39,882 nucleotides of DNA from Acidisoma sp. L85 (lineage in GTDB: Bacteria; Pseudomonadota; Alphaproteobacteria; Acetobacterales; Acetobacteraceae), in assembly GCF_009765865.1 (NCBI RefSeq), contig NZ_LMUQ01000061.1:562165-602046 (forward strand). Reading direction: 5' to 3'. The notes under the pieces are model-generated. The model was not told where the DNA came from. It ran no database searches and saw only the letters and a program-made list of their open reading frames with translations. This document shows, in pieces, positions 1 to 39,882 of the stretch. The position numbers and the translations under genes are program-made. The first letter of the stretch is position 1. Each line of letters opens with the position of its first letter.

Positions 1-249
1 TTCATGCGGGGCTTGGAACAGCCGCAACCTACGCTTCCAAGTATGATCGTCAAAATCGATTTCTCGATATCGATCAATAGCGCCACTCTATCACGACCCC
101 CGCTGTGGAGGGCTCGGCTTAAACCTGGCGAGCTGGGGGGTTTCGAATCGACTGCAAGCCCTTACATGCGCTAACGCTGACCGATCGGTCAGCGCGCTGG
201 TTGAGCCGGCCCGGACTGGCGCCTCCTGCTTCCGCATCAAGGATACCTC
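1..249. other. Left-edge noncoding stretch
   Basis: No reading frame of convincing length or composition is visible here. The only clear structure is the palindrome at 175-194. The stretch probably holds the promoter of the efflux pair that begins at 250, and possibly the end or start of a gene outside the window. Confidence 0.5.
175..194. promoter_or_regulatory. Perfect 20-bp palindrome, probable TetR-type operator
   Basis: The sequence CGCTGACCGATCGGTCAGCG equals its own reverse complement over all 20 bases. It lies 55 bp upstream of the start codon of an EmrA-type efflux gene. Efflux operons of this kind are often controlled by TetR-family repressors, whose operators are palindromes of this size, and the GACCGATCGGTC core resembles known ones. 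No regulator gene lies inside the window, so it may sit just left of position 1. The operator role is an inference. Confidence 0.6.
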
Positions 250-1503
250 ATGGCTGAAGACGACGACGAGGCGCGGGCTGCCGGTCCAGACGACGAGAAG
301 AAAGCTGACTCCGGCCAGTCGAAGGGCGGTGACGCGGGGGGCGACAAAGCGAAGGACGGCAAGCAGGACGATCAGAAGGACCGCCGCACGCCCGCCCAGA
401 AGCAGGCCGACGAGCGCAAGGCGCGGCGGCGCAAAATCCTGATCCGGCTGATTTTCGTTCTCGTCCTGGTCATCGCCGCGATCGGCGCGTTTCTCTACTG
501 GTTTTCCATCCGCGACCTGATCGATACCGACGATGCCTATACCGAGGGCCGCGCGGTCACGATCGCGCCAAGGATTGCGGGCCAGGTCATAGCGCTCGAT
601 GTCAGCGACAACCAGCGCGTCCGGAAGGGCGATGTGCTGATCCGGATCGATCCACGCGACTACAAGACCGCGCTCGACAAAACGGCGGCGCAGCTTACCC
701 AGGCCCAGGCCCAGCTATCCTCGGCCCGGATCGACCTCGACAAGGCAGCGACCACCTATCCCGCCGATCTTCTCTCCGCGCAGGGCAGCCTGGAGCAAGC
801 GCAGGGTAACCTCGCTAACGCGCAATCCGACTTCAAGCGACAGCATGTAGTCGCCCGCGCCGCGACCACGCAGCAGCAGATCGACCAATCGACCGCCACG
901 CTCCGGCAGGCCGAGGGCCAGGTGAAGGTCGCCCAGGCCAAGGTCGATACGGCGAGTCTCGTGCAGCAGAACATCGACCAGGCGAGCGCCCGCGTGCAGC
1001 AGCTCCTGGGGTCGGAGCAGCAGGCCCAATCGCAATACGACCAGGCGAAGCTCAATCTTTCCTACACCGCCGTCCGTGCGCCGCAGGATGGCTGGGTGAC
1101 GCGCCGCAATGTCGAGGTCGGCTATTATCTTGAGGCTGGCCAGGGAATCATGTCGCTGGTGACGCCCGAAGTCTGGGTGATCGCCAATTACAAGGAGAAT
1201 CAGCTCAATCGCATGCGGCCTGGCCAGGTCGTGGACATCACGGTCGATGCCTATCCCGGCCTGCATCTCAAAGGCCATGTCGATAGCGTGCAGATGGGCT
1301 CCGGCAGCCGCTTCAGCACCTTCCCGGCCGAGAACGCGACCGGCAACTTCGTCAAGATCGTGCAGCGCGTGCCGGTAAAGATCGACATCGACCATGGGCT
1401 GGACCCCAATTTGCCGCTCCCCCTCGGCCTCTCGGTTGAGCCCACGATCAAGGTCAGGGAATACGTCCGAAACGGCGCGCAAAGTGAGCAGACCCAGCCG
1501 TGA
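250..1503 (+). CDS. emrA: HlyD/EmrA-family membrane fusion protein of a drug efflux pump
   Basis: The 417-residue protein is the periplasmic adaptor of a tripartite or MFS-linked efflux pump. It has a long charged cytoplasmic N-terminus (residues 1-62), one membrane segment (about 64-85), and then the family signature DTDDAYTEGR (about 92-101) followed by DNQRVRKGDVL, the first half of the biotinyl-lipoyl-like domain. Residues 140-270 are Ala/Gln-rich and predicted to form the coiled-coil hairpin. The second lipoyl half (VRAPQDGWV) and a beta-barrel domain follow. The start is supported by AAGGA seven bases upstream. The stop overlaps the GTG start of the transporter gene (GTGA), so the two are translationally coupled. 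The substrate cannot be told from sequence. The unusually long acidic/lysine-rich N-terminus is the only oddity. Confidence 0.9.
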   Translation: MAEDDDEARAAGPDDEKKADSGQSKGGDAGGDKAKDGKQDDQKDRRTPAQKQADERKARRRKILIRLIFVLVLVIAAIGAFLYWFSIRDLIDTDDAYTEGRAVTIAPRIAGQVIALDVSDNQRVRKGDVLIRIDPRDYKTALDKTAAQLTQAQAQLSSARIDLDKAATTYPADLLSAQGSLEQAQGNLANAQSDFKRQHVVARAATTQQQIDQSTATLRQAEGQVKVAQAKVDTASLVQQNIDQASARVQQLLGSEQQAQSQYDQAKLNLSYTAVRAPQDGWVTRRNVEVGYYLEAGQGIMSLVTPEVWVIANYKENQLNRMRPGQVVDITVDAYPGLHLKGHVDSVQMGSGSRFSTFPAENATGNFVKIVQRVPVKIDIDHGLDPNLPLPLGLSVEPTIKVREYVRNGAQSEQTQP

Positions 1504-3104
1504 GTGGTGCCGCTGCCGGGACGCATGACGAATCCGATGCCGCGTGGAAGCCGAAGGGCAACCCCTGGCTCATCGCCGTGGTGGTCACAATCGCGGCCTT
1601 CATGGAGATTCTCGACACCACCATCGTCAATGTCTCGCTGCCGCACATCGCGGGGTCGGTCTCGGCGAGCTATGACGACGCGACCTGGACACTGACCTCC
1701 TATCTCGTCGCCAACGGCATCGTGCTGCCGATCTCGGGCTTCATCGGCCGAGTCATCGGCCGCAAGCGCTACTTCCTGATCTGCATCGCGGCCTTCGTGG
1801 TCTGTTCCTTCCTCTGCGGCACGGCCACTTCGCTCGGCCAGATGGTGATCTATCGCCTGCTTCAGGGCTTCTTCGGCGGTGGGCTGCAACCGAACCAGCA
1901 GGCCATCATCCTCGACACTTTCGAGCCCAAGAAGCGCGGCGCGGCCTTCGGGGTGGTGGCCATCGCGGTGATTTTCGCGCCGGCGATCGGCCCGACACTC
2001 GGCGGCTGGCTGACCGATACCTATTCCTGGCGCTGGATCTTCTGGATCAACATCCCGGTCGGCGCGGTCGCGTTTTTCTCCGTTCTGGCGCTGGTCGAGG
2101 ATCCGCCCTGGGTGAAGCGGCAGAAGGCCAAGTTCATTGACACCGACTGGATCGGCCTCGGCCTCATCGCGCTCGGCCTCGGCTGCCTGCAGGTCATGAT
2201 GGACCGCGGCGAGGACGAGGACTGGTTCAGCTCACGCTTCATCGTGACCATGGGCGTTCTGGCGGCGATCGGGATCAGCGGCGCGATTGTCTGGCTGCTG
2301 ACCACGCCCAAGCCGGTGGTCGATCTGCTGGCCTTCAAGGACCGCAACTTCGCGGCCGGCGCGCTGATGATCACCGGGATCGGTGCCACGCTCTATTCCG
2401 GCGCCGTGCTGGTGCCGCAACTGGCACAGCAGGACCTGGGCTATACCGCGACCCTTGCCGGACTGATCCTGTCGCCCGGGGCGATCGCGATCGTCATATT
2501 GATACCCTTCGTGCAGCGGCTGCTGATGCCGAGAATCCAAACGCGATACCTTATCGCCTTCGGCTTCTTGCTGGTCGGGACGTCCTATCTGTATTCCAGC
2601 CTGATCGTGGTGCCGACGGTGGATTTCGCGACCCTGGTCTGGACCCGCATCTTTCAGGTCAGCGGCCTGGCTTTCCTGTTCGTGCCGGTCAGCACGATCA
2701 CCTATTCCACCTTGCCGCGCGCGCTGAACTCGGACGGCAGCGCGCTCTATGTCATGCTCCGCAACGTCGCCGGATCGATCGGCATCTCGCTCGCGACGGC
2801 CACGGTGACCAACCGGGTGCAGATCCACCAGGCGTATCTCGCCCAGTACATGACCGATCTGCACGAGCCCTATCGCCTGCTGGAACAAACCCTGAGAGGA
2901 AGCATACGGAGTTTCGGCTACGGGATGGGGCAGATCTCAGAGCTCGTTCCGGCGACGATCCTGCGGGATTTGCAGACCCAAGCCGCTGTGCTCGCCTATC
3001 GGGACGTTTTCATCTACTGCGCCATCGCGGCCTTCTGCGTGATCCCCTTCACCTTCATCTTCTCGCCAACCAAAAGCGGCGGCGGCGGGGGCGGAGGACA
3101 CTAG
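1500..3104 (+). CDS. emrB: DHA2-family (EmrB/QacA) MFS drug:proton antiporter
   Basis: The 534-residue inner-membrane protein has about 14 hydrophobic segments. This matches the 14-helix DHA2 branch of the major facilitator superfamily. Family features are DTTIVNVSLPHI in helix 1 (from about residue 39), a motif A-like loop GFIGRVIGRKRYF, and RLLQGFFGGGLQPNQQ around helix 4-5. The GTG start overlaps the TGA of the adaptor gene. With the adaptor it would form an EmrAB-type pump that exports hydrophobic compounds, presumably with an outer-membrane TolC-like partner encoded elsewhere. The C-terminus ends in a run of seven glycines and a histidine. Confidence 0.92.
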   Translation: MSGAAAGTHDESDAAWKPKGNPWLIAVVVTIAAFMEILDTTIVNVSLPHIAGSVSASYDDATWTLTSYLVANGIVLPISGFIGRVIGRKRYFLICIAAFVVCSFLCGTATSLGQMVIYRLLQGFFGGGLQPNQQAIILDTFEPKKRGAAFGVVAIAVIFAPAIGPTLGGWLTDTYSWRWIFWINIPVGAVAFFSVLALVEDPPWVKRQKAKFIDTDWIGLGLIALGLGCLQVMMDRGEDEDWFSSRFIVTMGVLAAIGISGAIVWLLTTPKPVVDLLAFKDRNFAAGALMITGIGATLYSGAVLVPQLAQQDLGYTATLAGLILSPGAIAIVILIPFVQRLLMPRIQTRYLIAFGFLLVGTSYLYSSLIVVPTVDFATLVWTRIFQVSGLAFLFVPVSTITYSTLPRALNSDGSALYVMLRNVAGSIGISLATATVTNRVQIHQAYLAQYMTDLHEPYRLLEQTLRGSIRSFGYGMGQISELVPATILRDLQTQAAVLAYRDVFIYCAIAAFCVIPFTFIFSPTKSGGGGGGGH

Positions 3105-3178
3105 CGCGCGGGGCCGTCTCGTCTTGACCCGCGCCAGCGCAGGCGTGCACATCCCCCAAACGCCACCGAGGTTTCCAC

Positions 3179-3490
3179 ATGACGGCAGACGACGACATCC
3201 CGACCCAGCGCGCCGAGGCGCTCGTGGTGCGGCTTCGCAATGAGGGGCATCACACCGAGGCGGACCGCGTACAGGAAATGCTCGACCGCCACGCGATACC
3301 GAGTGACGACGACCTGCCGGCCGAGCAGGTCCGCCACAGCTTCCTGCACGGCCTGCGCGACGTCTGCCAGGCCATCCTGACGGCGATCGAGGCGATCGAC
3401 CCTTCCTCCGGCACCGCGATCGAGGAACTCCGCCTCGAAGTCGACAAGCGCCTCTTCCCCCATGGCGTTCACGACGAGGAGCCGATTTAG
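3179..3490 (+). CDS. Small acidic helical protein of unknown function
   Basis: This 103-residue protein has no signal peptide or membrane segment. It is rich in Asp, Glu and Arg and looks helical, with two likely helices (about 10-38 and 47-70). I do not recognise a family. A good ribosome-binding site (GAGG seven bases before ATG) and codon use like its neighbours support it as a real gene. It follows the efflux transporter by 74 bp on the same strand and meets the DUF4239 gene tail to tail with an 8-bp gap. It may be the last gene of the efflux operon, but nothing in it suggests a transport role. Confidence 0.65.
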   Translation: MTADDDIPTQRAEALVVRLRNEGHHTEADRVQEMLDRHAIPSDDDLPAEQVRHSFLHGLRDVCQAILTAIEAIDPSSGTAIEELRLEVDKRLFPHGVHDEEPI

Positions 3491-3498
3491 GCTCCGTC

Positions 3499-4380
3499 CT
3501 ATGGCGCCGGCGTGCCCTGGCCGGTGGTCGTGCCGGTTGCGGCAATGGGATCGGTCGCGGTCCGGCCGTCATCGGGCGCCAGCATATGGGCGAGCGCATC
3601 CCGCTCCGGCCCGCTGGAGATCGTGAAAAAGCCGTTGTCGAAAAGCGTGTTGAGGTCGACCACAACGAAAAGTGCCGAGGTCAGCGAAACCGCGCTGAGC
3701 AGAATCACCGCACCGGCGAGATAGTTGAACGGCGCACTCAGCCCGAAACACAGAAAGATCACCGCCAGCCAGAAGACCAGCACGACCACAAATGGCGTGG
3801 AGAGCTGCGCCTGCAACGCCGAGATCAACTGCCAGCGCTGGCTCAGCACGTTCTGCATCTGATGCTCGCAGTCCAGCTGGTCGCGCTTCTGCTGCGGTGT
3901 TGTAACCGGAAGTGCGTGGATACCGCGGCCCACCTGCGTCAGAAGGCGGCCCAGGAACGTACTTTCCTCCGTCATGTCAGACGCCGAGCTCGGCACGACG
4001 CGAGGATAATAGTTGCCGGGCGGAGCTTTTTCACTCGTCCAAGTCGAGGCGATCGCGCTCGCAGTATAGGTCCGCAGCTGTGCCCTGATGGCATCGGCCC
4101 CCGGCCCGTAGTCGCGCAGACTAAGGTCAAGCTGCACTAGCGCGATTGAATAGCTGCGGAACTGGGCGGCGGCGTCGTCGAAGCTTGCCTTGGCCGAGGT
4201 AATGAGCAGGCCAAGAACGATGGCCGCGAAGGTGACGAGCATCGTCACCGTCACCTGAAGCAACTCGATGGTTTCCCGTGTTTTGTGCCGCTCGCTCAGC
4301 AACGGCCGGATGACGATGCCGGCGCCGCTCGCGGCGAGAAACAGAACCAGAGCGCCGAGGGTGATCCAAGGGGAAGTCAG
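3499..4380 (-). CDS. DUF4239 (bestrophin-like) membrane protein, probably starting at CTG
   Basis: The reading frame encodes a membrane protein with segments at ETIELLQVTVTMLVTFAAIV and a C-terminal pair (FVVVLVFWLAVIFLCFGLSA and the following hydrophobic stretch), separated by a soluble middle domain. This is the arrangement of DUF4239, a family related to bestrophin-like channels; its function is unknown. The first standard start is TTG at 4302, but the frame stays open back to a TGA at 4404. The extra codons encode a further membrane helix, as usual for this family. No ATG, GTG or TTG lies there, but CTG at 4380-4378 has AGGAGG nine bases upstream (4395-4390). I therefore extend the gene to 293 residues from that CTG. 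The extension is well supported; the exact start codon is an inference. Confidence 0.7.
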   Translation of the reverse strand: MTSPWITLGALVLFLAASGAGIVIRPLLSERHKTRETIELLQVTVTMLVTFAAIVLGLLITSAKASFDDAAAQFRSYSIALVQLDLSLRDYGPGADAIRAQLRTYTASAIASTWTSEKAPPGNYYPRVVPSSASDMTEESTFLGRLLTQVGRGIHALPVTTPQQKRDQLDCEHQMQNVLSQRWQLISALQAQLSTPFVVVLVFWLAVIFLCFGLSAPFNYLAGAVILLSAVSLTSALFVVVDLNTLFDNGFFTISSGPERDALAHMLAPDDGRTATDPIAATGTTTGQGTPAP

Positions 4381-4690
4381 GCCCGCTCTCCTCCTAGGTC
4401 GTCAGCGCGCGGCGAAGGCTAAACGGCGCGGCGGCGCCGTGTCCAATCACGGTGCGAGCGCGTGGCGATCTGATATTGAACCGCGACCCAGAGATCCGTC
4501 ATGGCACGCGAAGGCGTGCCATCCACGCCTTGCCTTCGTAACGCAAGCGAAGGCGTGGATGCTCGGCCTTCGCCGAGCATGACGTGGTGGAATGGACACA
4601 GCGCGAACCTGAGACAATCTGCTCAAAAGGGCCGAAGTGGATGAGAGGGCGCTATCTCCACCCCTCCGTGCAACGGAGCGGAAGGCTAAG
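4381..4690. other. Intergenic stretch holding a structured repeat
   Basis: No gene is visible. The stretch contains the ribosome-binding site of the DUF4239 gene (4390-4395), the cloverleaf-type repeat at 4498-4583, and a small perfect hairpin just past the prfB stop (CTCCGT at 4664-4669 pairing with ACGGAG at 4673-4678, loop GCA). That hairpin has no T-tract, so a terminator role is only possible. Confidence 0.6.
4498..4583 (+). repeat. Dispersed structured repeat, copy 1 (three-armed cloverleaf)
   Basis: Three adjacent hairpins can be drawn. Arm 1 is TGGCACGC-GAAG-GCGTGCCA (4502-4521). Arm 2 pairs TCCACGCCTT (4522-4531) with AAGGCGTGGA (4550-4559). Arm 3 is TGCTCGGC-CTTC-GCCGAGCA (4560-4579). 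The outside is closed by GTCA (4498-4501) with TGAC (4580-4583). A near-identical copy in inverted orientation lies at 19782-19866. The element sits between the prfB stop and the DUF4239 start. It is a REP- or MITE-like intergenic repeat by appearance; I do not recognise a named family. Confidence 0.85.
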
Positions 4691-5822
4691 CTAACGCGCG
4701 GAGGCGCTTGCCTCGCTGCGCGTGGCGCCGACGCGGGCGGCGAGGGCGGCGGCCATGAATTCGTCGAGGTCGCCATCCAGCACCGCTGCCGGATTGCCGC
4801 GCTCGACATTGGTCCGCAGGTCTTTCACGAGCTGATAGGGTGCCAGCACGTAGCTGCGGATCTGATGGCCCCAGCCGATATCCGTCTTCGACGCGGCCAC
4901 CGCATCGGCGGCGGCTTCCTGCTTCTGCAGCTCCGCCTCGTACATCCGCGCCTTCAGCATCGCCATGGCGGTCGCGCGGTTGCGATGCTGGCTGCGGTCG
5001 GTCTGACAGGCAACGACGATGCCGGTCGGGATATGGGTGATCCGGATCGCGCTTTCGGTCTTGTTGACGTGCTGGCCGCCAGCGCCGGACGCCCGGAAGG
5101 TATCGACTTTGAGGTCCGCCGGGTTGATCTCGATCTCGATCGTGTCGTCCACCACGGGATAGACCCAGACGCTCGCGAAGCTGGTCTGGCGCCGGGCCGC
5201 CGCATCGAAAGGGCTGATACGAACGAGACGATGCACTCCGGCCTCGGTCTTGAGCCAGCCATAAGCGCTGGGACCGGTCACCTGCATGGTCACCGACTTG
5301 ATACCGGCCTGCTCGCCCTCGGAGGTTTCGAGGAACTGCACCTTGTAGCCGTGTTGCTCGGCCCAGCGCAGATACATGCGCTGGAGCATCTCGGCCCAAT
5401 CCTGCGCCTCAGTGCCGCCGGCACCGGCGTTGATCTCGAGATAGGCGTCGTTGGCATCGGCCTCGCCGGACAACAGGCTCTCGATCTCCAGGCGCTTGGA
5501 GGTCTCGGCCAAGCGGTTGAGGCTCGCGAGAGACTCGGCAACGATGCCCGCATCGCCCTCGCTCTCGCCCATTTCGATGAGGCCCACCGCATCGGCCACG
5601 TCACGCTCGAGCGCGCGCAGCCCGTCGATGCTGGTGGCAAGCCGCGTGCGCTCCCGCAGCATCACCTGCGCGGCAGAGGAATCATTCCAGAGGGCGGGGT
5701 CTTCGGCGAGGGTGTTCAGCTCGTCGAGGCGAGCGACGGCGACATCCCAGTCAAAGATGCCTCCTCAGCAGTGCCACCGACTGCTTGATCTGTTCGGAGA
5801 GGGCGTCGGATTCCGCGGACAT
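4691..5822 (-). CDS. prfB: Peptide chain release factor 2, expressed by programmed +1 frameshift
   Basis: RF2 recognises UGA and UAA stop codons and triggers peptide release on the ribosome. The zero frame begins at ATG 5822-5820 and runs 23 codons ([11 protein letters not shown]...RRHL) to an in-frame TGA at 5753-5751. A +1 shift at CTT-TGA-C continues into a long frame that carries the stop-codon tripeptide SPF (in [11 protein letters not shown]) and the catalytic GGQ (in [12 protein letters not shown]). The joined product is 376 residues, close to the usual 365-375. The frameshift site has its own upstream Shine-Dalgarno-like AGGAGG, as in the classical autoregulated prfB. An annotation that ignores the shift would begin falsely at 5665 and lose the N-terminus. 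The gene lies 55 bp downstream of the PBP1A gene on the same strand. Confidence 0.96.
5750..5765 (-). promoter_or_regulatory. prfB programmed +1 frameshift signal
   Basis: Read on the minus strand the site is AGGAGG (5765-5760), CAT, CTT (5756-5754), TGA (5753-5751), C (5750). This matches the well-known RF2 recoding signal: an internal Shine-Dalgarno element three bases before a slippery CTT followed by a UGAC stop context. Low RF2 slows termination at the UGA and favours the shift, so RF2 regulates its own synthesis. Confidence 0.95.
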
Positions 5823-5877
5823 TGGCTTTCAATCACGGCAAAGGGGGAGGCGGCCGAAGGAGCGGCGCGATGGCGCG

Positions 5878-8466
5878 CTAATAAAGGCCGCCCACCGCGT
5901 TGTCGAGACCACCGCTGCTGCCGCTGGAACCGCCGCCGCCGCTGGTATCCGGCGCACTGCCTTGCGCCACACTCACGCTGCCGCCGCCGCTTTCGTTAGT
6001 CTTGAAGGCCTCCATAATCCCGCCGGTACTGCGCAGGCTGACGCCGGGCGGCAGGGTGAACGGAATCTGCGGCTGATCCTTGAGCGCCACGGTCATGTAG
6101 CGATTCCAGATCGGACCGGCGACGGTGGCACCCTGCTCGTTGTCGCCGAGGCTCTGGGGCTGGTCGAAGCCGACCCAGACGGAGGTCATCCGGGTGGGCG
6201 TGAAACCGGTGAACCAGGCGTCCTGGAAGTTCTCGGTCGTGCCGGTCTTACCGGCGACCTGCCAGGCGGCGAGACCCGCGTTCGCCACACGGCCGGTGCC
6301 GCGCACCATCACTCCCTTCATCATGGTGACGAGCTGCGCGACGCTCGCGGGGTCGGCGAGCTGCGCCCCGCCATAGGTCAGCGCAGGCGGCTGATCCATC
6401 GCGGGGGCGGCGCAGTTGTCACAACCGGTGCCGGGGGCGCGGTAGATGATATTGCCCTGCGCATCCTCGACCCGATCGATGAAGCTCGGCGCAACCTGGC
6501 GCCCCATCTGGCTGAATTCCGCATAGGCGGTGCCGAGCCTGAGCATCGTCGTCTCGATGGCGCCAAGAACCGCCGGGTAGAGCAGCGGCATCTTATCGAC
6601 CACGCCAAAATCCTGCGCGGTCTTGGCGACAGATGACAGGCCCAGCCGCGCCGCGAGATGCAGGGTCGCGAGGTTGATCGATTGCTCCAGCGCCACATGC
6701 AGCGGAATCGGGCCGAGGAAGCCTTCCTCGTAATTGCCGGGGCGGTATTCGCCGGCGGAGCCCATGTTCACCACGAAAGGCGCGTCCAGCACGCTCGCAT
6801 CCGGCGCGATATTCTGCTCCATGGCTGTCAGATAGACGAGCGGCTTGAAGCTACTGCCCGGCTGGCGCTGCGCCTGGGTCACGCGGTTGAACTGGCTGAG
6901 ATCATGGCTCCAGCCGCCCACCATGGCCAGAACCCGGCCGGTCGATGGGTCCATGCTCAGCAGCGCGCCTTGAACCTGCGGGATCTGGCGCAATGCGACA
7001 TCCTCGGAACCCGGCTCGTCCGAGGGCTGGATCATCACGACATCGCCCGGCTTGACGACATCCGCCATGCGGCGAGGGCCAGGGCCGAGGTTGGTGCCGA
7101 AGGGTCCGGCATGGCGCGCCCAGCGGACACCCGCGAAGCGCAGGTCGCCGCGATGGCGTGCGGCGCCGGGATCGCGCGCGTTGGCGCCAGGATCGAGCCA
7201 GCCGATGGAGGCCTGCACCGGCGTCTCCGCCAGCACCACGCCGAGGCGCCAATCCGGCAGAATGCCCGGCGGGACCTGCACGGCGGCGAGCGCAGGGCCC
7301 CAATCGCCGGTGGTGATATCGATCTGCGTCACCGGGCCGCGCCAGCCGTCATGGCTGCGATCGTATTCGGTGAGGCCGCGGCGCAGCGAGGTCTCGGCGG
7401 CCGCCTGCAGGGTCGGGTTGAAGCTGGTATGGACGACGAGGCCGCCATCGGTCGCCCGCTTCTCGCCGAACAGCGCGACGAGCTGCTGGCGCACCGTATC
7501 GACGAAGTAGCCGGCCCCGGCGACCGTTGCCGGACGGCTGGCGGCACGCGGCACCAGAGGCTCGGCCTTGGCGGCGACCGCCTGCTCATGGGTGATGGCG
7601 CCGTCATCCGCCATGCGGTCGATCACCCAGTTGCGCCGCGTCAGCGCCGCCTGAGGCTGATGATAGGGGTCGTAGTTGTTGGGCGCCTTGGGCAGCGAGG
7701 CGAGCATCGCATCCTGCGCGATGCTCAGCTGGTCGAGCGGCTTGCCGAAATAGGTTCCGGCCGCCGAAGTCACGCCATAGGACTGCTCGCCGAGATAGAT
7801 CTCGTTGAGATAGATCTCGAGCACGCGTTGCTTGCTCATCGCCCGGTCGATGCGCAAGGCGAGGATCGCTTCTTTGATCTTCGTGCCAAAATTGATGTGA
7901 TTCTGTAGCAGAATGTTCTTGGCGACCTGCTGCGTGATGGTCGAGGCGCCAATCGGCCGCTTGCCGCTGCCCATCTTGGCGATATCGGTCACCGCCGCGC
8001 GTGCGATGGCGACGGGGTCGATGCCGGGGTGGTGCCAGTAGTTCTGATCCTCGGCCGAGATGAAGGCCTGGGCGAGCTGCGGCGGGATATCGGCGAAGGG
8101 CGTGTAGATGCGGCGCTCGGTCGCGAGTTCCGCCATGAGCTGCATGTCGCTGGCATAGATGCGGCTCATCACCGGCGGCTGATAGGTCCGCAGCCCATCC
8201 ACGCCCGGCAGGTCGGCCGTGTAACGGTGGAAGACCGCGTAGCCAGCAATGCCGCCACCGACCACGAGGACGCCCGCTAGGGCAAAGAGGCTTGTGACCG
8301 CACGAGCGGCAACCAGCCCAAGGCCGGTCCGGGCGCGCTTGCGGCTATTACGTGGGCGCTTCTCACGCCCACCGCCGATTTGCGGTGCGACGGGCGCGGG
8401 CGGCCTAACCCCATCTTGGCTAGGGCGCGGCATCATGGGATCGCCGGCTCTCAATGGCCCGGGCAT
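5878..8466 (-). CDS. mrcA: Bifunctional penicillin-binding protein 1A (transglycosylase/transpeptidase)
   Basis: The 862-residue enzyme polymerises and cross-links peptidoglycan at the inner membrane. A basic, proline-rich cytoplasmic tail (1-50) precedes one membrane helix (about 52-78). The GT51 domain carries SAEDQNYWHHPGID, with the catalytic Glu at about 139, and GASTITQQVAKN (about 173-184). The transpeptidase domain has SSFK (538-541), SIN (596-598) and KTGT further on, the three standard active-site motifs. The C-terminus is a Gly/Ser-rich tail. Length fits class A PBPs of alphaproteobacteria, where the gene commonly precedes prfB as here. Met11 and Met12 are alternative starts. The amidase gene often found upstream is absent. 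Confidence 0.93.
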   Translation of the reverse strand: MPGPLRAGDPMMPRPSQDGVRPPAPVAPQIGGGREKRPRNSRKRARTGLGLVAARAVTSLFALAGVLVVGGGIAGYAVFHRYTADLPGVDGLRTYQPPVMSRIYASDMQLMAELATERRIYTPFADIPPQLAQAFISAEDQNYWHHPGIDPVAIARAAVTDIAKMGSGKRPIGASTITQQVAKNILLQNHINFGTKIKEAILALRIDRAMSKQRVLEIYLNEIYLGEQSYGVTSAAGTYFGKPLDQLSIAQDAMLASLPKAPNNYDPYHQPQAALTRRNWVIDRMADDGAITHEQAVAAKAEPLVPRAASRPATVAGAGYFVDTVRQQLVALFGEKRATDGGLVVHTSFNPTLQAAAETSLRRGLTEYDRSHDGWRGPVTQIDITTGDWGPALAAVQVPPGILPDWRLGVVLAETPVQASIGWLDPGANARDPGAARHRGDLRFAGVRWARHAGPFGTNLGPGPRRMADVVKPGDVVMIQPSDEPGSEDVALRQIPQVQGALLSMDPSTGRVLAMVGGWSHDLSQFNRVTQAQRQPGSSFKPLVYLTAMEQNIAPDASVLDAPFVVNMGSAGEYRPGNYEEGFLGPIPLHVALEQSINLATLHLAARLGLSSVAKTAQDFGVVDKMPLLYPAVLGAIETTMLRLGTAYAEFSQMGRQVAPSFIDRVEDAQGNIIYRAPGTGCDNCAAPAMDQPPALTYGGAQLADPASVAQLVTMMKGVMVRGTGRVANAGLAAWQVAGKTGTTENFQDAWFTGFTPTRMTSVWVGFDQPQSLGDNEQGATVAGPIWNRYMTVALKDQPQIPFTLPPGVSLRSTGGIMEAFKTNESGGGSVSVAQGSAPDTSGGGGSSGSSGGLDNAVGGLY

Positions 8467-8790
8467 AGCATGGTCTCTCTCAGCGGCGTCCGCCTCCTGG
8501 TCGCAGGATCGCGGCAGGCGGATCGCCGCCCGTCTAGCAGATATGATACGTCTGGCGCAGCTTTCGAGTTCTAGCCGGTGGCCTCGACATATGGCATCGG
8601 GCGAAAAGGCTTAGAGAACCGGTTAATAATACGCGTTTTGCGTGATCTCATCAAACTCAAGCCCGTCAGCACTCCCATCCCTGAAAGGGAGGGGTCGGGG
8701 GTGGGTTCGTCCGGGCGCCGATGATCAAGGTCTCGCCGCAGCACCGGACCCACCCCCGCTCCTCCCTTGCAGGAGGGAAGATCACGCTTC
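8467..8790. other. Intergenic stretch with promoter region and GC-rich repeat
   Basis: No gene is seen. The right part (8672-8778) is a palindromic repeat described separately. The left part should hold the promoter of the PBP1A gene. A TATCAT-like -10 candidate is present on the minus strand near 8540, but no clear -35 matches it. Confidence 0.5.
8672..8778. repeat. GC-rich paired palindromic repeat, copy 1
   Basis: Two modules face each other: TCCCTGAAAGGGA followed by GGGGTCGGGGGTGGGT on the left, and ACCCACCCCCGCTCCTCCC followed by TTGCAGGAGGGA on the right, with about 30 bases between. The same modules recur at 29884-29993 (paired) and 25312-25347 (single). The arrangement resembles the bacterial interspersed mosaic elements formed by REP sequences. 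Each module ends in a short hairpin. Confidence 0.8.
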
Positions 8791-9321
8791 TCAGGCGGAC
8801 AGCAGCCCGCCCAGCACGCCACAGCACACCGCCACAATCAGCGGGTTAACCTTGGACGCGCAAAGAATGATCGTCGCGACCGCCGTCATCGCCAGTTGCA
8901 AGATCGAGCTTTCAGCCTCCCGCGCGACGACCAGGCCGCCGGCCAGAATCAGACCCACCGCGATCGGCGCCATGCCGTTCTGCACCGCATGACGCAGGCG
9001 GTGCTCGCCATGCCCTGCATTCCACAGCCTCGCCATGACATAGACGATGATGCTGGTCGGCACGACCATGGCGGCGGTCGCGATCAGCGCGCCCCACACG
9101 CCGCCCGCACGATAACCCAGCAGGCTGACGATAAGGGTGCTCGGCCCCGGAGCCGCCTGGGCGATGGCGAAGGCATCGGTGAACTGACGGCTGGTGAGCC
9201 AGTGGTAATGCTCGACCGTCAGCATCTGGAACTGCGGGATCACCGCATTGCCGCCGCCGAAGGCGAGCAGCGAGGTGATGCCGAAAACCTGGCAGAGCTG
9301 CAGCGCGAGGGTCAGTGTCAT
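8791..9321 (-). CDS. chrA: Chromate transporter ChrA, C-terminal-type CHR subunit
   Basis: This 176-residue membrane protein is one half of a split chromate transporter. It begins at ATG 9321, whose last bases overlap the stop of the partner gene (ATGA), and starts MTLTLALQLCQVFGITSLLAFGGG. The FGGGNAVIP and AQAAPGPST motifs are typical of the CHR domain (PF02417). About five to six hydrophobic segments follow. Short CHR proteins work as pairs of opposite membrane topology, so this and the next gene would form one transporter. The family exports chromate in some members; in many genomes the real substrate is unproven. Confidence 0.88.
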   Translation of the reverse strand: MTLTLALQLCQVFGITSLLAFGGGNAVIPQFQMLTVEHYHWLTSRQFTDAFAIAQAAPGPSTLIVSLLGYRAGGVWGALIATAAMVVPTSIIVYVMARLWNAGHGEHRLRHAVQNGMAPIAVGLILAGGLVVAREAESSILQLAMTAVATIILCASKVNPLIVAVCCGVLGGLLSA

Positions 9322-9980
9322 GGCGCGGCGCTCCCCGGCGTCACTTCCAGCGATGGTCCGGGCGGCGTAGGTTTCGCCGGCGCCGCCTGCCGCCAGGCCC
9401 AGGCGATGCCGATCGGCGCCGTGATCGCCAGGGTCCACCACAGCGGCCAGCGCAGGATGCCGTTGAGAACGAAGGTCGCTGCAAACAGCAGGATGGGCAT
9501 GACCGAGGTCAACGTCGATCGCCCGGTGCGCCAAACCATGGAGAGCGTCATCGCGATGGCGGCGGCGGCGAAGCCGCCTAGCACATGGTGCAGAATCGGC
9601 GACTTCTGAAAGATCGCGTAGATCGCGGCAATGCCGACCAGCAGCAGCGTCGGCACGGTGATCAACCCGACCAGCGCCCCGGCCGCCCCTCGCGCGCCAG
9701 CCAGTTTGGTGCCGACGAAGACCGCGACATTGACCTGATTGGCACCAGGCAGGATGCGGCAGATCGTCATCGCGCTGAGGAACTCGGCATCCGTCATCCA
9801 GCCGCGCCGGGACACCACCATCTCCCGCGACCATGCGGAAAGCCCGCCGCCGAAGCTCGACAACGCGATCTCGTTGAAGGTCACCGCGAGCTGCCACGCC
9901 GGCACCTTCGGCAGTTCGCCCTCCTGCGCGGCGGGATCAGCCGCCTTGCCATCCACCACCTGGGGCGAAATGTCGTTCAT
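9318..9980 (-). CDS. chrA: Chromate transporter ChrA, N-terminal-type CHR subunit
   Basis: The 220-residue partner of the downstream CHR protein carries a soluble N-terminus of about 28 residues. The CHR signature follows: FNEIALSSFGGGLSAWSREMVV, then MTICRILPGANQVNVAVFVG, where the usual PGP is PGA. Four to five hydrophobic stretches follow, and the C-terminus is proline-rich. The stop overlaps the start of the second subunit by four bases. The gene is 22 bp from the end of the upstream phospholipase D-type gene on the same strand. No ChrB regulator is visible in the window. Confidence 0.87.
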   Translation of the reverse strand: MNDISPQVVDGKAADPAAQEGELPKVPAWQLAVTFNEIALSSFGGGLSAWSREMVVSRRGWMTDAEFLSAMTICRILPGANQVNVAVFVGTKLAGARGAAGALVGLITVPTLLLVGIAAIYAIFQKSPILHHVLGGFAAAAIAMTLSMVWRTGRSTLTSVMPILLFAATFVLNGILRWPLWWTLAITAPIGIAWAWRQAAPAKPTPPGPSLEVTPGSAAP

Positions 9981-10002
9981 GCGGTCTCCCTCTTCGGGAA
10001 GG

Positions 10003-11013
10003 TCACTCGTGAACCAATTCGGGATCGTGGGCGTGATCGTCTTCCTCGACCAGATGCACGCTCAGCGGATCGGGCGGATCGTAATGCGAGCCGTCGTGCC
10101 AGTCCTGCTGGAAGACCGTCTGCAGCCGCTCGACGACCTCCTTGTCGTCCACCAGGCAGCCGAGTTCGCGGCGGAGGTCGAAGGCACTGCGGTCGATGTT
10201 CATCGAGCCGGTGAGCACGCGCTTGCCATCAGCCAGCAGCAGCTTGGCATGCAGGCGGAGCTTCTTCTGCTTGCGGATCTTGATGCCGTGCAGCTTCATG
10301 AGCCGGAGCGAGGCGAAGGTGTCGAGGATATCCCAGGCGCTGATGCCGTGCTTGCCGCCGCAGAGCACCCGCACGCGTACCCCGCGCTCATTGGCCTGAA
10401 CCACCCGCTCCAACACTGTCGCATCGACGAATTTCGGGTGCTGCACGTCGAGCGTATGCTTGGCCCGGTCGATGAAGGCGCACATCAGCACCCGTGAGTC
10501 GCGGTTGCTCCAGAGCAGCGGGCCGGTGGCCGGGGGCGCGAACTCCCGCCTCTCCCAGTCGGCGTGGAAGCCCTCCTCGATCTCGGCGACGACACCAGTG
10601 TCCTCGGTCAGGATGCCGTAATCGCGGGTGGCGGTGAAATATTTCTCGCCGTAGTTGAAGGTGGCGATCATCGCGGTTCGCCCATCGACCACCATCGACT
10701 TCTCATGGGTCACGGCGAAGGCGGGGCTGCTCCAAGCGACTGTGATGCCGCCGTCATGCAGCCTCGCCCGCATGTCGTCATTCGCCCGGCTGCCGGAAGA
10801 GCGTGCCGGGTTGAGCATCACCCGCACATCCACCCCGCGCTTCTGCGCGGCGATCAGGCTCTCGGCGATATCATCGATCGTAAATGTGAACATCTTGAGA
10901 AGGATGGTGCGCTTCGCCCCATCAATGAGTTCACGCACCGGCGCGGTACCGTCGTCTGGCTGCACGATCGCCCGCGCGCCGTCGATAAACTTGACCCCGA
11001 TATCATTGTCCAT
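10003..11013 (-). CDS. Phospholipase D-superfamily protein (cardiolipin synthase-like)
   Basis: The 336-residue protein has the two HKD active-site motifs of the phospholipase D superfamily: HEKSMVVDG in the first half and LHAKLLLADG followed by GSMNID in the second. These histidines form and resolve the phosphohistidine intermediate in phosphatidyl transfer or hydrolysis. There is no N-terminal membrane helix, so it differs from housekeeping cardiolipin synthase A. It may be a ClsB/C-like soluble synthase or another phosphodiesterase. I start it at ATG 11013 (MDNDIGVKFIDGARA); the longer open frame runs into arginine/serine-rich sequence without family features. It lies divergent from the Rieske/FAD gene. 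Confidence 0.85.
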   Translation of the reverse strand: MDNDIGVKFIDGARAIVQPDDGTAPVRELIDGAKRTILLKMFTFTIDDIAESLIAAQKRGVDVRVMLNPARSSGSRANDDMRARLHDGGITVAWSSPAFAVTHEKSMVVDGRTAMIATFNYGEKYFTATRDYGILTEDTGVVAEIEEGFHADWERREFAPPATGPLLWSNRDSRVLMCAFIDRAKHTLDVQHPKFVDATVLERVVQANERGVRVRVLCGGKHGISAWDILDTFASLRLMKLHGIKIRKQKKLRLHAKLLLADGKRVLTGSMNIDRSAFDLRRELGCLVDDKEVVERLQTVFQQDWHDGSHYDPPDPLSVHLVEEDDHAHDPELVHE

Positions 11014-11147
11014 AGGCGGTCTTCTGTCCCCCCTGTTGTCCGAAGTCGAGGAGGTTTCGTTAAGAAAAGCAAGCCTTGACCCGGAGATCCCCCTGGAGGC
11101 CGGCGGCCCGGCCCCCACTTGGCCTCTTGAGACGGGGGAGGCTGGCG

Positions 11148-12683
11148 GTGGCAGAGATGCAGCAGGTCGCACGGCTGGCGGAGATCGCCGAGAATCGACC
11201 GTTTGGCGTGATGCTGGGCGACGATTCATTCGTGCTTATCCGCAACGGCTCCGAGGTCCGCGCCTTTTCCGGAAAATGTCCCCATGCCGGCGCTCCGCTG
11301 GCGGAAGGTGCCATCTGCAACGGCCGGCTGATTTGCCCCTGGCATAAGGGCAGCTTCGCCATAGCCGATGGCCGCTTGCTCGAACCGCCGCCGCTCGAGA
11401 GCCTGCGGCGTTATCCGACCCGGATCGAGGGCGACGCCGTTCTGGTCTCGTCTGAGGCCGAGCCGCCGTTACCCCGCACAGCTGCCGGCAGCGACCATCC
11501 CGTCTTTGTTGTCATCGGCGCGGGCGCGGCTGGAACCGCCGGGGCCTGCGCGCTGAGAGAGGCAGGCTTCGCGGGCCGCCTGGTGCTGATCGGCCCCGAG
11601 GCACCCTATGACCGCACGGCGCTCAGCAAATTCGTAGTCTCCGGCGAGATGCCCGCGGCGGAAACCCCCCTGCTCCGAGACGATGCCACCCTCGCCGCCT
11701 TGGCGATCGAGCGCGTTGTGGAGAAGGTCGCGCGGTTGGACACCACGGACCAGAAGGTCGTGCTCTGCAAGGGCCAAGCCATCTCCTTCGATGCGGCCCT
11801 CATCGCCACCGGCGGCACGCCGCGCAGGCCGGACATTCCCGGCGCCAGCGGCCCCCGCGTGCATGTGCTGCGGAACCGCGAGGATGCCGTGGCCATCCAC
11901 GAGGCGCTGAAGGCTCACGGGACGGTCGCCCATGCCGTGCTCCTCGGCGGCGGCTTCATCGGCATGGAGGCGGCGTCCGCATTTCGAACCCGCGGCGTCG
12001 CTGTCACGGTCGTGACCTCCCAATCCGCGCCTTTCGCCGAGCAGATCGGGCCGGCGGCGGGCGGGCGGCTGCTCCGTCTGCATGAGGAAAACGGTGTCGC
12101 CTTTCGCAAGGCCCGCAGAGCCGTCGCCATTGCCGATGGTCCGCAGGGCGCCACGCTCACGCTCGACGATGGCGGAAGTCTCACGGCCGATCTCGTGCTG
12201 CTCGGCCTCGGCATCCGGCCTCGCACCGAATTCGTGCAGGGCATTGCGCTCGGCAATGATGGCGGCTTGACCGTAGATGCTGGCCTGCGCGCGGCGCCCG
12301 GCATCTATGCCGCCGGCGACATCGCGGCGATGCCGCTCCATGGCGAAAGCCGCCGGATCGAGCATTGGCGCTATGCGCAGCAACAGGCGCGGCTGGCGGC
12401 CCGCAACATGCTCGGCGCCGAAATCAGCTACGACGACGTTCCCTTCTTCTGGACCCAGCATTATGGCCATCGCGTCGAATGCCTCGGCGACCCGCGACAT
12501 TGGGACGAGGAGATTGTCCTGGGTGATCTCGGCAGCCTCACCTTCGTCGTCCTGCTGGCGAAGGATGGTGAGGTGCGCGCGGCCGTCGCTTGTCAGCGCG
12601 AGCGAGCCATGGCTGTTCTCTCCGACGGCTTGCGCCGCCCACTGCCCGTCGCGGAGGCGCAAGCGCTGATCATGGAGTGCTGA
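11148..12683 (+). CDS. Rieske-FAD-dependent pyridine nucleotide-disulfide oxidoreductase (AIFM3-like)
   Basis: The protein fuses an N-terminal Rieske [2Fe-2S] domain to a ferredoxin-reductase-type flavoenzyme. Rieske ligands are in CPHAGAPL (Cys44, His46) and CPWHKGSF (Cys63, His66). The FAD-binding GAGAAG follows at about residue 130, the NAD(P)-binding LLGGGFIGMEAAS in the middle, and the second FAD motif AAGDIA near the C-terminal part. The layout matches AIFM3-type and some dioxygenase reductase proteins; it would pass electrons from NAD(P)H via FAD and the cluster to an unknown acceptor. I chose GTG 11148 (511 residues) because GGGAGG lies six bases upstream. ATG 11157 and a longer start at 11076 are alternatives. 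Confidence 0.85.
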   Translation: MAEMQQVARLAEIAENRPFGVMLGDDSFVLIRNGSEVRAFSGKCPHAGAPLAEGAICNGRLICPWHKGSFAIADGRLLEPPPLESLRRYPTRIEGDAVLVSSEAEPPLPRTAAGSDHPVFVVIGAGAAGTAGACALREAGFAGRLVLIGPEAPYDRTALSKFVVSGEMPAAETPLLRDDATLAALAIERVVEKVARLDTTDQKVVLCKGQAISFDAALIATGGTPRRPDIPGASGPRVHVLRNREDAVAIHEALKAHGTVAHAVLLGGGFIGMEAASAFRTRGVAVTVVTSQSAPFAEQIGPAAGGRLLRLHEENGVAFRKARRAVAIADGPQGATLTLDDGGSLTADLVLLGLGIRPRTEFVQGIALGNDGGLTVDAGLRAAPGIYAAGDIAAMPLHGESRRIEHWRYAQQQARLAARNMLGAEISYDDVPFFWTQHYGHRVECLGDPRHWDEEIVLGDLGSLTFVVLLAKDGEVRAAVACQRERAMAVLSDGLRRPLPVAEAQALIMEC

Positions 12684-12686
12684 GCG

Positions 12687-12860
12687 ATGACGATGGACGA
12701 CATCCCGATCTCCGACGCCGCGAGCGATGGCGAGGATCCGCATCCCGCGACGAAGCCAGTGCCGCCGCGCCGCAGCATCGGCCCGGAAAGCGAAACGCGC
12801 GGCGGTCCGGAAAGCCTCGACGGTCCGCCAATCGAGCGGAGCCAAAAGTCAGACGCATAG
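12687..12860 (+). CDS. Small proline-rich acidic peptide, 57 residues
   Basis: A 57-codon frame begins three bases after the stop of the oxidoreductase and runs to TAG at 12858-12860. The product starts MTMDDIPISDAASDGEDPHP and is rich in Pro, Asp, Glu, Ser and Arg, so it is probably disordered. The tight spacing suggests translational coupling. I recognise no family. It could be chance, but the position and the clean stop before the convergent hutI gene (16 bp away) make a real gene plausible. Confidence 0.45.
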   Translation: MTMDDIPISDAASDGEDPHPATKPVPPRRSIGPESETRGGPESLDGPPIERSQKSDA

Positions 12861-12876
12861 TCCTCCGCGACTTGGA

Positions 12877-14094
12877 CTAGGCGCCGCCCCGAACGCGTGC
12901 GAAAAGCGGGTTGCCCCCGAGCGTGTGGAAGATCTCTGCCGGCCGCTCCACATTCCAGATGGCGAGATCGCAGGCCTTGCCCGGCTCTATCGAACCAATT
13001 TCGTCCCAAAGTCCGAGCGCGCGCGCCGCCTCGCGCGTGACACCCGCCAGCACCTCGTCCACGGTAAGCCCGAACAGGACAGCAGCCATGTTCATCGTCA
13101 GCAGCAGCGAGACCAGCGGCGCCGTGCCGGGATTGCAATCCGTCGACACCGCCATCGGAACGCCGAGGCGGCGGAAGATTTCGACGGGCGGCGCCTGACG
13201 TTCGCGCAACATGTAATAGGCGCCTGGCAGCAAGACAGCGACGGTACCGGCGTTTCGCATTGCCTTGGCACCCGCCTCATCAGTGTATTCGAGATGATCG
13301 GCCGACAGCGCGCCGAACTTGGCCGCAAGAGCAGCACCGCCCGAATTAGTCAGTTGATCCGCATGGAGCTTCACCGGCAGGCCGGCGGCACGGGCTTGCT
13401 CAAAGACAAGAGCAATCTGCTCAGGCGAAAAAGCAATGCTCTCGCAAAATCCGTCCACCGCGTCAGCGAGTTTGGCTGCCGCGACCGCTGGCAACATTTC
13501 GTTACACACTAAATCTATATATCGATCGCGGTCACCTTCCGCTTCCGCCGGCAATGCATGCGCGCCGAGAAACGTTGTGCGCACGCCAAGGTTCCGCTCA
13601 ATTCCGAGCCGCCGCGCGACCCGCAGCAGCTTCATCTCGCTCGCGGTCGAAAGCCCGTAGCCTGATTTTACTTCGATTGTGGTGACACCTTCCGCGATCA
13701 GCCGATCTACCCGCGGGAGGGTTTGCGCGAGAAGCTCCGCATCGCTTGCATCGCGAGCGGCGGCGACGGAGGATCGGATACCGCCACCAGCACGGGAAAT
13801 CGCCTCATAGCTCGCGCCCGCGAGGCGCATTTCCCATTCGGCGGCACGGCTGCCGGCAAAAACGATATGGGTGTGACAGTCGACCAGTCCGGGCGTTATC
13901 CACCGCCCGCCGAGCCTGATGGTTTCACCGGCTGACCAGCCTTGCGGGAGATCTGCCTCGGCACCGGCAAAAACGATGCGGCCACCCGACGCGGCGACCG
14001 CGCCTTTGTCGACAATCCCAAGACCGGGCCGCTCAACCGCCAGCGTCGCGAGCCGCGCGCCGGTCCAGATGCGATCGAAGGATGCGCCGGCCAT
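12877..14094 (-). CDS. hutI: Imidazolonepropionase (histidine degradation)
   Basis: HutI hydrolyses 4-imidazolone-5-propanoate to N-formimino-L-glutamate, the third step of histidine breakdown. The 405-residue length is standard. Metal-binding [10 protein letters not shown], the [11 protein letters not shown] substrate loop, [12 protein letters not shown] and [10 protein letters not shown] are all in order, as expected for this amidohydrolase. The ribosome-binding site GGAGA lies just upstream of ATG 14094. A perfect 10-bp inverted repeat directly precedes it. No hutH, hutU, hutG or hutC is in the window, so the rest of the pathway must lie elsewhere or be missing. Confidence 0.95.
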
Positions 14095-14104
14095 ATAGAG
14101 TCTC

Positions 14105-14132
14105 CGCTAGCCTCAAAGTATCGAGGCTAGCG
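14105..14132. promoter_or_regulatory. Perfect 10-bp inverted repeat before hutI
   Basis: CGCTAGCCTC (14105-14114) and GAGGCTAGCG (14123-14132) are exact inverted copies with an 8-base spacer. On the minus strand the hairpin ends next to the hutI ribosome-binding site and starts 12 bases after the HU gene stop. It could be a terminator for the HU gene (there is no T-tract), an operator, or a hairpin that affects hutI translation. Confidence 0.7.
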
Positions 14133-14144
14133 CCTTCGCGTAAT

Positions 14145-14414
14145 TCAGACGACCTTCTTGAGCGTGGGCGAAGCCTTGAAGCGCACGGTCTTGCCGGCCT
14201 TCACCTTGATCGACTCGCCCGTGCGGGGATTGAGGCCCTTGCGAGCCTTGGTCTTGCGCACAATGAAGGTTCCGAAGCTCGGCAGGGTGAAGCGGCCGCT
14301 CTTCTTCAACTCGCGAACGATCGCCTGCATGAGGTCGCCAGCCGCGCGGTTCGCGGCGACGCCCGTGGTCTCAGCCGACTCTTGGATCACCTGGGCCAGG
14401 AACGCTTTCGACAT
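14145..14414 (-). CDS. hup: HU/IHF-family DNA-binding protein
   Basis: The 89-residue protein is a standard bacterial HU-type nucleoid protein that bends DNA as a dimer. N-terminal helices (MSKAFLAQVIQESAETTG) are followed by the core FTLPSFGTFIVRKTKARKGLNPRTGE, which includes the DNA-contacting beta-arm with RKGLNP, and then a lysine-rich C-terminus. Full length fits the family. The ribosome-binding site AGAGG lies eight bases before ATG. It is more likely HU-like than IHF, but an IHF-like role is not excluded. It is 50 bp upstream of hutI on the same strand. Confidence 0.92.
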   Translation of the reverse strand: MSKAFLAQVIQESAETTGVAANRAAGDLMQAIVRELKKSGRFTLPSFGTFIVRKTKARKGLNPRTGESIKVKAGKTVRFKASPTLKKVV

Positions 14415-14743
14415 TAGAAACCTCTTTAATTAAGCGGGGCACCGGCGAACCGAGCCGAAAGCGCCGCGAATCCTGAAAGATACCTTGGGCGTATCCCCGC
14501 GCTTGTTCCGCATTGCTCCTGACACGTCAACGGTTTTCTCGGGCGAAGAGAAAGTTTGCACTGTCAGGCGAAGGAATCGGTAACTAACCTTGGCATTGCA
14601 TCGCTGCCCGGAAGTATGCGCCGCTTGACAGGGAATAAAGCCTCGCGCGGGCATCGGGAGTCGAAGTCAGGGTCGGGGAGATTGCGAATCGCGCCGTCGC
14701 GTCTGTTATCATTTGTTACAAACGCGACGGCTGACTCGCAGCG
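14415..14743. other. Intergenic stretch, promoter region of the HU gene
   Basis: No gene is visible. The right end holds the inverted repeat at 14693-14731. The left part must hold the HU promoter on the minus strand. A TTGACG element is present near 14530 on that strand, but a matching -10 is not convincing. Confidence 0.5.
14693..14731. terminator. Inverted repeat after the aminotransferase gene
   Basis: GCCGTCGCGT (14693-14702) and ACGCGACGGC (14722-14731) form a perfect 10-bp stem around a 19-base AT-rich loop. It begins 13 bases past the aminotransferase stop on the minus strand. A T-tract is lacking, so it may be a terminator of the importer-aminotransferase operon or a binding site. 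Confidence 0.5.
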
Positions 14744-16072
14744 TTAGAAGGTCGCGAGCACGCTCCGCAGGATATCGAACATCTGATCGATATCGGTTTC
14801 CTTGCAGATGAAGGGCGGCGCAAGGATGACGGTATCGCCGGAGACTCGCGTGACAAGCCCGATTTCGAAGCAGCGCTTGAGAAGTTCGAAGCCCCGCGCA
14901 CCAGGCGACGCGCCGGCCGCGAGATCGAAAGCGCCGAGCAAGCCGTACCCTCGCGTGTCAGTTACAATTCCGACATCTTTCATCTTGGCGATCTGTTCTA
15001 GAAAGTAGGGAGCCAGCGTGCGGGCTCGTTCAAACAGCCCGTCATCCTGGTAGATCCGCAGCGTCGCGATGGCCGCGGCGCAAGCCACGGGATGGGCCGA
15101 ATAGGTGTAGCCGTGGAAGAACTCGATAGCGTCAGGCGCGGCGATATCCATGATGGCATCGCAAATGCCCTCACGCACGGCGACGGCGCCCATCGGAATA
15201 TTGCCGTTGTTGATGGCCTTGGCCATGCACATGATGTCGGGTGTGACGCCGAAGGCCGTGGCGCCGAAAGCATGGCCGGTGCGGCCGAAGCCGCAGATGA
15301 CCTCATCGAAAATCAGCAGGATGCCGTGCTTGTCACAGATCGCGCGCAGCCGCTCGAGATAGCCCTTGGGCGGCACCAGGATGCCGACCGAGCCCGCGAT
15401 CGGCTCGACGATGCAGGCGGCGATCGTGTCTCCGCCGTAGAGATCGACCTGGCGCTGTAAGTCGTCGGCGAGCGCCTCGCCGCCATGCTCGCCCTGGCCG
15501 ATCTGGAAGCGGTTCTCGGGGATCATGGTGTGGCGAATATGCGAGACCCCGGGCAGGCCCATGCCGAACATCTGGCGATTTTTCACCATGCCGCCGACCG
15601 ACCAGCCGCCGAAGTTGACGCCGTGATAACCCTTCTCGCGCCCGACCAGCCGCAAGCGCTGACCCTCGCCGCGCGCGCGATGGTAGTTGATGGCGATCTT
15701 AAGAGAGGTCTCGACCGCCTCGGAACCACCGCCGGTAAAGAAGATCCGGTTGAGGTCCCCCGGCGTCAGCGCCGCGACTTCGGTGGCAAGACGGAAGGAA
15801 CCGGGGGTGCCAAACTGGAAGGCGGGCGCGTAGTCCAGATCGGCCATCTGGCGGTTCACCGCCTCGCGGATCTCGGTGCGGCCGTGCCCGGCGGGCGTCG
15901 TGTAGAGGCCCGAGATGCTGTCGATCAGCCGGTCACCCTGCGGGTTCCAGTAATGGATCCCCTCGGCCCGGACGATGATACGCGGCGCCTCCTTGAATTG
16001 CCGGTTGGCGGTGTACGGCATCCAGTGGTTCTCGAGCGGCTCGTTGAACCTGGAGGTGACAGCTGAGTTCAT
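14744..16072 (-). CDS. Class III aminotransferase, omega-amino acid:pyruvate type
   Basis: This 442-residue PLP enzyme belongs to the beta-alanine/omega-amino acid:pyruvate aminotransferase group of fold-type I class III. It has ENHWMPYTANRQF near the N-terminus, FTGGGSEAVETSLKIA for phosphate binding, the cofactor Asp in FDEVICGFGRTG, and the PLP lysine in CMAKAINNG. Likely substrates are beta-alanine, taurine, 4-aminobutyrate or related omega-amines, with pyruvate as acceptor. It lies 83 bp downstream of a taurine/sulfonate-type ABC importer on the same strand, which suggests that the importer supplies its substrate. Sequence alone does not fix the substrate. Confidence 0.9.
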   Translation of the reverse strand: MNSAVTSRFNEPLENHWMPYTANRQFKEAPRIIVRAEGIHYWNPQGDRLIDSISGLYTTPAGHGRTEIREAVNRQMADLDYAPAFQFGTPGSFRLATEVAALTPGDLNRIFFTGGGSEAVETSLKIAINYHRARGEGQRLRLVGREKGYHGVNFGGWSVGGMVKNRQMFGMGLPGVSHIRHTMIPENRFQIGQGEHGGEALADDLQRQVDLYGGDTIAACIVEPIAGSVGILVPPKGYLERLRAICDKHGILLIFDEVICGFGRTGHAFGATAFGVTPDIMCMAKAINNGNIPMGAVAVREGICDAIMDIAAPDAIEFFHGYTYSAHPVACAAAIATLRIYQDDGLFERARTLAPYFLEQIAKMKDVGIVTDTRGYGLLGAFDLAAGASPGARGFELLKRCFEIGLVTRVSGDTVILAPPFICKETDIDQMFDILRSVLATF

Positions 16073-16155
16073 GAGGGGCCTCGTGCGGAGATTCGGGTGC
16101 CGAAGACACTAGACCTCTTGCCAAGCCCTCGCCAGCGCCCGGCTTTAACCCCGGT

Positions 16156-16986
16156 TTAGACCGCGTTCTCGCCCCAGATCAGACCCAGCACCTGCTCCCG
16201 CAGCGCGACGAAGTCGGCGCTCGCCTTCACATGGCGGATCTCACTATCCGCCGACTGCCGGGCGAAAGGCGCCGGAATGCGCGCCAAAATCCGGCCCGGG
16301 CGCTGCGACATCACAACAATCTCCGTGCCGAGATACACCGCCTCATCCACGCTATGCGTGATGAACAGCACGGTCATGCCGCGGCTGCGCCACACCTCGT
16401 GCAGCGCCTCCTGCATCTTTTCACGAGTCAACGCGTCCAGCGCGCCGAAGGGTTCGTCCATGAGCAGGATCTCGGGCTCGTTCGCCAGTGCCCGCGCAAT
16501 GGCGAGGCGCTGCTGCATGCCGCCGGAAAGCTCATAGGGGTAGCGGTCGCGAAACTCCCACAGCCCGACTGAATGCAGCCAATATTCCACCCGCTCACGC
16601 TGCACCGCGCGCGGCAGGCCGCGCATCGCCGGGCCGAAACCGGCATTGGCGGCGACCGTCTTCCAAGGAAACAATGCCGCCTGCTGGAACACCACGCCGC
16701 GCTCCGGCCCCGGCCCGCGCACAGCCTGCCCGCCGACACTCACCATACCTGTGGTAGGCGGCAAAAACCCAGCGAGCGTCTGCATCAGCGTCGTCTTGCC
16801 GCAACCGGAGGGGCCGACGATGCAAATGAACTCGCCCCGGCCGAAAGCGAGGTCGGTGGGGCTCAGCGCCGCCACCGCCTGCGGCGTCCCCGCGCCATAG
16901 GTGACGGCGACGCCCGCGAACTCCACGAAAGGCGCGGAGGTCACGCCCGAAGGCGTGACGCTCAAGGGCGCCCCGGAATCAGGCAA
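16156..16986 (-). CDS. ABC transporter ATP-binding protein, taurine/nitrate/sulfonate type
   Basis: The 276-residue ATPase has Walker A GPSGCGKTT, Q-loop FQQAALFPWKTV, signature LSGGMQQR, Walker B ILLMDEPFGALD and the switch ITHSVDEA. The FPWKTV and LDALTREKMQ context is typical of the SsuB/TauB/NrtD group. It energises the import complex formed with the two permeases and the binding protein encoded upstream. Its start overlaps the end of the binding-protein gene by eight bases. The first 18 residues are Pro/Ser/Thr-rich and not part of the domain, so a later start is possible. Confidence 0.93.
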   Translation of the reverse strand: MPDSGAPLSVTPSGVTSAPFVEFAGVAVTYGAGTPQAVAALSPTDLAFGRGEFICIVGPSGCGKTTLMQTLAGFLPPTTGMVSVGGQAVRGPGPERGVVFQQAALFPWKTVAANAGFGPAMRGLPRAVQRERVEYWLHSVGLWEFRDRYPYELSGGMQQRLAIARALANEPEILLMDEPFGALDALTREKMQEALHEVWRSRGMTVLFITHSVDEAVYLGTEIVVMSQRPGRILARIPAPFARQSADSEIRHVKASADFVALREQVLGLIWGENAV

Positions 16987-18016
16987 CCGCGCGCTCCAGA
17001 TACTGGGTGTCGATGCCCTTCTGATACACCGCGAGGTCCCGCGACTTGCGAATGCTCTTCTGTTCCACGAGGAACTCCGCCGTGTGCTGCAGCTGCTCGG
17101 CGAAGGCTCCCGGCTTGCCCGGCGTTCCCAACCACTTGGCGGTGAGCTGTTCTTTCAGCGGCACGAAGTCGTATTCCTTGAGGTTGTCCTCGGCGACCTG
17201 CGCACTGACACCCGCCGCAGTGCCGACCACCGCCGAAGCCTCGGTCGGGTTGCTGGTATAGAGGTCCAGCGCCCGGCCATAGGCTTTCAGCAAGCCGACA
17301 ACCGCCTCCGGATGCGGCTGCGCGAAGCCATCCCGCGCGATGATGAGATCGGCGATGACATAGCCTTTCTCATCTAGCACATCATAGGTCTTGTAGACCT
17401 CACCGCCATCGGCCAGCAGCTTGGCCTTCGCCGGGCTCCAGACATAGGCGCCGTCGATATCCTTGCGCGCCCAGGCGGCGACGATCTGCTCCGGCGGCAG
17501 ATCCAGCACCGTCACATCCGACAGCGACAGGCCATTGGTCTTGAGAAAGCCAAGCAGGCGGAAATGCGAGGTCGAGCCGAAAGGCGTCGCGAGCTTCTTG
17601 CCCTTGAAATCGGCCGGGCTCTTGATGTTGTCGCTGGCGCGGACCGTCATCTCCTCGGCGGCGCCGATATTGTCCAGCATGGCGATCAGCTTGTAGGGGA
17701 TGCCCTGGCTGAGTCCGGCGGCCGTCGGCGAGGAGCCGATGCCGATGCCGATATCGATGCTTCCGCCGACCACGCCGGCATTGATCTGCGCGCCGCTCGC
17801 GACCTCGATCCAGTTGATCTTGGCTTTCGCCTCATCCTCGAACCAGCCCTGCGCTTTGGCGATCATGGTGGGCTTGGTCTCGATGAAATAGCCGATATTG
17901 ATGGTCGGCACCGCCGCCCTCGCCGGCCGCAGCGGCAATGCGGCGGCAGCGGCCAATCCAGCGGCACCCGCGATGAGCTGGCGCCGGGTCGGAATCAGAA
18001 GATCACTCATGCACAT
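16979..18016 (-). CDS. ABC transporter substrate-binding protein, TauA/SsuA family
   Basis: The 345-residue periplasmic binding protein begins with a twin-arginine-type signal ([20 protein letters not shown] then ARA), so it is probably exported by Tat. The mature part (INIGYFIETKPTMIAKAQGWF...) is the NMT1/TauA fold with SGAQINAGVVGGSIDIG and the hinge GKKLATPFGSTSHF. The family binds taurine, alkanesulfonates, nitrate or pyrimidine precursors. The nearby aminotransferase favours an amino-sulfonate or similar amine, by inference. It is 21 bp downstream of the second permease gene and overlaps the ATPase gene. Confidence 0.92.
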   Translation of the reverse strand: MCMSDLLIPTRRQLIAGAAGLAAAAALPLRPARAAVPTINIGYFIETKPTMIAKAQGWFEDEAKAKINWIEVASGAQINAGVVGGSIDIGIGIGSSPTAAGLSQGIPYKLIAMLDNIGAAEEMTVRASDNIKSPADFKGKKLATPFGSTSHFRLLGFLKTNGLSLSDVTVLDLPPEQIVAAWARKDIDGAYVWSPAKAKLLADGGEVYKTYDVLDEKGYVIADLIIARDGFAQPHPEAVVGLLKAYGRALDLYTSNPTEASAVVGTAAGVSAQVAEDNLKEYDFVPLKEQLTAKWLGTPGKPGAFAEQLQHTAEFLVEQKSIRKSRDLAVYQKGIDTQYLERAVA

Positions 18017-18037
18017 ATCCTTATGTGTGTATGCGTT

Positions 18038-18814
18038 TCAGCGGCCGGCCCAATGCACGATGCGGTGCTGTGCCAGGATGAGGAGGCGGTCGAGCGCGAT
18101 ACCCATGACCGCGATGAGCAAGATTCCGGCCACGACATAGTCGCTGCGCAAAAACCGTCCGGCGTCGAGGATCAGCCAGCCGATGCCGCTTGATCCCGCG
18201 ATCATCTCGGCGGCGATGAGCGTCGCATAGACGATGCCGATGGAGAGCCGGGCGCCGATGAAGATCTCGCCCAGCGCCGAGGGCAGCACTACATGGCGAA
18301 AGATTTGCGCCCGGCTGGCGCCGAGCGATTTCGCCGCCAGCACCCGCGCGGGCGAGACGTTGCGCACCCCGTCCCGCGCCGCGACGGCCGAAACCGGGAG
18401 GGCGGCGAGGAACAGCAGCACGATCTTGGGGGTCTCGCCGATGCCGAACCAGACGATGAGCAGCACGAGATAGGCAAGCTGCGGCAGCGGCCGGAGGAAC
18501 TCGATGAAGGGCGCGGCCAGGGCATCGATGGTCGGTGAGACCCCCATCAGCAGCCCGAGCAGCGTGCCGAGTATGGTGCCGATGCCGAAGCCGAGGCCGA
18601 CGCGCAGCAGACTCAGGCCGATATGGCCGCCCAGGCTGTAGCCCTTGTAGCCGTTGAGCATGAGGTCCAGCCCACCGCTCCATAGCTCGTCCGGCGTCGG
18701 CAGCAGCAGGTCGCTCACCAGCCCGCCCCAGGTCGCCGCCGCCCAGGTCACAACCACCACGATGATGGCGGCGATGGTGACCAGCCATTGCGGCCGGGCG
18801 CGGAGATATCTCAT
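18038..18814 (-). CDS. ABC transporter permease 1, TauC/SsuC type
   Basis: The 258-residue inner-membrane protein has about six hydrophobic segments and the binding-protein-dependent transport loop AAKSLGASRAQIFRHVVLPSALGEI, where the coupling helix contacts the ATPase. The start is ATG 18814, which overlaps the TGA of the upstream permease gene (ATGA). A TTG 15 bases earlier would also be in frame. It is clearly related to, but distinct from, the upstream permease, so the complex may have a heterodimeric membrane channel. Confidence 0.92.
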   Translation of the reverse strand: MRYLRARPQWLVTIAAIIVVVVTWAAATWGGLVSDLLLPTPDELWSGGLDLMLNGYKGYSLGGHIGLSLLRVGLGFGIGTILGTLLGLLMGVSPTIDALAAPFIEFLRPLPQLAYLVLLIVWFGIGETPKIVLLFLAALPVSAVAARDGVRNVSPARVLAAKSLGASRAQIFRHVVLPSALGEIFIGARLSIGIVYATLIAAEMIAGSSGIGWLILDAGRFLRSDYVVAGILLIAVMGIALDRLLILAQHRIVHWAGR

Positions 18815-19593
18815 TCGCGGCCGCGCCAATGGATAAGGCCACGATCGGCGGAGAGCAGCAGGGTGTTCAGGCCCATCCCCAGCAGGCCAAGGATGAGGAT
18901 GCCGAGCAGGATGACGTCATTGCGCAGGAACTGACTCGCCGAGAAGATCATCCAGCCCAGCCCATCGCTGCCCGCCATGAGTTCGGCCGCGACGACGGTG
19001 GAGAAAGCAGCGGCCAGAGCGATGCGCAGCCCCGTCGAAATCTGCGGCAGCGCCGCCGGCAGCAGGACATGGCGGAAGATCTGCCGGCGATTGGCGCCCA
19101 GCGACAGCGCCGCCTGGATTTTCTGCCGTGGCACCTGCGTGACGGCGGCGAGCGTCGCGCTCGCGATGATCGGGAAGGCAGTCAGCGCCAGCAGCCCGAC
19201 CTTGGCGGTGTCGCCAGTCCCCAGCCAGAGCATCAGCAGCACAAGAAAGGAGAGAGGCGGCAGCGGTCGCAGGAACTGCACAATCCAATCGGCCCCGGCA
19301 CTGGCGTAACGGTTCATGCCCATCCAGAGACCGAGCGGAATGCCGGCCACGGCACCGACGGCGAAGCCACCCAGCGCGCGTAGAAGCGTGGCGCCGATAT
19401 CCTCGCCGAGGCTGGTGCCGCGATAGCCGTGCCGCGCGATGTCGATGAGCGCCGCCACCACCTCGGCCGGAGTCGCCAGCAGGCCCTTCGGCACGAGATG
19501 GAAGCTGCCGACCGCCTGCCACAGCACAACGGCCCCGGTTACCGAGACCGAGCCTAGAAAGAGTCGCTGGCGGTGCGAAATCTCGGCGGACAT
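18811..19593 (-). CDS. ABC transporter permease 2, TauC/SsuC type
   Basis: The 260-residue protein is a second permease of the same family, with TPAEVVAALIDIARHGYRGTS, FLRPLPPLSFLVLLMLWLG and the coupling loop AALSLGANRRQIFRHVLLPAA. It is the first gene of the minus-strand operon permease 2, permease 1, binding protein, ATPase and, after 83 bp, aminotransferase. Most TauABC and SsuABC systems have a single permease gene. Both copies look intact. Confidence 0.92.
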   Translation of the reverse strand: MSAEISHRQRLFLGSVSVTGAVVLWQAVGSFHLVPKGLLATPAEVVAALIDIARHGYRGTSLGEDIGATLLRALGGFAVGAVAGIPLGLWMGMNRYASAGADWIVQFLRPLPPLSFLVLLMLWLGTGDTAKVGLLALTAFPIIASATLAAVTQVPRQKIQAALSLGANRRQIFRHVLLPAALPQISTGLRIALAAAFSTVVAAELMAGSDGLGWMIFSASQFLRNDVILLGILILGLLGMGLNTLLLSADRGLIHWRGRE

Positions 19594-19731
19594 TTTATGT
19601 CCGTATCTGGATCGTTCTACTCAGTCAATTGGCGTCAGTAGATCGTGCTTTGGTCAGGCTCACGAACAGGCTGCGTATGGTTTGATTTACGTGGCTTTGA
19701 CAGTCCGCCGAGTAACGGCGCGCCAGATCAC

Positions 19732-19783
19732 CACGTCACCACTCGCCACGTCACCCACTAACCACGTTACCACCTAATCACGT
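19732..19783 (+). repeat. Degenerate tandem repeat, CACGT every 15-16 bases
   Basis: CACGT occurs at 19732, 19747, 19763 and 19779. Flanking bases are also partly conserved (ACCACGTCACC, GCCACGTCACCC, ACCACGTTACC, ATCACGTCATG). The last unit runs into the structured repeat that begins at 19782. Confidence 0.6.
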
Positions 19784-19866
19784 CATGCTAGGCGAAGGCC
19801 GAGCATCCACGCCTTCCGTGCTCGACGAAGGCAAGGCGTGGATGGCACGCCTTCGCATGCCATGAC
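19782..19866 (-). repeat. Dispersed structured repeat, copy 2 (inverted relative to copy 1)
   Basis: Read on the minus strand this 85-base element matches 4498-4583 at all but about ten positions. The differences cluster in the loop of the middle arm. One arm-1 change (C to T) keeps a G-U pair, and one arm-3 change makes a single mismatch. The closing GTCA/TGAC bases are kept. It lies between the importer operon promoter and the end of the FAD monooxygenase gene. Confidence 0.85.
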
Positions 19867-19898
19867 GGAACTGAGGGGCCTTCGGGTACCACTAGCCC

Positions 19899-21017
19899 TC
19901 AACCCAGCAGATCCTCCAAACTAATCCCCATCTTGGCCTCGTTGAACACGTCATCCGCGTCTGGCGCCGCGCGGTCACGGAACAAAAGATCCTGGTTCGC
20001 CTTCACGAAGGGCCGCATACGCGTTTCGTATTGGGCGAAAGCCGTCTCGTGGTCGGCGCCGCCGCGCGCCAGTTCGCGGGCCAGCACGAAGGCGCCTATG
20101 AGGGCGAGGCTTGTGCCTTGGCCCGTAAAGGGCGAGGGGCAGTACCCTGCGTCACCCACCAGCGCGATGCGTCCCTTGCACCAGCTCGGCATCCGTACCT
20201 GGGCCAGGGCGCCGAAATACAGATCCTCCGTCGCTTCAAGCGTCTCCAGAACACGCGGCACCGGGCCGCCAATCGCGGCGGCGCGTTCGCGGATCAGCGC
20301 CTTTCGCGCCGCAAGGTCGAGCCCCCGTTCCTCATCCAATGTGAGGGCGAAGCCGATATTGACCCGCAATTCGCGATTGTCGCGGGTCGGGTAGATCGCG
20401 TAACCGGCGGTCTCGTCGCGAAAAGAGAGCTGCCAATCCTGTAGGTCGAGCAGGTTCGGCGACGCCCAAATCGCGAAGGCGACGCCGAGCGGGCGGAGGA
20501 ACGGCTCCTCGTCACCGAAGGCAAGCTGCCGGACCTTGGAATGCAAGCCATCCGCGCCGAGGACGAGATCGAACACTTCCGTCGGATGGCGGCTGAAGGA
20601 TGCCACCACGCCATCGGGCCGCGTCTCCAACGCCGTAAGACTATCACCGTATAGGTATCGCGGGCGGCTGCCGCAGACCTCCCGCAGCAACGCGGCCAGA
20701 TCATCGCGGAAGATCTCGATATCGCCGGAATCGAAGCGGCCTCCGGTCGCCGTGCGTTCGGTGGTGCGCTCGATCTCATTGCCCGCGATATCGAGAACCG
20801 TCATGCCCTTCATCCGGGTCCGCAATGCCGGGACGCGCTCGCCGAGTCCCATCGCGGCGATGACATCCAAAGCAGGGCCGCGAATGTCGATGGCCTGCCC
20901 GCCGGGCCGGGGCTCGGGCGCCCGTTCGACAATGGTGACTTCATAGCCGGCCTCGAGAAGCCAATAGGCGAGGGCCGGTCCGGCAATACTGGCGCCGGAA
21001 ATTAGAACCTTCGGCAT
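19899..21017 (-). CDS. FAD-dependent aromatic hydroxylase-type monooxygenase
   Basis: The 372-residue flavoprotein starts MPKVLISGASIAGPALAYWL, a Rossmann FAD site of the p-hydroxybenzoate hydroxylase family. The middle LGADGLHSKVR and the second FAD motif LVGDAGYCPSPFTGQGTSLAL are both typical. Substrates of such proteins include phenols, antibiotics (tetracycline or rifampicin destruction) and polyketides; none can be assigned here. ATG 21017 is chosen because AGAAGGAGA lies eight bases upstream; the longer frame to 21128 has no support. It is divergent from the glutathione reductase gene, 149 bp apart. Confidence 0.88.
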   Translation of the reverse strand: MPKVLISGASIAGPALAYWLLEAGYEVTIVERAPEPRPGGQAIDIRGPALDVIAAMGLGERVPALRTRMKGMTVLDIAGNEIERTTERTATGGRFDSGDIEIFRDDLAALLREVCGSRPRYLYGDSLTALETRPDGVVASFSRHPTEVFDLVLGADGLHSKVRQLAFGDEEPFLRPLGVAFAIWASPNLLDLQDWQLSFRDETAGYAIYPTRDNRELRVNIGFALTLDEERGLDLAARKALIRERAAAIGGPVPRVLETLEATEDLYFGALAQVRMPSWCKGRIALVGDAGYCPSPFTGQGTSLALIGAFVLARELARGGADHETAFAQYETRMRPFVKANQDLLFRDRAAPDADDVFNEAKMGISLEDLLG

Positions 21018-21166
21018 GGGTTCGGTCTCCTTCTCTGAAACGGCCTCGGCGCAGCCCAAACTCCTGCCGCACGCCTGACGCCGCACATACCGCACCGGCG
21101 TTTGCACCGCACCATCGGCCCCTCCCAACGAGCCTTGGGAGACGCTATGTCTAGTAACTTGCCCAC

Positions 21167-22567
21167 ATGAACCGGACTCGGCCCATGCCCTACGACTTCG
21201 ACCTTTTCGTCATCGGCGGCGGCTCTGGCGGAACACGCTGCGCCCGTATCTCGGCCACCCACGGCGCTCGCGTCGGTGTCGCCGAGGAGCGCTTCTGGGG
21301 CGGGACCTGCGTCAATGTCGGCTGCGTGCCGAAGAAGCTCATGGTTCAAGCCGCGGAATACGGCCAATGGGCGGAGGATGCGCGCGGCTTCGGCTGGCAC
21401 ATCGTGAAGGGCGGCCATGACTGGAAAGACTTCATCGCCGCGAAAGACGAGCAGATCGACCGGCTGAAAAACATCTACAAGACCATGCTGCAGAAAGCCG
21501 GCGCGCATGAATTCGAGGCGCATGTCCGCTTAATCGATCCGCATACACTCGACATCGGCGGCAACCGCAAGACGGCGGAACATATCGTCATCGCCACAGG
21601 CGGCACGCCGCGAAGGCCCGTCTGTATCGGCGCCGAACTCGCCGGAACAACCGATGACCTGTTCTACCTGCCTGAGCGCCCCAAGAGCATCGCGATCATT
21701 GGCGGCGGCTATAGCGCCGTGGAATTCGCCGGCGTCTTCGCGGCTCTCGGCACGAAGGTCCATCTCGTCTACCGCCAGCCTCTGCCGCTGCGGGGCTTTG
21801 ACGGCGACATGCGCGAAGCCGTGGCCGAGGCTCTGGCCGCCCAGGGCGTCTCGCTGCATCACGGCGTGCTGCTCAGCAAGATTGAGGCGGAGCGGGAAGG
21901 CCGCTTCGTCCATCTCTCGGACATGACGAAACTCCATGTCGATTACGTCGTGATGACCACGGGACGCGTGCCAAATACGCACGACCTCGGCCTGGAGGCG
22001 GCGGGTGTCGCTCTCGACGACAAGGGAGCCGTGCGGGTCGATGAGGGCGGCCACACCAATGTGCCGGGCATCTATGCCATCGGCGACGTCACCGACCGGC
22101 TCAACCTGACGCCGGTCGCGATCGCGGAGGGCCACGCGCTCGCCGATACGCTGTTCGGTCAAAAGCCGCGCACGGCGTCGCATCGCAACGTTCCCACCGC
22201 GGTTTTCACCAGCCCGCCCTTGTCGACCGTGGGCCTGACGGAGGAAGAGGCAGCGCGGCGCGGCGCGACCGACATCTACCTCAGCCGCTTCAGGCCGTTG
22301 CGCCACATCATGACCGGCCGCAATCGTCACACGGTCATGAAGCTCGTAGTCGATCAGGCGAGCCAGAAGGTGCTCGGAGCCCATATGCTCGGGGAAGATG
22401 CCGGAGAGATCATGCAGGGACTCGCCATCGCCATCCGGATGGGCGCCACCAAGCAGGATTTCGACAGCACCATCGGCATCCACCCCACTGCCGCCGAGGA
22501 GTTCGTAACGATGCGGACGCGCAGCCGCGTTGCAGGCGTGGCAGACGAAGCCGCCGCGGCGGAGTAG
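21167..22567 (+). CDS. gor: Glutathione-disulfide reductase
   Basis: The 466-residue flavoenzyme reduces glutathione disulfide with NADPH. It has FAD motif IGGGSGGTRCAR, the redox-active disulfide GGTCVNVGCVPKK (Cys48, Cys53), the NADPH site IIGGGYSAVEFAGVF, a second FAD motif AIGDVTDRLNLTP, and the C-terminal active-site HPTAAEE that closes the partner subunit. VPKKLM and YDFDLFVIGGGSGG favour glutathione reductase over lipoamide or mercuric reductase. Met7 (position 21185) is an alternative start. It heads a run of plus-strand housekeeping genes. Confidence 0.93.
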   Translation: MNRTRPMPYDFDLFVIGGGSGGTRCARISATHGARVGVAEERFWGGTCVNVGCVPKKLMVQAAEYGQWAEDARGFGWHIVKGGHDWKDFIAAKDEQIDRLKNIYKTMLQKAGAHEFEAHVRLIDPHTLDIGGNRKTAEHIVIATGGTPRRPVCIGAELAGTTDDLFYLPERPKSIAIIGGGYSAVEFAGVFAALGTKVHLVYRQPLPLRGFDGDMREAVAEALAAQGVSLHHGVLLSKIEAEREGRFVHLSDMTKLHVDYVVMTTGRVPNTHDLGLEAAGVALDDKGAVRVDEGGHTNVPGIYAIGDVTDRLNLTPVAIAEGHALADTLFGQKPRTASHRNVPTAVFTSPPLSTVGLTEEEAARRGATDIYLSRFRPLRHIMTGRNRHTVMKLVVDQASQKVLGAHMLGEDAGEIMQGLAIAIRMGATKQDFDSTIGIHPTAAEEFVTMRTRSRVAGVADEAAAAE

Positions 22568-22682
22568 CTTTTTGACATATTGAGGTAGATAAGCCGCGGC
22601 TACGCGCGGGCCATCCCGCCTGCGCGGGCGTGCGTCCGGCATGTGGACCCAAAGTCTACAAGCCCTTGCGAGGAACGAAACG

Positions 22683-24089
22683 ATGAGTATGGCGGCAGCG
22701 AACCGTCCCTTCGACCTTCAGCCCTGGAGCCCGGCGAGCTGGCGCGCCAAGCCGGTGCGGCAGATGCCCGTCTATCCGGACGCCGACCGGCTGGAAGCCA
22801 CCGAAGCGCGCCTGCGGCGATACCCGCCCCTCGTTTTTGCCGGCGAGGCGCGACGCCTCAAGACGGCCCTGGCCGAGGTCGCGGCCGGCCGCGCCTTTGT
22901 GCTGCAAGGCGGCGACTGCGCCGAGAGCTTTGATGACTTCACCGCCAATATCATCCGCGACACCTTCCGGGTGCTGCTGCAGATGGCAGTGGTGCTGACC
23001 TTTGGCGGCGGGGTGCCGGTGGTGAAACTCGGCCGCATGGCCGGGCAATTCGCCAAGCCGCGCTCTTCCGACAACGAGACGGTCGACGGCCAGAGCCTGC
23101 CGAGCTACCGCGGCGACATCATCAACGCCCCGGCCTTCACCCCCGAGGCGCGGACCCCCGATCCGGCGCGCATGGAGACCGGCTATTTCCAGTCGGCCGG
23201 CACGCTGAACCTGCTGCGTGCTTTCGCGACCGGCGGCTATGCCGACCTGCATAGCGTCCATCGCTGGAACCTCGGCTTCGTCGAGCGCAGCCCGCTCGCC
23301 GCCCGCTACCAGGATCTCGCGACCCGCATTGATGAGACGCTCACCTTCATGAGCGCCTGCGGGATGACCGGGCAGACGGCGCCGCAGATCCGCGAGACCG
23401 ACTTCTACACCAGCCACGAGGCGCTGCTGCTGCCCTATGAGGAAGCGCTGTCCCGCGTCGATTCCACGACGGGCGAGAGCTATGCCTGCTCGGCGCATTT
23501 CCTCTGGATCGGCGACCGTACGCGGCAGCTCGACGGCGCGCATGTCGAGTTCATGCGCGGCATCCGCAACCCGATCGGCCTCAAGGTCGGCCCCTCCACC
23601 GAGCCGGATGACCTGCTGCGGCTCATCGAGGCGCTGAACCCGGCCAACGAGCCCGGTCGCCTCACGCTGATCAGCCGCATGGGCTCCGACAAGCTGGAAA
23701 CCAAGCTGCCACGCCTGCTCCGCTCCGTGCGGCAGGAAGGCGCGGAAGTGGTGTGGCTCTGCGATCCGATGCACGGCAACACGATCTCCACCACGCATGG
23801 CCGCAAGACCCGCCGCTTCGACGCGATCCTCGGCGAGGTCCGCGGCTTCTTCGAGGCTCATGCGGCGGAGGCGACCTGGCCCGGCGGCATCCATGTTGAG
23901 ATGACCGGACAGAACGTGACCGAATGCGTTGGCGGGGCTCATCGCCTGACCGAAGCCGATCTCGGCCGGCGTTACGAGACTTTCTGCGACCCGCGCCTGA
24001 ACGCCGAACAGTCCCTCGAACTCGCCTTCCTGGTGGCCGAGGAGCTGAAAACGCGGCGCGTGCCCACACGTGCAGTAGCGGCCGAATAG
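22683..24089 (+). CDS. aroG: Class II DAHP synthase (shikimate pathway entry)
   Basis: The enzyme joins phosphoenolpyruvate and erythrose 4-phosphate to make DAHP, the first step of aromatic amino acid synthesis. This is the plant-like class II type: [20 protein letters not shown] at the N-terminus, [41 protein letters not shown], and the C-terminal [10 protein letters not shown] and [14 protein letters not shown] start it at ATG 22683 (468 residues), which has GAGGAACG shortly upstream; an in-frame ATG at 22641 lacks family sequence. The nicotinate phosphoribosyltransferase gene begins 12 bp after its stop. Confidence 0.93.
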
Positions 24090-24101
24090 GAGCGCCGCGC
24101 C

Positions 24102-25256
24102 ATGGATACGCTGGTCGCCGAGGATCTGTCGCAGCCGGAAACGATCGCCGCCTATACCGACACCTACTTCAAGAAGACCAAGGCGATCGTCGCCCGCTAT
24201 GGCGATATGACCGTGACCTACGCGGTCTTCCTGCGGCGGCCGGTGATTTCCGCGCCACGCCTGATGCTGGACTGGATCACCGAGGTCGCCGCCGTGCGCG
24301 GCACGGTCTTCGACATCGAGGTCCTGCATCCCGAGGGCGAGTGGGTCGGCGCGGGCGAGCCGATGCTCTACATCACCGGCAGCTACGAGCATCTCACGGA
24401 TCTCGAGACGCTGATCCTGCAGAAGCTCGGCGCGGTTTCGGTCGCCGCGCATCACGCCTATCAGATGTGTATCGCGCTGCCGCATGTGACCTTCCTCGCG
24501 ATGGAGGCCCGCCACTGCGCCGGCACCGAGATGCAGGCGATGATGTCCTATGGCGCCGCGGTGGGCAGCCGGGCGGCGCAGAAGGAAGGCGCCAAGGGCT
24601 TCATCGGCAATGCCAATGACGCGACCGCGCATTTCTTCGGCGCGACGCGCGGCCTGGGCACCATGCCGCATGCCCTGATCGGCTACGCCGGTTCCACGCT
24701 GCGGGCGGCCGAGATGTTCCACGAGACCTTCCCCGACGACACACTGACAGTGCTGGTCGATTACTTCGGCCGGGAGATTAGTGACGGGCTGGAGGTTTGC
24801 CGGCGCTTTCCGGAGCTCGCGGCATCGGGCCGCATGTCCCTCCGGCTCGACACCCATGGCGGCCGTTTCCTCGAAACCCTCGATCCCGCGCTGAGCTATG
24901 CGGTACTGGAGCGTCATAATCCGGGGGCGATCCGCCGCTATCGTTCCGATGCGGAATTGCGCCACCTGGTCGGCACCGGCGTTTCGGCCGCCGCGATCTG
25001 GCGGATGCGGGAAGCACTGGACGAGGCCGGCTTCGATCGTGTGCGCATCGTCGCGTCTTCGGGGTTCGGCGTGGACAAGTGCCGGGTCATGGCGGACGCC
25101 GCCGCGCCGATCGACATTGTGGGCACGGGCAGTTTCATTCCCGACCATTGGCACGAGACTTACGCTACCGCCGACATCATCGCCTACGACGGCGTCGCCC
25201 GCGTCAAGGTGGGCCGCGAGTTCCTGCTGCAACACCGGAACGGCAAGAAAGCCTAA
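24102..25256 (+). CDS. pncB: Nicotinate phosphoribosyltransferase
   Basis: The 384-residue enzyme makes nicotinate mononucleotide from nicotinate and PRPP in NAD salvage. Recognisable parts are AAYTDTYFKKTKAIVARYGD near the N-terminus, MEARHCAGTEMQAMMSYGAA, GFIGNANDATAHFFG, GTMPHALIGYAGST with the catalytic His, and VASSGFGVDKCR in the C-terminal phosphate-binding region. A GGAG ribosome-binding site is well spaced. The 12-bp gap after the DAHP synthase gene suggests one transcript, although the two pathways are unrelated. Confidence 0.9.
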   Translation: MDTLVAEDLSQPETIAAYTDTYFKKTKAIVARYGDMTVTYAVFLRRPVISAPRLMLDWITEVAAVRGTVFDIEVLHPEGEWVGAGEPMLYITGSYEHLTDLETLILQKLGAVSVAAHHAYQMCIALPHVTFLAMEARHCAGTEMQAMMSYGAAVGSRAAQKEGAKGFIGNANDATAHFFGATRGLGTMPHALIGYAGSTLRAAEMFHETFPDDTLTVLVDYFGREISDGLEVCRRFPELAASGRMSLRLDTHGGRFLETLDPALSYAVLERHNPGAIRRYRSDAELRHLVGTGVSAAAIWRMREALDEAGFDRVRIVASSGFGVDKCRVMADAAAPIDIVGTGSFIPDHWHETYATADIIAYDGVARVKVGREFLLQHRNGKKA

Positions 25257-25311
25257 AGACTCTGCGCGCCACACCGCGTGCCCTTGCCTCGGACTTTCGC
25301 CCGCCCCATGC

Positions 25312-25347
25312 GACCCACCCCGACCCCTCCCTTTCAGGGAGGGGAAA
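25312..25347. repeat. GC-rich palindromic repeat, copy 2 (single module)
   Basis: The module GACCCACCCCGACCCCTCCC followed by TTTCAGGGAGGGG is one half of the paired elements at 8672-8778 and 29884-29993. It lies in the 125-bp gap between the nicotinate phosphoribosyltransferase and glutamyl-tRNA synthetase genes, and its CCCTCCC/GGGAGGG hairpin may end or modulate transcription. Confidence 0.75.
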
Positions 25348-25381
25348 CAGGCGCCGTTCCTCTTATCGCTAGGCTCGTTCC

Positions 25382-26737
25382 GTGACCTCTCCGCTCCTCC
25401 GCTTCGCCCCTAGCCCCACCGGTTACCTGCATGTCGGCAACCTCCGCATCGCCGTGGCGAATTTCCTTTTCGCCCAGCGAAACAACGGCCGCGTGCTGCT
25501 GCGCATGGACGATACGGATGCGGCGCGCTCCAAGCCGGAATATGAGGAGGCGATTCAGGAGGATCTGCGCTGGCTCGGCCTCAACTGGCAGGATTTCGCG
25601 CGCCAGACTGAGCGGCTGGACCGTTACGCCGCCGCCGCCGAGCGGCTGAAGGCTTCCGGTCACCTCTATCCCTGCTTCGAGAGCGAGGAGGAACTCGCCG
25701 CCAAGCGCGCCACGCGCCTCAAGCGCAAGTTGCCGCCCGTTTATGACCGCGCCATGTTGTCGCTGACGCCCGAGCAGCGGGCCGCTGCCGAAGCCAATGG
25801 CAAAACCCCTTACTGGCGCTTCAAACTCTCGCGCGAGATCATTACCTGGACCGACCTCGTTCTGGGCGAGCGGCGCGTCAAGCTATCCAGCGTTTCGGAT
25901 CCCGTGTTGATCCGTGCGGACGGCACGCCGCTCTATACCTTCACCTCCGTGGTGGACGATCTCGAACTCGGCATCACCCATGTGATCCGCGGCGAGGATC
26001 ACGTCACCAATACCGGCATTCAGCTCGATATCATGGCGGCCCTTGGCGCAAAGCCGGGGCGGATCGCTTTCGGGCATCTGCCGCTGCTGACGGATGGCGA
26101 GGGCGGCAAGCTCTCCAAGCGTTTCGACTCCCTCTCCGTCCGCAGCCTGCGGCGGGACGGGCTGGAGCCGGATGCGATCGTCGCCTATCTCGCGCGGCTG
26201 GGGTCGGCGGACGACATCCTGCCGCTCAGCCGGGGAGAGCTGGTGGCGCATTTCGACCTCGGCCGCATGTCCCATTCGGCGGCGGCTTTCGACCCGAAGC
26301 AGTTGCTGGCCCTCAACCGCCATTTGCTGCACCGCATGCCCTTCGCCGCCGTCGCCGACCGCCTGCCGCCGGGTGCGACGGAGGCGTTCTGGCTGGTGGT
26401 GCGCGGCAATCTCGACCTGTTCTCGGAGGCGCGGACCTGGTGGAGCGTGGTCGCCGGCGAGATCACCCCGCCGGACCTGCCGGGGGAGGCGGAATTCCTG
26501 CGCGCCGCCGCCGCCGCGCTGCCGCCCGAACCCTGGGACCAGACGGCGGCGAGTCTCTGGACCAAGGCCCTCGCCGCGGAGACGGGGCGAAAGGGGCGGC
26601 CGCTCTACCACCCCCTCCGCCTCGCGCTGACGGGCGAGGAAAGCGGCCCAGACCTCAAGGACCTGCTGCCGCTACTCGGCCGCGCTAGGTCGGAGCAGCG
26701 GCTGGCTGAGGCTAGTCGGGGCGGGACGCAAGTCTGA
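25382..26737 (+). CDS. gltX: Glutamyl-tRNA synthetase
   Basis: The 451-residue class I enzyme charges tRNA with glutamate. It begins at GTG 25382 with LRFAPSPTGYLHVGNLRIAV, where HVGN replaces the HIGH motif, as often seen in the second GluRS of alphaproteobacteria. LRMDDTD, VIRGEDHVTNTGIQ and the KLSKR loop (GGKLSKRF) are intact. Many alphaproteobacteria carry two gltX genes and rely on GatCAB to make Gln-tRNA; this could be either one. The ribosome-binding site is weak. Confidence 0.94.
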   Translation: MTSPLLRFAPSPTGYLHVGNLRIAVANFLFAQRNNGRVLLRMDDTDAARSKPEYEEAIQEDLRWLGLNWQDFARQTERLDRYAAAAERLKASGHLYPCFESEEELAAKRATRLKRKLPPVYDRAMLSLTPEQRAAAEANGKTPYWRFKLSREIITWTDLVLGERRVKLSSVSDPVLIRADGTPLYTFTSVVDDLELGITHVIRGEDHVTNTGIQLDIMAALGAKPGRIAFGHLPLLTDGEGGKLSKRFDSLSVRSLRRDGLEPDAIVAYLARLGSADDILPLSRGELVAHFDLGRMSHSAAAFDPKQLLALNRHLLHRMPFAAVADRLPPGATEAFWLVVRGNLDLFSEARTWWSVVAGEITPPDLPGEAEFLRAAAAALPPEPWDQTAASLWTKALAAETGRKGRPLYHPLRLALTGEESGPDLKDLLPLLGRARSEQRLAEASRGGTQV

Positions 26738-26791
26738 CGGGACGCGCGCGGCAGCAGAACCAAGGTGCGGACCGCCGCTTGCGCGTGATCT

Positions 26792-26833
26792 GTTCGAACA
26801 ATCCAGCAGCAGGAGAGGGACGATTGTTCAAAC
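26792..26833. repeat. 12-bp inverted repeat, one mismatch
   Basis: GTTCGAACAATC (26792-26803) and GATTGTTCAAAC (26822-26833) are inverted copies differing at one position, with an 18-base purine-rich spacer. It lies 55 bp past gltX. There is no T-tract. It could be a protein-binding site or a structured RNA end. Confidence 0.55.
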
Positions 26834-26980
26834 CGCGTCGCCCGAAGCGAGCGGCGGTGAGTTCAAGTGGTCGTCAGTAACCGAGAGGGGCAGCATTAGT
26901 ATCGAAGGGACGCGGTGGAAGCGAGGAGCATGACACGGTCTGCGGTGATGGAGCCGCTGCGCCGGGCGGGGCCACCTAGG

Positions 26981-27013
26981 CGAGCCGACCATATCACTCC
27001 AATGGTCGACTCG
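26981..27013. repeat. 12-bp inverted repeat, one mismatch
   Basis: CGAGCCGACCAT (26981-26992) and ATGGTCGACTCG (27002-27013) pair at 11 of 12 positions around a 9-base spacer. It marks the left boundary of the lower-GC segment. Confidence 0.55.
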
Positions 27014-27021
27014 AGGGGCAC

Positions 27022-27441
27022 CTAGCCTGCGGGTGGCACGTATAGGTAAGGCATCTGTGCATGAGGGCCCTGATTTCCTAGCGGTAACAGATTAAATGTC
27101 GGAGCCCGCTCCCACGAAGAATGAATGCCCGGAGGCGGCGACGTTTGTACGTAACTCCTACGAGTAGGCTTGTTGCTCCAGGCATAGCTAGGCAGCAAGT
27201 TGTTCGGAAGGTAGTAGCAACTCAACAGGTTTGTCAGTCGCGATGTCGCAATAAAAGGCGAACGCGTACTCTGGGAGAGATACACCTCTAACTCCGTGCG
27301 ATATCTAGGTCCTAACACTACACCCACGTTTGATGGCTCCGTTTGATTGTCGAGTTGGTCAACCGCGACGAGGCTAGCGCCATTGGCGCATTTTCGATCC
27401 ATGAAGGCTCTGTCTGAGTCGGTTCGATCCCTCACAGACAA
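27022..27441 (-). CDS. Doubtful hypothetical protein in a low-GC segment
   Basis: A 139-codon frame opens with TTG at 27441 (ATG at 27402 would give 126 residues). The product is rich in Ser, Pro, Asn and Tyr and has no domain I know. Third codon positions are not GC-rich, unlike the real genes around it. There is no clear ribosome-binding site. It is either a foreign gene, a remnant, or a chance open frame. Confidence 0.25.
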   Translation of the reverse strand: MSVRDRTDSDRAFMDRKCANGASLVAVDQLDNQTEPSNVGVVLGPRYRTELEVYLSQSTRSPFIATSRLTNLLSCYYLPNNLLPSYAWSNKPTRRSYVQTSPPPGIHSSWERAPTFNLLPLGNQGPHAQMPYLYVPPAG

Positions 27442-27534
27442 TGTAGCGACGAAGCGCTAAAGAATTGTTGACGGGTAATTCCGATTTACGGAATGACTCG
27501 TAGCGTGACCGTTTCGGCTTAAAAAGCGAGCCGA

Positions 27535-28416
27535 CTATTCCGCAGCGAATCGCTTCCTGAGAAAGAATCGCTGATGCGGCGCCGGAAACTCGTCCAGGGT
27601 GCCGAACACCTCATACCCGTGCCGCTCGTAAAAGCCGCGCGCCTGGAAGCTGAACGTGTCCAGCCAGACACCAACACAACCGAGCGCCCGCGCCTCGTCT
27701 TCCGCCATCGCCAGCAGGCGCGAGCCTAACCCCTGACCGCGCCCCGCCTCGGGAACGACCAGCAACTCCAGCCAGGCCCAATCGTAATAGACGTCGCCCC
27801 ACAACCCGCCGACAATCTCGCCTCTGTCGTTCTCGATCAGGCGGGCGAGGCCACGATCGGTTTGTGGTGCGCTCGCTCCGATCTGCTTGTTGTTGAAGGC
27901 GCCCAGCGGCTCCAGGATTACCGCGCGATCCGCCGCGCTTGGCGCGGCGACTTGCCGAATGTCCGCTTCGACGCGCGCCCCATCCGCTCCTAGGCGCTTG
28001 CTGAGCAGGAAGCGGCTGTGCGGCGCCGGATAGTCCGGTAACTCGCCGAAGACTGTGTAGCCGAGGCGCTCGTAGAAGCCTCTCGCCTGGAAGCTGAAGG
28101 TGTCCAGCCAAAGGCTATGACAGCCCCAGCCCCGCGCCTGTTCCTCCGCCCTCGCGAGTAAGGCCGCGCCAAGGCCGCGCCCCCGCAAGGAGTCCGGCAC
28201 GAACAACAACTCGACAAACAGCCAGTCGTAGAAAGCCTTGCCCCAGAGACCACCAGCGGCCTTGCCCGCATCGTCATGCAGCAGCAGACAAAGATCGTGC
28301 TCGGGCCATTCGCGGGGACCGGCACGCGGATCGCTATAAGCGACGAGCGCCGCGAGGATGGCCGCGCGCTGGGCCTCCTCAGGCGGATCGGGACGGCGGA
28401 TCGACAAGGGCTCCAT
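27535..28416 (-). CDS. Tandem double GNAT N-acetyltransferase
   Basis: The 293-residue protein holds two GNAT acetyl-CoA-dependent acetyltransferase domains in a row. The first has VPDSLRGRGLGAALLARAEE and the second VPEAGRGQGLGSRLLAMAED, both the acetyl-CoA-binding R/Q-x-x-G-x-G/A motif. Each is followed by the identical WLDTFSFQARGFYER, then GY.VFG and P.P..RF.L.KR. The halves are joined near residue 140 and clearly arose by duplication. The acceptor substrate is unknown. The start codon lies within the 3' end of the upstream O-antigen ligase-like gene (38-bp overlap), so the two are probably co-transcribed. Confidence 0.88.
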   Translation of the reverse strand: MEPLSIRRPDPPEEAQRAAILAALVAYSDPRAGPREWPEHDLCLLLHDDAGKAAGGLWGKAFYDWLFVELLFVPDSLRGRGLGAALLARAEEQARGWGCHSLWLDTFSFQARGFYERLGYTVFGELPDYPAPHSRFLLSKRLGADGARVEADIRQVAAPSAADRAVILEPLGAFNNKQIGASAPQTDRGLARLIENDRGEIVGGLWGDVYYDWAWLELLVVPEAGRGQGLGSRLLAMAEDEARALGCVGVWLDTFSFQARGFYERHGYEVFGTLDEFPAPHQRFFLRKRFAAE

Positions 28417-29782
28417 GCGCCGAGTATCGGACCTGCCGCGCTCGCCGACAAACCAAGGCTTCCGCCTCGGCGCGGGCGAAGACCGCCGAGACCCAGGCGA
28501 ACATGAGACTCGCCGTCGTCGCGATCAGCGTGTTGTCGGTCGCCGAATGCGCCGCGAAGGCGAGGAAAACGCAGATCATCACCGCGCGCTGCCCTCCCGC
28601 CATGCGCCGCGTGCCGAAACGCAACCAAAGCGCCAGTGAGAGGATGAGTAAGACCAGTCCGAAGCCGCCGCCCTCGACGGCGATGCGCAGATATTCGTCA
28701 TGCGCGGCATTGGTGCCGATGAGGTCGAACAGCGGCGTGCCGACTTTCACCAGCACTTTGTCGGTGCCGATACCCCAACCGACCCAGGGCGAGGCGTGAA
28801 AGGCAGCCTCGTAGGCGGGCCAGATCAGCGTGCGATTGCTGAGGTCGGTCACATCGCCCTGCCCGGCGAGGTTGAGAACGCGCACGAAGCCAAGCGCGGG
28901 CGCCGCGACGATGGCAATCGGCGGCGCGGCGGCAAGTCCAAGCACCAGCCCTGTGCGCGACCGCCAGGACCAATCCGGCGCAGGCACCATCAGGGCGACG
29001 ACGAGAATGAGAATGGCGGCGATGAGCAGCGGCCCCCGGGCGCCCGTCGCGAGCAGAATGATGAGGTCGCCGCCGAGCAGCATCAGATAGGCACCCCGCG
29101 CGCGGCGCGTGATCTCCAGCAGCAACGCGTAGACACTGATCAGGGCAAACCCGGCAAGAAAGGCCGGATGGGTCGAGGCGCCGAGCCTGAGCGCCCCCAC
29201 CTCCAGCTCGTAGAGCGGCCGCAGACCGAGGCCCGCGAGAACCAGGCCCAAGGCGAGAATGAGATAGGGCGAGAGGATCGCGACTCCGATGACCCGCCGT
29301 GACCAGCCAGGGGGCAGCCGAGCAAAGGAAAAGGCGAAGGGTGCAACCGACCCAACCAGGCTGCGCAGGCTGTCGACGAGAAGAAGACCGGGCCAGTAGC
29401 CATGAAGAAGCCCCGCCGCCGACATGGCCGTGAAGGCAAGGCCAGGGTTCGCGATATCGCGGCGGGGACCGTAACGCGCGACGCAGACCAGGGCGATCAG
29501 CAGTCCCACAGCCTTGTCCACGCCGATGATGAGCAAGCCATTGCCGACCAGGTCGCCAAGCCACATCTCCGGACAGGTCGCTAGAACGGCGAGCCACAAT
29601 GCCGTCGCTTGGGGCGGATAGGCGAAGGAGAGGCAGATCGCCAAGGCGGCGGCGGGGAGAACGAGGCCGAGGAAGAATAGCGACGGCACGGCCCATGCGG
29701 TAGCCGCCGACGCGCCAGCAATTCCAATGCCGAACGCCCAGGCAGCCGCACGGAGCCCATACGCGGACAGCAGCCAATTCAT
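28379..29782 (-). CDS. O-antigen ligase/polymerase-type (Wzy_C) membrane protein
   Basis: The 467-residue protein has about 11-12 hydrophobic segments and one large periplasmic loop with SNRTLIWPAYEAAFHASPWVG, WGIGTDKV and AHDEYLRIAVEGG. The loop matches the Wzy_C (PF04932) pattern in which the conserved His region acts in glycan transfer from undecaprenyl carriers. It could be an O-antigen ligase, a polymerase or an exopolysaccharide polymerase; these cannot be separated by eye. I begin at ATG 29782 (MNWLLSAYGLRAAAWAFG); the longer frame is not supported. No other glycan genes lie nearby. Confidence 0.83.
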   Translation of the reverse strand: MNWLLSAYGLRAAAWAFGIGIAGASAATAWAVPSLFFLGLVLPAAALAICLSFAYPPQATALWLAVLATCPEMWLGDLVGNGLLIIGVDKAVGLLIALVCVARYGPRRDIANPGLAFTAMSAAGLLHGYWPGLLLVDSLRSLVGSVAPFAFSFARLPPGWSRRVIGVAILSPYLILALGLVLAGLGLRPLYELEVGALRLGASTHPAFLAGFALISVYALLLEITRRARGAYLMLLGGDLIILLATGARGPLLIAAILILVVALMVPAPDWSWRSRTGLVLGLAAAPPIAIVAAPALGFVRVLNLAGQGDVTDLSNRTLIWPAYEAAFHASPWVGWGIGTDKVLVKVGTPLFDLIGTNAAHDEYLRIAVEGGGFGLVLLILSLALWLRFGTRRMAGGQRAVMICVFLAFAAHSATDNTLIATTASLMFAWVSAVFARAEAEALVCRRARQVRYSAHGALVDPPSRSA

Positions 29783-29883
29783 TGTAAGACCGTATCGGAA
29801 TTGTCGCCTTTTGGCGAGCGACGGTCTACTGGCTGACGACGCTATGAGTCGCTGCCGGCTCGGAGGCCATGGCGCCCGCTTCT

Positions 29884-29993
29884 CCCCCCTTCCTTGCAAG
29901 GGAGGGGCCGGGGGTGGGTCTGGTTGTGCGGCAGTTCATTGAGCCGTTGCGCCCGGACGAACCCACCCCCAACCCCTCCTTGCGGGGAGGGGA
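29884..29993. repeat. GC-rich paired palindromic repeat, copy 3
   Basis: The left module has CCTTGCAAGG then GAGGGGCCGGGGGTGGGT. The right module has ACCCACCCCCAACCCCTCC then TTGCGGGGAGGGG. About 46 bases lie between them. It lies between the DUF6481 stop and the start of the O-antigen ligase-like gene, and repeats the arrangement of 8672-8778. Confidence 0.8.
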
Positions 29994-30008
29994 GCGAGGC
30001 GTCTTGAA

Positions 30009-30374
30009 CTAGCGGCGAGCCTTGCGGGCGGCGTAGCGGCGGTCGCGTGCGGCCTTTTGCTCGGCCTTAAGCTCGGCTTCGGCGGCGGCGGCGGCGGCGG
30101 CGCGGGCTTTTTCCTCCGCGATGCGCGCGGCTTCCTCGATTTTGCGCTGAGCCTCGAGTTCTGCCTGGTGCTTGCGCTCCTCCTCCCGGGCGATCTCGCG
30201 GAGGCGCTCACGCTCGGCACGGGCTTCCGCAAGGACACGCCGCTCCTCCTGCCGCTTGAGCACGGCGGGATCGTCCGGGCCCGGGCGGGCCTGGAACTTC
30301 TCCAGCAGAGCGCGTTTCGCCTTTTCGGCGGCCTCGCGGCGGTCGTTGAAGTTCTTGTCGTTGTAACCAGCCAT
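30009..30374 (-). CDS. DUF6481-type charged helical protein
   Basis: The 121-residue protein is almost entirely Ala, Arg, Glu and Lys, predicted as one long helix or coiled coil, with a short N-terminal MAGYNDKNFNDRREAAEKAK. The N-terminus and composition fit DUF6481, a family of unknown role in alphaproteobacteria that is often next to a cold-shock gene. That is the case here: it is divergent from cspA, 200 bp apart. No signal peptide. The C-terminal run of basic residues (RDRRYAARKARR) suggests nucleic-acid or ribosome contact, by inference. Confidence 0.8.
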   Translation of the reverse strand: MAGYNDKNFNDRREAAEKAKRALLEKFQARPGPDDPAVLKRQEERRVLAEARAERERLREIAREEERKHQAELEAQRKIEEAARIAEEKARAAAAAAAEAELKAEQKAARDRRYAARKARR

Positions 30375-30486
30375 CGTCCTCGTCTTCCTTTGGGCACGCC
30401 GCGGTCAGAAATCCGGCGCTCCTCATACACCCGTGCGTGCTTCGGGGAACCCGGATTTGTGGCAACCCGCCTCCGCGTCCGCAAAA

Positions 30487-30510
30487 ATCCGGCGTATTAT
30501 CTTGCCGGAT
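30487..30510. promoter_or_regulatory. Inverted repeat around a TATTAT box, between DUF6481 and cspA
   Basis: ATCCGGC (30487-30493) and GCCGGAT (30504-30510) are exact inverted copies. The 10-base centre holds TATTAT (30495-30500), a possible -10 element for cspA. A good -35 is not visible. The start codon of cspA is 65 bases further, which leaves room for a structured leader as usual for cold-shock genes. Confidence 0.4.
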
Positions 30511-30574
30511 GGGGTAGCCGTAGCCGTCAGGTGGGGCTATCTGTCCACTTCGGCAATCTGAAGAGTGATGCGTT

Positions 30575-30778
30575 ATGGCGACAGGCACGATCAAATGGTT
30601 CAATGGGGAGAAGGGCTACGGCTTTATTAGCCCTCAGGACGGCAGCAAGGATGTGTTTCTTCACATCACTGCGGTGCAGGCAGCGGGCCTCACCACGGTG
30701 AATGAAGGTCAGCGCGTCAGCTATGACGTCCTCAAGGAGCGCGGCAAGGACGCCGCATCCAACCTCCGCGTCCTCTAG
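30575..30778 (+). CDS. cspA: Cold-shock domain protein
   Basis: The 67-residue protein is a single OB-fold cold-shock domain that binds single-stranded RNA or DNA. TGTIKWFN opens the fold, RNP1 is KGYGFI and RNP2 is VFLHI. Length and sequence are standard (MATGTIKWFNGEKGYGFISP). AAGAG lies upstream of ATG. A strong hairpin terminator follows at 30792-30832. Confidence 0.95.
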   Translation: MATGTIKWFNGEKGYGFISPQDGSKDVFLHITAVQAAGLTTVNEGQRVSYDVLKERGKDAASNLRVL

Positions 30779-31180
30779 AGCGCCTACCCCATTGCCGCTC
30801 CGGCTCACGCCGGGGCGGCGATTTCTTGTTTGGGGCTTGGCGGCTCTCATCCCGGCAGACCCGCACGGCGCGCGAATAGGTCCAGGCCGGTTTGTTGTCG
30901 CTGATCGCGCAAGGCTGCGCCTCCCGATTTCGCGGAAACGACGGGCGCGATGCCGATAAGCTTCGGCTCAGGCGCGTGCGTTCGGTTGCGAAGCGAAGGC
31001 CTAACACCACCTCGCCCAGCTCTTGGTCTAGGCCGCCCAAATCACCCTGAGGCGGCCACCGGTCCCGCGACGCGACTCGTGGTCGCAGAGGCCAGCAATG
31101 GCTTGTGTTGCGTCAGTGCTTTCGCACGAGATCGGGGCGGAACGCTGGAGATACGCGCTCCGCCCCGCCGCGTCACACAT
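30779..31180. other. Intergenic stretch after cspA
   Basis: Apart from the cspA terminator at its left end I see no gene, repeat or site here. It separates cspA from the convergent DUF1521 gene. Confidence 0.5.
30792..30832 (+). terminator. Rho-independent terminator of cspA
   Basis: CCGCTCCGGC (30795-30804) pairs with GCCGGGGCGG (30809-30818) through one T-G wobble around a TCAC loop, and the stem extends by up to three more pairs outward. The T-rich ATTTCTTGTTT follows directly. Confidence 0.8.
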
Positions 31181-32131
31181 TCATGTCTGGATCGGCGACT
31201 CAAACAGGGACGAGAAATTCAAGCCACTGCCCAGACTGCCTAAACTGCCCAGACCGAAACCACTTGAGCCGAGGCCACCGAAGCAGGACTGCAACTGTGA
31301 CAGCTCCTGCTGTTGCTGCTGTTGCTCATAGGTAATGATCATGTTTAGCAATTGCTCGATCTGCTGCATCGATGTCTGGGCGCCCGAGGACGATACAGCG
31401 CCGGTTGCCTGCTGGTCCGTATCCAGGTTAATCGGCGTCCCGTTCGTCGCGGTCAGCGAGTCGAGGCCGCCCGTAGAGTCGTTGGACGCAAAAAGGTTGC
31501 CATCGTCGGCCGCGTAGAGGTTCACGCCCGAGGCATTGTTGTATTGCGCTTCGGACGCCGCGCCCGGAACAAAGCTGACGCCCGTCGTTTTAGCCCCATT
31601 CTGGAAGCCTTGGCCGGCGCCGGTCTTGCTATTGATCTGGACTTGGTCGTCCCCATTCGAAACCGTCACCGCGCCGACATGGGAGACACCATTAGTGAGC
31701 GCGGTCGGATCGACGGTTACGATTGTGCCGTCCGAGAGTTTGACGTTGAAGGGGCTTTGCTGGATGTCGGCAACATGCTGACCATCGGCGTAGACATGCG
31801 GGTCGCCCTCGATCTCGTCCACGACCGTTCCGTCTTTATTGATGATCTTGACGGAGCCGTCATCCTCGGAACCCTCCTCGATCGTATAGGTTCCATCATT
31901 GACATTAACGTTGCCGGATGAGTCGGTAGATTCGGTGAGAGTTGGTGCCGAGCTGGTACCGCCGAACGAGTCGCTCAAATAACCTTCGTCACCGCCCGTC
32001 GTTTCGCCATCCGTCGAGCCATCGTCCGAGGTCGGGATCAAGCCCATCTGCGAGAAGATGGAGGTTAACTCAGAAGCCTCGTCGGTCGGCACGGTAAAGT
32101 TAAGAGTGGTGGTGCCAGTCACGCTAGACAT
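31181..32131 (-). CDS. DUF1521-domain protein with GDPHV autocleavage-type motif
   Basis: The 316-residue protein is acidic and rich in Ser, Thr, Gly and Asp, with no classical signal peptide. Residues about 80-150 read as a DUF1521/MIIA domain: GTYTIEEGSEDDGSVKII, then EIEGDPHVYADG with GD-PHV at 109-113, then LSDGTIVTVDP. In the rhizobial type III-secreted protein NopE1, DUF1521 domains cleave themselves at GD'PHVD when calcium is bound. The C-terminus has a Gln-rich helix (about 255-280) and a Gly/Leu/Ser-rich tail. The start has AAAGGA nine bases upstream. GC is lower than in its neighbours, which suggests transfer. The family call is by motif memory; secretion is an inference. Confidence 0.72.
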   Translation of the reverse strand: MSSVTGTTTLNFTVPTDEASELTSIFSQMGLIPTSDDGSTDGETTGGDEGYLSDSFGGTSSAPTLTESTDSSGNVNVNDGTYTIEEGSEDDGSVKIINKDGTVVDEIEGDPHVYADGQHVADIQQSPFNVKLSDGTIVTVDPTALTNGVSHVGAVTVSNGDDQVQINSKTGAGQGFQNGAKTTGVSFVPGAASEAQYNNASGVNLYAADDGNLFASNDSTGGLDSLTATNGTPINLDTDQQATGAVSSSGAQTSMQQIEQLLNMIITYEQQQQQQELSQLQSCFGGLGSSGFGLGSLGSLGSGLNFSSLFESPIQT

Positions 32132-32172
32132 TGGGCGATCCTTTCGTTTCCGTTCGCTTCCATCCAGCGCCT

Positions 32173-32191
32173 TGCCGGCGTTGCGCCGGCA
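32173..32191. promoter_or_regulatory. Perfect hairpin in the DUF1521 leader
   Basis: TGCCGGCG (32173-32180) and CGCCGGCA (32184-32191) pair perfectly around a TTG loop. It lies about 40 bases upstream of the DUF1521 start codon and would be in its mRNA leader. A role is not known. Confidence 0.5.
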
Positions 32192-32381
32192 CTAGCCTGC
32201 TTCGCCTGGAACGGATGAAGCGAGCAGTGGCTGCTACGCCGGTGTTGAGGCGTGACCGTAACGGTCGGATCCCTAGCGATTCGTGAATTTTCCCTCACCG
32301 CTGGCCGGAGCAGGGCTATTGCGCAGAGAAATCCACGTTAGCCTTGCCGACGATGCGGTTAGTTAATCGATCGGCCGCTAT

Positions 32382-32404
32382 CGTTTCGATACTATACCGA
32401 AACG
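32382..32404. promoter_or_regulatory. Inverted repeat with AT-rich centre upstream of the DUF1521 gene
   Basis: CGTTTCG (32382-32388) and CGAAACG (32398-32404) flank ATACTATAC. It sits 10 bases past the stop of the restriction endonuclease gene and about 250 bases upstream of the DUF1521 start on the same strand. It is a candidate operator or promoter box; no family match is claimed. Confidence 0.4.
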
Positions 32405-32413
32405 GAGTCTCGC

Positions 32414-33280
32414 TCAGACGCCGAAGAGGTCGATCTGACGCGGATCCGCGTCCGCCGTCAGTGTCGCGTCCGGCGGATCGGACGGCTCGGGCAAGACCTC
32501 GCCGGCCGCGAAAGTGACCACGCTGTCGGGCACACCGATCAGCAGCAGCGGGCAGGGCTGGCCGAGCCCATGGGCGATGCGGTCACCAAGCTTGCGCCAA
32601 TGTGTCGTCGCCTCGCCGAATTTATCGCCGGCGAAGACCTCGGCCAGGGCCTCGCGGCCACCCAGCGGATCGCGGGCACGGCTCATGCGACGCAGGATTT
32701 CCTCGCGCTGACGCGGCGTCGGCTCGTAACCCCAGCGGCGCATGTCCTCGACCGTGTCGATGCCGCGCTCCTCCAACAGCCGCCGAACCAGCGCGCGCAT
32801 GCCAGCCTGACCCAGGGACGGGCCACGCGTCACGATGACGCCGAGGGAGATAAACCCCTCCGCATGCAGCCGTCGGAAGCTTTCCAGGTCACGGTCGAAG
32901 AAGCTGTCCTTGTTGTTCCACTCGACTTCCAGGGCGATGGCCCCCGCGCCGGTGCCGCTCGGGGCGAAGCGGCGCAAGAAGCCGATCGTCCAGGTGCGGG
33001 ACTGGCGACTCTCGCCATCCACCCGTCGCTCGACCGCGATGCGCCGTTGCAGCCAGTGGCGCTGATTGAACCCACGGCGCAACCTCGCCGTGATGGGTGC
33101 CTCACCGCCGCCGCCCTCGATGATCTCGGCGATCGGGATGCGCATCTCCGCGAGCACGGCGGCGATGTCCTCGATCGCCTCGGGGTAATCGGCTTCCAGT
33201 ATTGCGCCGGCATGGCCGCGATAGTCGATCGTGAATCCCGCCGCGAGGAGCGGCGCGAAAGCCAGGCAGCCGCGGCTCAC
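32414..33280 (-). CDS. BglII/BstYI-family type II restriction endonuclease
   Basis: The 288-residue protein resembles the BglII/BstYI endonuclease family. The key stretch is ALEVEWNNKDSFFDRDLESF, which holds the acidic metal-binding residues and the WNNKD-FFDRDL signature, then RLHAEGFISLGVIVTRG. The family cleaves GATC-containing palindromes, but the target cannot be read from sequence. The GTG start overlaps the stop of the methyltransferase gene (GTGA), so the two are translationally coupled. This order makes modification before cutting likely. Confidence 0.8.
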   Translation of the reverse strand: MSRGCLAFAPLLAAGFTIDYRGHAGAILEADYPEAIEDIAAVLAEMRIPIAEIIEGGGGEAPITARLRRGFNQRHWLQRRIAVERRVDGESRQSRTWTIGFLRRFAPSGTGAGAIALEVEWNNKDSFFDRDLESFRRLHAEGFISLGVIVTRGPSLGQAGMRALVRRLLEERGIDTVEDMRRWGYEPTPRQREEILRRMSRARDPLGGREALAEVFAGDKFGEATTHWRKLGDRIAHGLGQPCPLLLIGVPDSVVTFAAGEVLPEPSDPPDATLTADADPRQIDLFGV

Positions 33281-33948
33281 GGCACGGTCTCCAGCCTCGG
33301 CGCGCCCGAGTTATGGGCATAAGTCGGCCAGTCGGGGGTATAGGCCTCGGACTGATTGCCCCAGACCGTCCAACCCGGCCGGGGTCCACGGGCGAAAAGC
33401 TCGAGGAAAGGTCCGGGACTGCAAGATTCGATGAGGGGATACTGCTCGTCGGGCTTGCGGCTATGCTCGCGCTTGCGTGTCGCCAGCAGGTTAACCTGCG
33501 AGCGGCCGGGCGCCAGGGTTCGCGCGTGGCGGCCCCGTGTACCAAAGAGCAGCAGCTCCGTCACGTTGCGAAAATAGAAGCCGACGCCGCGGCCATCGGG
33601 GCCGCCATCCCGCCGGATCTTGTGCCAGACGATATTGGCCTTGTAGGCGAAACCCCAAGCGGCGAGCACCGCGAGCCCATCGGGCAGCAGCGCATTCGGC
33701 ACCCACAAATAGAGATGCGCCGGGTCGGCGACGTGCTCCGCCACCGGCAGCGCCGCGATCGCGGCGAGATCCATGGTGCCGTAACGGCTGAGGCGGCGAT
33801 GCTCAGGCGCCACTTTTCCGGTGCGGTTCGTGAATTGCCAGGGCGGATCGGCCAGCACGGTCGCGAAGCGACGGCCGGAGAGCGCGGATCGCAGCGAGGC
33901 GACTGGATCGGCGGCCGCTGCGGAGGAAATCGAATCGGCGGAGAGCAC
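33277..33948 (-). CDS. MT-A70-family adenine-N6 DNA methyltransferase
   Basis: The 223-residue protein carries VLADPPWQFTNR with the catalytic DPPW, and LYLWVPNALLPDGLAVLAAWGF, FYFRNVTELLLFGTRG and WTVWGNQSE, the usual order in the MT-A70 group. It would transfer a methyl group from S-adenosylmethionine to adenine N6. As the partner of the overlapping BglII-like nuclease it should protect host sites. No separate regulator (C protein) is visible. The pair is flanked by unrelated genes, as expected for a mobile restriction-modification unit. Confidence 0.87.
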   Translation of the reverse strand: MLSADSISSAAAADPVASLRSALSGRRFATVLADPPWQFTNRTGKVAPEHRRLSRYGTMDLAAIAALPVAEHVADPAHLYLWVPNALLPDGLAVLAAWGFAYKANIVWHKIRRDGGPDGRGVGFYFRNVTELLLFGTRGRHARTLAPGRSQVNLLATRKREHSRKPDEQYPLIESCSPGPFLELFARGPRPGWTVWGNQSEAYTPDWPTYAHNSGAPRLETVP

Positions 33949-34035
33949 GCGGGCAGGCTAGCGCAGGCGAGCCGGGTGGCGCCATCCTCACCTACGGCCA
34001 GGGTCGGGCCGCAAACTTGTCGGGAGCAGACGGAT

Positions 34036-34911
34036 ATGGACGTCGGTGTGATCGGGATCGGGCCAATGGGTTCGGGCATGGCGCGGTGCCTGCTCAGGGC
34101 CGGGCATAAGGTGACTGTCTATAACCGCACCCGCGCGCGGGCCGAGGCGCTGGTCACGGACGGCGCCACGGTCGCGGATAGCCCTGCCGAAGCGGCGGCG
34201 CGCGAGGTTGTGATTACCATGCTCGCCTCGGACGATGCAGTCGAAGGTCTCGTCTTTGGAGCGGAGGGGTTGCTCGCCGGCCTGCCCCGCGGTGCCGCCC
34301 ATATCGCCTCGGGCACCATGTCGCTCGACCTCTCGAAGCGCCTGGCGGAGGCGCATGCGGGGCTTGGGCAGGACTACCTCACCGCCACCGTGCTGGGCCG
34401 GCCACCGGCGGCCGAGGCCGGCAAGCTCTTCACCATGGCGGCGGGGCCGGAGGCGCTGATCGAGCGGCTGCGGCCAGTGCTGGAGGCTCTGGGTCAGCGG
34501 CTGTTTGTGGTGGGCACGGAGCCATGGCAGGGCAATCTGGTAAAGCTCTGCTGCAACTTCATGATCTTCTCCACCATCGAGCAATTCGCGGAAGTTTTCG
34601 CCCTCGCGCAGAAGGGCGGGGTCGATCGCGGCATGCTTTACGAGGTGCTGACGGAATCCTTTTTCAGCGCGCCGGTTCACAAGAATTATGGCCGCATGAT
34701 CCTCGACCGGGCCTACGAGCCGCCGGGAGGCAAACTCGGGCTCGGCGCCAAAGACAATCGGCTGATGCTGGAAGCCGGGGAGGAACTGAAGGTGCCGCTG
34801 CCCTTCGCCTCGATATTGCGGGACCGCTTCCTGGCGAGCGCGGCACGGGGGGACGGAGAGAAGGATTTTTGCGTCATTGCCCGGCGCGCCGAGGAGGACG
34901 CTGGTCTCTGA
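34036..34911 (+). CDS. NAD(P)-dependent beta-hydroxyacid dehydrogenase (3-hydroxyisobutyrate dehydrogenase family)
   Basis: The 291-residue enzyme starts MDVGVIGIGPMGSGMARCLL, an N-terminal Rossmann site (GIGPMG) typical of the family. The substrate loop TATVLGRPPAAEAGKLF replaces the usual DAPVSGG-type motif, as in the GLYR/imine reductase-like branch. The catalytic lysine is in LVKLCCNFM, and KDNRLMLEAG follows near the end. It may act on glyoxylate, succinic semialdehyde, hydroxyisobutyrate or an imine. GGGAG lies nine bases upstream of ATG 34036; the longer open frame overlaps the methyltransferase gene and is rejected. Confidence 0.88.
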   Translation: MDVGVIGIGPMGSGMARCLLRAGHKVTVYNRTRARAEALVTDGATVADSPAEAAAREVVITMLASDDAVEGLVFGAEGLLAGLPRGAAHIASGTMSLDLSKRLAEAHAGLGQDYLTATVLGRPPAAEAGKLFTMAAGPEALIERLRPVLEALGQRLFVVGTEPWQGNLVKLCCNFMIFSTIEQFAEVFALAQKGGVDRGMLYEVLTESFFSAPVHKNYGRMILDRAYEPPGGKLGLGAKDNRLMLEAGEELKVPLPFASILRDRFLASAARGDGEKDFCVIARRAEEDAGL

Positions 34912-35043
34912 CCTCCTCATCCACCCCATTCGAGGAAGGATGTTCCAGCGAAGCGGCCGGTTCGGTCAGGGCGGTTCTGACGTCAGGACTGCTCCGCGGG
35001 TCCGCCTTGCCGGAGGACCGGGAGACGCCATACATCGGCCTTC

Positions 35044-36231
35044 GTGCAATGGCTGGATGACGCGGTGAGCATGCTGGCCTTGGCACGCGATAAGAAAACG
35101 ACGAGTTGGGCGGAGCGCGGCGTCACGGCCGGGGTGTTTCTAGGCTTCGGGCTCGGAGTCGGCGCCTGGGCGTCGTCGATCCCGTATTTCAGGGCACGTC
35201 TCGGCCTGTCCGACGGGGAGTTGAGCTTCGCCCTGGTCTCGCTGATGGCTGGCTCCATTGTGAGCATGCCGGTCATGGGCCCGCTCGCTGCGCGCATCGG
35301 ATCGGGCCGATCGCTGCGGTTCCTCGCCTTGGCCTATCCGCTGACCATGCTGCTGCCGAGGCTCGCGGATAGCCTGCCGATGCTGATGGCGGCGACCTTC
35401 GCCATCGGATTGGGCAACGGCGCGATGGACGTCGTGATGAATACCCATGCGAGCGATATCGAGCGGCGCTGGAAGGTCCCGATCATGTCCTCCTTCCACG
35501 CCGGCTACAGCCTCGGCGGTCTCCTCGGCGCCGCGCTGGGCGGCTTGCTTGCGGCGCGCGGCCTGATTGTGGACGCGCTGCCGGTGGCGACAGCGATCTG
35601 CGTTCTCATCGCGGCCCTAAGCTGGACCAGCGTGGGGCGCGGCGCCGTGGCGAAGGGCGGAGGGTCGGGCCTCGCGCTGCCGAATCTCGCCGTGCTGCCG
35701 CTCTGCATGCTGTGCCTGCTTTGCCTGCTGTGCGAGGGCGCTATGGCGGATTGGAGCGCGGTTTATCTCTCGACCGTAGTGGGAACCGGGCCAGCCCTCG
35801 CGGCGGCCGGCTTCGCGGGATTCTCGGCGGCAATGATCCTCGGGCGGCTCACCGGCGATGCGGTGACCAATCGCTTCGGCCGGCGGCCAGTGGTGCGCGT
35901 GGGGGCGGCCTTGGCCACCATCGGCTTGGCCCTGGCGGCAGCCGTGCCAACGAGCAGCGCGGCAATCATCGGGTTTGCGCTCGTCGGCATGGGCCTTGCG
36001 AATGTCGTGCCGCTCACCTTCGGCGCGGCTGGGCGGCTTGCCGGGCTGTCGCCGGCGCGCGGCATCGCGATGGTGGCGACCGCCGGATACACCGGTTTCC
36101 TGATGGGACCGCCGCTGGTGGGCGGGGTCGCCTCACTGGTCGGGCTGCGTAGCGGGGTGGCTCTTGTGGCGATCTGCGCGGCGGCGGCGTTGTTGCTTGC
36201 GGGACCGGCGTTTCGCGGCGGCACGGAGTGA
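35044..36231 (+). CDS. MFS transporter, YbjJ-like
   Basis: The 395-residue membrane protein has about 12 hydrophobic segments. GVTAGVFLGFGLGVGAWASSIPYF begins the first helix; SDGELSFALVSLMAGSIVSMP and NGAMDVVMNTHASDIERRW are characteristic of the YbjJ/sugar-transport-like branch. FHAGYSLGGLLGAALGG follows. The substrate is unknown. The start is uncertain: GTG 35044, GTG 35065 or ATG 35071, none with a strong ribosome-binding site. The 132 bp upstream contain the palindrome CTGACGTCAG (34978-34987), a possible operator. Confidence 0.85.
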   Translation: MQWLDDAVSMLALARDKKTTSWAERGVTAGVFLGFGLGVGAWASSIPYFRARLGLSDGELSFALVSLMAGSIVSMPVMGPLAARIGSGRSLRFLALAYPLTMLLPRLADSLPMLMAATFAIGLGNGAMDVVMNTHASDIERRWKVPIMSSFHAGYSLGGLLGAALGGLLAARGLIVDALPVATAICVLIAALSWTSVGRGAVAKGGGSGLALPNLAVLPLCMLCLLCLLCEGAMADWSAVYLSTVVGTGPALAAAGFAGFSAAMILGRLTGDAVTNRFGRRPVVRVGAALATIGLALAAAVPTSSAAIIGFALVGMGLANVVPLTFGAAGRLAGLSPARGIAMVATAGYTGFLMGPPLVGGVASLVGLRSGVALVAICAAAALLLAGPAFRGGTE

Positions 36232-36252
36232 GCTAATTAATGGGTGATCCGC

Positions 36253-36753
36253 CTAAGACTCGAAATCGGGTGTCACACGGAGGTTTTCGATGGTGAAGCC
36301 ATGGCGGACCGAGAGCATTTCACCGACGCGGCGGCGATGGCAGATGCAGGGGTCGGCTTCATAGCAAAGCAAACAGCTTGGTCTGGCCGAGGCGGTGCTG
36401 GCGGCTTCCTCGAGCGCCGCCACCGCCTCAGGCAGGGCCAATCTCTCCTCGACGATTTCCCAGAAGCGCGGCCATTGGCGGCGCCGGTTGGCCTCGCGGC
36501 CCTCGGGTGGCGTGCCTAGAGCGCGGAGATGGAGATAGCCGATGCCCGCCTCATCCAAACCCGCCGCGAGCTGGCGCTTGGAGAAGCCGGCTCGGCGTGA
36601 GAGGGGCAAGTCGCGCACGTCGATCACGGTCGCGACGCCCGTCCTCTTGAGAGTCGCGATGAAGTTGGCGAAGCCCGCCTTCTCATACCCGATCGTGTAG
36701 AGGATGTGTGGCGGCTGTACCAGCCTGGGATCCTTCGATGGGTGACGGGGCAT
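36253..36753 (-). CDS. DUF488 family protein
   Basis: The 166-residue soluble protein has ILYTIGYEKAGFANFIATLK, VIDVRDLPLSRRAGFSKRQL, GIGYLHLRALG and the C-terminal LLCYEADPCICHRR, which together define DUF488. The Cys and His residues at the end suggest metal or nucleotide binding, but the function is unknown. I use ATG 36753 (AGGAG ten bases upstream) rather than the TTG 21 bases earlier. It is convergent with the MFS gene and divergent from eipB. Confidence 0.88.
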   Translation of the reverse strand: MPRHPSKDPRLVQPPHILYTIGYEKAGFANFIATLKRTGVATVIDVRDLPLSRRAGFSKRQLAAGLDEAGIGYLHLRALGTPPEGREANRRRQWPRFWEIVEERLALPEAVAALEEAASTASARPSCLLCYEADPCICHRRRVGEMLSVRHGFTIENLRVTPDFES

Positions 36754-36882
36754 CGCGACCTTGCTCCTGGGCAACGGGATAGGCTACGCCCAATAAACCC
36801 AACAAACGGCGCGGGCGGACAACCGGCTGTCCCGGAGATCCGAGCTTCCCGCCGCCCGTCATCCTCATCTTCGCGGTGAACT

Positions 36883-37728
36883 ATGGCTTTGCCTATACGC
36901 TCGGAGTCGATCCCGCCCCTGTCGCCGCGTTCCGCGGTGCGACGCCTTCTCTGCGTGCTCGCTGCGGTCGTTTTGGTCGGCGCCGCGCCTGCCGTCCAGG
37001 CCGCCCCGGCACCGGTGCCGCTGGCCGCGCATCGCGCCTTCTATCGGCTGACCCTCGCCTCCACCGAAAATAGCGGGGTCACCAGCGCTACCGGCGCCAT
37101 GGAATACGAGGTCATCGACGGCTGCGAGGGGTGGGCGACGCAGCAGCGCATGGACATCACCGTGCTCGACCGTGAGGGCGGCGATACCCATACGGTCTCC
37201 GACTACTCGACCTGGGAATCGAAGGACGGCCGCGACTTTCGCTTCCGCATTGCCCAGAGCATCAATGACAACAAGGTGGTGCGCGCGGGCTATGCCGAAC
37301 TCGTGCCGGGGCATGGCGGCTTCGCGGTCTATACCCAGCCGGCGGCGAAGCGGGTGACGCTGCCATCCCGCACCGTATTCCCGATGGCTCAGACGGCGGC
37401 CGTGCTGGCGGCGGCGCGGCGGGGCGACAAATTCGTCTCGCTGCCGGTTTTCGATGGGACGGCGGCGGATGCGATCGAGAATAGCTTCACCGTCATCACC
37501 TCACACGGCATGCGCGTGCCGACGAATTTCGCGCCGCTGCGTGATCTGGACAGCGACTTCGTCCATATCGGCTATTTCGATACTGACCGGGCTCAGCAAT
37601 TACCCGGCGCGCTGCTGACCATGCGGTACTGGGATAATGGCGTCGCCGACCAACTCGTGCTCGACTTTGGCAATTTCACCGTCAACGGCGTGCTCGACCG
37701 ATTCGAATTGTTGCCGCATCACTGCTGA
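36883..37728 (+). CDS. eipB: Periplasmic cell-envelope integrity protein EipB (DUF1849)
   Basis: The 281-residue protein has a signal peptide (RRLLCVLAAVVLVGAAPAVQA, cleavage near residue 41) and then the DUF1849 fold: HRAFYRLTLAS, GAMEYEVIDGCEGWATQQR, PSRTVFPMAQT and YWDNGVADQLVLDFGNFTVNGVLDRFELL. EipB of Brucella is a beta-spiral periplasmic protein needed for envelope integrity, stabilised by a disulfide. The two mature cysteines here (in DGCEGW and the last residue) fit such a bond. It is typical of Rhizobiales and related alphaproteobacteria. The stop is 8 bp from the stop of the convergent CHAP gene. Confidence 0.9.
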   Translation: MALPIRSESIPPLSPRSAVRRLLCVLAAVVLVGAAPAVQAAPAPVPLAAHRAFYRLTLASTENSGVTSATGAMEYEVIDGCEGWATQQRMDITVLDREGGDTHTVSDYSTWESKDGRDFRFRIAQSINDNKVVRAGYAELVPGHGGFAVYTQPAAKRVTLPSRTVFPMAQTAAVLAAARRGDKFVSLPVFDGTAADAIENSFTVITSHGMRVPTNFAPLRDLDSDFVHIGYFDTDRAQQLPGALLTMRYWDNGVADQLVLDFGNFTVNGVLDRFELLPHHC

Positions 37729-37736
37729 GAGTTCGT

Positions 37737-38303
37737 TCAGCTTCCAGCCGCCAGACGCAAACCATTGTCGCTCGCGGCCATCGGCACGCCAGGAGGCGCG
37801 GAGGGTGAGGCGCTGCCCCTTGCCGGCTGCGGCAGGATGAAGCCGAAGGTGGGGTAGACGGTCTGGCCCCAGTTGTTGACCGGCGGCCACCAGACACGCA
37901 CCGCGCTCCAGTCATTCGCGGCGGAAACGTCCAGGACAGGCTGGTTGCTGGTGATGCGGTACGGGAGCCAATTCGCCTGGGTTACCAGGATGCGCCGCTG
38001 CGACGTGACGGCTGAGACGACGGCGAGATGACCGCTCGGCAACCGCGACGTGCGCCGGAACACGAGCACACCGCCGGGCGCGGGCGCGATGGTCTCGACG
38101 TATCGGCCCTGAGCCGCGTTCCACCATTCCCAGGCGTCACCACTGATCGGCAGGCCGGTGACCTGGCGGGCATAGGGAACGCAGGTATAGGAGGTCGATT
38201 GCCCGTAGCGTGCATAGCCGCCACCGCAGGCGGTGAGGCATAGTATGAGGCCGAGACTTAGCCAGCGACCGCTGTTTCGCGGACCGACAATCATCGCCTT
38301 CAC
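37737..38303 (-). CDS. CHAP-domain lipoprotein, probable peptidoglycan amidase/endopeptidase
   Basis: The 188-residue protein has a lipoprotein signal with lipobox LTAC (residues 23-26), so it is anchored in a membrane facing the periplasm. The CHAP domain shows the catalytic Cys in YTCVPYARQVTG, the His in SGHLAVV, and a third residue in VTQANW. Such enzymes cut peptide bonds of peptidoglycan. The C-terminus is Pro/Ala/Ser-rich. GTG 38303 is used; ATG 38294 is an alternative. Confidence 0.85.
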   Translation of the reverse strand: MKAMIVGPRNSGRWLSLGLILCLTACGGGYARYGQSTSYTCVPYARQVTGLPISGDAWEWWNAAQGRYVETIAPAPGGVLVFRRTSRLPSGHLAVVSAVTSQRRILVTQANWLPYRITSNQPVLDVSAANDWSAVRVWWPPVNNWGQTVYPTFGFILPQPARGSASPSAPPGVPMAASDNGLRLAAGS

Positions 38304-38402
38304 CGCGACCCTGGGTTGTTTCTGAAGCTCGGGCGCAACTGAAGGCTATAAGCCTATGTAAGTCAACGTATTTTGATATGTGGCGGAGCGGCCTGAAGTG
38401 AG

Positions 38403-39185
38403 ATGATGAGCGACACCTTCACCGAGGCTGAGATCGAGCGCTATTCGCGGCATATCATGCTGCCGGAGATTGGTGGCGTCGGGCAGGCGCGGCTGCGGCG
38501 GACGAGGGTGCTGGTGATCGGGGCTGGGGGGCTCGGCAGCCCGCTGCTGCTCTATCTCGCGGCGGGCGGCGTCGGCACGATCGGGATCGTCGATGATGAC
38601 AGCGTCGATCTTTCGAACTTGCAACGTCAGATCGCACATTCCACCGGCCGCCTTGGACAAGCCAAGACAGGCTCGGCGGCGGAAGCGGCGCGGGCGATCA
38701 ATCCGCTCGTCTCGATCGTCGAGCATCGGCAGCGGCTGACGGCTTCAGAGGCTGAGGAGTTGATCGGCGGTTATGATCTGGTGTGCGACGGCTCGGATAA
38801 TTTCGCGACGCGGTATCTGGTGGCCGACGCCTGCCTTGCCGCCCGCCGCACCTTGATCTCAGCGGCGGTGTCGCGCTTCGAGGGGCAGATCACGACCTTC
38901 AAGCCGCATCTCGATGAGAGAGGCCCCTGCTACCGATGCCTCTATCCCGAGGCGCCGAGTGATGCCGCGCTCTCGGCTTGCGAGGCAGAGGGGGTGTTGG
39001 GGGCGGTGACCGGCGTCATGGGGTCGTTGCAGGCGACCGAGGCGGTTAAGGAGATCCTTGGTATTGGCGAGAGTCTATCCGGCCGCCTGCTGCTGTGGGA
39101 TGCGCTGAGCTGTCGTTTTCGCGTGATCCGTTTGCCGCGAGACCCGGACTGCCCGGGCTGCGGCCAGCGGGGGTCGTCTCACTAG
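38403..39185 (+). CDS. moeB: MoeB/ThiF-family adenylyltransferase (E1-like)
   Basis: The 260-residue protein adenylates the C-terminus of a small sulfur carrier (MoaD, ThiS or similar). ERYSRHIMLPEIGGVGQ opens the family, with the ATP site VIGAGGLGSP, the DDDSVDLSNLQRQ loop, and CDGSDNFATRY. Two CxxC pairs (CYRC and CPGC) bind zinc. SACEAEGVLGAVTG carries the region of the active cysteine. There is no C-terminal rhodanese domain. A choice between molybdopterin and thiamine pathways is not possible from this gene alone. Its stop overlaps the alternative-frame stop of the convergent gene at 39182. Confidence 0.88.
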   Translation: MMSDTFTEAEIERYSRHIMLPEIGGVGQARLRRTRVLVIGAGGLGSPLLLYLAAGGVGTIGIVDDDSVDLSNLQRQIAHSTGRLGQAKTGSAAEAARAINPLVSIVEHRQRLTASEAEELIGGYDLVCDGSDNFATRYLVADACLAARRTLISAAVSRFEGQITTFKPHLDERGPCYRCLYPEAPSDAALSACEAEGVLGAVTGVMGSLQATEAVKEILGIGESLSGRLLLWDALSCRFRVIRLPRDPDCPGCGQRGSSH

Positions 39186-39603
39186 AGTCTGGCCCCCGGG
39201 ATTGGACGGGTGTTGGCTGCGAGGCGACGGCTGAAAGCACTCGTAAAACCCTCGATCGTTTCGTCCTCGTTCGCCATGTCATCGAACGGCGATCTTTTTC
39301 CGCTGAGTAACCGCTGCTCGTTAGAGGTCGATTTCGGGTTGACGTAGCTGCCTGCTGGTTGACGTAGCTGCCTGCTGGTTGACGTAGCTGCCTGCTGAGA
39401 GTGCGCCCCCGTCTACTAGCCGACGGATTGTAGAAGAACGCTGGCATCGTGCCATTTTTGAATTGCGCCCCAGAGACTGACGCGGCGAGAGCCTCATTGA
39501 AGGCCGCTACATCCTCTGGCTTCGGGCCAATCCGACGCACGTTTCCTATCGGCTGGGTCGTGATGGGCCTCCGGACCACCGGGTCTGTTGTCCTGTATCC
39601 CAT
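39046..39603 (-). CDS. Unknown protein whose frame depends on a 20-bp tandem repeat
   Basis: The frame opens at ATG 39603 with AAAGGAAAG just upstream. The first 82 residues (MGYRTTDPVVRRPITTQPIG...) are well behaved; PKPEDVAAFNEALAAS looks helical. The codons for about residues 70-89 are three perfect 20-bp repeats (39338-39397). As sequenced, the frame then runs on through Arg/Ser-rich sequence and overlaps moeB antisense for 140 bp, to 185 residues. If one unit were missing, the product would be 133 residues with a balanced tail (NEQRLLSGKRSPFDD and FTSAFSRRLAANTRP) and would stop at 39184-39182, right against the moeB stop. So this may be an OFF or frameshifted form. I recognise no family; resemblance to secretion-system rod proteins is too weak to use. 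Confidence 0.55.
   Translation of the reverse strand: MGYRTTDPVVRRPITTQPIGNVRRIGPKPEDVAAFNEALAASVSGAQFKNGTMPAFFYNPSASRRGRTLSRQLRQPAGSYVNQQAATSTRNRPLTSSGYSAEKDRRSMTWRTRTKRSRVLRVLSAVASQPTPVQSRGPDSSETTPAGRSPGSPGLAANGSRENDSSAHPTAAGGRIDSRQYQGSP
39338..39397. repeat. Three perfect 20-bp tandem repeats
   Basis: The unit GTTGACGTAGCTGCCTGCTG is repeated at 39338-39357, 39358-39377 and 39378-39397 without any mismatch. The unit length is not a multiple of three, so each gain or loss shifts the minus-strand reading frame across it. Perfect identity points to recent or ongoing slippage or recombination. Confidence 0.97.
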
Positions 39604-39824
39604 CGCACTTTCCTTTCGATCGCGGTACCTAGACGCAACTCAGACCGCATCCTCCCGACCTAGGGCGATATGCTCGGCTCTGCAACTACAAGTAGCAATT
39701 CATTCATCGATAACTTCATATGGTTGAGTTTGCGAGGAAAACCCCTCGACTGCGTGAACAACGCGTCACACTCGCTCCGCCGCACCCGCTTGACCTGCGG
39801 AGCCAAGCTTGGCACCGACGCGGC
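39604..39824. other. Low-GC divergent intergenic region
   Basis: GC falls to about 42% in 39661-39720 by count. The region lies between the minus-strand gene starting at 39603 and the possible plus-strand start at 39825, and should hold promoters for both. A 19-codon minus-strand frame (MKLSMNELLLVVAEPSISP) is present but not convincing. Confidence 0.4.
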
Positions 39825-39882
39825 ATGAGACATCGATGGCTGCAACTTCTCGCCGTATGCGTAGTGGCGGGGGTGGCGAGGG
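39825..39882 (+). CDS. Possible exported protein, N-terminal fragment cut by the window edge
   Basis: Nineteen codons from ATG 39825 encode MRHRWLQLLAVCVVAGVAR, a positively charged start followed by a hydrophobic stretch, like a signal peptide. No good ribosome-binding site is visible, and another ATG (39834) in a different frame gives a non-hydrophobic peptide. The identity cannot be judged from so little. Confidence 0.3.
   Translation, partial: MRHRWLQLLAVCVVAGVAR

Follow-up and report, generated by a model that had tools for sequence, protein, structure and literature searches.

A perfect 20-bp tandem triplicate in an orphan reading frame beside moeB of Acidisoma sp. L85, probably derived from neutral slippage

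The window, the whole stretch of 39,882 nucleotides analyzed here, ends close to a convergent arrangement of a moeB gene and a short minus-strand open reading frame (ORF), which contains a tandem array. A gene containing an SH3 domain follows on the plus strand. For clarity, we refer to the part of the ORF upstream of the array as the head and the part downstream as the tail. The features of this region are as follows.

38403..39185, plus strand: moeB/ThiF-family adenylyltransferase gene, the convergent neighbor
39182..39337, minus strand: region downstream of the array; the two-unit frame has 51 open codons and a stop at 39182-39184, while the three-unit frame runs antisense to moeB, to 39046
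39186..39788, no strand: lower-GC segment, absent from four congeners, in place of a DsrE-like gene; the right boundary was set by eye at the CTTGACC...CTTGGCA block
39338..39397, no strand: 20-bp unit in three perfect tandem copies; the array is one base longer, to 39337
39398..39603, minus strand: head (upstream part) of the orphan ORF, with ATG at 39603, 68 codons and two further bases
39825..39882, plus strand: likely start of the SH3-domain gene, cut by an N run at the window end; the start codon was assigned by eye

N runs adjoin both ends of the window (contig positions 562098-562164 and 602047-602238), and ten such runs of 54-211 bases, either gaps of the assembly or stretches withheld, are present on the contig. 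We also notice a block with CTTGACC at 39789 and CTTGGCA at 39808, followed by the ATG at 39825. By eye, each of the four congeners has a similar block ahead of its SH3-domain gene, and the block at 39789-39827 is possibly the promoter of this gene.

The first-pass annotation had described a 20-bp triplicate at 39338..39397, and its description holds. Tandem Repeats Finder reports an array at 39337-39397 (61 bp) with a period of 20, 3.0 copies, a 100% match and a score of 122, the highest of its 14 rows in the window. The identity of the three units at 39338-39397 was verified separately by a script. No further copy of the unit, within 3 mismatches, occurs outside the array in the whole 6.4 Mb genome, and the exact unit is absent from the viral contigs searched. 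On the whole contig (606,174 bases, of which 1,353 are N), just two perfect arrays were found when we counted those with at least 2.9 copies, a length of at least 45 bp and a unit of 7-150 bp, dropping multiples of a shorter period. The array thus exceeds the expectation from base composition. The other perfect array has a 14-bp unit in 5.5 copies (contig 327928-328004) and lies between two neighboring ORFs, which we take to resemble cyclophilin-type isomerases.

Comparing the locus with its counterparts in four congeners revealed that the flanks are kept and the middle is replaced. The moeB product is 74-77% identical to its relatives there, and the order in all four is moeB, then a DsrE/DsrF-like gene, then the SH3-domain gene. 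The DsrE-like gene belongs to PF13686 (7.6e-13, from the one congener copy scanned). A DsrE-like query found matches in 4/5 genomes of the genus, and none at E up to 1 in the window's genome, which retains the SH3-domain gene after the segment. About 600 bases replace the DsrE-like gene here, and the GC content of 39186-39827 is 58%, against 65% for the whole window. No match to the DNA of the segment was found in any of the remaining four genomes of the genus. The replacement is therefore lineage-specific in this sample, with the DsrE-like gene in 4/4 congeners and the orphan DNA in 0/4.

Among the best 80 of at least 579 further moeB-like loci in GTDB, a DsrE-like match lies shortly downstream of moeB in 10, and the orphan ORF was found in none of these 80 at E 1e-4. 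The nearest named loci among them come from Komagataeibacter, Acidisphaera, Acidocella and Acidiphilium, all of which we take to be Acetobacteraceae. At the Acidocella and Acidiphilium loci, the interval from moeB to the SH3-domain gene gave no DsrE-like match, so that loss of the DsrE-like gene may be recurrent.

The ORF itself appears to be an orphan, since neither its head nor its tail had a credible homologue in the searches made; those of family, class and phylum genomes with the two-unit form scored at most 10 candidates per genome and could miss a faint relative. Comparison of orthologues, a check proposed in the first-pass annotation to see which tail is conserved, returned no credible homologue from family to phylum genomes. 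When the head was searched against 100 relatives (the own genome included), 11 non-self genomes gave matches at E up to 0.1. The two best non-self matches (E 2.6e-4 and 0.0013) carry internal stops and run antisense to one ORF that is presumably LysR-like. We rejected these matches. L008 and L009, on the minus strand, have stops inside the match and are Ser/Arg-rich; L011, also on the minus strand, is open, but it is Ala/Pro/Arg-rich. L012, L016 and L018 are all parts of the same larger protein. The remaining five (L010, L013, L014, L015 and L017) are pieces without likeness in length or context.

For the 133-residue form that two units would give, 397 family genomes yielded 11 non-self matches at E 1.8e-4 to 0.009, with identities of 27-41%. 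Internal stops are present in 8 of these 11, and every one of the 11 overlaps a different, longer ORF that has either strong third-position GC or good length. Ten run opposite to the overlapped ORF and one (L033) runs with it; the ORF overlapped in antisense by L025, L026 and L031 is a single one, which we again assume to be LysR-like. We take these 11 matches as chance similarities. Only the ORF's own two pieces were recovered at E 0.001 in 385 class and 398 phylum genomes, which are overlapping draws. Pattern matches to this form numbered 63 in GTDB contigs and 11 in viral contigs, and none was confirmed. One plasmid match (E 5) and two phage records (E 7) were dismissed as chance, as was the PDB match 6jfw (E 0.32).

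Pfam gave no match for the three-unit or the two-unit form, and the head has no family match above a curated cut-off. The FxSxx-COOH RiPP precursor family (TIGR04268) matched at E 0.004 and was rejected, with 17.4 bits against a cut-off of 28 and an alignment to residues 13-39 of 185 instead of the C-terminus. The DNA of the segment matches pieces of 27-32 bases in plasmids and phages (E 0.2-0.7), and no RNA family was found at E up to 5.

The unit of 20 bp is not divisible by three and lies inside an open frame, so that the number of units changes the reading frame. From the ATG at 39603, which by eye is preceded by a ribosome-binding-like AAAGGAAA, a script gives 80, 133 and 185 residues for one, two and three units. 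The array can be read through without a stop in each of the three minus-strand frames; arrays of 0, 3 and 6 units lead into one frame, and those of 2 and 5 units into another. The three outcomes agree with what had been claimed from the sequence. With three units, the frame continues into an Arg/Ser-rich tail and runs 140 bp into moeB on the antisense strand, with the low end of its stop at 39046. With two units, the tail of 51 residues stops at 39182-39184 and has two bases in common with the moeB stop (39183-39185). With one unit, the ORF is complete at 80 residues, ending in PEIDL before a stop at 39321-39323.

In one codon scoring of these frames, the head and the two-unit tail are both open and each ranks best of six, the head barely, while the frame of the three-unit tail ranks last. 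In dinucleotide shuffles, an open frame that scores as well arose in 1.0% of cases for the head and 1.2% for the two-unit tail. We also scored all six frames with models trained on the lower-GC genes of the contig or on all genes, and the two-unit tail is best in both models. Under the low-GC model, the two-unit frame leads an antisense frame by 1.0 (head), 1.7 (tail) and 2.7 (together) log units. Under the all-gene model, the tail leads the antisense frame by 0.7, while the head favors the antisense frame by 1.6 and the two together favor it by 0.9 log units. Pieces of real genes, which are the training genes themselves, have median margins of 7.7 (low-GC) and 8.3 (all) log units, and the true frame wins in 423/445 and 828/895 of them, respectively; for intergenic pieces, the median margin of the best frame under the low-GC model is 4.1.

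When only frames of the same strand are compared, the margin is 10.2 log units for the two-unit tail and 5.5 for the head. The tail margin is reached by 432 of the 495 real low-GC gene pieces. It is also reached by 441 of the 1,331 open windows among 3,760 overlapping intergenic windows from 106 gaps, about one in eight of all 3,760, and the head margin by 491 of 3,134 intergenic windows (874 open); this null surely holds some small real genes, which overstates chance somewhat. The coding signal of the ORF is mixed and weak.

The precise fit of the two-unit frame to the end of moeB had been read as a sign that this form is native. We notice that moeB ends in CAC TAG, which creates CTAG, its own reverse complement. 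Because CTAG is palindromic, one of the three antisense frames must carry TAG at exactly 39184-39182. Given an open tail, the chance that the fit lands in the two-unit frame is about one in three, and the fit is weak evidence for a native gene end. There is mild support for the view that the three-unit tail is not native, and none for phase variation.

A tandem array would be expected to grow from one unit. If so, the 80-residue form that the first-pass annotation had treated as OFF is likely ancestral, unless other changes also occurred upstream of the array. Such upstream changes, combined with another unit number, could also join head to tail, so that two units cannot be deduced from the reading frame by itself. 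The case suggests two cautions: CTAG context alone can make a stop codon fit the end of a convergent gene, and a two-unit form should not be taken as native until the unduplicated one-unit state has been weighed.

We compared several explanations of the array against these results. The main rival, which is unlikely in our estimate, is that a young orphan gene with a two-unit coding tail was broken by a further duplication, leaving the three-unit form as a pseudogene or as a runaway 185-residue product. The lead of 10.2 log units on its strand for the two-unit tail, together with the last rank and the Arg/Ser-rich composition of the three-unit tail, points in this direction. However, the gene would have no homologue, an antisense frame scores nearly equally, the array must presumably once have had one unit and a frame of 80 residues, and joins besides a two-unit array could connect head and tail. 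That the 80-residue one-unit form is native, its tail non-coding and its C-terminus lengthened and garbled by the array, seems quite improbable. Such a form agrees with growth from one unit and with the stop at 39321-39323, whereas the codon statistics of the tail mildly favor coding in another frame, and the head is without a homologue, its best matches being those with stops, antisense to the LysR-like ORF.

A contingency locus, in which slipped-strand mispairing would turn on a 133-residue protein at 2 or 5 units and turn it off at 1 or 3, strikes us as improbable. A perfect repeat whose length is no multiple of three, set in a frame that stays open in all three minus-strand phases, speaks for such a locus, but there are only three units, and with one genome per species the array is known in one copy-number state. 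The libraries tried, among them Pfam and the PDB, gave no match to any product that is typically switched, such as a surface or restriction-modification protein. We rate as quite improbable, too, a slippage switch that would toggle an otherwise unknown small protein among three C-terminal ends (80, 133 and 185 residues). The idea that the direct repeats are candidate protein-binding sites is very improbable. It draws on spacing and perfection only, 20 bp being about two helical turns and TTGACG occurring in each unit on the plus strand, and is opposed by the confinement of the unit to this one site, by the lack of a recognized replication or regulator gene among the adjoining ORFs and by a distance of about 430 bp to the SH3 start. 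Least credible is a wrong copy number in the draft assembly. The genome is in 85 contigs, the window ends at N runs and short repeats can mis-assemble, but the 61-bp array is shorter than common sequencing reads.

The best explanation of the array, and one we consider probable, is neutral slippage in unconserved orphan DNA. Replication slippage or unequal recombination would have added two tandem duplicates of a 20-bp sequence within a short stretch, specific to this lineage, that lies between moeB and the SH3-domain gene in place of the DsrE-like gene. The minus-strand ORF would be a non-gene or else an orphan that is young or decaying. The array would have no regulatory role, and its effect on the reading frame would be incidental. 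We infer the slippage origin, the neutrality and this order of events from perfect units at a single site, the orphan ORF, the DsrE-like gene in 4/4 congeners, the GC content of 58% and the weak coding signal, all of which seem to favor it. Against it may be set the open head and tail that are each best of six, a tail margin within the range of real genes, the ribosome-binding-like AAAGGAAA and the limited scoring of candidates.

Phase-variable contingency loci with intragenic tandem repeats occur in Neisseria, Haemophilus and other bacteria. The array ORF resembles them in that an open reading frame holds a perfect tandem repeat whose unit length is no multiple of three. It differs in its 20-bp unit, its three copies, its orphan ORF with no known switched product and its record from a single genome. 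A narrow combined query of open-licence PMC papers gave no report of a phase-variable locus in the acetic-acid bacteria family; a meningococcal paper (PMC5910500) came up in a separate query. If the array were a true switch, it would give this family a phase-variable locus whose repeat unit is long. Minisatellite or VNTR arrays, which serve in bacterial typing, are similar to the array in being short, perfect and confined to one locus, with units near 20 bp, but here the array is read in one genome only. The ORF is also comparable to the ORFans of lineage-specific segments, in that no homologues were found for it in the searches made, its GC content is lower and it occupies the place of another gene of the congeners; it differs in bearing a perfect tandem triplicate.
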